Assembly (NCBI RefSeq): GCF_014904705.1
Contig: NZ_JACZCQ010000011.1
Span: 1-64,000 of the forward strand
Direction: 5' to 3'
DNA: 64,000 nt
Source: Nisaea sediminum
Lineage (GTDB): Bacteria; Pseudomonadota; Alphaproteobacteria; Thalassobaculales; Thalassobaculaceae
Shown here piece after piece: positions 1 through 64,000 of the stretch. Numbering within the stretch: position 1 is the first letter of the stretch; the number at the start of each line of letters is the position of its first letter. The position numbers were made by a program, and so were the translations under genes. The notes under the pieces were generated by a model. That model was given only the letters and a program-made list of their open reading frames with translations, was not told where the DNA came from and searched no databases.

Positions 1-442
1 ATGCTCAGGTCGATCATTTGATCGAAAACCGGCAAACCACTCAAGGCCGCCGCCTGCGCATCCCTTTCCTATATCCACAATGTCAAAGAGCACTCCTCCG
101 GAGAGGAGAGACAACGAAACCCTGTTCCGCCGAAGGGCGGCACTGGAAGATCCGCGTCTATGGAAACCGCTGCGGCGACGAACGCCTTGCGAAACCCGAA
201 TATAGGCGAGGCCGTCGGTGAATGCAAGCCCCTGAAGAAGAGACACGCGTTCGCGTCGGCGCCGCGAAGTGGGCCGGTGTATAGAACCTCCCGCAGAACC
301 CTGTCAACAGCGAAAAAGCCTGACAGGTCATCTGATCGATGGCACAATATATAGCATAATTACGGTCTATAAAAACATTCTGTGGGGTTTGCTCGGGCGT
401 CCCGAACTTTCCTTACGGAAATCAGGCAAAGGACGAAAGCAC
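1..442. other. Left-edge non-coding stretch
   Basis: I see no convincing gene here. The short open frames have no recognisable protein. The right part, about 320-385, becomes AT-rich just before the lipoprotein gene at 443 and probably holds its promoter and leader. On the minus strand, bases 1 to about 45 can be read as the start of a frame leaving the left edge, but no good start signal supports it. No tRNA or familiar structured RNA was recognised. Confidence 0.5.
320..348 (+). promoter_or_regulatory. Possible sigma-70 promoter for the lipoprotein gene
   Basis: CTGACA at 320-325 and CACAAT at 343-348 are separated by 17 bases, inside the only AT-rich patch before the gene at 443. The -35 matches consensus at five of six bases and the -10 at four of six. 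Motif reading only. Confidence 0.25.
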
Positions 443-964
443 ATGCGCGACGGGCACCCTCCATTGGCAAGATTCGGTTCCGTTCCGAAGCTGCTCCTTG
501 CCGCCGCCCTGACGGTCGCGCTCGGTGCCTGCAACGGCGTCACTCTTCCCTCTTTCGGTCAGGCCGGCAGCTCTGACGGGCAGGCGAAGAAGGACGGGCT
601 CGGGTCGAGCTCGCAGCAGAACCGGGACGAGGGACCGAAATTCGCGGAGTTCCGGGATGTTCCCATCCCCGTCAATGCCGATATCGATTTCGACAATCTG
701 CTTGTGCTCGGCGCCGAGGACGGCTGGATCGGCCGGCTCGCGCTGACCGTCGGCCACAAGATGCCGGACATGTATGCCTTCTACGAGCGCGAGATGCCGC
801 GATTCGGCTGGCGCAAGATCACCAGCGTCCGCTCCGCGATCAGCACCATGACATATAGCCGCGGCGACCGGATCGCGACGGTCACGCTCTCGAGCCGGAC
901 CGTCGGCGGCACGGCGATCGACTTCACCGTCGCCCCGGCCAACCCGCTGGCGGAAAAGACCTGA
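443..964 (+). CDS. Small envelope lipoprotein of unknown function
   Basis: The product has 173 residues. After a short basic N-terminus comes a hydrophobic stretch (LLLAAALTVALGAC) ending in a lipobox-like LGAC, so it is probably a lipoprotein processed by signal peptidase II. The mature part begins with a low-complexity Gly/Ser/Gln linker. A compact domain with 'FAEFRDVPIPVNADIDFDNL' and 'MYAFYEREMPRFGWRK' follows. That second segment resembles small alphaproteobacterial DUF4810/DUF799-like lipoproteins in layout only, and I do not recognise the family. The ATG at 443 was chosen because it starts directly before the signal peptide; the open frame extends upstream to 269. It is convergent with the DUF1489 gene. 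Confidence 0.75.
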   Translation: MRDGHPPLARFGSVPKLLLAAALTVALGACNGVTLPSFGQAGSSDGQAKKDGLGSSSQQNRDEGPKFAEFRDVPIPVNADIDFDNLLVLGAEDGWIGRLALTVGHKMPDMYAFYEREMPRFGWRKITSVRSAISTMTYSRGDRIATVTLSSRTVGGTAIDFTVAPANPLAEKT

Positions 965-986
965 GCGCAGCTCCGAACCGGCAGAG

Positions 987-1427
987 TCAGAGAATTCCGA
1001 GGCGGCGCAGTTCCTCCTGCATCTCGGACGGCATGTCGCCGTCGACGCCGCCACCCGAATCGTAAAGATCCTGCGGCGCGTCCGCCTCGTCGAGGTAGCG
1101 CCAGCCCTGGAAGGCGCGGTGCCGGCGGGGGACGACGCGGACGACATCCAGATCCATTACGATGCCGCAGCGCGGCCGTCCGTCCTCGCTCTCGATTTCC
1201 TCCAGCCGGAGGATTCGCTGACGTGCCCGCACCTGCCCCTTGATCACCCAGTAAAGCGACCCGCCTTCGAGAATCTCGTCCGCCCGGCGCGGAAAGGACC
1301 GCGTGCGGTGCGTGCTGCAGGGCTCCGTTCCCGTCGACTCGGCCCGGGCGCGCTGTTCGGCGCGGTACTGCTCGAGTTCTTCCACGGTTTCGATCCCGAC
1401 GCAGAGCTTGATCAGGTTGAGCGGCAT
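987..1427 (-). CDS. DUF1489 family protein
   Basis: The product has 146 residues and matches the alphaproteobacterial DUF1489 family. The N-terminus runs 'MPLNLIKLCVGIETVEEL', followed by the family signatures 'RADEILEGGSLYWVIKGQV' and 'FQGWRYL'. The function of the family is not known. It is the last gene of the long leucine-catabolism unit, 19 bases downstream of the SLC13 transporter gene on the same strand. That position may be incidental, because DUF1489 is widespread in alphaproteobacteria irrespective of liu genes. The C-terminus (MQEELRRLGIL) is intact. No terminator was seen in the 22 bases before the convergent lipoprotein gene. Confidence 0.85.
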   Translation of the reverse strand: MPLNLIKLCVGIETVEELEQYRAEQRARAESTGTEPCSTHRTRSFPRRADEILEGGSLYWVIKGQVRARQRILRLEEIESEDGRPRCGIVMDLDVVRVVPRRHRAFQGWRYLDEADAPQDLYDSGGGVDGDMPSEMQEELRRLGIL

Positions 1428-1446
1428 GGCTGGTTCCCCGCCCGGC

Positions 1447-2841
1447 CTAGTCGAACATGCCGAGCAGCCACCACCAGGCGAAATCCAGCGGCAGGATGAC
1501 GAGCACGGACAGCAGCGCCAGCGCGAGGCAGGACCGCGCGCCCGCCGCCAGCGGAACGTTGCCGAGCTGCATGCCGATCACGAAAGGCGGGACCTGATAG
1601 GGCATGATCACGGTCGAGAAGCCGACCACGATCAGATTCATCACATGGAAGAGCGGAAAGCCGCTCGCCTCGGAAAGGTCGCCTGCCAGCGGGGCCAGAA
1701 CGGCCGGCACCGCCGGCATGGTCGAGATCATGCCGAGAAATGTGCCAAGCCCGGCGATTACCGCGAAGGCTTCGGCCGGATTGCCCGGTTGCAGCCCTTC
1801 GGCCGCGATCAGCTGCGCGCCGACCCAGGTTCCGAGACCGGACTGCGCGACCAGCGCCCCGACGGCAAGAATGCCGGCGATATAGATCAGCGGATTGAGC
1901 GAGATCTTCTGCCGGTAGACATCCGCCGAGACCAATCCCGTCACCGGCAGAAGGCAGAGCAGTCCGGCACCGAGGGAGATCCAGGCCGGCGAAATGCCGT
2001 GTACCGCATCCGTCGCCCAGAGCACCAGCGCGACGGCGAGGTAAAGCGCCATCTTCTTCTCGGGCAGGCTCATGCCAGCCCAGGTAGGTCCCGTCTCGCT
2101 TGTCTCCTCGGCCTTCGGTTTCGCCTCCTCGCCGAACATCCAGGTGAGGAAGAAGGCGATGATCACCGCCTTCACCCCGCCCAGCACCGGGAAGTGCAGC
2201 AGCAGATAGTCGAAATAGCGGATCACCACGCCGTGGGAGGTCTCGGCGGCGCCGACCAGCACGTTGTTCGGAACGTTCGCCGGTAGCACGCCGACGGAGC
2301 AGAGATAGGAGGTGAGAATCATCGCCAGCACCATACCGTGCCGACCTTTCGTGCCATCCGCATATCCGAGCCGCTCGGCGAGCGCGAGGACGATCGGCAT
2401 CAGCAGCACGATGCGCGACAGCGTCGACGGCATCAGGAAGATCAGCACCACCGAGACCGTGACGATGCCCGCGATCACCGCGCCGTAGCCGCCGGAGATC
2501 CGTGCCGTGATCGCCCGCGCCAATCGCTTGCCGAGCCCGGTGACGTCGACCGCGGCGCCGATGATCAGGCCGCCGAAGACGAGCCAGAAGGCGCCGGAGG
2601 CGAAGCCGGAAAACACCGTCGGCGCCGGTGCGATGGAGAAGACCATGGCGAGGAAGAAGAGCAGCATCGCCACCAGGTGCTCGGCGATCGCGCCCGTCGC
2701 CCAGAGGCCGATGCAGAGCACCACAAGGGCGCCGGACGGAGCCGCGCCCGGAGGCATGCCCGCCGGCGGGAGGAAGGCAAGCCAGGCGCTGAGCGCCAGG
2801 ACCGGCAACAGGATCAGGTGGCGGGGCTGGAAACTCGGCAT
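1447..2841 (-). CDS. SLC13/DASS-type anion or carboxylate permease
   Basis: The product has 464 residues, almost entirely hydrophobic, with about 12 predicted membrane segments in two repeats. Re-entrant-loop-like segments such as 'FWLVFGGLIIGAAVD' and 'GISPAWISLGAGLL' fit the divalent anion:sodium symporter superfamily (SLC13/CitT/ArsB-like). Family members import dicarboxylates, citrate or related acids. It sits 72 bases downstream of the biotin carboxylase subunit gene, on the same strand. An organic acid linked to branched-chain catabolism is therefore a reasonable but unproven substrate. The start ATG at 2841 directly precedes the first membrane helix (LILLPVLALSAWLAFL). Confidence 0.8.
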   Translation of the reverse strand: MPSFQPRHLILLPVLALSAWLAFLPPAGMPPGAAPSGALVVLCIGLWATGAIAEHLVAMLLFFLAMVFSIAPAPTVFSGFASGAFWLVFGGLIIGAAVDVTGLGKRLARAITARISGGYGAVIAGIVTVSVVLIFLMPSTLSRIVLLMPIVLALAERLGYADGTKGRHGMVLAMILTSYLCSVGVLPANVPNNVLVGAAETSHGVVIRYFDYLLLHFPVLGGVKAVIIAFFLTWMFGEEAKPKAEETSETGPTWAGMSLPEKKMALYLAVALVLWATDAVHGISPAWISLGAGLLCLLPVTGLVSADVYRQKISLNPLIYIAGILAVGALVAQSGLGTWVGAQLIAAEGLQPGNPAEAFAVIAGLGTFLGMISTMPAVPAVLAPLAGDLSEASGFPLFHVMNLIVVGFSTVIMPYQVPPFVIGMQLGNVPLAAGARSCLALALLSVLVILPLDFAWWWLLGMFD

Positions 2842-2913
2842 CAGCGGAAACTATCCAACTCGTGTCACGGGATGTCTGGGAACCGGCTCTGCCGCCGGTC
2901 CCGCGCCGGTGGC

Positions 2914-4929
2914 TCAGCCCTCTGCGGCCTTCTCGAAGAGCAGCAGATCCGCGCCCTCCTCGACCTGATCGCCGGCCGCGAAATGAAGCGCCGCGACCAC
3001 GCCATCATCCGGCGCCCTGATCACATGCTCCATCTTCATCGCCTCGAGCACCATCAGCGGATCGCCCTTGGCGACCTGCGCGCCCGCGGTGACCTGTACC
3101 GCGATCAGCTTGCCGGGCATCGGCGCTGAGACATGGCCCGAATCCTCACCCGCATCGGCGCCGGAGGCCAGTGCGGATTTCAAAAGATAGCGGTGCGCCG
3201 CGCCGTTCGAAAAGAGTGTCACGCTGTCGCCGTCCGCCCGCACCTCGCCGTCGAACGGCACGCCGTCGACCCGAACCCGCAGGTCGTCCCGATCGCTTTC
3301 GACACGAACGAGAACGGGATCGCTGTCTCCCTCAAAGCGGCAGCCAGCGGCATCGAGGCGGTATTCCAGCAGGATTTCCGCGCCCCCGGAGAGAAGCGTC
3401 ATCCGATGCAACGGCGAGTCGTTCAGACGCCAGCCATGGGCCAGCGCCCAAGGCGAGAACGGATCCCGGCTCCGGCGCGCGGCCTCGAGCGCCCTGAGCC
3501 GCTGCGACTCGAGCAGAGCGGCGGCGGCGATCCGATGCAGCATCGACGGGTCACCCGCCTCCGCCCGCAGATCTTCCCCGTAGCGTTCGATGAAACGTGT
3601 ATCCACCTCGCCTGCGAGGAAGGCCGGGTGCTCGACGATCCGCTTCAGATAGCCGGCATTGTTCGCGAGACCGCCGATCCGGGTCGTGCCGAGCGCGCGG
3701 GCCAGCAGGCGCAGCGCCTCCGTCCGGTCCGCGCCATAGGCAATCAGCTTGGCGATCATCGGATCGTAATGCACCGAGACCGAGTCGCCCTCGACGACAC
3801 CGCTATCAATGCGAATCCCGGTTCCCGCCCCGGGAAAGCCGAGCCTGCTCAGGGTCCCGGTCTGCGGCAGGAAATCGCGCGCCGGGTCCTCGGCATAGAG
3901 CCGGACCTCGACCGCATGGCCCTCGCGCCGGATCTCCTCCTGGGAGAGCGGCAGGGGATGTCCCTCGGCCACGCGAAGCTGCCAAGCCACAAGGTCCTGC
4001 CCGGTGATCATCTCCGTTACCGGGTGCTCGACCTGCAGGCGGGTGTTCATCTCCATGAAATAGAAGCCGCCGCCCTCGTCCATGATGAACTCGACGGTGC
4101 CGGCGCCGACATAGTCGATCGCCTTCGCCGCATTCACCGCGGCCTCCGCCATCGCGGCGCGGACCTCTTCGGCAAGGCCCGGCGCAGGCGCCTCCTCCAC
4201 CACCTTCTGATGACGGCGCTGCACCGAGCAGTCGCGCTCGAAGAGATGAACCACATTGCCAAGCCGGTCGGCGAAGACCTGCATTTCGACATGGCGCGGG
4301 CGGGTCAGGTATTTCTCGATCAGCAGCCGGTCGTCGCCGAATGCCGCCGCCGCTTCGCGCTTCGCTGCGGCGATCGCCGATTCGAGATCCTTCTCCGCCT
4401 CGACCACACGCATGCCCTTGCCGCCACCGCCGGCGCTCGCCTTCAGCAGAACGGGAAAGCCGATCTCCTCGGCAGCCTTCTTCAGCACCGCGAGGTCCTG
4501 ATCCTCGCCATGATAGCCAGGCACCAGCGGCACGCCGGCCTTCGACATGATTTCCTTGGCGGCCGCCTTCGAGCCCATCGCCTCGATCGCCGGGACGTCC
4601 GGGCCGACAAAGATGATCCCGGCCTCGGCGCAGGCCTTCGCGAAAGCCGCATTCTCGGAGAGAAACCCGTAACCGGGATGGATCGCCTCCGCGCCGGCGC
4701 GCTTCGCGGTCTCGATCAGGCGCGGGATGTCGAGATAGGACTTCGCCGCCTCCGCCGGACCGATCGGATAAGCGGTGTCCGCCGTCTTTACGTGAAGCGC
4801 GTCCGCATCCGCCTCCGAATAGACGGCGACAGTGCGGATTCCGAGGCCCTTCGCGGTCCTCGCGATACGGCAGGCGATCTCGCCCCGGTTGGCGATCAGC
4901 AGGGTGCGGATGGTCCGGACGCCGCTCAT
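2914..4929 (-). CDS. liuD: 3-methylcrotonyl-CoA carboxylase, biotin-containing alpha subunit
   Basis: The product has 671 residues, the usual length for the acyl-CoA carboxylase alpha subunit. Domains in order are a biotin carboxylase N-domain (LIANRGEIACRI), an ATP-grasp domain with the glycine-rich loop 'KASAGGGGKGMRVV' and 'MNTRLQVEHPVTE', a BT-like linker, and a C-terminal biotinyl domain with the biotinylated lysine in 'VLEAMKMEH'. It carboxylates biotin with ATP and bicarbonate. LiuB then transfers CO2 to 3-methylcrotonyl-CoA in leucine breakdown. The substrate is assigned from the neighbours (isovaleryl-CoA dehydrogenase, methylglutaconyl-CoA hydratase); a geranyl- or propionyl-CoA carboxylase would look similar alone. 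Its ATG overlaps the liuC stop by 4 bases, implying coupled translation. Confidence 0.93.
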   Translation of the reverse strand: MSGVRTIRTLLIANRGEIACRIARTAKGLGIRTVAVYSEADADALHVKTADTAYPIGPAEAAKSYLDIPRLIETAKRAGAEAIHPGYGFLSENAAFAKACAEAGIIFVGPDVPAIEAMGSKAAAKEIMSKAGVPLVPGYHGEDQDLAVLKKAAEEIGFPVLLKASAGGGGKGMRVVEAEKDLESAIAAAKREAAAAFGDDRLLIEKYLTRPRHVEMQVFADRLGNVVHLFERDCSVQRRHQKVVEEAPAPGLAEEVRAAMAEAAVNAAKAIDYVGAGTVEFIMDEGGGFYFMEMNTRLQVEHPVTEMITGQDLVAWQLRVAEGHPLPLSQEEIRREGHAVEVRLYAEDPARDFLPQTGTLSRLGFPGAGTGIRIDSGVVEGDSVSVHYDPMIAKLIAYGADRTEALRLLARALGTTRIGGLANNAGYLKRIVEHPAFLAGEVDTRFIERYGEDLRAEAGDPSMLHRIAAAALLESQRLRALEAARRSRDPFSPWALAHGWRLNDSPLHRMTLLSGGAEILLEYRLDAAGCRFEGDSDPVLVRVESDRDDLRVRVDGVPFDGEVRADGDSVTLFSNGAAHRYLLKSALASGADAGEDSGHVSAPMPGKLIAVQVTAGAQVAKGDPLMVLEAMKMEHVIRAPDDGVVAALHFAAGDQVEEGADLLLFEKAAEG

Positions 4930-5735
4930 CTGGAGATCCAGTTCGGTTTGCGTTTCTCGAGAAAGGCCGAGAGCCCTTCCCGTCCCTCGCTGGAGGCGCG
5001 CTGTTGAGCGATCCGCTGCGCGGTTTCCCGGCGCGTGGTGTCGTCCAGTTCGCGCCCGGCGATCTCGCGGAGCAGCGCCTTCGAGGCACGCACCGCGTCC
5101 GGACCGGATTTCAGGATCTCGCCGACCATGTTGTCGACTGCGGCATCAAGTTCATCCTGCGGGCAGACCTCATGGACGATGCCGATACGCTGCGCCTCCG
5201 CCGCCCCGATCCGCTCGCCGGTCTGAAACCAGCGATGCGCTTCCCTCACGCCGATGGCCTGGATCACGTAAGGGCTGATCACGCCCGGAATGATCCCGAG
5301 CCGCACCTCGGAAAGGGCGAAGCTCGCATTTTCCGAAGCAACGGCGACGTCGCAGCAGGTGCAAAGTCCGAAACCGCCGCCCATCGCCGCTCCGTTCACC
5401 TTGGCAATAGTCGTCATGGGCAGGCTGTAGAGCGCGTCCATCATGTTCGAGAAACGCATCGCGTCCTCGAAATTGTCGTGCTCCGTATGCTCCGCCGCGC
5501 GCTTCATCCAGTTGAGGTCGCCGCCCGCCGAGAAGCTGGTTCCGGCGCCGGTCAGAACCAGCACGCGGACGTCGCCGCGCCCGGCCATGGCACGGAACAG
5601 CGCGTGCAGGTCCTTGATGAGAACCTCGTCAAAGGCGTTATGGATTTCGGGCCGGTTGAGCGTGACGGTCACCACGCCTGCATCGTCCTCGACGAAGAGG
5701 CTTTCCGGCCTCTGCAATCTGTATTCGGTCTGCAT
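4926..5735 (-). CDS. liuC: Methylglutaconyl-CoA hydratase (enoyl-CoA hydratase family)
   Basis: The product has 269 residues with the crotonase fold. The oxyanion-hole segments are 'GTSFSAGGDLNWMK' and 'NGAAMGGGFGLCTCCD', and the acid/base region is 'FALSEVRLGIIPGVISPYV'. The SEVRLG-I-P-x-VISPYV stretch is typical of the LiuC/AUH branch that hydrates 3-methylglutaconyl-CoA to HMG-CoA in leucine degradation. The gene lies between the two carboxylase subunits, 4 bases after liuB and overlapping liuD by 4 bases, the classic liuB-liuC-liuD order. The product is presumably cytoplasmic. Confidence 0.92.
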   Translation of the reverse strand: MQTEYRLQRPESLFVEDDAGVVTVTLNRPEIHNAFDEVLIKDLHALFRAMAGRGDVRVLVLTGAGTSFSAGGDLNWMKRAAEHTEHDNFEDAMRFSNMMDALYSLPMTTIAKVNGAAMGGGFGLCTCCDVAVASENASFALSEVRLGIIPGVISPYVIQAIGVREAHRWFQTGERIGAAEAQRIGIVHEVCPQDELDAAVDNMVGEILKSGPDAVRASKALLREIAGRELDDTTRRETAQRIAQQRASSEGREGLSAFLEKRKPNWISR

Positions 5736-5739
5736 GAGC

Positions 5740-7347
5740 CTACATTCTGAAAATGCCGAATTTCGTCGGCTCGATCTCGCGGTTCAGCGAGGCGGAAATG
5801 GATAGCCCGAGCACGGTGCGGGTGTCGGCTGGATCGATGATGCCGTCGTCCCAGAGCCGGGCGCTCGCGTAATAGGGATGGCCCTGGGTCTCGTACTGCT
5901 CGCGGATCGGCGCCTTGAAAGCCTCTTCCTCGGCTTCCGGCCAGCTCTCGCCCTTGGCCTCGAGCCCGTCGCGGCGCACCTGGGCCAATACGTTCGCCGC
6001 CTGCTCGCCGCCCATGACCGAGATCCGGGCGTTCGGCCACATATAGAGCATGCGCGGCGAATAGGCTCGCCCGCACATGCCGTAATTGCCCGCCCCGAAG
6101 GAGCCGCCGATGATCACGGTGAATTTCGGCACCCTGGCGGAAGCGACGGCCGTCACCAGCTTGGCGCCGTCCTTGGCGATCCCGCCGGACTCGTATTTCC
6201 GCCCGACCATGAAGCCGGTGATGTTCTGCAGGAAGACGAGCGGGATGCCGCGCTGGCAGCAGAGCTCGACGAAATGCGCGCCTTTAAGGGATGATTCTGA
6301 GAAGAGGATGCCGTTGTTGGCGACGATGCCGACCGGATAGCCCCAGAGATGGGCGAAGCCGGTGACCAGCGTGGTGCCGTAGAGCGGCTTGAACTCGTCG
6401 AACTCCGAGCCGTCGACGATGCGGGCGATGATTTCGCGCACGTCGAAGGGCTTGCGGCTGTCCTCGGAAACGACACCGTAGATCTCTTCCGCGTCATAGA
6501 GTGGCTCGACCGGCTCGCGGACAGCGATGTTGGGGTTTTTCACCCGGTTCAGGTTGCCGACGATCCGCCGGGCGATGCCGAGCGCGTGGGTGTCGTCATT
6601 GGCGATATGGTCGGTGACGCCGGAGATGCGGGAATGCACGTCGGCGCCGCCGAGATCCTCCGCGCTCACCACCTCGCCGGTCGCGGCCTTCACCAGCGGC
6701 GGTCCGCCGAGAAAGATGGTGCCCTGCTCCTTCACGATGATGCTTTCGTCGGACATCGCCGGGACATAGGCGCCGCCAGCCGTACAGGACCCCATCACCA
6801 CCGCGATCTGCGGGATGCCGTCGGCCGACATGTTGGCCTGGTTGTAGAAGATCCGGCCAAAATGGTCCCGGTCCGGGAAGACCTCGTCCTGGGCCGGCAG
6901 GAAGGCGCCGCCGGAATCGACCAGATAGATGCAGGGCAGACGGTTCTGCCAGGCGATTTCCTGGGCGCGGAGATGCTTCTTCACCGTCATCGGGAAATAG
7001 GTGCCGCCCTTCACCGTCGCATCGTTGGCGATGATCATCACCTCCTGCCCCATGACCCGGCCGATACCGGTCAGGATCCCCGCCGACGCGATGTCTCCGG
7101 AATACATGCCGTGCGCCGCGAGTTGGGAAAGCTCGAGCCAGGGTGCGCCCGGATCGAGCAGCGTGCGGATCCGTTCGCGTGGCAACAGCTTGCCGCGCGC
7201 GACGTGACGCTCACGGCTGGACGCGCCGCCGCCTTCCTTGGCGACCGCGATCTGCGCCTGCAGGTCGGCGACCAGCGCGCGCATGTGGTCCGCGTTGCGA
7301 CGGAAAGTTTCGTCACGGCTGCTGAGCGCCGAAGTGAGAACGGTCAT
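5740..7347 (-). CDS. liuB: 3-methylcrotonyl-CoA carboxylase, carboxyltransferase beta subunit
   Basis: The product has 535 residues, the normal length for MccB. It shows the carboxyltransferase architecture with two crotonase-like halves. The N half contains '[20 protein letters not shown]', '[20 protein letters not shown]' and '[16 protein letters not shown]'. The C half contains '[15 protein letters not shown]' and '[14 protein letters not shown]', which match MccB enzymes more than propionyl-CoA carboxylase beta subunits. It accepts the carboxyl group from biotinylated LiuD and makes 3-methylglutaconyl-CoA. It is translated just downstream of a DsbA-fold isomerase gene (10-base gap) and 4 bases before liuC. 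Confidence 0.94.
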
Positions 7348-7357
7348 CTGAAAGATC

Positions 7358-7978
7358 CTACCAGCCGCCGGTGCTGAGCCAGTGTTCGATATGGTCGATC
7401 CGGTCCGCGCCCCAGAAGGGTTCGCCGTCGACGATGAAGAACGGCGCGCCGCAGACGCCGGCGGCGATCGAGGCGTCGACTTCCATCTTCAGCTTTTCCT
7501 TCACCTCCGGATCGTTCAGAGCCGCCTTCAGCTCGTCGGCATCGACGCCGCAATCCGCTGCGATTTCGAGCACGGCTTCGGCGCTGTTGATCGCCTTCGC
7601 TTCCTGGAACGCTGCGTTGAACAAGGCGAGCGCAACCTTCTGCGCCAGTGCTTCGTCCTTGCCTTTCAGCCACCAAACGGCGCGCGCCGCGGCGACGGAG
7701 AGGAACGGGAAGCTTTCCGGCATTTCCATCGGCAGGCCCATCAGGCGGGCGCAGCGGGCGAGGTCCCGGCGGGCATATTCGCCCTTCAGCGGCTGGTCCA
7801 TCAGCGGCTTGTTGCCGTTCAGTTTGAAGACCGCGCCGAGCAGCGTCGGCCGCCAGTCGACCTCGCGGTTGTAGAGCTTGGCGACGTCGTTGATCTTGTT
7901 CGCCGCCAGATAGGCGAAGGGCGAGGAGAAATCGAAATAGAAGAGGATAGGGTCTCCGCCCGTTTCGCTGTCGGTCAT
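7358..7978 (-). CDS. 2-hydroxychromene-2-carboxylate isomerase-like protein (DsbA fold)
   Basis: The product has 206 residues when started at the ATG encoding [10 protein letters not shown]. The open frame runs further upstream, to 8149, but that part overlaps the SDR gene and has no family match. The N-terminal '[14 protein letters not shown]' carries the Ser-Ser-Pro motif that replaces the thioredoxin Cys pair in kappa-class GST/HCCA isomerases. The C-terminal '[20 protein letters not shown]' is the family's cis-Pro segment. Family members use glutathione to isomerise aromatic catabolites. Its role in a leucine-catabolism unit is unclear; it could handle a reactive acyl or unsaturated intermediate. 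Confidence 0.85.
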
Positions 7979-8006
7979 TGTTTCGCTCCCTTGTCTCCGG
8001 CCCCGC

Positions 8007-8681
8007 TCACCACAGCAGCGCGGTCCCGTCGTAATTGTAGAAACACCCGTTATCCGAGGCCGTCGCTCCGTCGAGTACGGATTTGATTCCGGCCGCGCTC
8101 TCGGTCGGAAGAACCGGCGCCGACGGACCGCCCATGTCGGTGCGGACATGGCCCGGATGGAACATCACGGCGACCAGGCCCTTCGCGCCGAATTCCATCG
8201 AGAGGCATTTGACGGCCATGTTCAGCGCCGTCTTGGAGGAGCGGTACATGTACGAGCCGCCCTTGCATTCGGCGATGGAGCCCATTTTCGAGCTGATGAA
8301 ACCCATCTGCTTGCGCTCGCTCGCCAGCACGTTTTCCATCAGGACGTCACATACCCGCATCGGGCCGAAGACATTCGCGTCCATCGTCTTCGCCCAATTG
8401 TCGTAATCGATCTCCGCCAGGGTTCCGCCCCGGTAGTTGACGCCGGCATTGTTCAGCAGAAGGTCGATCTTGCGGCCCTGAAGCGTCTTCCCCAGCGCCG
8501 CGACGCTCGCGGCGTCAGTCACGTCGAGCGCATGGATCTCGACCCCGCCGACGGCTTTCAGCTCGGAGGCCGCGTCAGGTTGGCGGCAGGTGCCGATGAC
8601 GTCCCAGCCATCCGCCGCATAAGCCCGGGCAAGCTCGAGGCCGATACCCCGGTTGGCACCCGTGATCAGAACTGTCGGCAT
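8007..8681 (-). CDS. Short-chain dehydrogenase/reductase (C-factor-like SDR)
   Basis: The product has 224 residues. 'VLITGANRGIGLELARAY' is the TGxxxGIG nucleotide-binding motif, 'LLNNAGVNYRG' the NAG motif, and 'YMYRSSKTALNMAVK' the catalytic YxxxK (Y-R-S-S-K). The layout fits the classical SDR subgroup related to Myxococcus C-factor and sniffer/carbonyl reductases. The substrate is unknown. It lies 12 bases downstream of the Rid-family gene and 28 bases upstream of the HCCA isomerase gene, all on one strand, so it is probably co-transcribed with the liu genes. Confidence 0.85.
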   Translation of the reverse strand: MPTVLITGANRGIGLELARAYAADGWDVIGTCRQPDAASELKAVGGVEIHALDVTDAASVAALGKTLQGRKIDLLLNNAGVNYRGGTLAEIDYDNWAKTMDANVFGPMRVCDVLMENVLASERKQMGFISSKMGSIAECKGGSYMYRSSKTALNMAVKCLSMEFGAKGLVAVMFHPGHVRTDMGGPSAPVLPTESAAGIKSVLDGATASDNGCFYNYDGTALLW

Positions 8682-8693
8682 TTCGCATCTCCC

Positions 8694-9098
8694 TCAGCGT
8701 TCGTTGCCCTGCGGCCGATAGACGGTCTTTGCCGTCACCTCGACCTCGACGCGCATCTGTTCTTCGGCCAGATCGCAGATGATCGTCGTGTTCGCCGGCC
8801 GAGCGGCGTCGCAATATTTCTTGATGATCGGTTTGATCCGGTCGAACTCCTCCCGGCTGGCGACATAGACCCGGACCCGCAGCAGGTTGTCCAGATGGCT
8901 GTCCGCCTGTACCAGGGCACGCTGGATGTTGTGGAAGCAGAGCTCTGCCTGCTCCTCGACGCTATCCGGGAAACTCATGGTCTCCGGATTGAAGCCCGTG
9001 GTCCCCGAGACATGGACCATGTTGCCGTCGACGACGGCGCGGGCGTAACCAGCCATCTCCTCGAAGGGCGACCCGGAATAAATACGTCTGCCGATCAT
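8694..9098 (-). CDS. Rid-family (YjgF/UK114) protein lacking the canonical arginine
   Basis: The product has 134 residues with the RidA trimer fold: 'RAVVDGNMVHVSGTTGFNP', 'FHNIQRALVQADSHLDNLL' and 'VEVEVTA'. RidA enzymes hydrolyse reactive enamines/imines and need an arginine in a P-x-R-[ST] motif near the C-terminus. Here the matching segment reads 'RPANTTIICDL', so the arginine is replaced by asparagine. The protein therefore probably belongs to a Rid subfamily other than RidA, and imine deaminase activity should not be assumed. It lies between the DNA glycosylase gene (33-base gap) and the SDR gene. Confidence 0.85.
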   Translation of the reverse strand: MIGRRIYSGSPFEEMAGYARAVVDGNMVHVSGTTGFNPETMSFPDSVEEQAELCFHNIQRALVQADSHLDNLLRVRVYVASREEFDRIKPIIKKYCDAARPANTTIICDLAEEQMRVEVEVTAKTVYRPQGNER

Positions 9099-9131
9099 GT
9101 GCTCTCCCTCGCGGTACGGCTCCTGCGGCCG

Positions 9132-9743
9132 TTACCGTCTCTCTCCGACGGTGACGTGGCAACCCTCGACATGATCATCGACCATACCCATGGCCTGCAT
9201 GAATGCGTAACAGGTGGTCGGGCCGACAAAGCTCCAGCCGCGTTTCTTCAGGTCCTTGGAGAGTGCTGTCGATTCCGGTGACATCGTGATCTGCCGAAGT
9301 GCGGCATAGTCGAGCCGCTGGAGGCCGCGGTCCTGCGCCCGAAACTGCCAGACGTAGTCGGAGAGCGAACCCTCCTTCTCGATCAGCTCGATCGCGCGGC
9401 GCGCGTTGTTGATCGTCGAGACGATCTTGCCACGGTGCCGGATGATGCCGGCATCCTGCACGCAGCGCTCGATATCGGCCTCCCCGAACGCGGCCACCTT
9501 CTCGATCTCGAAATTTGCGAAGGCCGCTCGGAAGTTCTCCCGCTTGCGCAGGATGGTCAGCCAGGAGAGACCGGACTGGAAGCCCTCGAGGCAAATCTTC
9601 TCGATCAGGGTTCGGTCGTCCCGAACCCGTTGCCCCCATTCCGTGTCGTGATAGTGCCGGTAAAGATCGTCGCCGGCGCACCACCAGCAGCGGGGCTTGC
9701 CGTCCGCTTCCCGGACCAGGCCGTTCTCGTGTTCGATGGCCAC
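9132..9743 (-). CDS. tag: DNA-3-methyladenine glycosylase I
   Basis: The product has 203 residues, matching Tag in length and content. The N-terminal zinc site is 'PRCWWCAGDDLYRHYHDTEW', the helix-hairpin region contains 'GFQSGLSWLTILRKRE', and the C-terminal zinc ligands lie in 'DDHVEGCHV'. Tag excises 3-methyladenine from alkylated DNA in base excision repair. Its location is odd: it lies between isovaleryl-CoA dehydrogenase (13-base gap) and the Rid gene, inside a catabolic unit, on the same strand and without an evident promoter of its own. Confidence 0.95.
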   Translation of the reverse strand: MAIEHENGLVREADGKPRCWWCAGDDLYRHYHDTEWGQRVRDDRTLIEKICLEGFQSGLSWLTILRKRENFRAAFANFEIEKVAAFGEADIERCVQDAGIIRHRGKIVSTINNARRAIELIEKEGSLSDYVWQFRAQDRGLQRLDYAALRQITMSPESTALSKDLKKRGWSFVGPTTCYAFMQAMGMVDDHVEGCHVTVGERR

Positions 9744-9756
9744 GCGGCCCTCCCCG

Positions 9757-10929
9757 TCAGGCGGTTTCCTTGAACAGCTCGCGGCCGATCAGCATGCGCC
9801 GGATCTCACTGGTTCCCGCGCCGATCTCGTAGAGCTTGGCGTCGCGCAGCAGGCGGCCCGTCGCGGTCTCGTTGATGTAGCCCGTACCGCCGAGGCACTG
9901 GATCGCTTCCAGCGCCATCCAGGTCGCCTTTTCCGCCGCGTAAAGAATCGCGCCGGCCGCGTCCTTGCGGGTCACCTCGCCACGGTCGCAGGCCTTGGCG
10001 ACCGCATAGACATAGGCCTTTGCAGAATTCATCGTCACATACATGTCGGCGATCTTGCCCTGCATGAGCTGGAACTCGCCGATCGGCTTGCCGAACTGCT
10101 TGCGCTCGTGGATGTAGGGCACGACGATGTCCATGCAGGCCTGCATGATGCCGAGCGATCCGGCGGCCAGCACCGCGCGCTCGTAGTCGAGACCGCTCAT
10201 CAGCACCCGGACGCCGCCGTTCAGCTTGCCGAGAACGTTCTCCTCCGGCACCTCGCAATCCTCGAACACCAGCTCACAGGTGTTCGAGCCGCGCATGCCG
10301 AGCTTGTCCAGCTTCTGCGCCGTAGAGAACCCCTTGAAGCCCTTCTCGATCAGAAAGGCGGTGATCCCGTGCTGATGCGCGTCCGGATCGGTCTTGGCGT
10401 AGACCACCAGCGTGTCGGCATCGGGACCGTTGGTGATCCACATCTTGTTGCCGTTGAGGACGTAGCGGTCGCCTTTCTTCACGGCGCGCAATTTCATCGA
10501 AACCACGTCTGAACCGGCGCCGGGCTCGCTCATCGCCAGCGCGCCAACATTCTCGCCCGAGATCAGCTTCGGCAGGTACTTCCGCCTCTGCGCCTCCGTG
10601 CCGTTGAGGCGGATCTGGTTGACGCAGAGATTGGAGTGGGCGCCGTAGCTGAGCCCGACCGAGGCGGACGCACGGCTGATCTCCTCCATAGCGACGGAAT
10701 GTTCGAGATAGCCCATGCCCGCGCCGCCATATTCCTCGTCGACCGTGACGCCGAGCACGCCGAGAGCACCGAGCTTCGGCCAGAGATCCATCGGGAACTC
10801 GTTCGTCCGATCGATCTCCGCGGCGCGCGGCGCGATTTCGTCCGCCGAGAAAGAGCGTACCGCATCGCGCAGCATGTCGGCGGTCTCGCCCAGATCGTAA
10901 TTCAGGGACGGAATATCGTTCGGGATCAT
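9757..10929 (-). CDS. liuA: Isovaleryl-CoA dehydrogenase
   Basis: The product has 390 residues with the three acyl-CoA dehydrogenase domains in order: N-helical, middle beta ([34 protein letters not shown]) and C-helical. The catalytic glutamate lies in '[12 protein letters not shown]', at the helix-G position typical of isovaleryl-CoA dehydrogenases. Straight-chain enzymes carry the base on a different loop. The C-terminal '[20 protein letters not shown]' is also standard for the family. It oxidises isovaleryl-CoA to 3-methylcrotonyl-CoA, passing electrons to ETF. It follows the thioesterase gene by 33 bases and precedes tag by 13. Confidence 0.95.
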
Positions 10930-10962
10930 CCTCTGTTTCCTCCGCTACGGATCTTTGTCCGC

Positions 10963-11424
10963 TCAGTAGACATTGGGGCCGTCGTCGCGGCCATGCATCA
11001 GCATCAGGGTACCGAGGGCGGTGGCGACCAGCTTCTCGACCCCGCCTTTCTCGACATGAATATCGGCCTGGCAGACCACCAGCGAACGCCCGGGACGGAC
11101 GACCTTCGCCCGCGCAACCAGCCGCTCCCCGTCGCCGGGCGAAACGATGTTCATCTTGTATTCGACGGTGAGGATGCTGGCATCGGCGGGGGCGAGCGTA
11201 AAGGCGGCATAGCCGCAGACATTGTCCGCCAGCGTTCCGATCACGCCGCCATGGAAGAAGCCGTGCTGCTGGGTCAGCTCCTCGCGGTACGGCAGTACGA
11301 TCTCGCAGCTTCCGGCCTCCACCGCCGTAAGTTCGGCGCCGATATGCGTCATGAAGGCTTGCCGGGCGAAACTCTCGCGCACGCGGGCGGCGAAGTCGGG
11401 GTTGGGGGTGCGGAGCGCGTTCAT
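10963..11424 (-). CDS. PaaI-type hotdog thioesterase
   Basis: The product has 153 residues from the ATG at 11424 (MNALRTPNP). The frame is open 30 bases further to 11454, but that would place the LiuR palindrome inside the coding region; a GAGAAAA stretch precedes the chosen ATG. 'GFFHGGVIGTLADNVCGYAA' is the hotdog-fold active-site helix (HGGxxxxLxD), as in PaaI/YbgC-type acyl-CoA thioesterases. It may release CoA when acyl-CoA intermediates accumulate. It is the first structural gene after the regulator, with the palindrome at 11434-11451 just before it. Confidence 0.85.
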   Translation of the reverse strand: MNALRTPNPDFAARVRESFARQAFMTHIGAELTAVEAGSCEIVLPYREELTQQHGFFHGGVIGTLADNVCGYAAFTLAPADASILTVEYKMNIVSPGDGERLVARAKVVRPGRSLVVCQADIHVEKGGVEKLVATALGTLMLMHGRDDGPNVY

Positions 11425-11433
11425 GATTTTCTC

Positions 11434-11451
11434 ATTGACGTTAACGTCAAT
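11434..11451. promoter_or_regulatory. LiuR operator candidate 1 (perfect palindrome)
   Basis: ATTGACGTTAACGTCAAT is an 18-base perfect palindrome, 9 bases before the thioesterase start and overlapping the liuR stop codon (11447-11449). It shares its arms with the palindrome before liuR. MerR-family LiuR regulators are known to bind similar TTGACGT/ACGTCAA dyads. Binding here is inferred. Confidence 0.75.
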
Positions 11452-11839
11452 CATTTCCGTCTTTGGACAGATCCGTCAATGTCTGAATGCAACTCGCCTC
11501 GACGGCATCGAGCTCCTCGAGAATAGCAGTCAGCTCCCGCACCTGCTCCTGCAGCTTCGCGCGCCGCGCGCGCAACTTGCCGAGGAGCAGCAGGATCTGC
11601 CGTTCCTCCCCGCGTTCCGCATCGTAGAGGTCGATGATCTCCCGGATTTCCTCGAGTGCGAGGCCCAGCCTTCGTCCGCGTGCGATGAGCCCAAGGCGCA
11701 CCCGGTCGCGCTGACTGAAGATCCGAGTCCGGCCGCGCCGCGATGGCGCGATCAGGCCAATGGCTTCATAATGGCGGATCGCCCTGGTGGTCAGGTCGAA
11801 CTCGCGCGCAAGATCCGCCGTGGTGATTTCCTTTAGCAT
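11447..11839 (-). CDS. liuR: MerR-family regulator of leucine/isovalerate catabolism
   Basis: The product has 130 residues. The N-terminal winged helix-turn-helix reads 'TTADLAREFDLTTRAIRHYE' and continues 'GLIAPSRRGRTRIFSQRD'. A long coiled-coil dimerisation helix (about residues 80-115, Arg/Glu/Leu-rich) follows. It lacks the vicinal cysteines of metal-sensing MerR proteins, fitting the LiuR branch that responds to a branched-chain acyl-CoA. It sits between two near-identical palindromes, one upstream of itself and one upstream of the catabolic genes. It therefore probably regulates both itself and the liu unit. The ligand is inferred from family and context. Confidence 0.85.
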   Translation of the reverse strand: MLKEITTADLAREFDLTTRAIRHYEAIGLIAPSRRGRTRIFSQRDRVRLGLIARGRRLGLALEEIREIIDLYDAERGEERQILLLLGKLRARRAKLQEQVRELTAILEELDAVEASCIQTLTDLSKDGND

Positions 11840-11855
11840 GAGGAAAACCAGATCA

Positions 11856-11879
11856 CCGATTGACGTTTACGTCAATCGG
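11856..11879. promoter_or_regulatory. LiuR operator candidate 2 upstream of liuR
   Basis: A 24-base dyad with arms CCGATTGACGT and ACGTCAATCGG and a single mismatch at the centre lies 16 bases before the liuR start and just after the mgtE stop. Its core ATTGACGTTTACGTCAAT differs from operator 1 at one base. This points to autoregulation of liuR. Confidence 0.75.
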
Positions 11880-11884
11880 CAAGG

Positions 11885-13420
11885 CTACATAAGGAAGACG
11901 GCAGCGAGTCCGAGGAATGTGAAAAACCCGACCACGTCCGTGACCGTGGTCAGGAACACGGTCGAGGCCACCGCCGGGTCGATCTTGAAGCGCTCGAGGG
12001 TGATCGGAATCAGCGTGCCGGAGAGCCCGGCGACGAAAAGATTGATCAGCATGGCGAAGGCAAGGACCGCGGCGATCTGGGGGTCGCCGAACCAGGCCCA
12101 GCAGACCGCAGCGGCGATGAGCGCGAACATGATCCCGTTCAGCGAACCGACGGTCATTTCCTTCAGCACGAACTTAAGCGCGTTGGTCGAGCTCAGCTCG
12201 CGCATGGACAGCGCGCGGACGGCAACGGTCAGGGTCTGGGTGCCGGCATTGCCGCCCATCGAGGCGACGATCGGCATCAGGACCGCGAGCGCCACGATCT
12301 TCTCGATCGTGGTCTCGAAGGCGCCGATCACACCGGAGGCGACGACGGCAGTCACCAGATTCACTGCCAGCCAGGAAAACCGGCTGCGCGTGGTGCTGAA
12401 GAGACTACCGTGCAGGTCGTCGTTCGCGACACCGCCGAGGCGCAGAATGTCCTCCTCCGCCTCCTCGTTCATGACGTCGACGACGTCATCCACCGTAATC
12501 ATGCCGAGCAGCCGGTCGTTCGCGTCAACCACCGGCGCCGAAACGAGACCGTACTGGCGGAACAGCAGCGCCACGTCTTCCTGGTCCATCACCACCGGAA
12601 CCCGGTGGAAGTCGGTCTGCATGATGTCCTCGACGAGCACCGGCCGTTTGCTCCGGAGCAACCGGCTCAGCGACAGCTTGCCGAGCGGGCGGCGGGCCGG
12701 ATCTATGACGAAGATGTCGTAGAAGGAGTTCGGCAGCGCCGCATTGGTACGCAGGAAGTCGATAGTCTGGCCGACCGTCCAGTGCTCCGGCACGGTCACC
12801 AGCTCACGCTGCATCAGACGCCCAGCGGATTCCTCTTCATATGTGAGGCCCTCTTCGACGATCGCCCGATCGCGCTCCGGCAGAGAATCGAGCAGCCGCG
12901 CCTGATCCTCTTCATCCAGTTCCCCGAGAATTCCGACCGCATCGTCCGATTCGAGTTTCTGGAAGGCGGCGCGAAGGACTTCCTCGTCGAGCAGCGGGAT
13001 GACCTCTTCGCGCACCCGGTCGTCGAGATAGGTCAGGGTCTCGGGATCGAAGTAGCGCCCCAGGACCGTAACGAGCCGCTCCCGGGCCTTGCCCGAATAG
13101 CGCTCGATCAGGTCCGCATGGTCGGCAGCGTGGAGCGGGCGGACCAGTCGGTAGAGCTGACGCGGATTGTCTTCGGAAAGCGCCTGTGCGACCTCGCGCT
13201 CAAGCTCCGGCGTCAGGCCGTAGAGCTTCGAGGCGGCGACGCTGTCATAAACCGCCAGCTCCTGTTCGAGATGGCGGATCTTGCGCTTGAGCTTCTTCTG
13301 CTTGCGTTTCGCCCGGCGCGCCTTCTCGGCCTTCTGACCGGCATTGGACAGCTTTTCCGATTCGGTCGCGGCCACGGGCTCGTCCGGCGCCTCCGGTCCG
13401 TTCGGGCTGTCGACCGCCAT
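11885..13420 (-). CDS. mgtE: Magnesium transporter MgtE
   Basis: The product has 511 residues, with an N-terminal charged, lysine-rich coiled segment of about 60 residues that is longer than in bacterial prototypes. The cytoplasmic MgtE N-domain follows ('DDAVGILGELDEEDQARLLD', superhelical). Two CBS domains come next (VPEHWTVGQTIDFLR; 'FRQYGLVSAPVVDANDRLLG'). Five membrane helices close the protein, with the pore motif region 'MPIVASMGGNAGTQTLTVAV'. It mediates Mg2+ entry, gated by cytosolic Mg2+ through the N and CBS domains. It is translated 4 bases after the malic enzyme gene (13425), so the two are probably co-transcribed. An AAGGGA sequence precedes the ATG. Confidence 0.93.
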   Translation of the reverse strand: MAVDSPNGPEAPDEPVAATESEKLSNAGQKAEKARRAKRKQKKLKRKIRHLEQELAVYDSVAASKLYGLTPELEREVAQALSEDNPRQLYRLVRPLHAADHADLIERYSGKARERLVTVLGRYFDPETLTYLDDRVREEVIPLLDEEVLRAAFQKLESDDAVGILGELDEEDQARLLDSLPERDRAIVEEGLTYEEESAGRLMQRELVTVPEHWTVGQTIDFLRTNAALPNSFYDIFVIDPARRPLGKLSLSRLLRSKRPVLVEDIMQTDFHRVPVVMDQEDVALLFRQYGLVSAPVVDANDRLLGMITVDDVVDVMNEEAEEDILRLGGVANDDLHGSLFSTTRSRFSWLAVNLVTAVVASGVIGAFETTIEKIVALAVLMPIVASMGGNAGTQTLTVAVRALSMRELSSTNALKFVLKEMTVGSLNGIMFALIAAAVCWAWFGDPQIAAVLAFAMLINLFVAGLSGTLIPITLERFKIDPAVASTVFLTTVTDVVGFFTFLGLAAVFLM

Positions 13421-13424
13421 GGCG

Positions 13425-15713
13425 CTATCCCTTTCTGGCGCGTGCGCTGTGATGTGCCTGAGCGTCGACGACCGCGACGGTCGCCAAATTCACGATCCCG
13501 CGCACCGTGACCGACGAGGTCAGGATATGCATGGGATAGGCGGTCCCGAGCAGCATCGGCCCGACGGAAAGCCCGCGTCCGAGCGTCTTCAGCAGGTTGA
13601 ACGAGATGTTCGCCGCATCGATGCTCGGCATGACGAGCAGGTTCGCAGCACCTGTCAGACCCGCTTTCGGGAAGGCGCGCTCGCGGATCGATTCGGACAT
13701 CGCGGCGTCGGCATGCATTTCGCCCTCGATCTCGATGTCCGGGTAGGCCTTCTTCAAGCCAGCGACGGACTCCCGCATTCGGACCGCCGATTCCAGGTTC
13801 GAGGAGCCGAAATTGGAATGGGACAGCAAGGCCACCTTCGGCTCGATCCCGAAGCTGCGGACTTCCGTCGCCGCCAGCCCGACCATCTCGATAAGATCGG
13901 ACGCCGACGGCTTCGGATTGACGTGCGTGTCGAGGATGAAAACCGGCCCCTGCGGCATGATCAGGAGACTCAGCGCCGCGCACCGGTGTACGCCGGGACG
14001 CGGCCCGATCACGTCAATGACCTCGAGCAGATGGTCGCGCCAGCGGCCGATCGCGCCGCAGATACCGGCATCCGCTTCGCCGCGGCAAACCATGACCGAC
14101 GAGATTGCCGTCGGCCGGTTCCGCATGATCTGGCGGGCTCGGTCCGGCGAGACCCCTCGGCGCGCCATCATGTCGTGATAGGTGTCGGCGAAGCTGTCGA
14201 GCCGGTCGTCATTCTGCATATCGACGATCTCGATATCGACGCCAGGCTTCATCCTGAGATGCAGTTCCTCGATTTTCTGCGCGATCACGGCGCCGCGCCC
14301 GATGAGAATCGGCCGGGCGATTCCCTCGTCGAGTACCGTCTGGGCGGCACGCAGGATACGGTCCTCTTCCCCTTCGGCGAACGCCACCCTCTTCGGGTCC
14401 TTTTTCGCCGCGAGCGCCATCGGCCGCATCACCTGGCCGGAGCGGTAGACGAACTGGCTGAGCTTCTCGTGGTACCAGCCGAAATCCTCGAGCGGCATGG
14501 TGGCGACGCCGCTGTCCATCGCCGCCTTCGCGACGCGGGGCGCGATTTCGAGAATCAGGCGCGGATCGAACGGTTTCGGGATCAAATATTCGGGCCCGAA
14601 GGACGGCGCTTCACCACCATAGGCGCTCGCGACCACATCCGAGACTTCCTGTTGGGCCAGATCGGCGATCGCCTCGACCGCGGCGATCTTCATCTCCTCG
14701 TTGATCGTCGTCGCGCCGACATCGAGTGCGCCTCGGAAGATGTAGGGGAAGCAGAGAACGTTGTTCACCTGATTCGGATAGTCCGAGCGCCCGGTACAGA
14801 TCACCGCATCGGGACGCACATCGCGGACATCTTCCGGGGTGATTTCCGGGTCGGGGTTGGCGAGCGCGAGGACCAGCGGCCTCGGCGCCATCTTCTTGAC
14901 CATGTCCTGCTTCAGGACCCCCGGCGCCGACAGTCCGAGGAACACGTCGGCACCGTCGATCACCTCGCCCAGCTTGCGGGCCTCGGTCTCCCGGGCGAAG
15001 GGCTCCAGATGCGGGTTCATCGCCGAGCGGCCCTTGTAGACCACGCCGTCGATGTCGGTGACGAAGATGTTCTCGTACTTGACCCCCATGGTCACCAGCA
15101 GCTTCAGGCAGGCCAGCGCGGCCGCGCCGGCGCCGGAGGTGACCAGCTTGATGTCCTCCATCTTCTTGTCGACGCAGCGCAGGCCGCTCAGAATCGCCGC
15201 CGCGACGATGATCGCGGTGCCGTGCTGATCGTCATGGAAGACCGGAATGTTCATCCTGGCGCGGAGCTTCTCCTCGATCTCGAAGCATTCCGGCGCCTTG
15301 ATGTCCTCGAGATTGATGCCGCCGAAGGTCGGCTCGAGCGCCGCGACGACGTCGCAGAACTTGTCGACCTCAAGCGCGTCGACCTCGAGGTCGAACACAT
15401 CGATATAGGCGAATTTCTTGAACAGGACCGCCTTGCCCTCCATCACCGGCTTGGAGGCGAGCGGCCCGATATTCCCGAGACCGAGCACCGCCGTGCCGTT
15501 GGTGACCACGGCAACCAGATTGCCGCGGGCGGTGAGGTTGCGAACTTCGGAAGGATCCTCGGCGATCGCGGTGCAGGCATAGGCAACGCCCGGGGAATAG
15601 GCGAGCGACAGGTCGCGCTGCGTGGCCAGAGGCTTGGTCGCTTCGACCGTCAGCTTTCCGGGCCTCGGATACTTATGGAAATAGAGTGCTGCTTCCTTCA
15701 GTCCTTCAGCCAC
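13425..15713 (-). CDS. maeB: NADP-dependent malic enzyme with phosphotransacetylase-like domain
   Basis: The product has 762 residues, the size of the large bacterial MaeB. The N-terminal half carries malic enzyme motifs: '[15 protein letters not shown]', '[20 protein letters not shown]', '[10 protein letters not shown]' and the dinucleotide-binding '[17 protein letters not shown]'. The C-terminal ~320 residues resemble phosphate acetyltransferase ('[20 protein letters not shown]'; '[20 protein letters not shown]') and in MaeB have a regulatory role. It converts malate to pyruvate, CO2 and NADPH. The start is a GTG at 15713. It is followed directly by mgtE, and tRNA-Leu lies upstream on the same strand. 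Confidence 0.95.
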
Positions 15714-15825
15714 AATGGCTCTCCCCGATCAGGTCTGCATCGCCATTGGATAGCCGCCAACGGCCGCGAACGCCACAGCAGAAATGGCGCCCGGAGGCGA
15801 TTAAGTCATTATGATCAGAGAGAGA

Positions 15826-15912
15826 TGGTGCGGTCGAGAAGACTCGAACTTCCACCCGTGTTACCGGACAGCGACCTCAACGCTGCGCGTCTACCAATTC
15901 CGCCACGACCGC
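15826..15912 (-). tRNA. tRNA-Leu (anticodon GAG), CCA encoded
   Basis: On the minus strand the 5' arm GCGGTCG (ending at 15912) pairs with CGACCGC at 15830-15836, followed by discriminator A and an encoded CCA (15826-15828). The anticodon loop TTGAGGT gives anticodon GAG at 15876-15878. A short class II variable arm (around GTCCGGTAACACGG) and the T-loop GTTCGAGTC are visible. The total length of 87 bases fits a leucine tRNA. GAG reads CUU/CUC codons. Confidence 0.95.
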
Positions 15913-16047
15913 ACGATATATGGCTTGTGAAGGCTTGCGCCTTCGGGATGCGGGGGAGTAGCAAATCCCTCGGAGCTGATCAAGTGGCATTATGCTGAAA
16001 AAGTTGATCGAACGAAAAAATTACCTTCTGCAGGACGAGTGAGGAAC

Positions 16048-16737
16048 ATGGACGTTGAATGGCGGGTATCTGACCGGCCGGTCGCCTATCCGGAAGCGGT
16101 GGCCGAAATGGAAGCCCGCGCGGCGGCCATTCGCGACGGCAGTGCGCCGGAGCTTGTCTGGCTGCTGGAACACCCGCCGCTCTACACCGCCGGCACCAGC
16201 GCCAACGCCGCCGACCTGCTGCAGCCGGACCGCTTCCCGGTCTATGAGGCCGGGCGCGGAGGCCAGTATACCTATCATGGCCCCGGGCAGCGGGTGGCCT
16301 ATGTCCTGCTCGACCTGAAGGCCCGCAAGCCCGATGTCCGCGCCTTCGTCCAGGCGCTGGAGGATTGGGTGATCCGGACGCTCGCCGCCTTCAACGTCAA
16401 AGGCGAACGACGCGACGGGCGCGTCGGCATCTGGGTTACGCGCGGAGACATCGGCGCGCCGAAGAAGGAGGACAAGATCGCCGCCATCGGCGTCCGCGTG
16501 CGGCGCTGGGTGTCCTTTCACGGGATCTCGATCAATGTCGAGCCGGAGCTCTCGCACTTCGAGGGCATCGTTCCCTGCGGCATCTCGGAACACGGCGTGA
16601 CCAGTCTGCACAACCTCGGTCAGCTCGCCTCCATGCCGGAGGTCGACATGGCGCTCCGCGAGTCCTTCGAAGGGGTTTTCGGGCCTGAGAGCGCGTTCGC
16701 ACGCCAGCCGTCAGCGGTGTCTGCCGCCGGTGCCTGA
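16048..16737 (+). CDS. lipB: Octanoyltransferase (lipoate biosynthesis)
   Basis: The product has 229 residues from the ATG at 16048. A GTG at 16039 would add three residues, and Shine-Dalgarno spacing does not settle the choice. '[20 protein letters not shown]' holds the conserved histidine region, '[18 protein letters not shown]' the catalytic lysine, and '[15 protein letters not shown]' the acyl-carrying cysteine. LipB moves octanoate from acyl carrier protein to lipoyl domains of 2-oxoacid dehydrogenases and the glycine cleavage system. Those enzymes include branched-chain 2-oxoacid dehydrogenase, which would feed the neighbouring leucine pathway. It stands alone, divergent from tRNA-Leu. 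Confidence 0.95.
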
Positions 16738-16835
16738 AGGGTTTTTCGGCCATTCCATCGAATTTCTCCTTAAAAAACGAAGAAAACTTTCGTACGGTGT
16801 GGCGACAGCCCTCTCCCCATCCACCCGGTGCTTTC

Positions 16836-17123
16836 GTGACGCAGCCTCGCCCCGATATCGTCCAGACCGTCCAGGACATGACGGAGGAGGAATGCGAGGT
16901 CTTTGACCTGCTGCTTCTCGGTCACGATCCGTCCGACCGCGGCGATCTTGAGATTTTCCTCTCCCGGGTGCGTTCACCGCTGTCCCAGATCCTGCTGCAA
17001 TTGATCGAGAAGGGCCTGATCCAGCGTGTCGAGAACAAAAAAGCAGCGACACAGCTTTCCGTGAACCCGGCGGCGGCGTGGTTTCTGGCCCCGCGTGAGG
17101 AACGTCAGCCGCGACCCGACTGA
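16836..17123 (+). CDS. Small hypothetical protein, possibly winged-helix
   Basis: The product has 95 residues if started at the GTG at 16836. An ATG at 16878 and a GTG at 16797 are alternatives and I cannot choose firmly. The C-terminal part, 'SQILLQLIEKGLIQRVENKK' followed by a short strand-like tail, has the helix-then-wing appearance of a small winged helix domain. I do not recognise a family. It lies between lipB and a convergent unknown gene. The acidic 'DMTEEECEVFDLLLLGHD' segment has a protein-like composition, which supports a real gene. Confidence 0.5.
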   Translation: MTQPRPDIVQTVQDMTEEECEVFDLLLLGHDPSDRGDLEIFLSRVRSPLSQILLQLIEKGLIQRVENKKAATQLSVNPAAAWFLAPREERQPRPD

Positions 17124-17128
17124 GACGT

Positions 17129-17557
17129 CTATCGGACGAGTTCGGCGAGGCCTCCGACGACCAGCTCGACGGCCCGGCGCGCCTCGCGCTCCAACGCAGC
17201 ATTTCCCGGACCGAAGTCAGCCAGAGTGACGGCGGGCAAAGGATCGTCTGCATGCAGCAGGTGATTGCGGCGGTTTCGCAGCCAGACATAATCGGCGCCG
17301 AACCGGATTTCGTTCTGGACCAGCCCGTTCAGGTCGTCCTGCTGCATTTCCGCATCCAGCGCCGCCTGGGCCAGGACCAGAACAGCCACCCAGGCACCGG
17401 ACGCGAAGCACAGACGCATCTCGTCGAACAAAGCGGCGGCCTGCGGCCCGAGATCCAGTCCGTCGCCGTCACTCTCCCGATCGACCAGCCGGTCGACCCA
17501 GGACAGGCGCTGACGCATCTCGGATTGCGAAGCGATTGCGCGGATCGGGGTCTGCAC
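17129..17557 (-). CDS. Hypothetical protein, mostly helical
   Basis: The product has 142 residues starting at a GTG (17557) preceded by a G-rich ribosome site. It is mainly alpha-helical by composition, with 'WVDRLVDRESDGDGLDLGPQ' near the N-terminus and 'VWLRNRRNHLLHADDPLPAV' near the middle. That second segment resembles the RxxxNxxxH type of small DUF4145/HEPN-like helices. This is only a resemblance; no catalytic claim is made. It follows acyP by 9 bases on the same strand, so it is probably translated from the same mRNA. Confidence 0.7.
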   Translation of the reverse strand: MQTPIRAIASQSEMRQRLSWVDRLVDRESDGDGLDLGPQAAALFDEMRLCFASGAWVAVLVLAQAALDAEMQQDDLNGLVQNEIRFGADYVWLRNRRNHLLHADDPLPAVTLADFGPGNAALEREARRAVELVVGGLAELVR

Positions 17558-17566
17558 GCCGCCCCC

Positions 17567-17863
17567 CTAGAGTGTCGGTCTTTGCTGGAAACCGGACTGG
17601 GCGGGAGGGTCCGTGTCGTCGAAACACGCAATCCCGGTCACCCGTGCCGCCGGCGGGCCGCTGCGGCAGGCCTCGATCATGGCGTCCACGCGCGCGGACG
17701 GCCCCGAGAATACCGCCTCCACCGTCCCGTCGCTGCGATTGCGGACCCAGCCGTCGAGCCCTGCCTCGCTCGCTTCCTTGACCGTCCAGCCACGATACCA
17801 CACGCCCTGAACCCGACCGGAGATCACCACCCGCACGGTTACCCTGGGAACATGTTCGCTCAT
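17567..17863 (-). CDS. acyP: Acylphosphatase
   Basis: The product has 98 residues, the normal size of acylphosphatase. The active-site loop 'VISGRVQGVWYRGWT' contains the conserved arginine, and 'GLDGWVRNRSDGTVEAVFSG' contains the catalytic asparagine (WVRN). The enzyme hydrolyses carboxyl-phosphate bonds such as those in acetyl phosphate and 1,3-bisphosphoglycerate. It lies downstream of the 17945-18934 gene on the same strand, with an 81-base gap that may hold its own start signals. Confidence 0.93.
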   Translation of the reverse strand: MSEHVPRVTVRVVISGRVQGVWYRGWTVKEASEAGLDGWVRNRSDGTVEAVFSGPSARVDAMIEACRSGPPAARVTGIACFDDTDPPAQSGFQQRPTL

Positions 17864-17944
17864 CAGCTTGGCGTCCGTCCGCTGCCTCTCGCTTCCGGAG
17901 ACCAGAGTTATCCGTTGCCGGCCGGCTTGTACAGGTCCACCGGC

Positions 17945-18934
17945 TCACGCTGCGGGCGCGGGTGATGCGGACCCGGCGAACGGTACACGCGCAAAGGAAA
18001 CCCCTTCTGCGCTCAGATCCTGCTTCAGGTGCAACACGGTGAGCACGCCGTCGAAGCCACCCAGCCCGTCGGGCATGAGCGCGACCGACGGGCTGGACAA
18101 TATTCCCGCCAAGGTCCCGACCGCGATGTCGGTCTCGGCTCCGTGCACGTCGATCGCCGTGGCATGGATGCCGCCGGGCCCGGTCGCAAAGACAAGCACA
18201 CCCTCGTGCGAAGAGGCCGCCGCGAACTCGAAGATCGGTGCGCCACCCAGAATGTCGTTGCCCGCGACCGGAACTTTCCCTGTCGGGCCGATACCGAGCA
18301 AGACTGGTGCGGCGCCAATGCCGCCCGGAGAGAGCGGACCGATATCGCTGAACTCCTGGAACAGCCAGGCGCTCTCGCCGCCCCCGATATCCAGCGACAA
18401 TGCGCTTCTCCAAGCGCCGATCCAGGTCGGTTTAGCGGTTGGGTGGGCAGGGTCGATCGAGACCAGACCGTCGAGATCACCGCACGCCAGGATCCGGTAA
18501 CTGCCGTCGAGTTGCCGGAAGAGCCTCGGGGCGGAGAAATCCTGCCCGGCGAAGCGAACCGGATCGGAGGGCACGCCCTTGGCAGTCGTCACGTACAGCA
18601 GATCGTTCCAGGCGCCCCCGAACAGCTGCATGACCGCAGCGCCATTGCCGCTTTCGTCCAGTGACAGGTCCCAATCGGGAGCGGATACGAACATCTGCTC
18701 GAAGCCGATCGCGATATCGGCCCCGGGCGTCGAATCCGCTTCGGAAATAACAGATGCCGCCCGTCCCGGCGCAACCGCCTTGAGGGTGACCTCGACCTCC
18801 TCCGCACCGTCGTCCGACGACGTCTCCGATATGACGCCCTTGTAAAGATTGAGGGTTCCGCCGGCTCCGGCCAGACGCGCCGGCGCATAACCGTCGAAGG
18901 AGATCGTTTCCCATTTGATCGAATCTTCAGGCAT
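17945..18934 (-). CDS. Unknown protein coupled to the Nudix-like/transglutaminase protein
   Basis: The product has 329 residues, and I recognise no family. It has no signal peptide or membrane segment and is rich in Gly, Asp, Ser and aromatic residues. It has recurring short strands such as 'WNDLLYVTTAKG', 'GSYRILACGDLDGLVSID', 'ESAWLFQEFSDIG' and 'GVLVFATGPGGIHATAID', a pattern suggesting beta-propeller-like blades. That fold is my inference. Its ribosome site (GGGAG at 18942-18946) overlaps the stop of the preceding large gene, and only 11 bases separate the two genes. This arrangement suggests coupled translation and a shared job or complex. Confidence 0.75.
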   Translation of the reverse strand: MPEDSIKWETISFDGYAPARLAGAGGTLNLYKGVISETSSDDGAEEVEVTLKAVAPGRAASVISEADSTPGADIAIGFEQMFVSAPDWDLSLDESGNGAAVMQLFGGAWNDLLYVTTAKGVPSDPVRFAGQDFSAPRLFRQLDGSYRILACGDLDGLVSIDPAHPTAKPTWIGAWRSALSLDIGGGESAWLFQEFSDIGPLSPGGIGAAPVLLGIGPTGKVPVAGNDILGGAPIFEFAAASSHEGVLVFATGPGGIHATAIDVHGAETDIAVGTLAGILSSPSVALMPDGLGGFDGVLTVLHLKQDLSAEGVSFARVPFAGSASPAPAA

Positions 18935-18945
18935 ACGCCCACTCC

Positions 18946-21900
18946 CTAATTGAGGTTATGCAGGACGGTCAGCCTACGGAGTTTGAGTATGTTGTTGGCG
19001 GCCCCCGCGGCGACGGAGAACCCGAGTCGAGGATTCGCGCCACGGGACAGCCCGGCCGAGGCCGCGGTCACATAGGCTGCTGCCGTGTTCACGACCGGAC
19101 TGCCGTAGGATGGATCGTAGAAAGCAAGACCTCCGGCAGTGTCGTAGACGATGTAGTGATTGCCGAACCGCTCCGGCGGCGTCTGATTGTTCTGTGCGAC
19201 CACTCCTGGCCCCCAGGTCGCGGTCCCTGCCACGGCCGTTCCGGGTGCGCCACGATCATGCGTGTAGGCATTCGCCGAGGCCGCCGGCGGCGCATGGAAG
19301 GTCCAGTTCGAAACCATGAACCCGGTTGCCGTACCGCTGACCGCCGCGTTCGGCTCGACCGAGACCTTCCGCGGCGTCGCCTCGCCATGCGCGGCGAACA
19401 TGGCGATCAGCAGTTCCGCCCACGCACCACAGGCGCAGGAGATCGTCCCGCCGGTCGGAGCGGTCGACAGCATCGTGTTCAATCTCTGCTGCGGAGGACG
19501 GGCGGTCCAATAGGTCATTCTGGCATTGTCCCATGCGCGCAGAGCCCCCGGGTTATCGCCGGAGGCGGGATCGAGCTCGCCGCCGCCGAACTGGGCGAAC
19601 GCCGAATAGATGGCGGTCTTCAATTGCGCGGCATTCCCGGCCTGGCCGTCGGCGGCGGCGCAGGAAAGTTTCAGCACAGTCCAATAGTTGCTCGCGCCGC
19701 CTCCCGGAAGCCGATCGCCATTCACCGGGTCCGCATAGGTCACATAGACTTGGTGGCTGGTGACGTCGAACAGGGTCCAGTTTCCGTCATGTCCTCCGGT
19801 GGCCCGCATCTCCCACAGCAAGCGGACCGGGTCGCCATGCACGACCTGATTCGGCAGGGTCACATTGGCATTCGCCGCGGCGGGGGTAAGATCCGCCGTC
19901 GCCCCGTTCGCGGACGCGATATTGTTCCAGCTCCAGATCATGGTGTGGAACGAGCCGTCGGCCAGCGGCAGGAACAGGGTGGCCCGGACATCGATCGCAG
20001 TTCCGGTTCCCGCTGTATTGACGCGAAAGACCGGCTGCAGGCCGACATTGGTATTCCTCGTATAGGTCTGCGGCACTGTCTGTCCCGGCTGCCAGACGCG
20101 ACCATAGGCATTGCCGAAGTTGACGCCGTCTTCCCGCAACACCGAACGGCCTCCGCTGAAGGTGATCTGGCGGACATCGATCTGCGGTGTCCCAACCGGC
20201 CATTGCTGAGTATTCTTGATCGTTAGAAGTGCCGCTAAGGGGTTTGCCGAATTGGAGCGCACCTGAAGCTGCACGGTCGCCGCGCCGTCGAGATAGACCA
20301 GACGGCGGTTGTCGGCGATGCCTGGGGCACTGTCGTTCGCCCAGACGAGATGCAGCCAGGCCGGCGCCGTATCCGGATCGGTGACGGCGATCGCCTGCGC
20401 CGGTATATGGTTCGGCAACCCGAACTGGTTCGAGATCGCATAGCTGTACCAGGCGTTCGTGTTGTCGCGGAACGCGAAGCTCTCGTAGGCGAGCGACTGG
20501 ACGGTCGGCACGATCTCGACACCGATGCTCGTATTCTCGACATCCTCGTCGCCGATGGTCTGCGTCACCGTATGGTTGGTGAAGGCTCCGGGCGCGCTGA
20601 TCGGATGACGGTTGATCGTGATGTCCCGGGTATGCTGCTCGCCGGTGTCCCAGTTCAGGTAGAAGTAGGATTGCGGCCGGTCCGGGTTCAGCAGCCCGCG
20701 CAGGGTCGCCTGTGCGCCCGCCTGATAGTCGATACTGTAATTCGTTCCCGCGACCTGACGGGAGGGCGCGTTGCGGATCTCGATCCCGGTCAGGTGTGCA
20801 TAGACGATCACCGCCATCTCGATCTCTGGATTGACCGACGCCTTTACCCGGACCGGCGCTTTCGGATCCACCACCGTTCCGCGGGACACGGTGCGTTTGG
20901 CCGGATTGCCCGAAACCGGGTTGCCCCCCTCCCAGGTCACCGCGTCGAAAGCCTCCGAACTGTTCGGCCGAAGTTTCAGGGTCACAACGACATCGGATTC
21001 CTCTTCGGAATAGGCCGCCGCATAGATCGCAACCTTCTCCTTCTCGCCGATCTTCTTGGCGTTCTCGACCTCGAAGCCGACCAGCTCCGGGATGATCGTA
21101 AGCGCGATCTGACGGGAGCCGCCGTCTGATTCCGCCTTGACCGTCAGGGGCCGCCCCTTTGCCGTGACCCTGTCGAGCGCCACTTCCGCGGCGGCGCCTG
21201 CGGATTGCGTCGCCCCGGCCCAGGTGACCGCCGGCATCTCGCCGACCGGCGGCGGATCGAACAATGCCGTCACCCGGACCGCCGTCCCGCCATATTGCGC
21301 CCGGTAGGCATCCACCCCGGTGGAGGTCGCTCCGTCCACCCGCAGCCCGACCAGCTTCGATTTGCTCACCGGCGCGACCGACCCTTCCGGCAGAAGCTTC
21401 TCGATCGCCTGCTCGAACCATGCGCCGCTCTGCTTGGTCGAGGCCGCGATCTGACCCGTCAGCGTGTCGACTTCGGTATTGAACGGGCCCGGCGGCGTGC
21501 CGCCGTAGAAATTCTTGATGATGAAGGCCTGCCAGCCGCTCTGCGGCGGAAGCACCGGACCGAGATTCTCCAGTGCCTCCGTCCGGCGCGGAATGCCGGT
21601 CTTTGCAAACAGACAATCCTGCATGGACAGCTTCTGGATATTGCCGTCGACGGCATCGGCGAAACGCCGGAGCCCCGACGCCGAGAACGGATATTCGATG
21701 ACCGCGAAGGGATTGTAGTCCCGGTCTTCCAGGCGATGCAGTTTAGGCTCGCCGATGTCGTAGTTCGTCCGCGCAACCGGATCGTCGAGCCGCATCCCTG
21801 TCTCGGCCAGCACTATCGCCCGGAGCGCCTTGGCCGGATCCTGGTCCTTTCCATGCGCACCGCCCGGCAGCACCCACTGCCCCGCATGGTCGGGTATCTG

Positions 21901-22011
21901 CCCGCGGATCTTCTTCGACCCGGCCCAGGTCTGGATGAACACCCGCTGGCCAAGCAGGACGAGCTGCTCGATGTCACCGGGCGCATGGGCAAGCAGATAG
22001 ACGAAGGGCAT
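18946..22011 (-). CDS. Multidomain protein: degenerate Nudix-like domain, Ig-like repeats, transglutaminase-like C-terminus
   Basis: The product has 1021 residues from the ATG at 22011 (GGGGAG seven bases upstream); a TTG at 22026 is an alternative. Residues 1-150 look like a Nudix domain ([20 protein letters not shown]). The box has canonical spacing, but Glu57 is Gln, Arg65 is Ala, Glu66 is Ile and Glu69 is Ala, so hydrolysis is unlikely. Residues ~219-502 hold three ~95-residue Ig-like repeats, each with a Trp at the same point (264, 360, 454). Residues ~770-1021 carry a transglutaminase/papain-like triad: Cys861 in '[14 protein letters not shown]', His952 in 'GNHYIVY', Asp966 in 'FYDPSYG'. 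No secretion signal is seen. The role is unknown; I infer a sensor/adaptor head fused to a protease- or crosslinking-type domain. Confidence 0.8.
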
Positions 22012-22179
22012 GGTCGGACTCCCCAACGGACAGGCTCGTCGGTTCGACGTCCGGCCGTCCGATTCTGTGAAGGCGGAAGCCGTGACGCACCTGCCGTCCC
22101 GCCCGCTGTCCGAAGGTTTCCCTGTTCCTTGAGTTCACCCTTGCCCGGCCATGGGCCCGGTCCGTATAAGGGGCCTTTA

Positions 22180-23163
22180 ATGACAAGCTCTCAGCCATCG
22201 GCCACAAGTGACGCGCCCGCGCTCCGACTCCAGCACCTGCTGGGGATCGAAGGACTGTCGCGCCCCGACATCGAAGCGCTCCTGGATCTTTCCGACCGCT
22301 ATGTCGATCTCAACCGCCGCGCGGACAAGAAAATGTCGAGCCTGCGCGGGCGGACGATCATCAACCTGTTCTTCGAGGACTCGACGCGCACGCGGACGAG
22401 TTTCGAGCTCGCCGGCAAGCGGCTGGGCGCCGATGTGCTCAACATGTCGGTCGGCACCAGTTCGGTGAAGAAGGGCGAGACGCTGATCGACACCGCGGTC
22501 ACCCTGAACGCCATGCACCCGGACGTGCTGACCATCCGCCACGCGGACTCGGGCGCGGTCCACCTGCTCGCCCAGAAGGTCAATTGCGGCGTGATCAATG
22601 CCGGCGACGGCAGCCACGAGCATCCGACCCAGGCCCTGCTCGACGCCCTGACGATCCGCCGGCGCAAGGGCGAGATCACCGGCCTCACCGTCGCGATCTG
22701 CGGCGACGTCGCGCACAGCCGCGTCGCCCGCTCCAACATCCATCTGCTCTCGATCATGGGGGCGCGGGTCCGCATCGTGGCGCCGCCGACCCTTATCCCG
22801 GCCGGACTCGAGCGATTCGGCGTTGAGATCTATCATGACATGCGCACCGGCCTCGCGGACTGCGACATCGTCATGATGCTGCGGCTGCAGAACGAGCGCA
22901 TGCAGGCGAGCTACATCCCCTCGATCCGCGAGTACTACAAGCTCTTCGGCCTCGATCACGACAAGCTCTCGGTCGCCAGGCCCGACGCGCTGGTGATGCA
23001 TCCGGGACCGATGAACCGCGGCGTTGAGATCGACTCCGACGTCGCCGACGACATCGAACGCAGCCTGATCCGCGAGCAGGTCGAGATGGGTGTCGCCGTC
23101 CGTATGGCCTGCCTCGAGGTGCTGGCCCAGTCTCAGCTCGAACCGTGGGCGAAAAACCAGTGA
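22180..23163 (+). CDS. pyrB: Aspartate carbamoyltransferase catalytic subunit
   Basis: The product has 327 residues from the ATG at 22180. The open frame extends almost 1 kb upstream, but that part is the shadow of the opposite-strand gene. '[20 protein letters not shown]' contains the carbamoyl phosphate motif STRTR, and '[20 protein letters not shown]' and '[17 protein letters not shown]' are ATCase signatures. It makes carbamoyl aspartate in pyrimidine synthesis. It overlaps the downstream dihydroorotase-like gene by 4 bases. In bacteria with a catalytically dead PyrX, the pair forms one dodecameric complex; that may apply here. Confidence 0.95.
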
Positions 23164-24488
23164 AGCGCACGATCTTCAAGAATGCCCGCCTGCTCGATCC
23201 CGCCTCCGGACTCGACAGCCAGGGCGCGATGCTCGTGGACGGCGCCCGGATCGCCGATATCGGCCCGAACATCTTCGTCGACGCGGTGCAGGACGACGTT
23301 CATGTCGTGGACTGCAAGGGGCTCTGCCTCGCGCCCGGCATCGTCGATATGCGGGTCTCCACCGGCGAGCCCGGAAACGAGCATATGGAAACCCTGGCGA
23401 CCGCCGCTCACGCCGCCGTCGCCGGGGGCGTGACCACCTTCGCCTGCCTGCCCAACACCAACCCGATCGTCGACGATGTCGCGGTGCTGGAATTCGTCGA
23501 ACGGCTCGGCCGCGATGTCGGGCTGGTCAACATCCATTCCTACGCCGCCGCGACCAAGGGCCTGCAGGGCAAGATCATGACCGAGCTCGGCCTGTTGCAC
23601 GAAGCGGGTGCGGCCGGCTTCACGGACGGCGGCAAGGCGATCGCCCATGCCGGTGTGATGCGGCGCCTGCTCTCCTACGCCAGGCTGTTCGACACCATGA
23701 TCGTCCAGCACCCCGAACTGCCGGAGCTGGTCGGCAGCGGCGTGATGAACGAAGGCGAGACCGCGACAAGGCTCGGCCTGCCGGGCATTCCGGCCGTCGC
23801 CGAAGTGATGATGGTGGAGCGCGATCTCCGCCTGCTGGAGCTGACCGGCGGGCGGCTGCATTTTTCCTGCCTTTCCACCGGAGACGCCATTGAAGCGATC
23901 CGCAAGGCCAAGGCGCGCGGATTGCAGGTCACGGCGGACACCGCCCCACCCTATTTCGCGCTCACGGAGTCCGAGGTTGTCGGCTACCGCACCTTCGCCA
24001 AGCTGTCGCCGCCGCTCCGCACCGAGGACGATCGGCGCGCGGTGATCGCGGGCATCGCCGACGGCACCATCGACGCCATCGTCAGCGCGCACACGCCGGG
24101 CGACCGCGACCAGAAGCGCCTGCCTTTCGGCCAGGCCGATTTCGGCGGCGTCGGACTGGAAACCCTGCTCTCGGTATCGCTCGAGCTGGTGCACAACGGC
24201 GATGTGCCCATGCTGACCGTGCTCAAGGCACTGACCGATACCCCGGCCGAGCTGCTGAAGTTCCCGGCGGGCCGCCTGCGCAAGGGCCACCTTGCAGACT
24301 TCATCCTGTTCGATCCCGATCGCGCGGTCAGGATCGACCGGGACGAACTGCGCGGCAAATCGAGGAACACCCCGTTCGACGAGCGCCCGGTCCAGGGCCG
24401 GGTCGAGAAGACCTATCGCGCGGGCAATCTCGTCTTCGATATCGAGACCGCGCCAGTACCGGAACGGCGGAGGTTCCCCGATGCCTGA
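23160..24488 (+). CDS. pyrX: Dihydroorotase-like protein, probably inactive PyrX type
   Basis: The product has 442 residues from a GTG at 23160 overlapping the pyrB stop. It has the amidohydrolase layout (N-terminal strands, '[17 protein letters not shown]', barrel, C-terminal '[15 protein letters not shown]'). The metal-binding HxH normally found after 'GxxDxH' is missing: the position reads D-M-R-V-S. The late segment with the catalytic aspartate (usually TDHAPH) reads '[11 protein letters not shown]'. It is therefore probably a structural partner of PyrB rather than an enzyme, as known for PyrX proteins. A functional PyrC would be needed elsewhere in the genome. Confidence 0.85.
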
Positions 24489-25110
24489 TCTGCTCGGCTC
24501 GCTCGAATTCACTTGGCCGTTTTATGCCTGCGGCCTCGCCGCCTATCTGCTCGGCTCGGTGCCGTTCGGTCTGGTTTTCACTCGCCTCGCCGGGCTTGGG
24601 GACGTGCGCAAGATCGGCTCCGGCAGCATCGGCGCGACCAATGTGCTACGCACAGGCAACAAGCTGATCGCGGTCGCCACGCTGATCTGCGACAGCGGCA
24701 AGGGCGCGGCGGCGGTACTCGTCGCGGCGCAGTACGGCCCGGACATGGCGGTCATCGCCGCAGCCGCCGCCATGCTCGGGCATTGCTATCCGGTCTGGCT
24801 GAAATTCAAGGGCGGCAAGGGCGTCGCCACCGCGTTCGGCACCCTGCTCGCGCTCTCCCCCCTCGTGGCCGGACTTGCCGGAGTGACTTGGCTCGCGATG
24901 GCGGTACTGTTCCGCTATTCCTCACTCGCCGCCCTCACAGCCTCCGTTGCCGCGCCCTTCTATATGGAGTGGCTGGTCGACCGGCAGCATGCGGAGCTCG
25001 CCGCGTTCATGGCGGTGCTGATTTTCATCCGCCACCACGCGAATATCCGCCGCCTGCTCAAGGGCGAAGAAAGCAAGATCAAGCTCTCCAAGAGCAAGCC
25101 AACCGCCTAG
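24481..25110 (+). CDS. plsY: Glycerol-3-phosphate acyltransferase PlsY
   Basis: The product has 209 residues with five or so membrane helices. The PlsY signatures are present: 'LLGSVPFGLVFTRLAGL', 'IGSGSIGATNVLRTGNK' and 'GHCYPVWLKFKGGKGVATAF'. It transfers the acyl group of acyl phosphate to glycerol-3-phosphate, the first step of phospholipid synthesis. The ATG at 24481 overlaps the pyrX stop by 8 bases, so translation is coupled. The C-terminus is basic (KLSKSKPTA). Confidence 0.95.
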   Translation: MPDLLGSLEFTWPFYACGLAAYLLGSVPFGLVFTRLAGLGDVRKIGSGSIGATNVLRTGNKLIAVATLICDSGKGAAAVLVAAQYGPDMAVIAAAAAMLGHCYPVWLKFKGGKGVATAFGTLLALSPLVAGLAGVTWLAMAVLFRYSSLAALTASVAAPFYMEWLVDRQHAELAAFMAVLIFIRHHANIRRLLKGEESKIKLSKSKPTA

Positions 25111-25175
25111 AGTCCCCCTGCCCTGCGCAGAAATCTTCCCGGCCCGTCCATGAAAGGGCCGAGAGGAGAACCGCC

Positions 25176-26318
25176 ATGGTCAGAAACAAACGGTCCCCCG
25201 GCCCGCCGGACGCGGCCGAGCGGATCGCCCGCCTCCGTCTGATCCGTACGGAGAATGTCGGTCCGGTCACCTTCCAGCACCTGCTCGTCCGTTTCGGTTC
25301 GGCAGCGGAGGCGCTTGACCGGTTGCCGGATCTTGCGCGGCGGGGCGGACGGAAAAAGAAGCTCGCCATTCCCGAGGTCGGAGAGATCGAAAAGGAAATC
25401 GCCGAGAACGAACGGCAGGGTGCCCGTCTCATCGTCATCGGCGAGCCGGACTATCCGGCGATGCTGGCACAGATCGAAGGCGCGCCGGCCGCGCTCTCGC
25501 TGATGGGGCATCCGCATCTCTTCCTGGAGCCGGCTATCTCCATCGTCGGCGCGCGCAACGCATCCGGTAATGCGCTCCGCTTCACCGAACGGATCGCCCG
25601 CGACCTCGGGGCGCATGGTATTGTTATCGTCTCCGGCCTCGCCCGCGGAATCGACACCGCCGCGCACCAGGGATCAATCGAAAGCGGAACGATCGCAGTC
25701 GTCGCGGGCGGCGCGGATATCGTCTATCCGCCGGAGAACGAGGCGCTGAGAGACCGCATCGTCGCGGAAGGTGCGCTGCTCGCCGAAGCGCCCATCGGCA
25801 CCCGCCCGCTGGCGCGACATTTCCCCGCCCGTAACAGGATCATCTCCGGCCTGACACGGGCGACGCTCGTGGTGGAGGCGGCCAAGCGTTCCGGCTCCCT
25901 GATCACTGCGCGTTTCGCCGCAGACCAGGGACGCGAGGTTTGCGCCGTGCCCGGATCGCCGATGGATCCGCGCTGCGCCGGCAGCAACGGCCTGCTCCGC
26001 GACGGGGCGCATCTGATCGAACGGGCGGAGGACCTCATGACCTTGCTTCTCGAAGGTGGCATACGCGAAGAACCGGCCGCGTCCGAGCAATATTCGCTCG
26101 ACGGTGTAGCACCGCAAATCGTTGAGAAAATCGACGACGCAGCGCGGGCTTCAGTGCTCGCCATGCTGGACGCGACACCTCTACCGGTTGACGAAATCAT
26201 TCGCCGATGCCAATTGTCACCGCCGGTGGTCCTTACCATTCTTCTGGAAGCGGAGCTGGCCGGCGAGGCCGAACGCCATCCGGGAAACAACGTGGCGCGG
26301 CGCTATAAACCTTTGTAA
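25176..26318 (+). CDS. dprA: DNA-processing protein DprA
   Basis: The product has 380 residues from the ATG at 25176, which has a strong GAGAGGAG site upstream. The longer open frame starting at 24513 overlaps plsY and is a shadow. An N-terminal SAM-like helical region (LRLIRTENVGPVTFQHLLVR) precedes the Rossmann-type DprA core with 'ISIVGARNASGNALRFTERI', 'IVIVSGLARGIDTAAHQGSI' and 'FPARNRIISGLTRATLVVEA'. A C-terminal winged helix (residues ~315-380) closes the protein. DprA loads RecA on incoming single-stranded DNA during transformation. No other competence genes are visible nearby. Confidence 0.95.
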   Translation: MVRNKRSPGPPDAAERIARLRLIRTENVGPVTFQHLLVRFGSAAEALDRLPDLARRGGRKKKLAIPEVGEIEKEIAENERQGARLIVIGEPDYPAMLAQIEGAPAALSLMGHPHLFLEPAISIVGARNASGNALRFTERIARDLGAHGIVIVSGLARGIDTAAHQGSIESGTIAVVAGGADIVYPPENEALRDRIVAEGALLAEAPIGTRPLARHFPARNRIISGLTRATLVVEAAKRSGSLITARFAADQGREVCAVPGSPMDPRCAGSNGLLRDGAHLIERAEDLMTLLLEGGIREEPAASEQYSLDGVAPQIVEKIDDAARASVLAMLDATPLPVDEIIRRCQLSPPVVLTILLEAELAGEAERHPGNNVARRYKPL

Positions 26319-26380
26319 ATACGGAGGTTTAATCGTCGGCACCGGACCACCACCGCAAGAAAGGACGTCCGGTTAGCCGC

Positions 26381-29047
26381 ATGAAAATTGTCGTCGTCGA
26401 GTCGCCGGCCAAAGCCAAAACCATCAACAAATACCTTGGCAGCGACTACAAGGTGCTCGCCAGCTATGGGCATATACGTGACCTACCGTCAAAAGACGGA
26501 TCGGTCGATCCCGATGCCGATTTCGCGATGGTCTGGGAAGCGCAGCCGCGCGCCGAGAAGCAAATCAAGGAAATCGCCAGCGCGGTGAAGGGAGCCGAGC
26601 GGCTCTATCTCGCGACTGACCCGGATCGCGAGGGCGAGGCCATTTCCTGGCACGTGCAGAACGTGCTCACCGACCGCAAGGCCCTGAAGGGCGTCGACGT
26701 CAAACGCGTGGTCTTCAACGAGATCACCAAGCGCGCCGTGCTGGACGCGATCGACAATCCGCGCGATCTCGACCAGGACCTGGTGGACGCCTATCTTGCC
26801 CGCCGGGCACTCGATTATCTCGTCGGCTTCACCCTCTCGCCGGTGCTCTGGCGCAAGCTGCCGGGCTCCCGCTCGGCCGGCCGCGTGCAGTCCGTCGCGC
26901 TGCGCCTGATCTGCGAGCGTGAAGCCGAGATCGAGGCCTTCCGCACCGACGAGTACTGGACCATCGACGCCCAGTTCCGCACCAAGGAACGGAAGAATTT
27001 CACCGCCCGCCTGACCCATCTCGACGGCACCAAGCTGGACAAGCTTTCCATCGGCACCGAAGCGGCGGCGAAGGAAGCTGTCGCGCGCGTCGAGGGCGGC
27101 GCTTACTCAGTGCGCTCGCTCGAAAAGAAGCAGACCAAGCGCAACCCCTACCCGCCCTTCACCACCTCGACCCTGCAGCAGGAGGCCTCGCGCAAGCTCG
27201 GCTTCGGCGCCTCACGCACGATGCAGATCGCGCAGAAGCTCTATGAGGGGATCGATCTCGGCGGCGAGACCGTCGGTCTCATCACCTATATGCGAACCGA
27301 CGGCGTGCAGCTCAGCCAGGAAGCCGTCTTCGCCATCCGCGACGATATCGGCAAGAATTTCGGCGACCGCTACCTCCCGAACAGCCCGCGGATGTACAAG
27401 AACAAGTCGAAGAACGCACAGGAGGCCCACGAGGCGATCCGCCCGACCGACGTACGTCGTCATCCGAAACAGATGGCGGCGCATCTCGACAAGGACATGC
27501 TCCGGCTCTACGAGCTGATCTGGAAGCGCACCGTCGCCTGCCAGATGGCGAGCGCGGAACTTGACCAGACCACAGCCATCATCGGCGCCGCCGACAACCG
27601 GGCAGAGTTCCGTGCGACGGGCTCCATCGTCACCTTCGACGGCTTCCTCAAGCTCTACCAGGAGACGCGGGACGACCCGACGCAGGACGACGACGAGAAC
27701 GACCGCCTGCTGCCCCCGATGGCCGAACGCGAGGCTCTGGCGCACGACAAGACCATGCCGGAACAGCATTTCACCCAGCCGCCGCCACGCTACAGCGAGG
27801 CGAGCCTGGTGAAGAAGATGGAGGAACTCGGCATCGGCCGTCCGTCGACCTATGCCAGCATCCTGCAGGTGCTCCAGGACCGGAACTATGTCCGGCTCGA
27901 CAAGCGCCGCTTCATTCCGGAGGACCGCGGCCGTCTGGTCACCACCTTCCTCTCGAACTTCTTCACCCGCTATGTGCAGTACAACTTCACGGCGGAGATG
28001 GAGGATGCGCTCGACAACATCGCCGAGGGTACCGTCGCCTGGAAGAAGGTCCTGCAGGACTTCTGGAAGGCCTTCCGCGAGGCGGTCGACAATACGAAAG
28101 AGCTGAAGATCTCGGACGTTCTGAACGCACTCGACGAGGAACTCGGCCCGCACTTCTTCCCGGTCGACGAGAACGGCGCCAGCGTCCGCACCTGCCCGAC
28201 CTGCGGCCAGGGACGGCTCGGCCTGAAGCTTGGGAAGTTCGGCGCCTTCATCGGCTGCTCGAACTATCCGGAATGCAAGTACACGCGGCAGATGACGCAG
28301 GCCGGCGACGGCAGCGAGGACGGCACCGCCGATCTCGCCAACGGCCCGAAGATCCTCGGCCAGGATCCGGCCACCGGTCTCGACGTCTCCCTGCGCAAGG
28401 GGCCGTACGGTACCTATGTGCAGCTCGGCGAGAAGACGGACGACAATCCGAAACCGAAACGCGCTTCGCTCACCAAGGGCATGAACCCGGCGGACGTGAC
28501 GCTTGAACCGGCGCTGGCGCTCCTTGCCCTGCCGCGCGAGGTCGGCCCGGATCCGGAGAGCGGCGAGATCATCCTCGCCGGAATCGGGCGCTATGGTCCC
28601 TACCTGAAGATTGGCAGCACCTACATATCGATCCCGGCGGGCGACGATGTGCTGACCATCGGCATCAACCGCGCGGTCGATCTGATCGCGAACAATCCGA
28701 AGAAGAAGAGCGCGGGGCGAGAGCTCGGCGAATATGACGGCAAGCCGGTCACGGTCGGCGCCGGACGCTTCGGGCCCTATGTGAAGCATCAGAAGATCTA
28801 CGCGACCATTCCGAAAAGCATCGTTCCGGAAGAGGTCACGCTGGAACAGGCGATCGAGCTGATCAAGGCCAAGGCCGAAAAGGCGGGCACCGGAAAGACC
28901 GCCAAAGCGGCCCCGGCGAAGAAAGCACCTGCGAAAAAGGCGGCGGCCAAGAAAACCGCGGCGAAGAAGAAGCCCGCAGCGAAGAAGAGTGCGTCGAAGA
29001 AAGCGGACTCAACCAAGGACCCGGCCCAGGCGGCCGGGGACGATTAG
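26381..29047 (+). CDS. topA: DNA topoisomerase I
   Basis: The product has 888 residues. The Toprim domain starts 'KIVVVESPAKAKTINKYLG' with the metal-binding 'LATDPDREGEAISWH'. The catalytic tyrosine lies in 'GLITYMRTDGVQLS'. One classical four-cysteine zinc finger (CPTCGQGRLGLK then GCSNYPEC) is followed by several short repeat zinc-ribbon-like modules without cysteines. The tail (residues ~835-888) is a Lys/Ala/Pro-rich, histone H1-like tract. The enzyme relaxes negative supercoils. The gene lies 62 bases after dprA, a common alphaproteobacterial order. Confidence 0.96.
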   Translation: MKIVVVESPAKAKTINKYLGSDYKVLASYGHIRDLPSKDGSVDPDADFAMVWEAQPRAEKQIKEIASAVKGAERLYLATDPDREGEAISWHVQNVLTDRKALKGVDVKRVVFNEITKRAVLDAIDNPRDLDQDLVDAYLARRALDYLVGFTLSPVLWRKLPGSRSAGRVQSVALRLICEREAEIEAFRTDEYWTIDAQFRTKERKNFTARLTHLDGTKLDKLSIGTEAAAKEAVARVEGGAYSVRSLEKKQTKRNPYPPFTTSTLQQEASRKLGFGASRTMQIAQKLYEGIDLGGETVGLITYMRTDGVQLSQEAVFAIRDDIGKNFGDRYLPNSPRMYKNKSKNAQEAHEAIRPTDVRRHPKQMAAHLDKDMLRLYELIWKRTVACQMASAELDQTTAIIGAADNRAEFRATGSIVTFDGFLKLYQETRDDPTQDDDENDRLLPPMAEREALAHDKTMPEQHFTQPPPRYSEASLVKKMEELGIGRPSTYASILQVLQDRNYVRLDKRRFIPEDRGRLVTTFLSNFFTRYVQYNFTAEMEDALDNIAEGTVAWKKVLQDFWKAFREAVDNTKELKISDVLNALDEELGPHFFPVDENGASVRTCPTCGQGRLGLKLGKFGAFIGCSNYPECKYTRQMTQAGDGSEDGTADLANGPKILGQDPATGLDVSLRKGPYGTYVQLGEKTDDNPKPKRASLTKGMNPADVTLEPALALLALPREVGPDPESGEIILAGIGRYGPYLKIGSTYISIPAGDDVLTIGINRAVDLIANNPKKKSAGRELGEYDGKPVTVGAGRFGPYVKHQKIYATIPKSIVPEEVTLEQAIELIKAKAEKAGTGKTAKAAPAKKAPAKKAAAKKTAAKKKPAAKKSASKKADSTKDPAQAAGDD

Positions 29048-29060
29048 GCCGGCGGAACGC

Positions 29061-31322
29061 GTGACCCATCGCAAGCCGCCTCACGGACTGCCGAGCCGTG
29101 AGGCCGTCATCGAGTTCATCCAGGACAGCCCGACGCCGGTCGGCCGCCGCGAGATTGCGCGCGCCTTCAACATCAAGGGCGCCGACCGAATCCCCCTGAA
29201 AGCCCTGCTGAAGGATCTGGCGGCCGAAGGCCTGATCGATCTCGGCCGCAACCGCCGCGCGGCTGCGCCTGGGGCGCTGCCTGAGGTGACGGTCGTCGCC
29301 ATCATCGGGATCGACGAGGACGGGCATGCGAGCGCCCGTCCGCTTGCTTGGCGGGAAAAGACCGATCCGCCCTCCATCACCATCCCGCCCTCGAGCCGCG
29401 CGCCCTCCGTTGGGACCGGCGACCGCGCGCTCGTGAAGCTGGAGCGGATCGATCAGGGAAAATACCGCGGCCGGATCATGCGCAAGTTGGAAAGCCGCGG
29501 CGAACGCGTCGTCGGCCAGTTGAAGCGCGAGGGCAAGGACTACCGGATTCTCCCTTCAGACCGCAGGGCGCGGGCAGACTATATCGTCGAGCCGGGCGAA
29601 ACGGCCGATGCGAAGCCGGGAGAACTGGTCGTCGCCGAGATCCTGCCGCGCGGCAGGATGGGCCTGCGCCACGCGCGAGTCATCGAGGTCCTCGGCGATG
29701 CCTCCGCGCCGCGCGCCGTCAGCCTGATCGCCATCGCTGAGCACGAGATCCCCTCGGTGTTTCCCGACGCCTGCGAGGCGCAGGCGAACGCTGCGAAACC
29801 TGTGACGATCGGCAAACGGACGGATCTGAGAGATCTGCCACTGGTGACGATCGACGGCAGCGACGCGCGCGATTTCGACGATGCGGTCTTCGCGGAAGCC
29901 GACGGCGACGCGAAGAATGCCGGCGGGTACCGCATCCTCGTCGCGATCGCCGATGTCGCCCATTATGTCCGCCCGGGCGACGCGCTCGACACCGAAGCGC
30001 GCAAGCGGGGCAACTCCGTCTATTTCCCCGACCGCGTCGTCCCGATGCTCCCCGAAGCGCTCTCCAACGGTCTCTGCTCGTTGCGACCGGACGAGGATCG
30101 GGCCTGTCTCGCGGTCGAGATGGTGATCGATGCCCGCGGCCAGAAGGTGAAGCACAGGTTCATGCGCGGCCTCATGCGCTCCTCCGCGCGGCTGACCTAC
30201 GAGCAGGTCCAGGCGGCGGCGGGCGGCGGTGAAGCGGGCATCGTGCCGGAAGGCATCATCGAGCCGCTCTACGGCGCTTACAGGCTGCTGCTCGCGGCCC
30301 GGAACGAGCGCGGCGCCCTCGATCTCGACCTCCCGGAGCGCAAGGTGGTGCTCGGCGACGACGGCAAGGTCGCCTCGATCGAGCCGCGCGAGCGGCTCGA
30401 CAGCCACCGGCTGATCGAGGAATTCATGGTGCTGGCGAACGTCGCCGCGGCCGAGACGCTGGAAGCCAAGCGGCGGCCCTGCATGTACCGGATCCACGAA
30501 AGCCCCGATCCCGAGAAGATCGAGGCCCTGAAGGAATATCTCCAAGGGCTCGAGCTTCCCTTCGGAACCTCCGGCGTGATCCGGCCCAAGACCTTCAACG
30601 AACTCCTTGCCAAGGTCCGCGGCGGCATACACGAGACCATCGTCAACGAACTCGTGCTGCGCAGCCAGAGCCAGGCCGTCTACAGCCCCGACAATGTCGG
30701 CCATTTCGGCCTCGGGCTCAGGCGCTATGCCCATTTCACCTCGCCGATCCGGCGCTATTCCGACCTGCTGGTGCACCGCGCGTTGATCGATGCGCACGGA
30801 TTCGGCAAGGACGGGCTCGGCGAGATCGAGATGGAGGCCTTCAACGAGACCGCCGAACACATCTCCATGACAGAGCGACGCGCGGCGGCGGCCGAACGCT
30901 CGGCGATCTCGCGCTATGTCGCCGCCTATCTGAAGGATCAGGTCGGCAATAGCTTCGAGGCGCGGGTCTCAGGCGTCGGTTCGGCCGGTCTCTTCATCGC
31001 GCTTGCAGGTATCGGCGCAGACGGCCTGCTGCCGATGAAGCGCCTGCCCGGCGATTTCTACGATCTCGACGATCACCGGCATTCGCTGAGCGGTCGCGCG
31101 ACCGGCCTGACCTTCCGGATCGGGGACCCGGTGACCGTTCGCCTCGTCGATGCCGATCCGCTTACCGGCGGGCTGTTGCTGGATTACATCTCCGGCGGGA
31201 CCGAAGGACGGCCCGGCGGGCACCCCGGGTCGCGCCGGCCGGGCGGCTTGCGCAAGCACCGCGGACGGCACAAACATGGCCAGCAAGGAAGCGCACGCGG
31301 GCGCCCGAAGAAGTCCCGCTGA
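29061..31322 (+). CDS. rnr: Ribonuclease R
   Basis: The product has 753 residues from the GTG at 29061. The frame is open upstream into topA, so the start is a judgment. An N-terminal winged helix (PTPVGRREIARAFNIKGADR) is followed by cold-shock domains, the RNB catalytic domain with 'VTIDGSDARDFDDAVFAEAD' (the acidic Mg2+ site) and 'YAHFTSPIRRYSDLLVHRAL', then an S1 domain (residues ~640-725). A short basic tail ends it (KHRGRHKHGQQGSARGRPKK). It degrades structured RNA 3' to 5'. It is 13 bases downstream of topA. Confidence 0.95.
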   Translation: MTHRKPPHGLPSREAVIEFIQDSPTPVGRREIARAFNIKGADRIPLKALLKDLAAEGLIDLGRNRRAAAPGALPEVTVVAIIGIDEDGHASARPLAWREKTDPPSITIPPSSRAPSVGTGDRALVKLERIDQGKYRGRIMRKLESRGERVVGQLKREGKDYRILPSDRRARADYIVEPGETADAKPGELVVAEILPRGRMGLRHARVIEVLGDASAPRAVSLIAIAEHEIPSVFPDACEAQANAAKPVTIGKRTDLRDLPLVTIDGSDARDFDDAVFAEADGDAKNAGGYRILVAIADVAHYVRPGDALDTEARKRGNSVYFPDRVVPMLPEALSNGLCSLRPDEDRACLAVEMVIDARGQKVKHRFMRGLMRSSARLTYEQVQAAAGGGEAGIVPEGIIEPLYGAYRLLLAARNERGALDLDLPERKVVLGDDGKVASIEPRERLDSHRLIEEFMVLANVAAAETLEAKRRPCMYRIHESPDPEKIEALKEYLQGLELPFGTSGVIRPKTFNELLAKVRGGIHETIVNELVLRSQSQAVYSPDNVGHFGLGLRRYAHFTSPIRRYSDLLVHRALIDAHGFGKDGLGEIEMEAFNETAEHISMTERRAAAAERSAISRYVAAYLKDQVGNSFEARVSGVGSAGLFIALAGIGADGLLPMKRLPGDFYDLDDHRHSLSGRATGLTFRIGDPVTVRLVDADPLTGGLLLDYISGGTEGRPGGHPGSRRPGGLRKHRGRHKHGQQGSARGRPKKSR

Positions 31323-31353
31323 CGCGTAAGGCTTTTGCGCCTATAGTGGGCCG

Positions 31354-32976
31354 ATGGACCATAAGTTGTTGAACCGGAAGAGAGACACCAATCGAGACCG
31401 CCAGCCCCGGCGCCGCCGGCTGTCGAGATTCGTCACGGCAATGCTGTTCTCCGTGCTTGCGGCCTGTGCGGCCCCCCGTGCTCCGGTCGATCCCATGGTC
31501 TACGACCGGGACGCCGCGGCCGAGGTTTTCTCCGCCGGGTTCGAAGGCATCACGAGTTTCTATATCGAGGAAACCGACCTCCCGTCGCTCGTGGTGACCG
31601 GGCTGCAGGGAATGCGCAAGCTCGACGATACAGTCACCGTGACGGACAGGGGCGACCAGGTGATCGTCGGGCACAAGGGCCGCGACGTCGCTGCCTTCAC
31701 CGTCCCCGAACCGGACGATGTGGCGCGCTGGAGCATGCTCACGGCCGCGGTCATCGATACCGGCCGCCGGGTCTCGCCCGTGCTGCACGACGCACCGCCG
31801 GAGACCCTCTACAATCTGGTCTTCAGAAGCGCGCTTGCCGATCTCGACCGGTTTTCGCGCTATACGACGGCGGCCGACGCCGCCCGCAACCGGGCGCATC
31901 GCCGCGGCTATTCCGGCATCGGCGTCGTACTGGCAGAGAAGAGCGGACTGATCGAGATCAAGGAGGTCTTCGAAAACGGTCCGGCGGCGCATAGTGGTCT
32001 CTCGGTCGGCGAATTGATCCTCGCGATCGATGACAAGGCTGTCGCGGGCCTCGACATGCTTGCAGTCTCGGATCTGTTGCGCGGGCCCGACGGAAGCGTC
32101 GTCCGGATTACGACGGAGGCAGCAGATCGCGAGCGCACCGTCTCTGTGACGCGAGCCCCCGTGATCGAACAGACGGTTTATCTGAAACGCATCGGTGACA
32201 GCGCCCATCTGGAGATCCGGAGCTTCAACGAGGCCACCGCCTCCAGCCTGCGTCAGAAGATTGCCGAGGCAGCGGCCAGGATCGGCCCGTCGATGAACGG
32301 CATCATTCTGGATTTCAGGCATAACCGCGGCGGCGTCCTGCGCGATGCCGTGTCAATCGCGGATCTGTTCATCGAGGACGGTCGTATTTTGCTGACAAAA
32401 GGCCGCCACCCGCGTTCGGAAAAGGAATTCAAGGCCGACCGGCCGGATATCGCCGTCGGCATTCCGCTCATCGTCCTGATCGACGGCGATTCGGCCTCGG
32501 CCTCGGAGGTCGTCGCCGGCGCCCTGCAGGACAGCGGGCGTGCCGTGCTGATCGGCTCGCGAACCTACGGCAAGGGTACGGTCCAGATGATCGTGCGGCT
32601 GCCGAACGACGGCGAGCTGATCATCACCTGGGCCAAGATGTACACGCCGTCCGGCTATCCGATCGGTCCGTTCGGCGTCTATCCGACGATCTGTTCGGCC
32701 GAGATCCAGGATCCGGAGCTGCAGTTCGTCGGCTCGCAAGCCCGTGTGGCCGCCGTCCGCGCGCGCGAATTGCTGCGGCTGCGCAGGATCGCCCACGATC
32801 TCGACGAAAGCATCCAGAGAGCTCTTATGGAGCGTTGCAGCGGCCGGAATCCCGCTGCCGGCTCCGGCGACACCGATCTTGCCCTGGCCCTCAGGTTGCT
32901 GCGCGAGCCGGGCCAGTTCGAACGCGCGTTCGAGGCCTCGCTGATCGCCTCGAAATGGCCAGCCGCCGCGCAATAG
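31354..32976 (+). CDS. S41 family C-terminal processing-like peptidase, lipoprotein
   Basis: The product has 540 residues. An Arg-rich start and 'FVTAMLFSVLAAC' with a lipobox-like LAAC suggest lipid anchoring on the periplasmic side. A PDZ domain (GYSGIGVVLAEKSGLIEIKE to about residue 265) precedes the S41 peptidase core. The catalytic serine lies in 'LIDGDSASASEVVAGALQ' and the lysine in 'GSRTYGKGTVQ', as in tail-specific proteases. It differs from housekeeping CtpA by its lipobox and by a ~100-residue N-terminal region. Its target is unknown. It stands 31 bases after rnr on the same strand. Confidence 0.88.
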   Translation: MDHKLLNRKRDTNRDRQPRRRRLSRFVTAMLFSVLAACAAPRAPVDPMVYDRDAAAEVFSAGFEGITSFYIEETDLPSLVVTGLQGMRKLDDTVTVTDRGDQVIVGHKGRDVAAFTVPEPDDVARWSMLTAAVIDTGRRVSPVLHDAPPETLYNLVFRSALADLDRFSRYTTAADAARNRAHRRGYSGIGVVLAEKSGLIEIKEVFENGPAAHSGLSVGELILAIDDKAVAGLDMLAVSDLLRGPDGSVVRITTEAADRERTVSVTRAPVIEQTVYLKRIGDSAHLEIRSFNEATASSLRQKIAEAAARIGPSMNGIILDFRHNRGGVLRDAVSIADLFIEDGRILLTKGRHPRSEKEFKADRPDIAVGIPLIVLIDGDSASASEVVAGALQDSGRAVLIGSRTYGKGTVQMIVRLPNDGELIITWAKMYTPSGYPIGPFGVYPTICSAEIQDPELQFVGSQARVAAVRARELLRLRRIAHDLDESIQRALMERCSGRNPAAGSGDTDLALALRLLREPGQFERAFEASLIASKWPAAAQ

Positions 32977-33007
32977 ACCGGCCGGACAGGGAAATCCCGA
33001 TAGGCGC

Positions 33008-33035
33008 TTGACAGGTGCCGGGATATGGATATGTT
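33008..33035 (+). promoter_or_regulatory. Candidate rpmG promoter
   Basis: TTGACA at 33008-33013 is a perfect -35 and TATGTT at 33030-33035 a near-consensus -10, with a 16-base spacer. The start of rpmG follows 39 bases after the -10. Motif reading only. Confidence 0.5.
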
Positions 33036-33074
33036 TGCGGCCTTCGAATTCACTCCCAACGATGGGGAACGGCG

Positions 33075-33242
33075 ATGGCCAAGCCCGCGACAGTACTTAT
33101 CAAGCTCGTCAGCACCGCTGATACCGGTTACTTCTACGTCACGAAGAAGAATCCGCGCACGCAGACCGAGAAGCTTCAGCTCAAGAAGTACGATCCGGTT
33201 GCGCGCAAGCACGTGCTGTTCAAGGAATCCAAGATCAAGTAA
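33075..33242 (+). CDS. rpmG: 50S ribosomal protein L33
   Basis: The product has 55 residues from the ATG at 33075. The sequence '[20 protein letters not shown]' with '[20 protein letters not shown]' is typical of alphaproteobacterial L33. It lacks the CxxC zinc pairs found in some L33 paralogues. The gene has a promoter-like element upstream and a strong hairpin terminator downstream, so it is probably a single-gene transcript. Confidence 0.97.
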
Positions 33243-33269
33243 GCGGCTTCCGCAGAACGATTGCCAGAG

Positions 33270-33298
33270 CGGGCCGTTTCTACGGCCCGTTTTGTTTT
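33270..33298 (+). terminator. Rho-independent terminator after rpmG
   Basis: An 8-base stem CGGGCCGT/ACGGCCCG with a 4-base TTCT loop is followed by a T-rich stretch (TTTTGTTTT). It begins 28 bases after the rpmG stop. Confidence 0.9.
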
Positions 33299-33324
33299 GT
33301 CCGGAATTTCTCCCGGCGGCCGGC

Positions 33325-34710
33325 TCAGTCCGATTGGGAAATGTCGGCGACGACCCGGTTGCGGCCCGCGCTCTTCGCGCCGTAGAGCGCCTTGTCGGCG
33401 CGGCCGATCATGTCCTCGACCGTCCGATCCTCGTCGCGCCGCATGGTCAGGCCGATGCTGATCTTCACCGAGATCGGCTCGTCCGCGGTTTCGATCTCCA
33501 CGACCGTGTCCGCAACGCGCTTGCGCAGCCGTTCGGCGACCGCTTCGGCGAACTCCTCCGAGGTGTCGGGCATAACCACGACGAATTCCTCTCCGCCGAT
33601 CCGCGCGACCATGTCGACCGAGCGGAGGCTGTTGGTCAGGGCGTCCGCAACGGCCTTCAGCACATGGTCGCCGACGAGATGGCCGTGGGTATCGTTAACC
33701 GCCTTGAAATGGTCGATATCCAGTACCAGCAGCGCCAGAGGCTTGCGCCGCTCCACCGCGCTGTCCATCAGGCTTTTCAGATAGGTCTCCAGATAGCGCC
33801 GGTTATAGAGCCCCGTGAGGCTGTCTATGAGCGCCATCGAGAGCGACCGCTCGTAATTGTCGCGCAACCGGTCCTGGAACCGCCTACGGCGGATCTGGGT
33901 CCTGGTGCGGGCCGTCAGCTCGTTCTTGTCGAGCGGCTTCATGATGTAGTCATTGGCGCCGAGGTCGAGCGACTTCGCCAGCTTGTCCAGCTGATCCACC
34001 TCGCCCGTCATCAGCACGGGAACCTGACGCGTCCGTTCCGAAGCACGGAACTGGGAGACGAGGCGCAATGCGTCCTCCGTCTCGAGGTTCAGGCTGCAGA
34101 CGATCAGCTCGACATCCGTCGACGCGACTATTTCCCGTGCCTGTGCGGCGTCGGCGGCGACATAGACCCTGTTGTCGTCCCGATTCAGAATGTTTCGCGT
34201 ATTCGCCGCATCGATCGGATTGTCTTCGATCAGCAGGATCCGTCCCGACTCGTATCCGACGGCCTGCGCTCCCGCGCCCGGCTCGAGCACGCCGAAATGC
34301 GCGGACGTCTTCTCGCGCAGTAGCCACTCGTCCATCATTACCTTGAGGCGGAGCAGCGAACGGACGCGGGCGAAGAGCGCGGTGTCGTCGACAGGTTTGG
34401 TCAGGAAATCGTCAGCCCCGGCTTCCAGCCCGCGCACGCGGTCGGAGGGATCGCTGAGGGCCGTCACCATGACCACGGGAAGATGGACCGTCGCCGGATT
34501 GCTGCGGATGCGCTTGCACACCTCGAACCCGTCGATCCCCGGCATCATGACATCCAGGAGGACGATGTCGGGAACTTCGGACTGGATGATTTCGAGCGCT
34601 TCGGGTCCGTTCGAGGCCGTCCGCACATCGAAATACTCGCTCATCAGCTTGGCTTCGAGCAGCTTGATGTTCGGCAGGACGTCGTCAACGACGAGTACGC
34701 GTCCAGGCAT
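33325..34710 (-). CDS. pleD: PleD: receiver-receiver-GGDEF diguanylate cyclase
   Basis: The product has 461 residues, the size of Caulobacter PleD. The first receiver domain has the acidic pocket and phosphoacceptor (LVVDDVLPNIK; 'PDIVLLDVMMPGIDGF'). The second is degenerate, with serine where the aspartate should be ('VELIVCSLNLETEDAL'), as in PleD adaptors. The GGDEF domain carries the active-site variant GGEEF and an intact inhibitory site RxxD five residues before it (RSVDMVARIGGEEF). It makes c-di-GMP when phosphorylated. The gene follows divK by 6 bases, so both are one operon. Confidence 0.95.
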   Translation of the reverse strand: MPGRVLVVDDVLPNIKLLEAKLMSEYFDVRTASNGPEALEIIQSEVPDIVLLDVMMPGIDGFEVCKRIRSNPATVHLPVVMVTALSDPSDRVRGLEAGADDFLTKPVDDTALFARVRSLLRLKVMMDEWLLREKTSAHFGVLEPGAGAQAVGYESGRILLIEDNPIDAANTRNILNRDDNRVYVAADAAQAREIVASTDVELIVCSLNLETEDALRLVSQFRASERTRQVPVLMTGEVDQLDKLAKSLDLGANDYIMKPLDKNELTARTRTQIRRRRFQDRLRDNYERSLSMALIDSLTGLYNRRYLETYLKSLMDSAVERRKPLALLVLDIDHFKAVNDTHGHLVGDHVLKAVADALTNSLRSVDMVARIGGEEFVVVMPDTSEEFAEAVAERLRKRVADTVVEIETADEPISVKISIGLTMRRDEDRTVEDMIGRADKALYGAKSAGRNRVVADISQSD

Positions 34711-34716
34711 CGCGGT

Positions 34717-35112
34717 CTATCCGAGGAATTTCTGAACCGTCTCCAGGAAATGGCTCACCGATATCGGTTTGGCGATATAGGCCTCGCAGCCACCTTCCCT
34801 GATCTTCTCCTCGTCGCCCTTCATGGCAAAAGCCGTGACCGCGATCACCGGAATCGCGCTGAGGTCATCGTCTTCCTTGATCCATTTCGTGACTTCGAGG
34901 CCGGAAACCTCCGGAAGCTGGATGTCCATGAGAATCAGATCCGGCCGCTTCTCGCGGGCGATCTTAAGGGCTTCCATGCCATCCCGGGTACCGAGGATGT
35001 TGTAGCCGTGCGCTTCGAGGAGGTCGTGGAACAGTTTCATGTTGAGCTCGTTATCCTCAACAATGAGTACCGTTTTCTCGACCGACGTTTCTGCCGCCAC
35101 TCCGTCCTCCAT
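34717..35112 (-). CDS. divK: DivK single-domain response regulator
   Basis: The product has 131 residues from an ATG at 35112. A GTG at 35130, or a GTG at 35100 with GGAGGA four bases before it, are alternatives. It is a lone receiver domain with the acidic pair in '[20 protein letters not shown]', the phosphoacceptor in '[17 protein letters not shown]' and the switch lysine in 'YIAKPISV'. In Caulobacter, DivK controls cell-cycle kinases and is encoded just before pleD, the same order seen here. Confidence 0.92.
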
Positions 35113-35139
35113 CAGAACCCGTTCGCCCACGCTCTCCGC

Positions 35140-35250
35140 GCAGCGTTTTATCCAAGCCTGTATGACTGGATAAAATTAATAACTTACAAAAGAATAAACA
35201 GTTTAAACACTCCAAGCGCAAGTGACCATTGATCTGAGCAGGACAGACGG
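35140..35250. promoter_or_regulatory. AT-rich divergent promoter region between divK and a ROK kinase gene
   Basis: Bases 35148-35215 are strikingly AT-rich (runs of A and T such as TAAAATTAATAAC) against the GC-rich surroundings. The stretch lies between the two divergent start codons and so probably holds both promoters. I could not place -35/-10 boxes with confidence. Confidence 0.4.
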
Positions 35251-36177
35251 ATGGACCGACCCGAGCAGTCCCAATTCCGGATCGGCATCGACCTCGGCGG
35301 GACAAAAACCGAGCTTGTTGCCCTTTCGCCCTCGGGAAAACCCATCGTGCAGGAGCGGGTTTCGACTCGCAAAGGCGACTACGGCGCCACCATCAGCACG
35401 ATCACCGGCCTGGTCCAGCGCGCCGAAAACCGGATCGGACAAAGCTGCTCCATCGGCATCGGCATTCCCGGAACGGTCTCCCGCGATACCGGCCTCGTGA
35501 AGAACGCAAACTCCACCTGGCTGATCGGAATGCCGTTGCGTCGCGACCTCGAAGAGGCGCTCAGGCGGCCCGTCCGAATTCAGAACGACGCCAATTGTTT
35601 CGCCGTCTCGGAAGCCGTCGACGGTGCCGGGCGCGACGGAGAGGTCGTCTTCGGAGTGATCCTTGGAACAGGAGTCGGAGCCGGGATCGCGATCCGGCGA
35701 GAGGCCCTGGAAGGCCGCAATGCCATCGCCGGAGAATGGGGACACAACCCCCTGCCCGCTCCCCGGGACGACGAGCGCCCGGGAGACGAGTGTTATTGCG
35801 GTCGGCACGGCTGCATAGAGACCTTCCTCTGCGGACCGGCGCTTGAGCGCCAGCATGTCTCGGCCGGAGGCGCCTCTCTTTCAGGCAGCGAGATCGCCGC
35901 GCGGGCCGAGGACGGCGACCGGATCGCCGACGCGGTGCTCGGCCGTTACGAGGAGCGCCTCGCCCGCGCGCTTGCACATGTCATCAATATTCTCGACCCG
36001 GATATCATCGTCCTTGGCGGCGGGCTGTCCAATATCACACGATTCTACGAAACGGTTCCGCGCCTCTGGGAGCCGCACGTCTTTTCCGATATCGTGCGGA
36101 CGGAGCTAAGGCCCCCGGTTCACGGCGACTCCAGCGGCGTGCGTGGTGCGGCATGGCTGTGGCCGGCAACGGCTTAG
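35251..36177 (+). CDS. ROK family sugar kinase (fructokinase/mannokinase-like)
   Basis: The product has 308 residues. 'RIGIDLGGTKTELVAL' is the phosphate-1 ATP loop, 'IQNDANCFAVSEAV' carries the catalytic aspartate (NDAN), and 'GVILGTGVGAGIAI' follows. The ROK zinc-binding motif reads CYCGRHGC at about residues 188-195, directly followed by 'IETFLCGPAL'. The closest recognised type is the Mak/fructokinase-like ROK kinase; the sugar substrate cannot be told from sequence. No sugar-uptake genes lie alongside it. Confidence 0.9.
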   Translation: MDRPEQSQFRIGIDLGGTKTELVALSPSGKPIVQERVSTRKGDYGATISTITGLVQRAENRIGQSCSIGIGIPGTVSRDTGLVKNANSTWLIGMPLRRDLEEALRRPVRIQNDANCFAVSEAVDGAGRDGEVVFGVILGTGVGAGIAIRREALEGRNAIAGEWGHNPLPAPRDDERPGDECYCGRHGCIETFLCGPALERQHVSAGGASLSGSEIAARAEDGDRIADAVLGRYEERLARALAHVINILDPDIIVLGGGLSNITRFYETVPRLWEPHVFSDIVRTELRPPVHGDSSGVRGAAWLWPATA

Positions 36178-36213
36178 ATCCCGGTTTCTCAATACGGTGC
36201 CGGTAGCGGAACG

Positions 36214-37566
36214 ATGACCGAGAGCGATGTCTCGACGAGACTGCCCGCGATTTGCAGGAGCTGTTTTTCCTGGCATGAGAGCCTGCCGTCGGCGGACGGC
36301 GCCCGCTGCCCCCGCTGCGGCTCGCCCCGTGTTTCGACGCACCCGGAGATCCGCTCGCTCTCCATCGCCCATATCGATTGCGACGCCTTCTACGCCACGG
36401 TGGAAAAGCGCGACAACCCGGAGCTTCTGAGCAAGCCCGTCATCGTCGGCGGCGGCAAGCGCGGCGTCGTCTCCGCGGCCTGCTATGTCGCCCGGACCTA
36501 CGGCATCCGCTCAGCCATGCCGATGTTCAAGGCCCTGAAGGCCTGCCCGCATGCCGTGGTGATCAAGCCCGACATGCAGAAATACAGCCGGATCGGGAAA
36601 CAGATCCGCGAGCTCATGCAATCGGTGACGCCGCTGGTGGAACCGATCTCGATCGACGAGGCCTTCCTCGATCTGGGCGGCACGGAGCGCCTCCATCACG
36701 CGCCTCCAGCGGAGACCCTCTGCCGGCTCGTCGCCCGCATAGAAGCGGAAATCGGCGTCACCGCTTCGATCGGTCTCAGCTACAACAAATTTCTCGCCAA
36801 GGTCGCCTCCGATTTAGACAAGCCCCGCGGCTTCGCCGCCATCGGACGGGAAGATGCGCGCGCGTTTCTCCGCGACCGCCCGGTCACCACGATCTGGGGC
36901 GTCGGCAAGTCGCTGCACGAGAAGCTCAGGCGGGATGGGATCGAGACCGTCGGGCACCTCCAGGGCATGGAGGAAGACGCTCTGATCCGCCGCTACGGCA
37001 GCATCGGCACCCGGCTCGCCCGGTTCGCCCAGGGCCGCGACGACCGTAAAGTCGACCCGCAATCCGAGACTAAGAGCGTCTCCTGCGAGACCACCTTCTC
37101 CGAGGACCTGCGAACCCTGGACCAACTGGACCCGATCCTCTGGCGCCTCGCCGAGGAACTGTCCGGGCGGCTCAAGACCAAGGCATTGAGCGGCCGGACG
37201 ATCGTCCTGAAGCTGAAGACCGCCGACTTCAAGCAGATCAGCCGGCAGGTCCACCAGTCCGGACCTACGCAGATGGCCGATACGCTCTATCGGGCCGGGC
37301 GCCGGCTGCTGGAACGCGAGCTCGACGGACGGGCGTTCCGGCTGATCGGGATCGGCGTCTCCGACCTTGCGGATCCGGACGGGGCGGACCTGCCCGACCT
37401 CGCCGATCCCGGGCTCGGACGGCGGCGCAAGGTGGAGCACGCGATGGACGCGGTACGGGCGAAGCTCGGCCAGAAAGCGATCACGAAAGGCCGCGGTTTC
37501 AAGCAGGAAATGGAAAAGCAGGGCGTCAGCTCGCGCTTACCCGAAGCGGAAGACGGGCCGGACTGA
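36214..37566 (+). CDS. dinB: DNA polymerase IV with N-terminal zinc-ribbon extension
   Basis: The product has 450 residues. The Y-family core starts at about residue 52 with 'IAHIDCDAFYATVEKRDNPE' and contains 'VSAACYVARTYGIRSAMPMF', 'PISIDEAFLDLGG' (catalytic SIDEAF) and a little-finger domain. Before it are ~50 extra residues with two CxxC pairs ('CRSCF' and 'CPRCG'), a probable zinc ribbon absent from E. coli DinB. It is an error-prone translesion polymerase. There is no LexA-type box I could recognise in the 36 bases before its start. Confidence 0.95.
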   Translation: MTESDVSTRLPAICRSCFSWHESLPSADGARCPRCGSPRVSTHPEIRSLSIAHIDCDAFYATVEKRDNPELLSKPVIVGGGKRGVVSAACYVARTYGIRSAMPMFKALKACPHAVVIKPDMQKYSRIGKQIRELMQSVTPLVEPISIDEAFLDLGGTERLHHAPPAETLCRLVARIEAEIGVTASIGLSYNKFLAKVASDLDKPRGFAAIGREDARAFLRDRPVTTIWGVGKSLHEKLRRDGIETVGHLQGMEEDALIRRYGSIGTRLARFAQGRDDRKVDPQSETKSVSCETTFSEDLRTLDQLDPILWRLAEELSGRLKTKALSGRTIVLKLKTADFKQISRQVHQSGPTQMADTLYRAGRRLLERELDGRAFRLIGIGVSDLADPDGADLPDLADPGLGRRRKVEHAMDAVRAKLGQKAITKGRGFKQEMEKQGVSSRLPEAEDGPD

Positions 37567-37577
37567 CCTGCTTGCCG

Positions 37578-38387
37578 CTAGCAGCCGGCGGGCGCGAGAC
37601 GCTCGAGACGCTGCAGGGTGACGTCCACGGTGAATTCCTTGAAGTGAATCACGAGGTGGCGCGCGATCCCGTTGGCGAGCAGGTCGACCGAAAGTTCGTA
37701 ATCCGGCGTTTCCGCGTTGTTTTCCGGGCCATAGAACGCGAGGCGCACCGGCCAGTAAGTGCCTGACAACAGAGGATCGTCCCCGCCCTCGGCGGTCTTC
37801 TCGCGTCCGATCGCCGCCGAGACGAAACTCGCCGGCTCGAACTCCGAGCCGTCGAACAGGGGGGCGGAAAAGAACTTCTCTCCGGCCGCGATCTTGTCGA
37901 GCAGAAGGAAAGTATGCTGGCTCGGGAACAGCACCTCGGCCGAAAGATCCATCATCATGGCTTCCGGCTCCGAGAAGGCCGCGGTCACCGACCCGTCGGC
38001 CGCCCTGACAGCCCGGCCCTCGATTGTCTCGCCGCTGCTGCCGTCGAATTCCTTCTTCACGATAAAACGGAAAGACGAACCGTCCTTGGCCTCCCAGGTG
38101 CTCATCACGGAATCGACGCTGCGCACGCCACCCTCGGCGCTCTGAAGCACCATCAGATTGCGCTGGTTGATCGCCCAGCCGTCGCATTCGTTGCGCCATT
38201 CAAAGGACATCTGGCCGCCGACACCGACGATCTCGGTATTGGCCGCCGTGCTCTTGAGGGAGAGCTTGTAGAGCGCCTTGTGCGGGACAAGGCGGTCCAC
38301 CGCGCCGGCTTCAGCCTCCACGGTGGATAGCAGCACACCCGCCAGCACGGCGCAGAGCGCGAAAGCCTTCTTCAAGATTGAGTCCAC
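37578..38387 (-). CDS. eipB: EipB-like periplasmic cell-envelope protein (DUF1849)
   Basis: The product has 269 residues from a GTG at 38387 with GGAGGGA four bases upstream. The open frame goes on to 38546 without a better start. A signal peptide 'LKKAFALCAVLAGVLLSTVE' ends near AEA. The mature part matches the alphaproteobacterial EipB/DUF1849 family: 'HKALYKLSLKST' near the start, 'GGQMSFEWRNECDGWAINQR', and two cysteines, one near each end (the last residue is Cys). In Brucella, EipB is needed for envelope integrity. It is convergent with dinB and divergent from a GGDEF gene. Confidence 0.85.
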   Translation of the reverse strand: MDSILKKAFALCAVLAGVLLSTVEAEAGAVDRLVPHKALYKLSLKSTAANTEIVGVGGQMSFEWRNECDGWAINQRNLMVLQSAEGGVRSVDSVMSTWEAKDGSSFRFIVKKEFDGSSGETIEGRAVRAADGSVTAAFSEPEAMMMDLSAEVLFPSQHTFLLLDKIAAGEKFFSAPLFDGSEFEPASFVSAAIGREKTAEGGDDPLLSGTYWPVRLAFYGPENNAETPDYELSVDLLANGIARHLVIHFKEFTVDVTLQRLERLAPAGC

Positions 38388-38568
38388 ACGTCCCTCCGTC
38401 CGGCATGATGGCAGCGGCTCATATGTAGCACGCCGACCCGGCATAGCTTTCCCCATACCCGGCAAATCCTGCCTGCCGGTCAACAATATGGCGTTCCCAC
38501 GGCAGAATAAAACCGGCTGTTGAAAGAAATATTTCCTTAATTTCAATTAGTTCCAATTCAAATTCGCG

Positions 38569-38585
38569 TTGGCACAGGGTCTGCA
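38569..38585 (+). promoter_or_regulatory. Candidate sigma-54 promoter of a diguanylate cyclase gene
   Basis: TTGGCACAGGGTCTGCA matches the -24/-12 consensus TGGCAC(G)-N-TTGCA with correct spacing of the invariant GG and GC and two mismatches elsewhere. The predicted transcription start would lie near 38597, about 27 bases before the start codon at 38624. An AT-rich stretch lies just upstream. Confidence 0.5.
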
Positions 38586-38623
38586 TTCCATGAGGGCGAG
38601 AAACAACGACCAGGTGGTGTGAC

Positions 38624-39355
38624 ATGTCTGGCTTCATGCACCCGCAAGAACGGAAACCGGAAGACACGCAATTGACGAGCGCATTTGCAAATCTTGACGT
38701 CGGCAATCTCCTCTCCCGCATGCCGGTGGATATCGCAAACCGTGCCTCGGAAATCGTGAAGGACGAAGGTCTGGACGATACCGAGATCGCGCTGCGCCTC
38801 GCCATGATCGCGATGACGGAAGCCGAAAACCGGATCGCCCGCCAAGAAAAGCGGATCGCCTATCTCGAGAGCCTGTCCGTCACCGACGAACTCACCGGCC
38901 TGCTGAACCGCCGCGGTTTCGCCGATCGTCTCCAGACGGCCCTTGCGGCCTGCAAACGCCAGGGGATCGCCGGGACGCTCCTCATGATCGATCTCGACAA
39001 GTTCAAGGTCGTGAACGACACCTACGGTCACGCGGCCGGAGATGCGCTGCTGGTCACGGTTGCCCGCATCCTGCAATCGCGGACCCGCGAAACCGACAGC
39101 GTGGCGCGGCTTGGCGGAGACGAATTCGCCGTCATCATGTCCGGTGCGGACGAAGATGACGCCGCCGCCCGTATCCGGGCGCTCGACCGCGAACTGAACA
39201 CCCGGGTCCTGCAGTGGCACGGATCCCTGATCCATCTTCATGCAAGTGTCGGCCACGACGCCTACGGGCCGGACGACACCGAAACCGAATTGCTCGACAG
39301 GGTCGACCGCGCAATGTACGCGCGGAAGCAGAACAGCCTATTCGCTGAGCTGTGA
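38624..39355 (+). CDS. GGDEF diguanylate cyclase
   Basis: The product has 243 residues. An ~80-residue helical N-terminus with a short coiled coil (MIAMTEAENRIARQEKRI) has no recognised sensor domain. The GGDEF domain that follows starts 'LSVTDELTGLLNRRGFADRL', with 'GTLLMIDLDKFKVVNDTYGH' and active site 'ARLGGDEFAVIMSG'. The inhibitory site RxxD is intact (RETD, five residues before GGDEF). It is predicted to make c-di-GMP. It probably belongs to a soluble, N-terminally regulated class. A terminator follows it. Confidence 0.92.
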   Translation: MSGFMHPQERKPEDTQLTSAFANLDVGNLLSRMPVDIANRASEIVKDEGLDDTEIALRLAMIAMTEAENRIARQEKRIAYLESLSVTDELTGLLNRRGFADRLQTALAACKRQGIAGTLLMIDLDKFKVVNDTYGHAAGDALLVTVARILQSRTRETDSVARLGGDEFAVIMSGADEDDAAARIRALDRELNTRVLQWHGSLIHLHASVGHDAYGPDDTETELLDRVDRAMYARKQNSLFAEL

Positions 39356-39431
39356 TCGTCCCTGGCGTGCAATCTACTTGTCGATACGGGCATTTGCCTC
39401 CTCTGTCGGCAAGCACCTAGAGCAAAACCTT

Positions 39432-39464
39432 GAGGGAGCTGAGAAATCGGCTCCCTCTTTTTCT
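39432..39464 (+). terminator. Rho-independent terminator after the GGDEF gene
   Basis: The stem GAGGGAGC/GCTCCCTC with a 10-base loop is followed by TTTTTCTTT, 76 bases after the GGDEF stop. This is a classic intrinsic terminator in the plus direction. Confidence 0.88.
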
Positions 39465-39588
39465 TTGCGCGCGCGCTCACGCCCGGGCTGCGGCATCGCC
39501 CGCGGTTGCCCGTTCCGGCCGAAAGGCCTAGGGTCGGCCCCGCGGCGGAACCCGCCGCTTATCTCCAATCCTGACGGGAGTGAGCCGG

Positions 39589-39918
39589 ATGGCTTATCTC
39601 TATCTGGGGCTCGCGATCGTCGCGGAAGTCATCGGTACCCTGGCCCTGAAGGCAACGAACGGCTTCACGACCCTCGTTCCCTCAATACTGGTCCTGTTCG
39701 GTTACTCCGCCGCGTTCGTTCTGCTCAGTTTCTGCCTGAAGGAAATGCCGGTCGGGATCGTCTACGGCATCTGGTCGGGGCTCGGCGTCGTACTGGTCTC
39801 GGTGGCCAGCATTTTCATCTACCGGCAGGTGCCGGACGTGCCGGCAATCATCGGTCTCGCGATGATCGTGGGCGGCGTCACGGTGATTCACTTGTTCTCG
39901 AAAGCCAGCGTGCATTGA
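39589..39918 (+). CDS. Small multidrug resistance (SMR) efflux protein
   Basis: The product has 109 residues with four hydrophobic helices. 'YLYLGLAIVAEVIGTLALKA' carries the conserved proton/drug-binding glutamate (AEVIGT), and 'PVGIVYGIWSGLGVVLVS' is the third-helix signature. The protein exchanges protons for cationic drugs or guanidinium-like compounds; the EmrE type fits better than SugE, but that is a judgment. The ATG at 39589 was preferred to the GTG at 39580. The stop codon is embedded in a stem-loop. Confidence 0.92.
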   Translation: MAYLYLGLAIVAEVIGTLALKATNGFTTLVPSILVLFGYSAAFVLLSFCLKEMPVGIVYGIWSGLGVVLVSVASIFIYRQVPDVPAIIGLAMIVGGVTVIHLFSKASVH

Positions 39919-39942
39919 GCCGCCCGCGGCGCGGCGGCTCAA
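39915..39942. terminator. Stem-loop between the convergent SMR and lipoprotein genes
   Basis: The perfect 10-base stem TTGAGCCGCC/GGCGGCTCAA with an 8-base loop begins on the SMR stop codon. No T tract follows on either strand, so intrinsic termination is uncertain. It may instead protect the mRNA end. Confidence 0.4.
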
Positions 39943-39973
39943 CCGTAAAACGGGAACTGCGGAAAAAGGACGG

Positions 39974-40978
39974 TCAGTTCGTCCGGCGGACCATGGGCTC
40001 GAAACCGGAGGTCGCGGCCACCGCGTCGTAACGGGAGAATGCTCCTCCCGCGAAACGGTGCAACAGGCTGCCTTTCAGGCGTACCGACATGATCACCGGC
40101 TGCGTCGTCGCGGCTCCCTGGCCCGATGCGAAACTGTCCTGAAGCAATGTCACCCCTGCCTGTTCTCGGGCAAACCCATCCGTCCCGGCCAGACCGGACT
40201 CGGTAAAGGTCTCGGAAAGATCAAGCGTTTTCGAGGTCTGCTTGCCCGGAACCGCGCGAGCCGGGCGCAGCACCGGCAGAACCGTCATGGACGTCCGATC
40301 GGCAGCCTCGACCGGCACCGGCTCCGGAGCCTGCCGGGCCGAGAGCGCGGGAGCCTCTGGCTTAACCCTCCAGCTCACGTCCGAGGATACCGGAAGCGCC
40401 AGAAGTCCGGGCGTTGCCGGTACGCTCTTCAGCTTGAGCGGTTGCGGTTCGAGAGAAGCTGTGGCGGGCACGAACCCGGTGACAGTCAGATCCTTGATTG
40501 CGGTCACGCCGGCATCGATCTCGTTCAAAGTCCCGGACGCGCTTGTATTTTCGACGGGAGCCTCGACAAGAAGAGTGTCGGTTTCCTGCGTGCCGGGCCA
40601 GCGGTTGCGCCCCCTGACGTCCGGATCTCCGACGGTGCTCATGGCCAGCATCGTGCTACCACTCACCTCCCCTTTCGGGATAGACGCCCTGTCGATCCAG
40701 TCGTCCGCGTCGCCGGGGTAATAGGCCACGATCTCGGTCAGGGGTTTCTGGTGGTCGCTGGTGTATTCCTGGCAGGGCTTGTCGCCGAAGGCGACCCGCA
40801 ACATCGAGCAATCTTCGTCGACGGCCGCAGAAATCAGATGGTCGGTGGTGCTTTTGCCCGTCGCCAGGAAGGCGATGCCGGACAATCCGGTCGTCGCCAG
40901 CTGGATCGCCGGCGGCAATATCGGTAGACATCCCCCGAGCACAAGAGGAAGGGCCGCGATAATCAGGCCTCTTTTCAT
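39974..40978 (-). CDS. Hypothetical lipoprotein, Pro/Ser-rich C-terminal half
   Basis: The product has 334 residues. 'MKRGLIIAALPLVLGGC' is a textbook lipoprotein signal with lipobox LGGC. A short conserved-looking domain follows ('GKSTTDHLISAAVDEDCSML' with 'FGDKPCQEY'), containing two cysteines that may pair. The remaining ~200 residues are Pro/Ser/Thr/Ala-rich and look disordered. Parts of the N-terminal domain resemble other alphaproteobacterial lipoproteins with a 'DHxxSxxxxxDC' pattern of unknown function. It is divergent from rnd, with a 190-base gap that contains a CtrA-like box. Confidence 0.75.
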   Translation of the reverse strand: MKRGLIIAALPLVLGGCLPILPPAIQLATTGLSGIAFLATGKSTTDHLISAAVDEDCSMLRVAFGDKPCQEYTSDHQKPLTEIVAYYPGDADDWIDRASIPKGEVSGSTMLAMSTVGDPDVRGRNRWPGTQETDTLLVEAPVENTSASGTLNEIDAGVTAIKDLTVTGFVPATASLEPQPLKLKSVPATPGLLALPVSSDVSWRVKPEAPALSARQAPEPVPVEAADRTSMTVLPVLRPARAVPGKQTSKTLDLSETFTESGLAGTDGFAREQAGVTLLQDSFASGQGAATTQPVIMSVRLKGSLLHRFAGGAFSRYDAVAATSGFEPMVRRTN

Positions 40979-41054
40979 CGTGATTCCCCCGCAAGAATCA
41001 ACGCATTATTCGACTTTATTGTAGCTGTTTCAGAACTGTTGGCAAGGCATGTTG

Positions 41055-41069
41055 TTAACCGTTTCTTTA
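41055..41069 (+). promoter_or_regulatory. CtrA-like box upstream of rnd / lipoprotein gene
   Basis: TTAACCGTTTCTTTA matches the CtrA consensus TTAA-N7-TTAA except for one base, with an ACC-like context. It sits in the divergent intergenic region. The CtrA/DivK/PleD family is present in this window, but single motif matches can be chance. Confidence 0.3.
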
Positions 41070-41168
41070 CCGCGCCCCTCATGAAGACTTAGGACATTGA
41101 AATCAGGGGACAGTTTTGTGCCGTTCGCGGCATTCCGCTCGGCCGCTTTTCCGTGTATGAGAACCGGC

Positions 41169-42317
41169 ATGACAATCATTTCCGACACCGACGCGCTCGC
41201 CGCGGTCTGCGCCGAGTTCGCTTCCGAGGACTTCGTGACCATCGATACGGAGTTCATGCGCGAGAAAACCTATTACCCGCAGCTCTGCCTGGTTCAACTC
41301 GGCAATGACGAGAAGGCGGTCGCGGTCGATACGCTCGCCGATGGGATCGATCTCGCTCCGCTGATCGAGTTGCTGAAGAACCGGAACGTCCTGAAAGTGT
41401 TCCACGCGGCGCGCCAGGATCTAGAGATCTTCTACCATCTCTGCGGCGAACTTCCGGCGCCGGTCTTCGATACCCAGATTGCCGCCATGGTCTGCGGTTT
41501 CGGCGACCAGGTCTCCTACGACAAGCTGGTGCAGAGCCTGACCGGCACCAGGCTCGACAAAAGTTCCCGCTTCGCCGACTGGTCGCACCGGCCGCTGAGC
41601 GAGAAACAGCTCGGCTACGCCCTCGCCGACGTCACGCATCTGCGCAAGGTTTACCGCAAGCTGGTGCAGAAGATCGAAAGCACCGGACGGCAGGACTGGA
41701 TCGAGGACGAGGTCGCGAAGATGGCCGATCCGGAACTCTACGATCCGGATCCCGAGACCGTCTGGCAGCGCCTCAAGGTCCGCAGCGGCAAGCCAAAATT
41801 CCTCGCCGTGCTGCAACAGGTCGCCGCGTTCCGTGAGCGCGAGGCGCGCCAGCGCGACGTGCCGCGCAACCGCATCCTGCGGGACGATGTCCTGATGGAT
41901 CTCGCGGCCCACGCCCCGACCACACCTGAAGAGCTCGCGCGCACCCGGACCTTCAATGCCCAGACCGCGAACGGCCGCCTTGGCAAGGAAATCATCAAGG
42001 TGGTCGAGAAGGGTCTCGCCACGCCAACGGCCGAGTGCCCCACCCTTCCCGAAAAGGAAGACAAACGGGAAGCTCCCGGTCCGATCGTAGAGCTTCTGAA
42101 AGTTCTTCTGAAGATCCGTTCGGACGAGGAAAAGGTGGCGGCGCGGCTGATCGCCAACGCGTCCGACATCGAGGCGATCGCGCTCGACGACGATGCCGAC
42201 GTGCCGGCCCTGAAAGGCTGGCGCCGCGAGATCTTCGGTGGAGACGCGATCAGCCTCAAGCATGGGCGGATCGGCCTGACCGCCGAAGACAGCAAAATCA
42301 AGCTGATGCGGCTCTAG
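41169..42317 (+). CDS. rnd: Ribonuclease D
   Basis: The product has 382 residues from the ATG at 41169. The DEDD exonuclease motifs are in order: 'FVTIDTEFMREKTYYPQLCL' (Asp, Glu), 'VFHAARQDLEIFYHL' (Asp) and 'LGYALADVTHLRKVYR' (Tyr, Asp). An HRDC region (residues ~210-290) follows. The C-terminus continues ~90 residues with charged helices. The enzyme trims the 3' ends of tRNA and other small RNAs. It is convergent with ppx and divergent from the lipoprotein gene. Confidence 0.95.
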   Translation: MTIISDTDALAAVCAEFASEDFVTIDTEFMREKTYYPQLCLVQLGNDEKAVAVDTLADGIDLAPLIELLKNRNVLKVFHAARQDLEIFYHLCGELPAPVFDTQIAAMVCGFGDQVSYDKLVQSLTGTRLDKSSRFADWSHRPLSEKQLGYALADVTHLRKVYRKLVQKIESTGRQDWIEDEVAKMADPELYDPDPETVWQRLKVRSGKPKFLAVLQQVAAFREREARQRDVPRNRILRDDVLMDLAAHAPTTPEELARTRTFNAQTANGRLGKEIIKVVEKGLATPTAECPTLPEKEDKREAPGPIVELLKVLLKIRSDEEKVAARLIANASDIEAIALDDDADVPALKGWRREIFGGDAISLKHGRIGLTAEDSKIKLMRL

Positions 42318-42338
42318 GGAAAGACACCGTCCCTCCCG

Positions 42339-43865
42339 TCAATGCTCGATCCGGATCTCCTGTCCGAGCGCTTCGGCGAGGGCGGTGATCCGGCGCGTGA
42401 CCACGTCGCCCGCGAGCCCGCCCTGGTGGCCGTGCATGCTGATGACAAAGCCGCGTTCGCCGACCATGTCCCGCTCGCGCTCCAGCCTAGCGCTTTCCAG
42501 CAGTTCGGTCGCGCCACCCGAGAGGGTGAGCGCCAGACGCAGGGCGAGTCCGACATTGAGCGCGAGATCTCGCCGGCGCAGCGAGAGCAGCTTGCGCACC
42601 CGCAAGGTGCCCTCCTCCTCAAGGGTGCCGGTATAGCGGGAGAGAATGGCACAGGCGAGGAACACCCGGTCGGCATGGTTCAGGCCGACCACCGGCAGAC
42701 GCAGCACCCGGTTGAAGGCATGCTCGCCTCGATAGCTCGGATGCTCGCCCCAGGCGAAATCGCTCAGCGCGCAGGCGGCGCGGATCAGCCGCTGTTCGCT
42801 GGCGGGCACATTCTCGAAAAACGGTGAGATCCAGCGCTCGAGCACGTCGGGATGCGGGCTGAAACGGCTGCTCTTGTAGGCGATGTCCATGCAGCTCTCG
42901 ATCAGCGGGTCCCGCGCCTGCTCGCCCTGCGGCAGGCGATCGTAGAGACAGCCCTCGCGCAGACCGAACGAGGAGAAGACGACCTGCCGGGCGCGTCCGA
43001 GCTCGATGAGCCGCTTCAGCACCAGCGCCGTGATCGGCAGCTTGTCGACGCGCCGCTTCGAGATCGCGTTCAGCGCGCGCATGTCCTTGCGGCCCATCCT
43101 GGTGATTTCCTCGAGAAACCTGGAGGCCTCGCCAGCGCCGATCGCGTAATTGTGGATCACTTCCAGCGGATAGTCGGTGAGCTCCATATGGGCCCGTGCC
43201 AGGCTGCGCCAGGCGCCGCCGACGGCATAGAGGTCACGGCCGTCGAGAGCGCCCAGCCAGTCAACGCCGCTTAGGATCTGGTCGATCCTCGCGGTCATAG
43301 CATCCTGCGACTGCGCCGTCAGATCGCCGAGCCGGAGCGGGCCAAGCGGGGTCGTTTCGAAGCGGCGCGCCTGCCCGTTCTGCACATCCACGAGCTCGAG
43401 GCTGCCGCCGCCAAGATCCCCGACAACGCCATCCGCCTGCGGAAAGGCGCTGATGACGCCGAGTGCGGACAACCGCGCCTCCTCGTCGCCGGAGAGGACG
43501 GTCACCCGATGCCCGAACTGTTCCTCGATGCTGGAGACGAACTCGTCCCCATTTGCCGCGTCCCGGACGGCAGCGGTGGCGAGCACGCTCATGTCCTCGA
43601 CGCCCATGCCGCGGGCGATCGTGAAGTAGCGCTCGAGGTTCTCCATTGCCGAGCGGACACCCGGTTCCGACAGATGTCCCGTTTCCTGCAGGCCCGCTCC
43701 TAGACCGCAAAGGGCCTTCTCGTTGAAGAGCGGGATCGGCATGCGCCCGTCCGCCTCGAAAACCACGAGCCGGACCGAGTTCGATCCGATATCGAGAACG
43801 CCGACGAGCCCGGGATGATCGACATGGATCCCGGCCTTCCACTCTGGAGAGAATGTCTCAGACAA
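42339..43865 (-). CDS. ppx: Exopolyphosphatase
   Basis: The product has 508 residues, an ASKHA-fold phosphatase: 'GVLDIGSNSVRLVVFEAD' (phosphate-1), 'SIEEQFGHRVTVLSGDEEAR' with the general base, and 'ADGVVGDLGGGSLELVDV' (phosphate-2). The C-terminal part contains an HD-like helical domain typical of Ppx. It releases phosphate from polyphosphate ends or hydrolyses pppGpp (GppA activity cannot be excluded). It is translated 3 bases after ppk (43866-43868), so the two opposing polyphosphate enzymes are one operon. Confidence 0.94.
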   Translation of the reverse strand: MSETFSPEWKAGIHVDHPGLVGVLDIGSNSVRLVVFEADGRMPIPLFNEKALCGLGAGLQETGHLSEPGVRSAMENLERYFTIARGMGVEDMSVLATAAVRDAANGDEFVSSIEEQFGHRVTVLSGDEEARLSALGVISAFPQADGVVGDLGGGSLELVDVQNGQARRFETTPLGPLRLGDLTAQSQDAMTARIDQILSGVDWLGALDGRDLYAVGGAWRSLARAHMELTDYPLEVIHNYAIGAGEASRFLEEITRMGRKDMRALNAISKRRVDKLPITALVLKRLIELGRARQVVFSSFGLREGCLYDRLPQGEQARDPLIESCMDIAYKSSRFSPHPDVLERWISPFFENVPASEQRLIRAACALSDFAWGEHPSYRGEHAFNRVLRLPVVGLNHADRVFLACAILSRYTGTLEEEGTLRVRKLLSLRRRDLALNVGLALRLALTLSGGATELLESARLERERDMVGERGFVISMHGHQGGLAGDVVTRRITALAEALGQEIRIEH

Positions 43866-43868
43866 ACG

Positions 43869-46013
43869 TTATTCCGCGCCGCTCAGCTTCTTGGGCATCT
43901 CGTTTGACCGCTTCAGAGCGCTGCCGCGGCCGGACAGGCTCGGGTTGGTCATGAAGTAGTTATGTGCCGAAAAGGCGCCCGCATCCGCCGCCACCCGGAC
44001 ATAGCGCCCGTCCGGCTGCGCGATCCAGGAATTCGTCTCGTCCTTCAGGTTCGCGACCATGATCTGGTCGAGCACCTGCCGGTGCACCGTCCGGTTCTCG
44101 ATCGGGACGAAATGTTCGACCCGCCGGTCCAGGTTGCGGGGCATCCAGTCGGCGGAGGAGATGTACACTTTCGCCTGATCCGAGGGAAGCTTCCGTCCGT
44201 TGCCAAAGCAGAAAATCCGGGAATGCTCAAGGAAGCGACCGACGATGCTGCGGACCTGAATGTTCTCCGACAACCCCGGCAGTCCCGGCCTGAGGCAGCA
44301 GATACCGCGGATGACCAAATCGATCTTCACCCCGGCACTGGAGGCCTTGTAGAGCATGTCGATCATGTCCGGATCGACCAGCGAGTTCATCTTGCCCCAG
44401 ATCGCGGCCGGCTTGCCTTCCCGCGCGAAACCGATCTCCGCTTCGATCAGGTCGTGCAGCTTCTGACGCATGGTCAGCGGCGAGAGCGCCAGCTTGTCCA
44501 TTTGCTGCGGCGTCGCGTAGCCGGTCATGTAATTGAACATGCGCGCGGCATCGCGGCAGAGCACCGGATCGCAGGTAAAGAAAGAGAGGTCTGTGTAGAT
44601 CTTCGCCGTGATCGGATGGTAGTTGCCGGTCCCGAAATGGACGTAGTTGCGGAGCCCGTTCCCCTCGCGGCGCACCACCAGCGAAATCTTCGCGTGAGTC
44701 TTGAGATCGACGAAACCGTAGACCACCTGAACGCCGGCCCGCTCCAGATCGCGCGCGAGGCGGATATTCGCCTCCTCGTCGAACCGGGCCTTCAGCTCGA
44801 CCATCGCGGTCACGGTCTTGCCGGATTCCGCCGCCTCGATCAGCGCGTTGACGATCGGGCTGCCCTTAGAGGTGCGGTAGAGGGTCTGCTTGATCGAGAC
44901 CACCGCCGGATCGGCCGCCGCCTGACGCAGGAACTGCACCACCACGTCGAAACTCTCGTAGGGATGATGGACAACGATGTCCTTGGCGCGGATCGCGGCC
45001 AGGCAATCGCCGCCGAAATCGCGGATCCGTTCCGGGAAACGCGGATTGAACGGCATCCAGAGCAGGTCCGGCCGTTCGCCGACGATGAGCTGGGAGAGAT
45101 CGGCCAAACCGACCATCTCGTCCAGCGTGAAGAGATCCTCCGGCGCGACCTTCATTTCTTCGATGACGAAGTCACGCAGGAAATCAGGCATATCCCGGTT
45201 CATGGAGAGCCGGATGACATTGCCCCGCCGGCGCCGCTTCAGGGCGGATTCGAAGGACAGGACCAAGTCTTCCGCTTCTTCGTCGATTTCCATCTCGCTG
45301 TCGCGCAGCACGCGGAAAATGCCGTGACCGGAGACCTCGAAGTTCGGGAACAGCTGATCGGTGTATTTGATGATCACCTGCTCGATCGCGATGAAGCGGA
45401 TATCGTCTCCCGGAAGCCGCACGAAGCGCCCGACCTGGGCCGGCAGAGGCAGCAGCGCCTCCATGTCGATCCCGTTCGTCGGGTTGGTCAGCTGCATGGC
45501 GAGACAGACACCACCGTTCGGCAGGAACGGAAACGGGTGCGCCGGGTCGATGGCGAGCGGCGTCAGCAGCGGAAAGATGTGATCGATGAAATGCGTATCG
45601 AGCCATTTGGTATCGGCTGCCGTCAGATCGTCGGCGCCAATCAGGTGAAAGCCCGCCTGCCGCAATTCGCCCAGCAGCTTGCTCAGGTACTGCTGCTGCA
45701 CGGCGATGAGTTCGGCGGCCTTCTCGGCAATTGCGATCAGCTGGTTGCCCGGCGACAGCCCGTCGGCGCTCGTGGTCGCGACACCGGCATTCACCATGCC
45801 TTTCAGCCCGGCCACGCGGACCGTATAGAACTCGTCTAGGTTCGATGCGGAGATCGAGACGAAGCGCAGGCGCTCGAGCAGCGGGTGGGCCGGGTTGTCG
45901 GCCTCCTCCAGCACACGGTGATTGAAGCTCAGCCACGAGAGTTCCCGATTGAAGAAGCGCTCGGGCGACGCGGCATCGACATGCACAATGTTTTCCGGCT
46001 GACTCTCGCTCAC
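43869..46013 (-). CDS. ppk: Polyphosphate kinase 1
   Basis: The product has 714 residues, the standard PPK1 length. '[20 protein letters not shown]' opens the N-domain. The autophosphorylated histidine lies in '[20 protein letters not shown]', and the second phosphohistidine-site region in '[13 protein letters not shown]'. It builds polyphosphate from ATP reversibly. It is upstream of ppx on the same strand. Confidence 0.96.
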
Positions 46014-46067
46014 GAAATCGCCTCCTGGTCTTCACTGCCTCGCGGGACCTGACAGCGCAAGCAGCGC

Positions 46068-46970
46068 TCAATGCTGTCTTAACACAGGTCGGCCCGGGAT
46101 ATGGAATATCCCGGGCCGGAAACTAGTCGCGTCATGTTGCAGTTCGGTGGCGGGTTTCCCCTTCCTCCCGGGAAAACCGTCCCGCTCCCAGAGCGTGCTG
46201 CGGAAGGCGCCGCCGTCCATCAGCAGGTTCTGGCCGTTGATGTAGCCGGCATGGGCGCTGCAGAGGAAGGCGCAGGTCTGGCCGAACTCGTCCGGCGTAC
46301 CGAAGCGACCGGCGGTGTGCGCCGCGGCTTCCTTGGCGTAGTAGGTCTCGAAATCGACCCCGGCCTTCTGGGCCTGCAGCTTCATGTTGCCGCGCAGCCG
46401 GTCGGTATCGAACGGACCCGGCAGCAGGCCGTTGATCGTCACGCCGTCCTTCGCCACCTCGCGGGCGATCCCGGCACAGAAGCCGGTCAGGCCAGCGCGG
46501 GCACCGTTGGAGAGACCGAGGATCGCGATCGGCGACTTCACGGCGCCGGAGGTGATGTTCACGATGCGGCCGAACTTGCGCTCGATCATGCCGTCGACCG
46601 TCGCCTTGATCAGCTCGATCGCGGTCAGCATGTTGGCATCGACGGCCTTGATCCAGTCGTCGCGGGTCCAGTCTCGGAAATTGCCCGGCGGCGGGCCACC
46701 CGCATTGTTCACCAGGATGTCGAGCTGCGCGTTGAACGGCGCCAGCGCCTTCTCGCGGCCTTCCGGCGTGGTGATGTCGCAGGCCACAGCATGCACGGTG
46801 ACGCCGGTCGCCGAACGGATCTCGTCGGCCGCGGCCTCGATCGCTTCCGGCGTGCGCGAACAGATGGTGAGGTCGACCCCGTTCTCAGCCAGCGCCATCG
46901 CCGACGCCTTGCCGAGACCTTTGCTCGACGCGCAGACGAGCGCTTTCTTCCCTTTGATTCCCAGATCCAT
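46068..46970 (-). CDS. SDR-family reductase with replaced YxxxK motif and C-terminal extension
   Basis: The product has 300 residues. The Rossmann motif reads 'VCASSKGLGKASAMALAENG' and NNAG is present (ILVNNAGGPPPGN). At the catalytic site 'NITSGAVKSPIAILGLSNGA' is followed by R-A-G, so the YxxxK position reads S-N-G-A-R; this atypical 3-oxoacyl-reductase-like subgroup is known from other bacteria. Related proteins stop near 'LMDGGAF'; here ~38 more residues follow, crossing a perfect inverted repeat that would suit a terminator. The extension may come from loss of the original stop codon. Confidence 0.85.
   Translation of the reverse strand: MDLGIKGKKALVCASSKGLGKASAMALAENGVDLTICSRTPEAIEAAADEIRSATGVTVHAVACDITTPEGREKALAPFNAQLDILVNNAGGPPPGNFRDWTRDDWIKAVDANMLTAIELIKATVDGMIERKFGRIVNITSGAVKSPIAILGLSNGARAGLTGFCAGIAREVAKDGVTINGLLPGPFDTDRLRGNMKLQAQKAGVDFETYYAKEAAAHTAGRFGTPDEFGQTCAFLCSAHAGYINGQNLLMDGGAFRSTLWERDGFPGRKGKPATELQHDATSFRPGIFHIPGRPVLRQH
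46091..46117. repeat. Perfect 12-base inverted repeat inside the SDR C-terminal extension
   Basis: GGCCCGGGATAT and ATATCCCGGGCC flank a 3-base GGA loop. Such a stem normally sits downstream of a gene. Here it is translated as part of the extra C-terminal residues. No T tract follows it. Confidence 0.8.
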
Positions 46971-47014
46971 GGATAGTGCTCCGTTTTGAGTGTTTTTCTT
47001 GTTTCCGTCGGGCG

Positions 47015-47731
47015 CTAGCGCGCTCCCCGAGCCTCCAGAACCCGGCGCGCGAGCGGCAGCGTGATCCGGCGTCCTTCGGCAAGCGACATGGCGTCGATGG
47101 CTTCCACCATCGCCTGCGCCTCAAGAAATGATCGTTCCATGCGCCCGACCAAAAAGGCCAGAACCTCTTCAGCAACGAACAATTGCCTGTCACGAAAGAG
47201 TTTGTCCATCACGCCGGTGATGAGCGCATCGTCCGGATCGCTGATCGCGACCGCCGGCAGCGCCGCGAACCGCGACTTCACGTCGGGTGGCGTCAGCGCC
47301 ATTCGGGAAACCGGCGTGCGGGAGAGCACGAGCAGGGCCCCGCGACGCTCGACGAGCATGTTGTAGAGATGGAATGCCGGCACACCGGGCAGGCTCTCGT
47401 CCACATTGTCGAGCACGGCATAGCGGTTGTCGCCCAGCAGTGCCGGCAGAACGCCGACATCGAGATCGGACGGCCGTAGCATCACCGCTTCCGCCTTGCG
47501 CGCCCAGACTTCCGCCAGGTGCGATTTTCCGCAGGCTTCCGGGCCGTAGACGTTCAATCCCCAGGTGGCGTCGGGCCAGGCCGGCCAGGAATCGATCCAG
47601 GCCGTCGCCGCCTCGTTGCAGCTCGAGACGAGATACTCCCCCCTATCGTAGGCAGGGCGGTGCTCAAGCGTCAGTGGCAGCTGCCCGCCCTCACTGCCCG
47701 CGAGGAGCGATCTATTGTTCCGGTCCGTCAT
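47015..47731 (-). CDS. hdaA: HdaA, regulatory inactivator of DnaA
   Basis: The product has 238 residues, a short DnaA-like AAA+ protein without the DNA-binding domain. An N-terminal beta-clamp-binding motif is visible (GGQLPLTL). 'LNVYGPEACGKSHLAEVW' is the Walker A/P-loop, with a Walker B-like 'NRYAVLDNVD'. 'VSRMALTPPDVKSRFAAL' resembles sensor I/box VII. In Caulobacter, HdaA with the clamp stimulates DnaA ATP hydrolysis to limit replication initiation. It follows the permease gene by 18 bases on the same strand. Confidence 0.9.
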   Translation of the reverse strand: MTDRNNRSLLAGSEGGQLPLTLEHRPAYDRGEYLVSSCNEAATAWIDSWPAWPDATWGLNVYGPEACGKSHLAEVWARKAEAVMLRPSDLDVGVLPALLGDNRYAVLDNVDESLPGVPAFHLYNMLVERRGALLVLSRTPVSRMALTPPDVKSRFAALPAVAISDPDDALITGVMDKLFRDRQLFVAEEVLAFLVGRMERSFLEAQAMVEAIDAMSLAEGRRITLPLARRVLEARGAR

Positions 47732-47749
47732 GCTGTCTTGTTGACCCGC

Positions 47750-48838
47750 TCAGTGTCCGTCTTTGCCGGCATCATCGTCCGCCGGCGGTATGCCATGTAG
47801 ATGGAGTGGACTGGCGAGATATCTAGAGAGCGCAAACCGGGTCAGTACCCCGATGACCGCCGCAACTGGCACCGCGATCAGCACGCCGAGGAAGCCGAAG
47901 AGCGCACCGCCAGCAAGCAGAGCGAACATCACCCAGACGGGGTGGAGGCCGACGGCGTCGCCGACGAGGTTGGGGGTGAGGAAATTGCCCTCGATCGCCT
48001 GCCCCAAAACGAAGACGCCCGCGACGATGGCAACCGGTGTCAGACTGTCGAACTGCAGGGCCGCGAGGCCGATGCTCAAAAGCCCGCCGAAAATCGATCC
48101 GACGAACGGAACGAAGGAGATCAGTCCGGCGAAGAGACCGATGATCACGCCGAAATCGAGCCCCGCAACCGTCAGGCCGACCGCATAGAAGCCACCGAGG
48201 ATCAGGCAAACCGATCCCTGCCCCCGCACAAAGGAGGCCAGCGTCCGGTCGATGATGCTTGCCTGCTCCCGGATCGTTCCCGCCTGCGCCCGCGGCAGCC
48301 AGCCGTCGACCGCTGCCACGATGTGATCCCAGTCCCGGAGCAGATAGAACGCGACGATCGGGGTGATCACCAGAAGCGACAGCAGATTGGCGACCGCGGC
48401 GCCGCCGCTGAGCACCTGCCCGGCGACCGTGAGCATCCACTTCCCCGCCTGGGCCGCGATCGCGGGCAGATCGAGGCTATCGGCCCCGCCATTGCCGAGC
48501 CAGGCTCGCGCCATATTGAGCAGCGGCTCCGTCGTGACGGAGAGCCGCTCGATATAGTTCGGAAGGGTCTTCGCGAGTTGCATCGCCTGTGCCTGGATCA
48601 GCGGGATCAGCAGAAGCAGCAGTCCGGTCCCGGCGAAAAAGAAGCCAAGCAGGACGACGGCGGTACCGGCCGTCCGCGACATCTTCAGCCGCTCGCATCG
48701 GTCCACCAGAGGATCCAGAAAATATGCGATCGCCATACCGGCCGCGAACGGCACCAGCACGCTCTTCAGAAAGTAAATCGCCAGCAGAAAAGCGGCGAGC
48801 AAGCCGGCCCAGAAGGTGAGCCGTTCACGCTGGGTCAT
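47750..48838 (-). CDS. perM: AI-2E family / PerM-type permease
   Basis: The product has 362 residues with about eight membrane helices, starting 'FWAGLLAAFLLAIYFLKS' and 'LVPFAAGMAIAYFLDPLVDR'. The conserved core 'LISFVPFVGSIFGGLLSIGL' followed by 'GNFLTPNLVGDAVGLHPVWV' is typical of the AI-2E/PerM exporter family. Its substrate is not known. The order DUF2066 - perM - hdaA is a common alphaproteobacterial block. It lies 48 bases downstream of the DUF2066 gene. Confidence 0.9.
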   Translation of the reverse strand: MTQRERLTFWAGLLAAFLLAIYFLKSVLVPFAAGMAIAYFLDPLVDRCERLKMSRTAGTAVVLLGFFFAGTGLLLLLIPLIQAQAMQLAKTLPNYIERLSVTTEPLLNMARAWLGNGGADSLDLPAIAAQAGKWMLTVAGQVLSGGAAVANLLSLLVITPIVAFYLLRDWDHIVAAVDGWLPRAQAGTIREQASIIDRTLASFVRGQGSVCLILGGFYAVGLTVAGLDFGVIIGLFAGLISFVPFVGSIFGGLLSIGLAALQFDSLTPVAIVAGVFVLGQAIEGNFLTPNLVGDAVGLHPVWVMFALLAGGALFGFLGVLIAVPVAAVIGVLTRFALSRYLASPLHLHGIPPADDDAGKDGH

Positions 48839-48886
48839 GACGCGTTCCGATGCGGCTGGGGGAACAACCAGGCGTGTGACACGGCA

Positions 48887-50158
48887 TCACTGCACCAGAG
48901 GCGGGAGAATGAGCGGCTGCGCCGGAGCGGGCGCCGGCTCGGGGGACGGCGGCAGAACCGGCTGCAGTTGCGGCGCCGGGCGGTATCTTTCCGGCAACTC
49001 CGTGCCTTCCTTGTAGAGAATCCAATTACCGCCCATTTCCTCGAGCACGAGGCCTCTCTGTTTCAGGGCAAGAGCAAGCTGGTCCGCGTCGCCATTGATC
49101 CAGACGTCGATCAGGGCTTCCGTGCGGGATATCCGGAGCATCTCCCGACGCGAGATCGAGGAGACGCCGTCCAGTCCCTTGCGGACCTCCAGCCAGTAGT
49201 CGAAAGACGGCACCGGAACCAGCACCGTCACCCGTGTCTCGAGCCCCGGACTGATGAGGTTCTCGGTTTTCCAGGCTTCCTGAATTTCCGACGCGGCAGC
49301 CTTCGCGGCGGCCGCAAGAAGATCCGAGCCGGCCGCACCCGCGTCCGGCGCCACGGTGCGGATCAGCGACTGCCCGTCGGCGACGCCGCCGACATAGATC
49401 AGATTAAGCTCCACCGCCTGCGTGCCGGCATCGGTGGTCACGGTCCTCGCATTGGCGATCACGGCCTGCGCAGCACCGTAGCGTGCCCCGATGGTCTGGA
49501 TTGCTTCCCGGTCGACGAGAACCGCCTGCACCGCCGAAATGTCCCTGATGTCGGCGAGATCGCCGTAGGGGACGGTGATCGGCACCAGACCGTCTCCCGC
49601 ACCCCGTTCGAGCCAGGCGGCGAGCCAGGGGCTTTCCTCTTCCCAGAGCAGCGGCTTGCGGCCGTCGTTATAGACCGGAAGGATCAATACAGGACGCGAG
49701 GCGACCTCCGCATAGGCAATGCCCCGCGCGTTGAAAAACTGCCGCACGGCGAGCGGATTGAAGCGGAAATTGAGCGATCCGAGATAGCGCACGTCCGACG
49801 TGCGCTCCCGCGCGACCTCATAGCCCACCGTGAGTCCGACAAGCTCCTCGTCCGACAGGGCCGGAATCTGGGCCGCATTGCTTTTCGGAACGAGGCGATC
49901 CAAAAGCCGCCGCCAGGCGTCCCGGCGGCCCTGAACGATCGCCTTCGCCTGGGCGTCGGCGGCGGTCGCGGCCTGGACGTCGACGGCGACAGCGCGCACT
50001 TCGAACACCCTGTCCTCGTCCGACTGCGCCCGTGCTCCGGACACGGCGCCGCTCACCAGAAGCGCTGCCAACGCCAGCATGCCGATACATCGCCGCGCGG
50101 CCCCGCCCGTCCCCGCCGGAAGCCGGCGCCAGTGCATATTCGTGATCAGCTCAAACAT
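48887..50158 (-). CDS. DUF2066 domain-containing periplasmic protein
   Basis: The product has 423 residues from the ATG at 50158, which has GAGAG seven bases upstream. Extra in-frame sequence reaches 50224. A signal peptide 'CIGMLALAALLVSGAVSGARA' is visible. The mature part matches DUF2066: an early 'AIVQGRRDAWRRLLDRLVPK' and a long middle region with 'YLGSLNFRFNPLAVRQFF'. The C-terminus is Pro/Ala-rich. The function of the family is not known. The neighbourhood (purM divergent, perM-hdaA downstream) is the usual one. Confidence 0.85.
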   Translation of the reverse strand: MFELITNMHWRRLPAGTGGAARRCIGMLALAALLVSGAVSGARAQSDEDRVFEVRAVAVDVQAATAADAQAKAIVQGRRDAWRRLLDRLVPKSNAAQIPALSDEELVGLTVGYEVARERTSDVRYLGSLNFRFNPLAVRQFFNARGIAYAEVASRPVLILPVYNDGRKPLLWEEESPWLAAWLERGAGDGLVPITVPYGDLADIRDISAVQAVLVDREAIQTIGARYGAAQAVIANARTVTTDAGTQAVELNLIYVGGVADGQSLIRTVAPDAGAAGSDLLAAAAKAAASEIQEAWKTENLISPGLETRVTVLVPVPSFDYWLEVRKGLDGVSSISRREMLRISRTEALIDVWINGDADQLALALKQRGLVLEEMGGNWILYKEGTELPERYRPAPQLQPVLPPSPEPAPAPAQPLILPPLVQ

Positions 50159-50269
50159 CCCTGAACTCTCTGGCCTGCAGCCAAATCCGCTTGCGGTCCA
50201 AGCGCCCCCGTCATAAACCCTCACCCGGGCAGAAAAATGGCACCCGGCACTGCCCGAGTCTTATACCGG

Positions 50270-51366
<1,097 letters not shown>

Positions 51367-51370
<4 letters not shown>

Positions 51371-52035
51371 GCAAGGCCAGGCTCAGGGTCGGCGTTCTCG
51401 TATCCGGCAGCGGCAGCAACCTGCAGGCGTTGATCGATTCCTGCGCCGCCCCGGACCATCCGGCGGAGATCGTCACGGTGATCTCCAACCGGCCGGGGGT
51501 GAAGGCGCTCGACCGGGCGAAGAAGGCCGGCATCGAGGCGGTGACCGTCGATCACAAGGCCTATCCCGACCGGGAGAGCTTCGACGCGGAAATGCAGCGC
51601 GCGCTTGATGCCGCCGGGGTAGAGTTCATCTGCCTCGCCGGCTTCATGCGCCTGCTGACGACCGGGTTCGTCGAGCACTGGTCCCGGCGGATGATCAATA
51701 TCCACCCCTCCCTGCTGCCCTCCTTCAAGGGCCTGAACGTGCAGCAGCGGGCGATCGATGCCGGCGCGCGCTTCTCCGGCTGCACCGTGCATTTCGTGAC
51801 CCCGGAAATGGATGTCGGACCGATCATCCAGCAGGCGGTGGTGCCGATCCATCAGGACGACAGCGCCGAGAGCCTTGCGGCGCGCATTCTGGAGCAGGAG
51901 CACCGGATCTATCCGGCCAGCCTGCGTTGGATCGCGGAAGGCCGGATCCGCATCGAAGGCGAACGGGTGCTGCTCGACAGTGCCACACATCCGGACACAT
52001 CACTGCTCAATCCGGCACCCGAGGCCACAAGATAG
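51367..52035 (+). CDS. purN: Phosphoribosylglycinamide formyltransferase
   Basis: The product has 222 residues starting at a GTG overlapping the purM stop (GTGA). '[16 protein letters not shown]' is the phosphate-binding loop. '[20 protein letters not shown]' with '[12 protein letters not shown]' contains the catalytic His of the N-x-H-P-S motif, and '[18 protein letters not shown]' the conserved Asp. It transfers the formyl group from 10-formyltetrahydrofolate to GAR. The purM-purN pairing is universal in proteobacteria. Confidence 0.96.
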
Positions 52036-52125
52036 GGCCTTGGCGCTCACGGCGCGGTGATTTATACAAATTTCTGAACAATCGAACCGGGCCACGTGCC
52101 CGGCCGGTATCCTAGCGGAGGTAAC

Positions 52126-52263
52126 ATGGCTGGAAGCAACGCGCAGTCCGATGGCGACTACGTCGAACACAAGCAGAATTACGCAGGTTTCATCACCCTG
52201 CTGAAATGGTCGACCGTCAGCGTCGTCATTCTGCTGATCCTGATGGCGGCCTTCCTCGTCTGA
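52126..52263 (+). CDS. aa3-type cytochrome c oxidase subunit IV
   Basis: The product is a 45-residue membrane peptide with GGAGG 5-9 bases before its ATG. A short soluble start (SDGDYVEHKQNYAGFITLLK) precedes one hydrophobic helix (VSVVILLILMAAFLV). The Y-x-x-H-x-x-x-Y-x-G-F pattern plus a single helix is the bacterial aa3-oxidase subunit IV family. In Rhodobacter and Paracoccus this peptide binds the oxidase core and is not needed for activity. No oxidase core genes lie near it. It is followed directly by a strong terminator. Confidence 0.88.
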   Translation: MAGSNAQSDGDYVEHKQNYAGFITLLKWSTVSVVILLILMAAFLV

Positions 52264-52283
52264 GGAACCTTCCTGACGAAGCA

Positions 52284-52314
52284 AAAAGGGCCGGTCGAAC
52301 TGACCGGCCCTTTT
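52284..52314. terminator. Bidirectional intrinsic terminator between cox subunit IV gene and ndk
   Basis: The stem GGGCCGGTC/GACCGGCCC with a short loop is flanked by AAAA on the left and TTTT on the right. It can end both the plus-strand oxidase peptide transcript and the minus-strand ndk transcript. Confidence 0.9.
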
Positions 52315-52333
52315 CGTTTGCCCGATATCAGGA

Positions 52334-52756
52334 TCAGCCGACGATTTCGTTGCCGCTGAAGAACTGGGCGATCTCGACCGCGGCCGTTTCCGCGGCATCG
52401 GAACCGTGCACGGTGTTCTCGCCGATGGACTTCGCATAGGCCTTGCGGATGGTGCCCTCGGCGGCTTCCGCCGGGTTGGTCGCGCCCATCACCTCACGAT
52501 ACTTGGCAATCGCGTTCTCGCCTTCGAGAACCTGCACGACGACCGGACCGGAGGTCATGAATTCGACCAGCTCGCCGAAGAACGGACGCGCGCTGTGCAC
52601 GGCGTAGAAGGTCTCGGCCTGGGCCTGGGTCATCTGGATCCGCTTCTGCGCGACGATGCGCAGGCCGGCTTCTTCGATCATTTTGTTCACGCCGCCGGTC
52701 AGGTTCCGCTCGGTGGCGTCCGGCTTGATGATGGAGAAAGTGCGCTGAATGGCCAT
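52334..52756 (-). CDS. ndk: Nucleoside diphosphate kinase
   Basis: The product has 140 residues, a typical Ndk. '[20 protein letters not shown]' starts the protein, and the phosphorylated histidine lies in '[20 protein letters not shown]'. It balances NTP pools using ATP. The start ATG at 52756 was chosen because the longer frame has no Ndk sequence. It has the shared terminator downstream and 157 bases to the next gene upstream. Confidence 0.97.
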
Positions 52757-52913
52757 CGTGTCTCTCTTCTGGTTCCGCCGGGAGGCCGGAGCCGCCCGCG
52801 AGATGCGATTGAATAAGCTAAACGGGCGCAAAGGCGCCCGGCGCGCGCCTTATAGCGGGCGCGACGGAACGGGGCAAGCCGGGCGATGGCGCGCCTTGCC
52901 CCGGAAATGCAGA

Positions 52914-54131
52914 TTATTTGCGGCGTTTCGCGACCGCGCGCTCGATACGCTCCAGCGCTTCGGTGAGGATCGAACGCGGGCAGGCGATGTTGATGCGCTC
53001 GAAGCCCTCGCCTTCGGACCCGAAGACATAGCCCTCGTCGAAGAGGACCTTCACTTCCTCGTGCATCATTGCTTCCAGCTCGAGCTTGTCGAGCCCGAGG
53101 CCACGGCAGTCGAGCCAGACCAGATAGGTGCCTTCCGGGTGGATCACCTTGATCTCCGGAATGCGCTCGGCGACGAAGCTTTCCAGAAAGTTCGCGTTCC
53201 CGCTCAGGTAATCGAGCACCTGGGAAAGCCATTCCTCGCCCTCGTTGTAGGCGGCCTTGGTCGCCTCCAGGCCGAAGGTATTCATGCCGCCGATACCCGA
53301 GGCCCCGATCTCCTTCACCAGCGCTTTGCGGTGCGCCTCGTTCGAGACGATCATGTTGGAGGTATGCAGGCCGGCGAGGTTGAAGGTCTTGGACGGCGCG
53401 GTGCAGACAATCGAATTGTCCATGAACTCGCGGCCGAGCTTGCCGTACGGGACGAATGTCGAACCGTTCAGCATCAGGTCGCCATGAATCTCGTCGGCGA
53501 TGACGACGACGCCATGCTTGTTGCAGATCTCGCCGAGACGCCGCAGTTCCTCTTCCGTCCAGACCCTGCCGACCGGATTGTGCGGGCTGCAGAGGATCAG
53601 CAGCTTCGTTTTCGGATCTGCCGCCTTCGCCTCCAGATCGGCGAAATCCATGCGGTAGACGCCGTTCTCCATCATCAGTGAGTTGGAGACGACTTCGCGG
53701 CCGTTATTCTCGATCGCATATGTGAAGGGATAATAGACCGGGCGTTGGATCAGCACCTTGTCACCCGGTTCGCTGAGCGCGCGGACCAGCAGGTTCAGGG
53801 CCGGCACGACGCCCGGTGTGTTGACGATCCAGTCGGGGTCGATCTTCCAGCCGTGCCGGCGCTCCATCCAGCCGGTCACCGCCTCGTTGTAATCCGGGGT
53901 GCGAACGACATAGCCGAAGATCGGATGATCGATACGCTTGCGCATGGCATCGAGGATCGGCTGGGCAACCTGGAAGTCCATGTCGGCAACCCACATCGGC
54001 AAGGTGCGGTCGTCCCCGAGGGAGGGGTCGGTGCCCTCCCAGAGCTCGCGCTTGTCGCCGCGCCAGTAGATCTGCCACTTGACGGAATGGGTACCGGTCC
54101 GCCGGATTTCCTGATCGAAATTGTATTTCAC
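52914..54131 (-). CDS. MalY/PatB-type aminotransferase or C-S lyase
   Basis: The product has 405 residues from a GTG at 54131 with GGAG about six bases upstream. It is a fold-type I PLP enzyme with 'TLPMWVADMDFQVAQPILDA' and 'PVYYPFTYAIENNGREVVSN'. 'LCSPHNPVGRVWTEEELRRL' holds the conserved Asn, 'VVVIADEIHGDLML' the Asp, and 'CTAPSKTFNLAGLHTSNMIV' the PLP lysine (SKTF). The MWVADMD and SKTFN motifs are the PatB/MalY group; members cleave cystathionine or related C-S bonds or act as aminotransferases. The substrate is not decided here. It follows holC by 41 bases. Confidence 0.92.
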   Translation of the reverse strand: MKYNFDQEIRRTGTHSVKWQIYWRGDKRELWEGTDPSLGDDRTLPMWVADMDFQVAQPILDAMRKRIDHPIFGYVVRTPDYNEAVTGWMERRHGWKIDPDWIVNTPGVVPALNLLVRALSEPGDKVLIQRPVYYPFTYAIENNGREVVSNSLMMENGVYRMDFADLEAKAADPKTKLLILCSPHNPVGRVWTEEELRRLGEICNKHGVVVIADEIHGDLMLNGSTFVPYGKLGREFMDNSIVCTAPSKTFNLAGLHTSNMIVSNEAHRKALVKEIGASGIGGMNTFGLEATKAAYNEGEEWLSQVLDYLSGNANFLESFVAERIPEIKVIHPEGTYLVWLDCRGLGLDKLELEAMMHEEVKVLFDEGYVFGSEGEGFERINIACPRSILTEALERIERAVAKRRK

Positions 54132-54172
54132 CTGTTGCTCCAGGGGTTTCTGGTTGTCGTTCCCGCCGGCGG

Positions 54173-54622
54173 TCAGCCGGCCTTTTCCCATCCACCGGCA
54201 TCCGTCTGCCGCCAGTAGGCAAGCGTGTGGCCGGAATCCTTGTAGTTCTTCCATCGGGCCCGCGCCGCCGCGACCGCTTCGTTGTTCCGGCCGTCGAACA
54301 GCTCGAACACGCGCTCGAAATCGCCGATATGGCCCGAGGTCGCACCGTCCGTCAGGAAGAGGAACCTGGCGCCGTTCGGATTTTCGTCCTCGACGGTGAG
54401 CCAGACCGGCTGGTCCTCGGCATGGCCGTCCTTCTCGCTGCCGTGCGGCAGCCAGCTGTCCGGATCGTAGGACCAGAGATGGGCGTTCAGATCGGCGACC
54501 CTCTCCTCGCTCGACGCCATCACGACCACACGCGCCTCTGCCTGAAGCGACTTTTCGAGCAGCTTCGGCAGAGCCCATTCAAGGGGGCGCGCGGTCAAAT
54601 GGTAGAAGTTGATGTCCGTCAT
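54173..54622 (-). CDS. holC: DNA polymerase III chi subunit
   Basis: The product has 149 residues. 'INFYHLTARPLEWALPKLLE' and 'LWSYDPDSWLPHGSEKDGHA' are conserved in HolC, and 'VWLTVEDENPNGARFLFLTD' follows. Chi bridges the clamp loader and SSB during lagging-strand synthesis. It lies just downstream of pepA on the same strand (19-base gap), a common proteobacterial pairing. Confidence 0.93.
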   Translation of the reverse strand: MTDINFYHLTARPLEWALPKLLEKSLQAEARVVVMASSEERVADLNAHLWSYDPDSWLPHGSEKDGHAEDQPVWLTVEDENPNGARFLFLTDGATSGHIGDFERVFELFDGRNNEAVAAARARWKNYKDSGHTLAYWRQTDAGGWEKAG

Positions 54623-54641
54623 CAGAGGAGTGTCGAAGCCG

Positions 54642-56129
54642 TCAGGCCTCGTAGTTCGCCCGCACCATCTCGTCCAGGAGACGGACGCCCCAGCCAGTGC
54701 CGCCTTTCGGCACCGTCGGGGCATCTTTCGAGGACCAGGCCATGCCCGCTATATCCATGTGAACCCAGGGCATATCATTGACGAAACGCTCGAGGAAACA
54801 GGCGGCGGTGATGCTGCCGCCCCAGCGCGCGCCGGCGTTCTTCACGTCGGCGATGTCGCTGTCCATCATCTTGTTGTATTCCTCGCCGAGCGGCATCCGC
54901 CAGATCTTCTCGCCCGACGCCTTCGCGGCCGCCTCGAGCTTCGAGACCAGATCGTCATTGTTCGAGAAATAGCCGCAATTGACCTGGCCGAGCGCGACCA
55001 TCATCGCGCCGGTCAGCGTGGCGAGATCCAGCATGAACTGCGGCTTGAAGCGGTCCTGCGTGTACCAGAGCGCGTCGGCCAGCACGAGACGGCCTTCGGC
55101 GTCGGTATTGATGATCTCGATGGTCTGGCCGGACATGGAGGTCACCACGTCGCCCGGACGCTGGGCGTTGCCGTCCGGCATGTTCTCGACCAGGCCTACG
55201 ACGCCGATCACGTTCGCCTTCGCCTTGCGGCCGGCAAGCGCCTTCATCAGGCCGACAACGGTGGCCGAGCCGCCCATGTCCCACTTCATGTCTTCCATGC
55301 CGCCGGCCGGTTTCAGCGAGATGCCGCCAGTATCGAAGCAGACGCCCTTGCCGACAAACGCGATCGGCTGCTGCTTCTTCGGACCGCCGTCCCAGCGCAT
55401 GATCACGAGACGACTTTCGCGTTCGGAGCCCTGACCGACGCCGAGCAGCGCACCCATGCCGAGCTTGCTCATCTGCTTTTCGTCCAGGACCTCGACCTTG
55501 ACGCCGAGCTCCTTCAGTTCCTCGCAGCGCTTGGCGTAGGAGACCGGATAGAGGACGTTCGGCGGCTCGCTGACGAGATCGCGGGCGAGGAACACACCTT
55601 CGGCGATCGCTTCAAGCGCTTCGGCTGCTTTTTTCGCCTCGGCGGCCTGATTGGTCAGCACCGTCAGCTTCTGCAGGACCGGCTTGTCTTCCTTCTTCAG
55701 CTTGGTCTTGTACTTGTCGAACCTGTAGGTCCGCAGCAGGCCGCCGAAAGCGAGGCGGGCGGCACGGTCCGCAGCCTTGTCGTCGGCTTTGCCGTCCGCG
55801 GTGTGCGGCTCGAACAGCACCGACACTTCCTTGTCGCCGGCGGAAAGAATCGCCCCGACGATGGCGCCGCCGGCATTTTCGCACCAGAGCTCGTCGATGT
55901 CGGTTCCGTCGCCGAGACCGTACAGCAGAACAGTACCGTTCTCTCCGAAGACGGAAAGGGTCTGCTTCGCCTTGCCGGTGAATTTGTTGGCCTTCATCGC
56001 GCGGGACAGAAGCCCGCCGAGCTGCTCGTCGAGCTCCGCGCCGAGCGGCAGGAGCTTTCCGCCGTCCATCACTCCGACGACGACGGCGCCCTTTTTCGGC
56101 AGTGCCAGTTTCTGAAACCCGATCTTCAT
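54642..56129 (-). CDS. pepA: Leucyl aminopeptidase
   Basis: The product has 495 residues, an M17 family enzyme. 'FVGKGVCFDTGGISLKPAGG' carries the first metal ligands and 'NTDAEGRLVLADALWYTQ' the NTDAEGRL signature. Metal residues also appear in 'MKWDMGGSATVVGLMKAL'. It removes N-terminal residues from peptides. It is divergent from the lpt operon and forms an operon with holC and possibly the MalY-type gene. Confidence 0.96.
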   Translation of the reverse strand: MKIGFQKLALPKKGAVVVGVMDGGKLLPLGAELDEQLGGLLSRAMKANKFTGKAKQTLSVFGENGTVLLYGLGDGTDIDELWCENAGGAIVGAILSAGDKEVSVLFEPHTADGKADDKAADRAARLAFGGLLRTYRFDKYKTKLKKEDKPVLQKLTVLTNQAAEAKKAAEALEAIAEGVFLARDLVSEPPNVLYPVSYAKRCEELKELGVKVEVLDEKQMSKLGMGALLGVGQGSERESRLVIMRWDGGPKKQQPIAFVGKGVCFDTGGISLKPAGGMEDMKWDMGGSATVVGLMKALAGRKAKANVIGVVGLVENMPDGNAQRPGDVVTSMSGQTIEIINTDAEGRLVLADALWYTQDRFKPQFMLDLATLTGAMMVALGQVNCGYFSNNDDLVSKLEAAAKASGEKIWRMPLGEEYNKMMDSDIADVKNAGARWGGSITAACFLERFVNDMPWVHMDIAGMAWSSKDAPTVPKGGTGWGVRLLDEMVRANYEA

Positions 56130-56289
56130 TCCGATTCTCTCCCGGCCAGGTCAGCGTCCCGAACAGTGCCCTCCGGTCTCCGACCGGGGCATAAGGTCGC
56201 CGCAATCACAATGTCGCCGCGAAACCTTGCATGCTTGGGAACAAGCCTGTGCTGCTTCACATCCTGAATAAGTTGGTGATTGGAAACAC

Positions 56290-56318
56290 TTGAAACATCG
56301 CTATCATGCGCCTTTAAA
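56290..56318 (+). promoter_or_regulatory. Candidate promoter of the lptF operon
   Basis: TTGAAA at 56290-56295 and TTTAAA at 56313-56318 are separated by exactly 17 bases, in the divergent region between pepA and lptF. The lptF start lies 66 bases downstream of the -10. Confidence 0.45.
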
Positions 56319-56384
56319 CGCGGGTTGTGCAAGGACCCGCCGGAGCGGCTCCGGCCAAACGGAACAATCCAGTCGAACGGGACC

Positions 56385-57509
56385 ATGAGGATCGACCGCT
56401 ACGTCATTCGCCAGATTTTGGCCGCGATGATCATCGTGGTAGTGTCGCTGACCTGCGTCATCTGGCTGAGCCAGTCCCTGCGCTTCATCGACATGATCGT
56501 GAACCGCGGACTGCCGCTCGCGACCTTCATCTATTTCACCGTCCTGCTGATGCCGACCTGGCTGTCGCTTGTGTTGCCGATCGCCTGTTTCGCGGCGACC
56601 ATGTTCGTCTACAGCCGGATGTCGAGCGATCGCGAGCTCGTTGTCCTGACCGCATCCGGCCTCGGTCCGATAGGGCTCGCCCGCCCGGCCCTGATCGTGG
56701 CGCTCGGCGTGACCCTGCTCGGCTACCTGCTCAGTCTCTATCTCGTCCCCGTCTCCTATCGCGGCTTTAAGGAGCTGCAGTTCCAAATCCGGCACAATTA
56801 CACCAACGTGCTGTTGCGCGAGGGCGTCTTCAATTCGATGGGAGACGACGTGACGGTCTTCGTACGGGCACGGCAGCCGAGCGGAGAGCTGTCGGGGATC
56901 ATCGTCCAGGACGACCGCGAGAGTGACGAGTCGGTGACTCTGCTGGCAGAAAGCGGAGCCCTGATCCTCGACGAAACCAGCCCGAAGGTCCTGATGGTCA
57001 ACGGCAACCGGCAGGCTCGAAACAACGAAACCGGCCGCATCAGCATCCTCTATTTCGATCGCTACACGGTCGATCTCGGCGGCTTGCAGGAGGCCGTGCA
57101 GCGGACCACGCGCGATCAGAACGAACTTTTTATCGACGAACTCCTGAATCCGACTGAACAGGTCACGCAGCCGAGGAATTTCGGCAAATACATGGCCGAG
57201 GGCCACAGCCGGCTGGTAACGCCGCTGCTTGGCCTCGCCCTCCCGCTGATCGGCCTCGTCGTCGTGCTCCGCGGAGAATTCAGCCGCCGCGGACGGAGCA
57301 GCCGGCTGGTGGCCGCCGTGCTCCTCGTCGGTCTCGTCCAGGCCGCGGTTCTCGGTTCGAAATACGTTGCGGCGAAAGAGCTCGGTCTGATGCCGATGAT
57401 GTATGCCTCTGCCATCGGCCCGATCCTGCTTTGCCTCCTCCTGCTGACACGACAGAAGATGCGGCGCCCGAAACCCGGCAGCCTGCCGGCCGAGGGGACG
57501 CCGGCATGA
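56385..57509 (+). CDS. lptF: LPS export permease LptF
   Basis: The product has 374 residues from the ATG at 56385. 'MRIDRYVIRQILAAMIIVVV' and two further N-terminal helices are followed by a periplasmic beta-jellyroll of ~160 residues. Three C-terminal helices then close the protein (ISVYG-like 'RLVTPLLGLALPLIGLVVVL'). With LptG and the LptB ATPase it extracts lipopolysaccharide from the inner membrane. It overlaps lptG by 4 bases. Confidence 0.95.
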   Translation: MRIDRYVIRQILAAMIIVVVSLTCVIWLSQSLRFIDMIVNRGLPLATFIYFTVLLMPTWLSLVLPIACFAATMFVYSRMSSDRELVVLTASGLGPIGLARPALIVALGVTLLGYLLSLYLVPVSYRGFKELQFQIRHNYTNVLLREGVFNSMGDDVTVFVRARQPSGELSGIIVQDDRESDESVTLLAESGALILDETSPKVLMVNGNRQARNNETGRISILYFDRYTVDLGGLQEAVQRTTRDQNELFIDELLNPTEQVTQPRNFGKYMAEGHSRLVTPLLGLALPLIGLVVVLRGEFSRRGRSSRLVAAVLLVGLVQAAVLGSKYVAAKELGLMPMMYASAIGPILLCLLLLTRQKMRRPKPGSLPAEGTPA

Positions 57510-58600
57510 AGCTTTCCGGAACTCTCTCGCTCTATTTCGGAAAGCAGTTCCTGCTCTGGGTGCTCGGCACTTTCCTCGCGATCATGGCCATCGTATTCCT
57601 GCTCGATTCCATCGAACTGCTGCGCCGGGGGGCCGACAGGGAGGACGCAACGCTCAGCCTGATGCTGCAGATGGCGGCATTGAAAGCACCGCAGATGGGC
57701 CAGACCATCCTGCCTTTCGCGACCCTGTTCGGTGCCATGCTGGCCTTCACCCGCATGACCCGGACGAACGAACTGGTCGTGGCCCGCGCCGCCGGTGTCT
57801 CTGTCTGGCAGTTCCTGCTGCCAGCCCTGACCATCGCCTTCCTCGTCGGCATCTTCAAGATCGCGGTCTTCAACCCCGTCGCCTCGGTGATGACGGCGAA
57901 ATACGAAGCCCTGGAAAACCGCGTGTTGCGCGACAAGGGCAATTTCCTTGCGCTGACCGACGGCGGGCTCTGGCTCCGGGAGCAGACGAGCACCGGTCAC
58001 TTCGTGCTGCACGCCACCGGCGTTGCGGCCGACGGCGCGAGCCTCTCGGGTCTCACCGTCCTCTTCTTCCTCGGCGAGGACCGCTTCGAAGCCCGCGTCG
58101 ACGCCGAGGAGGCCATGTTGCGGTCCGGCTTCTGGGAGATGCAGAACGCCGTGCTCACGACAAAGAACGCAATTCCCGAAGTCCGAGCGATCTATCGTTT
58201 GCCCACGGCCCTCACCCTCGACAACATTCAGGACAGTTTCTCGCCGCCCGAGACCATGTCCTTCTGGGAGCTGCCGAAATTCATCGCCATTCTGGAAAGC
58301 GCAGGATTCTCGGCAGTCCGGCACAGACTCTACTGGCACGCGCTGCTGGCCTCTCCGCTGCTGCTCTGCGCGATGGTCCTGATCGCGGCCACCTTCTCCC
58401 TCCGGCTCACGCGGCGCGGTGGAACTCTGGTCTGGGTCAGCGCCGGCCTGTTCTCGGGATTCTTCCTCTATTTCACGTCCGACCTCGTCTTCGCGCTCGG
58501 CCTCTCGGCCCGTATTCCAGAGGTACTCGCCGCCTGGACACCGGCGACCGTTACGGCACTGCTCGGATGTGCCAGCCTGCTGCATCTTGAGGATGGCTAA
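57506..58600 (+). CDS. lptG: LPS export permease LptG
   Basis: The product has 364 residues with the same 3 + 3 helix layout as LptF around a periplasmic jellyroll. 'LYFGKQFLLWVLGTFLAIMA' opens the protein, and 'LRLTRRGGTLVWVSAGLFSG' is in the C-terminal part. The ATG lies inside the lptF stop (ATGA overlap), showing tight coupling of the two partner subunits. lptD begins 3 bases after its stop. Confidence 0.95.
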   Translation: MKLSGTLSLYFGKQFLLWVLGTFLAIMAIVFLLDSIELLRRGADREDATLSLMLQMAALKAPQMGQTILPFATLFGAMLAFTRMTRTNELVVARAAGVSVWQFLLPALTIAFLVGIFKIAVFNPVASVMTAKYEALENRVLRDKGNFLALTDGGLWLREQTSTGHFVLHATGVAADGASLSGLTVLFFLGEDRFEARVDAEEAMLRSGFWEMQNAVLTTKNAIPEVRAIYRLPTALTLDNIQDSFSPPETMSFWELPKFIAILESAGFSAVRHRLYWHALLASPLLLCAMVLIAATFSLRLTRRGGTLVWVSAGLFSGFFLYFTSDLVFALGLSARIPEVLAAWTPATVTALLGCASLLHLEDG

Positions 58601-58603
58601 CCG

Positions 58604-60823
58604 ATGAAATCAGGTCGCAATTCATGGATGCGGGCAGAAGGCCGGCAAGCGGGGACAGCCAGGAAAGGCCTGATAGCCCTGGCGGCGGCAATTGTCTGCC
58701 TGTTGATCACCGCCGGTCCCTCCGACGCCCAGGAACGCGGGATCAACGACGAGCCGGTCCTGATGGTCGCGGACCAGCTGGTACACGACGAGACCCTGGG
58801 CACGATCACCGCCCGCGGCTCCGTGGAACTGTCCCAGGGCGAGCGCACGCTGCTGGCCGACAGCGTGACCTATAATCAGCGCGAAGATACCGTCATCGCC
58901 GCAGGCAATATTTCTCTGCTGGAACCCACCGGCGAAGTGATCTTCAGCGACTATGTCGAACTCCATAACGAGTTGAAAACCGGTTTCATCGACAATCTCC
59001 GCCTGCGCATGACCGACGGCTCGCGCCTCGCGGCAAATCGTGGCGTGCGGACCGAGGACAACCGGAAGATCCTGTCCCGCGCCGTCTTCACACCCTGCGA
59101 AAGCTGCAAGGAAGATCCGAGCCGTCCGCCGCTCTGGCAGCTGAAGGCCCGCAAGATCGTCCATGACGAGAAGGCCAAGGACATCATCTACAATGACGCG
59201 ACGCTGGAGATGTTCGGGATCCCGGTTCTCTACACGCCCTACCTCTCCCACCCGGACCCGACCGTCGACCGGCGCAGCGGTTTCCTCGCGCCGACGATAG
59301 GATATTCCGACGAGCTCGGCGTCATCTACGGCCAGCCCTATTACCAGGTCATCGACGAGTCCCGCGACCTCGAGGTCATGCCGATCGTGTATTCCTCCGA
59401 CGGCGGTATCCTCAAGGGCCGCTACCGGCAGCACTTCACGCAGGGCAAGATCGACTTCCAGGGCACCGCCGGCGTGCTCGACCAGCGCGAGAACGACCGC
59501 GAAACCGGCGACAAGGATTTCGAAGGCAGCATCGACCTGGAAGCCCGGTTCGATTTCGACCGCACCTGGCGCGGCGGATTGGATTTCGAGCAGGCGAGCG
59601 CGCGAACCTACTTGCGCCGCTACCGTCTCGACAGCCGGGAAGTGCTGACGACCCGGGCCTTCACGGAAGGCTTCCGCAACCGCAACTACGCTTCGGTCGA
59701 GGCCCTGAAGTTCCAGGGGCTGAATCCCGGAGATTCCCGGGATAAATCACCGACGGTCGCGCCGTTGATGGAGTACAGCTTCGTTGGCGAGCCGGACCGC
59801 GCCGGGGGCCGCTTCCAGCTCGACTCGTCGGTCATGTCGCTGACCCGCCAGACCGGGGCCGACAGCAAGAAAATCGCGGTACGAAGCGGCTGGTCCCTGC
59901 CCTACACCGCTCCCGCCGGCGACATCTATACACTCACCGCAACGCTCGATACCGACTACTTCCACAGCGACGGCCTGGAGAGCGGCAACAACGGAGACAC
60001 CGGCCGGGTCTTTCCCCAACTTGGCCTGAACTGGCGCTATCCGTTCGCGCGCGCGGGAGAGAATTACCATCAGACGGTCGAGCCGATCGTGAACCTGGTC
60101 CTTGCCCCGGACTGGGGCAACCCGGACGAGATTTCCAACGAGGACAGCCAGTCCTTCCTCTTCGACGATACCAACCTGTTCCGAATGAACCGTTTTACCG
60201 GCAGCGATCGGGTGACCAGCGGCAGCCGTGTCGACTACGGTTTCAAGACCGGGGTCTATGGGAACGGCGGCGGGTCCTCCAGCCTGCTTTTCGGACAGAG
60301 CTTCCGGTTCTACGGGGACGGTCCCTTCGAGAAAGGGTCCGGATTGGAGGACGATCTCTCGGACTATGTCGGACGCGTCAGCGTCAGCCCGAAGGACAAC
60401 CTCGATTTCCTCTTCCGTTTCCGGCTCGACAAGGACGATTTCAGCCCCCGGCGCAGCGAAATCGGGATGCGCTACTACCACCCGCGCTTTTCGCTTATCG
60501 CCGATTACGTGCTGCTCGACGATCAGACGAACTCGGACAACATCGCCGGAGCGACATCATTCCTCGAACGGGAACAGCTCGATCTCTCGGGAAGCGTCAA
60601 CCTGAACGAGTTCTGGAGCGTCAACGGGAGGGTCGTTCAGGATTTCTCCGACGACGCAAACCGCACGCTGATCGCGTCGACAGGGCTGGTCTATTCCGAT
60701 GAATGCTTCACTTTCGGCCTCGTCTATGAAAGAAGCGAGCTCGAAGATGACGACATTGAACCGGAGCAACGGGTCATGCTGCAGATCGCCTTCAAGCATC
60801 TCGGCGGATTTGCGAGCAACTAG
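58604..60823 (+). CDS. lptD: LPS-assembly protein LptD
   Basis: The product has 739 residues. A signal peptide 'LIALAAAIVCLLITAGPSDA' is followed by the N-terminal jellyroll (OstA/LptA-like, 'MVADQLVHDETLGTITARGS') and a long C-terminal 26-strand-type barrel region rich in alternating aromatic residues. Cysteines are few: a CxxC-like 'TPCESCKEDP' near residue 170 and one near the end. The disulfide pattern of E. coli LptD is thus not obvious. LptD sits in the outer membrane and inserts LPS. Its place before surA is the standard order. Confidence 0.95.
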   Translation: MKSGRNSWMRAEGRQAGTARKGLIALAAAIVCLLITAGPSDAQERGINDEPVLMVADQLVHDETLGTITARGSVELSQGERTLLADSVTYNQREDTVIAAGNISLLEPTGEVIFSDYVELHNELKTGFIDNLRLRMTDGSRLAANRGVRTEDNRKILSRAVFTPCESCKEDPSRPPLWQLKARKIVHDEKAKDIIYNDATLEMFGIPVLYTPYLSHPDPTVDRRSGFLAPTIGYSDELGVIYGQPYYQVIDESRDLEVMPIVYSSDGGILKGRYRQHFTQGKIDFQGTAGVLDQRENDRETGDKDFEGSIDLEARFDFDRTWRGGLDFEQASARTYLRRYRLDSREVLTTRAFTEGFRNRNYASVEALKFQGLNPGDSRDKSPTVAPLMEYSFVGEPDRAGGRFQLDSSVMSLTRQTGADSKKIAVRSGWSLPYTAPAGDIYTLTATLDTDYFHSDGLESGNNGDTGRVFPQLGLNWRYPFARAGENYHQTVEPIVNLVLAPDWGNPDEISNEDSQSFLFDDTNLFRMNRFTGSDRVTSGSRVDYGFKTGVYGNGGGSSSLLFGQSFRFYGDGPFEKGSGLEDDLSDYVGRVSVSPKDNLDFLFRFRLDKDDFSPRRSEIGMRYYHPRFSLIADYVLLDDQTNSDNIAGATSFLEREQLDLSGSVNLNEFWSVNGRVVQDFSDDANRTLIASTGLVYSDECFTFGLVYERSELEDDDIEPEQRVMLQIAFKHLGGFASN

Positions 60824-60856
60824 CGGGCGAAGCTTTCAAGGCATATATCTAGGCTT

Positions 60857-62161
60857 ATGGCGAGATCTCGATTGAGTTCCATCAAACTGCACTTCCCGGC
60901 CTTGCTGCGGGTCGTATTGGCCCTGTGCATCATGACGATCTGGTCGACCGGAACGTCCCACCGCGCGGCCGCGCAGAACGCTCTTCGCATCGCGGCCATC
61001 GTCAATGACGACGTCATCACGGTGCGCGATCTCGACGCCCGCGTGCGTATGGTGATCCTGTCCTCGAATCTGCCGCGCAACCAGCAGACCTACCAGCGCG
61101 TCTGGCCACAGGTTCTGCGCGGGCTCATCGACGAGCAGCTGAAACTCCAGGAAGCCGAACGGCTCTCGATAGAAGTCACCGATGACGACCTCAATCGTGC
61201 GAAGCGGAGCATGGAGCAGCGCAACAAGATGCAGCCGGGGAGCTTCGACCGCGAGCTCGAGAAGGAAGGCATCCCGCTGGAAACCGTGGTCCGCCAGATC
61301 CGCGCCGATATCGCGTGGGCGAAACTCGTCCGCCGCCGCTTCCAGAGCACCGTCGAGGTGACGATCGACGAGATCGACGATGCGCTGGACCGGCTGGAGC
61401 GAAACAAGGGCGCACCACAATACCGCCTCAGGGAAATCGTGATCGACACGGACGATCCGGCTGTGGACGAGCAGGAAATCGCAAAGCGTCTGGTCCAGCA
61501 GCTGCGTTCCGGCGCCCAGTTCGATGCCATTGCGCGCGAATTTTCCCAGGGGGCGACCGCGGCGACCGGCGGCGATATCGGCTGGACGACCAAGGAGCAG
61601 CTCAGTCCCGAAGTCGCCGAACTGGTTGACCGCATGCAGCCGGGCGACATCAGCGATCCGATCAAGACAATCTTCGGCTATCAGATCATCCAGCTGAGCG
61701 ACCGGCAGATCCTCAGCGGTCCCGATCCGCTGAAATCCGAAGTCACCCTGAAGCAGGTCTTTCTCCCGGTGCCGCCCAACGCCGGAGCGGATGCCGAAAG
61801 CAGCCAGAAAAGCATCGCCTCGGCCGTGTCGGAAACGGCGCAGAGCTGTGAGGACATGGATGTTCTCGCATCGGAGCTGAACTCTCCGGCCGGAACCGAC
61901 CTCGGTACCCTCAAGATCGGCGAGCTGTCCCCGCAGCTGCAAGAAGCCGTGACCGGCCTGAACGAGGGCGAACTGACGAAACCGATCCGCCTGCCTTCCG
62001 GATTCAGCACCATCATGGTCTGCAAGAAGGTCGAGCCCGAGAGCGACCTTCCCGGACGCGACGAGATCGCCGAGCGGCTGCGTGCGATCAAGTTCGAGAC
62101 CTTCGCTCAGCGCTATCTGCGGGATATCCGCCGGGATGCCTTCATAGATACACGTATCTGA
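60857..62161 (+). CDS. surA: Periplasmic chaperone / peptidyl-prolyl isomerase SurA
   Basis: The product has 434 residues. After a signal peptide, 'IAAIVNDDVITVRDLDARVR' starts the chaperone N-domain (residues ~45-160). A parvulin-type domain follows ('YRLREIVIDTDDPAVDEQEI'; 'FSQGATAATGGDIGWTTKEQ'), and a second degenerate one leads to the C-terminal helix. SurA assists folding of outer-membrane barrels such as LptD, encoded just upstream. The ATG at 60857 precedes a basic region and a hydrophobic signal. Confidence 0.93.
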   Translation: MARSRLSSIKLHFPALLRVVLALCIMTIWSTGTSHRAAAQNALRIAAIVNDDVITVRDLDARVRMVILSSNLPRNQQTYQRVWPQVLRGLIDEQLKLQEAERLSIEVTDDDLNRAKRSMEQRNKMQPGSFDRELEKEGIPLETVVRQIRADIAWAKLVRRRFQSTVEVTIDEIDDALDRLERNKGAPQYRLREIVIDTDDPAVDEQEIAKRLVQQLRSGAQFDAIAREFSQGATAATGGDIGWTTKEQLSPEVAELVDRMQPGDISDPIKTIFGYQIIQLSDRQILSGPDPLKSEVTLKQVFLPVPPNAGADAESSQKSIASAVSETAQSCEDMDVLASELNSPAGTDLGTLKIGELSPQLQEAVTGLNEGELTKPIRLPSGFSTIMVCKKVEPESDLPGRDEIAERLRAIKFETFAQRYLRDIRRDAFIDTRI

Positions 62162-62173
62162 GGCGTGAGAGAG

Positions 62174-63184
62174 ATGTCCGACAGCGCCGCCGCGCCCCTC
62201 GTCCTCACGCCGGGAGAGCCTGCCGGAGCGGGAGCCGAGATCGCTCTCAAGGCATGGGCCACGGCGCATGAGCGGCTTCCGCCGTTCTTCCTGCTGGAAG
62301 AGCCGGACCGTCTGGCTGCTCTCGCAATCCGGCTCGGCACCGGCACACCAATCATCGAGATCAGTGCCCCCGAAGCAGCCCGTGCGGCGTTCGACAACGG
62401 CCTTCCGGTCCTGCCGATTTCCTATGCCGCTCCGCCCGAAGCCGGCCGGCTCGATCCGGCAAACGGCCCTGCGGTGATTGACGCGATCGAACGCGCAGTC
62501 GGGATGACCACGGAAGGGCGCGCCGGTGCGGTCGTGACCCTGCCGATCCAGAAAAGCGTGCTGTACGAGGCGGGGTTCCGCTATCCCGGCCATACCGAGT
62601 TCCTCGCCGCCCTTGCGGGCCCCGAGATCACCCCTGTGATGATGCTGGCCGCCCCGGAGCTTCGGGTCGTGCCGGTCACCATCCACATACCTCTGAAGCG
62701 GGTGCCGGACGTGCTGACGACCGAGATGATCGTCACGAAGGCCCGGATCACCGCGGAGGCCCTGAAGCGGGACTTCGGCTGCGAGCGTCCGCGGCTCGCC
62801 ATCGCCGGCCTCAACCCGCATGCCGGCGAAGACGGCACCATCGGCACCGAGGACCGGGACGTCGTCGCCCCCGCCGTTGCCGCGCTCCGCGCCGAGGGCA
62901 TCGAAGCGGTCGGCCCGCTTTCCGCCGACACCATGTTCCACGCGGAAGCCCGCAAGACCTACGACGCGGCGATCTGCATGTATCACGACCAGGCGCTGAT
63001 CCCGATCAAGACCGTCGATTTCTGGGGGGGCGTGAACGTGACCCTCGGCTTGCCCTTCATCCGGACCTCGCCGGATCATGGAACCGCGCTCGAGCTCGCC
63101 GGAACCGGAAAGGCCCATGCGGACAGTCTGATCGCCGCCCTCACCATGGCCGGCGAGATGGCAGAGGCGCGGGCCCGCGCATGA
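62174..63184 (+). CDS. pdxA: 4-hydroxythreonine-4-phosphate dehydrogenase
   Basis: The product has 336 residues from the ATG at 62174 (GAGAGAG upstream); a GTG at 62165 is the alternative. '[18 protein letters not shown]' starts the protein, '[20 protein letters not shown]' carries the substrate/metal His, and '[18 protein letters not shown]' with '[20 protein letters not shown]' are PdxA signatures. It oxidises 4-phosphohydroxythreonine for vitamin B6. It overlaps rsmA by 4 bases in the conserved surA-pdxA-rsmA order. Confidence 0.95.
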
Positions 63185-64000
63185 CCGATCCGGTGATCCA
63201 GGCGATCGAGGCTCTTCCGCCGCTGCGCGACGTGATCGCCCGCTACCAGCTCTCGGCCAAGAAGTCCCTCGGCCAGAACTTCCTGTTCGATCTGAACCTG
63301 ACACGGCGCATCGCCCGATCGGCGGGCAACCTCGCCAACGGAACCTGTATCGAGGTCGGGCCGGGCCCCGGCGGCCTGACCCGCGCCCTGCTGCTGGAAG
63401 GCGCCCGCAAGGTGATCGCCATCGAACGCGACCGCCGGGCGATCGAGGCCATTCAGGACCTTGTGGAGGCGGCGGACGGCCGGCTGGAGATCATCGAGGC
63501 TGACGCGCTCGATGTCGATCTCGCGAGCCTCGGGGAAGCCCCCCGGCGCGTGGTCGCGAACCTGCCCTACAATGTCGGCACGCCGATGCTGCTGTCCTGG
63601 CTGAAGCGGGCCGAGGCATTCGAGAGCTTCACACTGATGTTCCAGAAGGAAGTGGCCGAGCGGATCGCGGCCTCACCCGGAACCGAGCACTACGGCCGGC
63701 TCAGCATCGCGGCCCGCTGGCGGGCGGAGATCTTCCCGCTCTTCGACATCCCGCCGCGTGCCTTCACGCCGCCGCCGAAGGTCACCTCCCAGGTGATCCA
63801 GCTCCGCCCCCGCGCCGTCCCGCTTGCCGAAGCCGATCCGGACGTGCTGGAAAAAATCACCGCCGCCGCCTTCTCCCAGCGCCGCAAGATGCTGCGCGCC
63901 TCGCTGAAGAGTTTCGGCGGGGCCGAGTTCCTCGAAGCCGCCGCGATCGATCCGACGGCGCGGCCGGAAACGCTTTCCGTAGAGCAGTTCTGCGCCCTCG
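63181..64000 (+). CDS. rsmA: 16S rRNA dimethyladenosine transferase (cut by right edge)
   Basis: At least 273 residues are visible and the frame is open at the window end. '[20 protein letters not shown]' and '[20 protein letters not shown]' form the SAM site. '[18 protein letters not shown]' is the catalytic NLPY motif. It dimethylates two adenines near the 3' end of 16S rRNA. The start ATG overlaps the pdxA stop (ATGA). Confidence 0.95.

What the first reader, a model, noticed from the sequence alone, without database searches (positions are those of the whole stretch)
18946..22011. Dead Nudix-box head fused to Ig-like repeats and a transglutaminase-like triad
Seen: at residues 51-73 the Nudix box spacing is exactly canonical (G51-x5-Q57-x7-A65...E70-x-G72), but the catalytic positions Glu57, Arg65, Glu66 and Glu69 are changed to Gln, Ala, Ile and Ala. 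A Cys861/His952/Asp966 arrangement of the transglutaminase/papain kind lies at the C-terminus, with three ~95-residue repeats (Trp at 264, 360, 454) early in the middle. Known: Nudix domains hydrolyse nucleoside diphosphate derivatives through those glutamates, and dead ones can act as ligand sensors. Inference: a ligand-sensing head controlling a protein-cleaving or crosslinking domain. I do not know any named system with this architecture.
Basis: partly seen in the sequence, partly recalled or inferred. Interest (0 to 1): 0.75.

Follow-up and report, generated by a model that had tools for sequence, protein, structure and literature searches.

The report
Orphan protein with degenerate Nudix head
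A marine bacterium carries a small two-gene insert whose large protein starts with a nucleotide-enzyme domain that has lost its catalytic residues but stays conserved, and ends in a possible cysteine-enzyme domain; what it does is unknown.

Summary
The head resembles Nudix proteins at the Nudix box and nowhere else detectable (10.5 bits; best of 500 shuffles 2.9); four of five catalytic box residues are replaced. Head and C-terminus are the most constrained of five segments (dN/dS 0.079 each, one species pair), so the broken box does not look like decay. The transglutaminase reading is weaker. A Transglut_core model from 25 loci finds nothing; only the Cys861 helix resembles that class (23rd of 1,483 cysteine segments), catalytic spacing differs, and both AlphaFold models are unusable (pLDDT 27.9 and 32.2). 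Of the three claimed repeats only the first pair is clearly supported. Protein and a coupled 329-aa partner form a ~4.2 kb insert in 2 of 5 genomes of the genus, with empty sites in the other three; no other homologue was found in the sets searched. Best reading: an accessory cassette in which a ligand-binding former Nudix head controls a papain/transglutaminase-superfamily enzyme. The mechanism is inferred, not shown. New variant at most; moderate interest.

The parts
18946..22011 (-). CDS, 1021 aa, no family assignment; stop codon at 18948-18946
   Evidence: GC by codon position 0.63/0.50/0.79; dN/dS 0.126 against the orthologue; GGGGAG ahead of the ATG (sequence)
21562..22011 (-). Residues 1-150: head with degenerate Nudix box; detectable similarity only at residues about 37-84
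   Evidence: Pfam NUDIX E 0.087 for the whole protein, E 0.027 for residues 1-160 (14.9 bits, cut-off 21.1); own Nudix model 10.5 bits against a best of 2.9 in 500 shuffles; dN/dS 0.079
21793..21861 (-). Residues 51-73: Nudix box with canonical spacing; catalytic positions are Q57, A65, I66, A69; only E70 is kept
   Evidence: the orthologue has Q57, A65, M66, A69, E70
20497..21357 (-). Residues 219-505: repeat region; first two units (219-310, 309-408) clearly alike, third (405-505) marginal or not
   Evidence: shuffles reaching the score 0, 13 and 288 of 500 for units 1-2, 2-3 and 1-3
19717..20496 (-). Residues 506-765: no recognisable domain
   Evidence: No Pfam match for the pieces scanned; dN/dS 0.116
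18949..19716 (-). Residues 766-1021: candidate papain/transglutaminase-superfamily domain
   Evidence: Cys861 segment 23rd of 1,483 cysteine segments; dN/dS 0.079; no profile match
19429..19431 (-). Codon of Cys861, proposed nucleophile
19156..19158 (-). Codon of His952, proposed base
19114..19116 (-). Codon of Asp966, proposed third residue, in FYDPSYG
17945..18934 (-). Partner CDS, 329 aa; its ATG lies 11 bases after the stop of the large gene, with GGGAG between
   Evidence: syntenic in L002; dN/dS 0.169; no family match
17936..22130 (.). Approximate extent of the ~4.2 kb insert between acyP and pyrB, absent from three other genomes of the genus
   Evidence: homology to the empty sites ends near 17935 and resumes near 22126-22139

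Best explanation
A two-gene accessory cassette. Its large protein joins a former Nudix domain, which by its residues can hardly hydrolyse but is kept under selection, probably because it still binds a nucleotide-type ligand or a partner; a spacer with beta-type repeats; and a C-terminal domain that is probably a distant papain/transglutaminase-superfamily cysteine enzyme with Cys861, His952 and Asp966 as its triad. Proposed working: ligand binding at the head, or loss of contact with the 329-aa partner, switches the C-terminal enzyme on, and it cleaves, deamidates or cross-links a protein. Shown by sequence: the Nudix-box resemblance with four substitutions, the constraint on head and C-terminus, the closely linked partner, and presence or absence at one site. 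Inferred: loss of hydrolysis, ligand binding, the fold and activity of the C-terminus, the coupling of head to enzyme, the role of the partner.
For: Head: the own Nudix model scores 10.5 bits in register with the box, 0 of 500 shuffles above 2.9. A PDB search of residues 1-160 gives 5 matches at E up to 10, all named as MutT/Nudix proteins or GDP-mannose mannosyl hydrolase (a Nudix enzyme, recalled), E 0.3-0.47. 7 of 9 plasmid matches to residues 1-210 carry Nudix-type labels, E 0.2-7, five of them from Azospirillum and probably one gene. 7 of 16 non-self matches of the head profile in 376 class genomes are Nudix hydrolases with intact boxes, among them the best five; they come from four or five genera, not seven. 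Constraint: dN/dS 0.079 in both head and C-terminus against 0.179 in the repeat region and 0.169 in the partner (one pair). C-terminus: the Cys861 segment is outscored by only 22 of 1,482 control cysteine segments against the transglutaminase Cys helix; the low-confidence models put a helix at or just after Cys861 and strands at His952 and at or next to Asp966. Cassette. Precedent: the TRPM2 Nudix-like domain binds ADP-ribose without hydrolysing it (PMC4974056, passages); Nudix sensors of the NrtR type are described as sensing ADP-ribose (PMC9503650, passages).
Against: No Pfam or NCBIfam match passes its cut-off; PADLOC and PHROGs matches are weak. The genus-wide Pfam searches did not list this head among 52 NUDIX matches, nor this C-terminus among the Transglut_core matches of the own genome. 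The Transglut_core model gives -3.0 bits for the C-terminus while the best of 500 shuffles reached 9.7. Cys-His is 91 and His-Asp 14 residues, against 37-53 and 16 in the 17 of 25 local transglutaminase loci that have the His. Both structure predictions are unusable. Only one orthologue is known, at 93% identity, so conservation of the triad says little. None of the ten neighbours scanned looks like a ligand-making enzyme.
Confidence: 0.33

Rival explanations
1. The head is a fixed scaffold or docking module derived from a Nudix protein, not a ligand sensor; the C-terminal cysteine enzyme, if active, is controlled only by the partner, which could be its inhibitor or immunity protein, as in polymorphic effector pairs.
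For: Partner gene 11 bases downstream, present with the large gene in both genomes that have it; patchy two-gene insert. A published effector associated with contractile injection systems, EAT14, also ends in a transglutaminase-like domain behind an unrelated head (PMC11297309, passages).
Against: No VipB and no Phage_sheath_1 match in the genome (only these two families were tried), no secretion gene named among the ten neighbours scanned, two of which have no Pfam match, and no obvious signal peptide (by eye). Immunity partners often diverge fast (recalled), yet the partner's dN/dS (0.169) is only modestly above that of the protein (0.126).
Confidence: 0.27
2. The C-terminus is not a papain/transglutaminase fold; the Cys-His-Asp set is a chance pattern, and the protein is a non-enzymatic binding or structural protein with a dead head.
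For: No score from the Transglut_core model, no Pfam match of the whole C-terminus, spacing off; 22 of 1,482 control cysteines score as well. A PDB profile search returns only two WDR24 sequences, E 0.0028 and 0.073, the first with 0.19 for its best stretch, which I take for a chance match.
Against: The C-terminus is as constrained as the head. Of the four cysteines tested only Cys861, the one followed by His and Asp in the right order, scores near the top; shuffling the residues after it reaches its score in 16 of 2,000 trials.
Confidence: 0.3
3. Degenerating gene or spurious frame without function.
For: Broken Nudix box; almost no relatives found.
Against: Full-length frame kept in two genomes with dN/dS 0.126 and dS 0.307, and 0.079 in the head that carries the substitutions; codon-position GC of a real gene.
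Confidence: 0.03

Closest known systems
NUDT9-homology domain of TRPM2 (passages of PMC4974056)
   Same: Nudix-derived domain with substituted box residues that does not hydrolyse, part of a larger protein with another activity
   Different: Eukaryotic channel, domain at the C-terminus, ADP-ribose binding measured; here no ligand is known and no enzyme is proven
NrtR-type Nudix regulators (starts of abstracts; passage of PMC9503650)
   Same: Bacterial Nudix domain used as a sensor fused to an output domain
   Different: Output is a DNA-binding domain; here repeats and a possible cysteine enzyme
Transglutaminase-like / papain-like superfamily (passages of PMC10318531)
   Same: Order Cys, His, Asp, with the cysteine at a helix and His and Asp at strands (here only from sequence and low-confidence models)
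   Different: No match to Transglut_core; His-Asp 14 instead of 16, Cys-His 91 instead of 37-53 in the transglutaminases of the same order that have the His
Effector EAT14 with C-terminal transglutaminase-like domain (passages of PMC11297309)
   Same: N-terminal head of another family joined to a C-terminal transglutaminase-like domain
   Different: DUF4157 head and contractile injection system; here a Nudix-type head and no match to the two sheath families tried

Membership tests
Nudix superfamily (Pfam PF00293) | Profile match above the curated cut-off | tested here: not met
   13.3 bits for the whole protein, 14.9 bits for residues 1-160, cut-off 21.1
Nudix superfamily (Pfam PF00293) | Similarity above chance in register with the Nudix box | tested here: met
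   10.5 bits, 0 of 500 shuffles above 2.9; the five best non-self genome matches are Nudix hydrolases
Nudix superfamily (Pfam PF00293) | Catalytic residues G-x5-E-x7-R-E-x2-E-E | tested here: not met
   Q57, A65, I66, A69; only E70 kept. 25 of 30 Nudix loci of the genus and 7 of 7 Nudix matches have this pattern
Nudix superfamily (Pfam PF00293) | Nudix fold | tested here: inconclusive
   Full-length model pLDDT 27.9
Transglutaminase core (Pfam PF01841) | Profile match | tested here: not met
   No Pfam match; own model from 25 loci -3.0 bits, best of 500 shuffles 9.7
Transglutaminase core (Pfam PF01841) | Cys helix, His, Asp in order with family spacing | tested here: inconclusive
   Order right and Cys helix 23rd of 1,483, but His-Asp 14 against 16 in 17 of 17 and Cys-His 91 against 37-53; 8 of 25 loci lack the His
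Papain-like superfamily in the wide sense | Fold with the three residues in one pocket | tested here: inconclusive
   C-terminal model pLDDT 32.2; not searched against structure libraries for that reason
Ig-like repeat proteins | Three similar ~95-residue units | tested here: inconclusive
   Only units 1-2 clearly alike; no Pfam match for the pieces scanned
T6SS or contractile-injection effector | Sheath gene of the injection apparatus in the genome (VipB, Phage_sheath_1) | tested here: not met
   No match of either family in the window's genome (98.83% complete, 22 contigs); controls rang in 1 and 3 of 14 named genomes; other sheath families not tried
Known anti-phage defence systems (PADLOC 2023) | Model match of either gene | tested here: not met
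   Only a DruK match, E 0.012, residues 376-418 in the repeat region, which I take for chance; none for the partner

The most novel reading that the evidence does not exclude
A bacterial ligand-gated cysteine enzyme in which a dead Nudix domain reads a nucleotide second messenger and switches on a divergent papain/transglutaminase-type domain, with a closely linked partner as brake or target: a sensor-effector protein of a type that the searches did not turn up in print, carried as a small cassette.
Probability: 0.12. Interest if true: 0.75.

Novelty: new variant of a known kind. Interest (0 to 1): 0.4.

Why it matters
Dead enzyme domains reused as sensors are known in well-studied cases such as TRPM2. 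A compact cassette with a dead Nudix head and a possible cysteine enzyme on one chain would give a simple system in which ligand, switch and output can be measured together. If the C-terminus is not an enzyme, the case still shows an orphan protein whose catalytically broken domain is under strong selection.

Tried and rejected
Homologue searches that gave nothing usable. Full length in 385 class genomes: two non-self matches, both ordinary Nudix hydrolases. C-terminal profile in 398 phylum and 385 class genomes: 9 non-self matches each; of these 18 I read 13 by eye (L011; L007, L008, L010, L012, L013, L015; L110, L112, L113, L115, L116, L118), and none looked like a relative; L009, L014, L111, L114 and L117 were not read. 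Partner in 289 class genomes: one weak match, not followed. Phages, plasmids and viral contigs: the phage matches of the head (32 records, best E 0.2) are, in the 20 listed, virion RNA polymerase at residues 102-206, outside the box; not followed. One plasmid match (H28) overlaps, antisense, a 403-aa frame that looks to me like a transposase. The genome-contig scan used exact peptides and cannot reach distant relatives.

Structure: two AlphaFold jobs with two-row alignments, both unusable; no fold search was made on them. PDB sequence searches of the whole protein, the C-terminus and the partner gave only matches that I take for chance (best E 1.2, 1 and 0.14).

Transglut_core membership: tested and not met. 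A beta-propeller reading of the partner, my own idea, was dropped: its internal similarity is within shuffles (44 of 60 reach it). Secreted-effector reading: weakened by the lack of sheath matches, not excluded. Promoter and terminator scans found no more than shuffles; Rfam found nothing in 15500-23500. A resemblance of FYDPSYG to the Asp motif of certain papain-like effectors came from memory only and was not tested, since the yardstick would have been effectors of listed germs.

Literature (listings unless said): nine papers hold at least three of five terms, none of them about this architecture by title and start of abstract; three on inactive Nudix domains; no paper holds four of five terms; three hold three of four; one paper holds all of nudix, fused, transglutaminase, domain architecture and bacteria, and its two passages name the two domains separately.

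Full report
What is there. The finding lies on the minus strand: ATG at 22011, stop at 18946, 1021 residues. Codon-position GC is that of a real gene (0.63/0.50/0.79). The genome is close to Nisaea: the only record found by the genome-contig scan is a metagenome-assembled Nisaea sp. (HXMU1428-11; L002, 93% identity, residues 1-1021).

Surroundings. The gene is followed after 11 bases, with a GGGAG between, by a 329-aa gene (18934-17945) that is also present and syntenic in L002. Of ten neighbours scanned with Pfam, eight have matches: a malic enzyme/phosphotransacetylase fusion, an MgtE transporter, a lipoyl ligase-type protein, an acylphosphatase, and on the other side an aspartate/ornithine carbamoyltransferase (pyrB), an amidohydrolase (probably pyrC), a glycerol-3-phosphate acyltransferase and DprA; two have none. 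In three other genomes of the genus (G016, G017, G018) the acylphosphatase and pyrB matches are about 180 to 280 bases apart instead of about 4.3 kb; homology to the empty sites ends near 17935 and resumes near 22126-22139; I saw no flanking direct repeat by eye and did not search for one by program. The pair is thus a ~4.2 kb insert found in 2 of 5 genomes of the genus and 2 of 36 of the order.

The head. Pfam's NUDIX model is the only Pfam match of the whole protein, and it is below the cut-off (13.3 against 21.1 bits); the same family sought in five genomes of the genus gives 52 matches at E up to 0.001 and does not list this head. Five PDB matches to residues 1-160 at E up to 10 are all MutT/Nudix-type proteins over the box, E 0.3-0.47. 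A model built from 30 of those 52 loci scores the head 10.5 bits at residues 37-82, with the box in register; the best of 500 shuffles is 2.9. The head profile in 376 class genomes gives 16 non-self matches at E up to 0.05; 7 are Nudix hydrolases with intact boxes, including the best five, three of them from one genus and two from another. The other nine were not recognised as Nudix; two of these (L103, L109) could not be read at the match, and L109 may be an eighth. Of nine plasmid matches seven have Nudix-type labels, five of them Azospirillum; the phage matches do not support it. So the box region is Nudix-derived with good confidence; a whole Nudix fold is not shown. Four of five catalytic positions are changed (Q57, A65, I66, A69; E70 kept); the orthologue has the same except M66.

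Constraint. Against the orthologue dN/dS is 0.126 for the protein, 0.079 for residues 1-150, 0.231 for 151-215, 0.179 for 216-505, 0.116 for 506-765, 0.079 for 766-1020, 0.169 for the partner, 0.028 for pyrB and 0.087 for acyP (one pair, Nei-Gojobori). The broken head is among the best kept parts of the protein, though less kept than pyrB.

The middle. Ten pairs of five segments were compared. Units 1 and 2 (219-310, 309-408) are alike (score 64, shuffle maximum 50); units 2 and 3 are marginal (13 of 500); units 1 and 3 are not alike (288 of 500). Pairs with 613-765 reach 9 and 11 of 500 for units 1 and 2, so weak similarity is not confined to the claimed repeats. No Pfam model matches the pieces scanned.

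The C-terminus. Scanned as one piece it has no Pfam and no PHROGs match; a 140-residue piece gives FTCD_C at E 0.54. The own genome has three Transglut_core matches, none of them here. A Transglut_core model from 25 of 30 loci gives -3.0 bits, below the best shuffles (9.7). Compared only at the cysteine helix, Cys861 is outscored by 22 of 1,482 control cysteines from frames of 150 residues or more in the window and five loci (coding or not), the other three cysteines tested by 835 or more; shuffling the following residues reaches the score in 16 of 2,000 trials; true family members score 37-57 against -0.8 here. His952 to Asp966 is 14 residues and Cys861 to His952 is 91, against 16 (17 of 17) and 37-53 in the local loci that have the His; 8 of 25 lack it. 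This fits a distant member of the wider superfamily, or chance. The PDB profile matches to WDR24 look like chance. AlphaFold with two-row alignments gave pLDDT 27.9 and 32.2; both models put a helix at or just after Cys861 and strands at His952 and at or next to Asp966, but at that confidence this proves nothing.

Distribution. Apart from the one orthologue no homologue was found. The genome-contig and viral-contig scans rest on short exact peptides and reach only close relatives, and of 18 weak C-terminal matches five were not read, so orphan status holds for the sets searched, not absolutely.

How it may work. Nudix-derived domains without hydrolysis can serve as ligand switches: TRPM2 (PMC4974056, passages) and NrtR-type regulators (PMC9503650, passages; starts of abstracts). 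By analogy the head here may bind a nucleotide-type ligand and control the C-terminal domain. The partner may be brake, target or second subunit. None of this is tested. The main rivals are a docking head with a partner-controlled enzyme, and a protein that is no enzyme at all.

Verdict. Observation partly confirmed; the head stands, the triad is a lead, the repeat count is overstated. Not a member of Transglut_core by test; Nudix-derived at the box but not a Nudix hydrolase by its residues. Moderate interest, mainly for a conserved dead domain in an orphan cassette.

Noticed in passing
window 16682-17223; L028 6876-8783: Between the lipoyl ligase gene and acyP the three sibling genomes lack homology to the window over a stretch of different length (about 1.9 kb in L028 against 0.5 kb here): a second variable slot close to the insert.
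   Followed up: no
window 17129-17557 (-): 142-aa protein without Pfam match next to acyP, also present in L002.
   Followed up: no
window 15826-15912 (-): tRNA-Leu (gag), the only tRNA found in the window, about 2 kb from the insert; whether it has to do with the insertion was not examined.
   Followed up: no
window 21757-21906 (-), P0001 residues 36-85: Two PHROGs families of unknown function (phrog_13689, E 0.066; phrog_6216, E 0.33, 545 positions) match weakly over the Nudix box; phrog_6216 may be another long protein with such a head.
   Followed up: no
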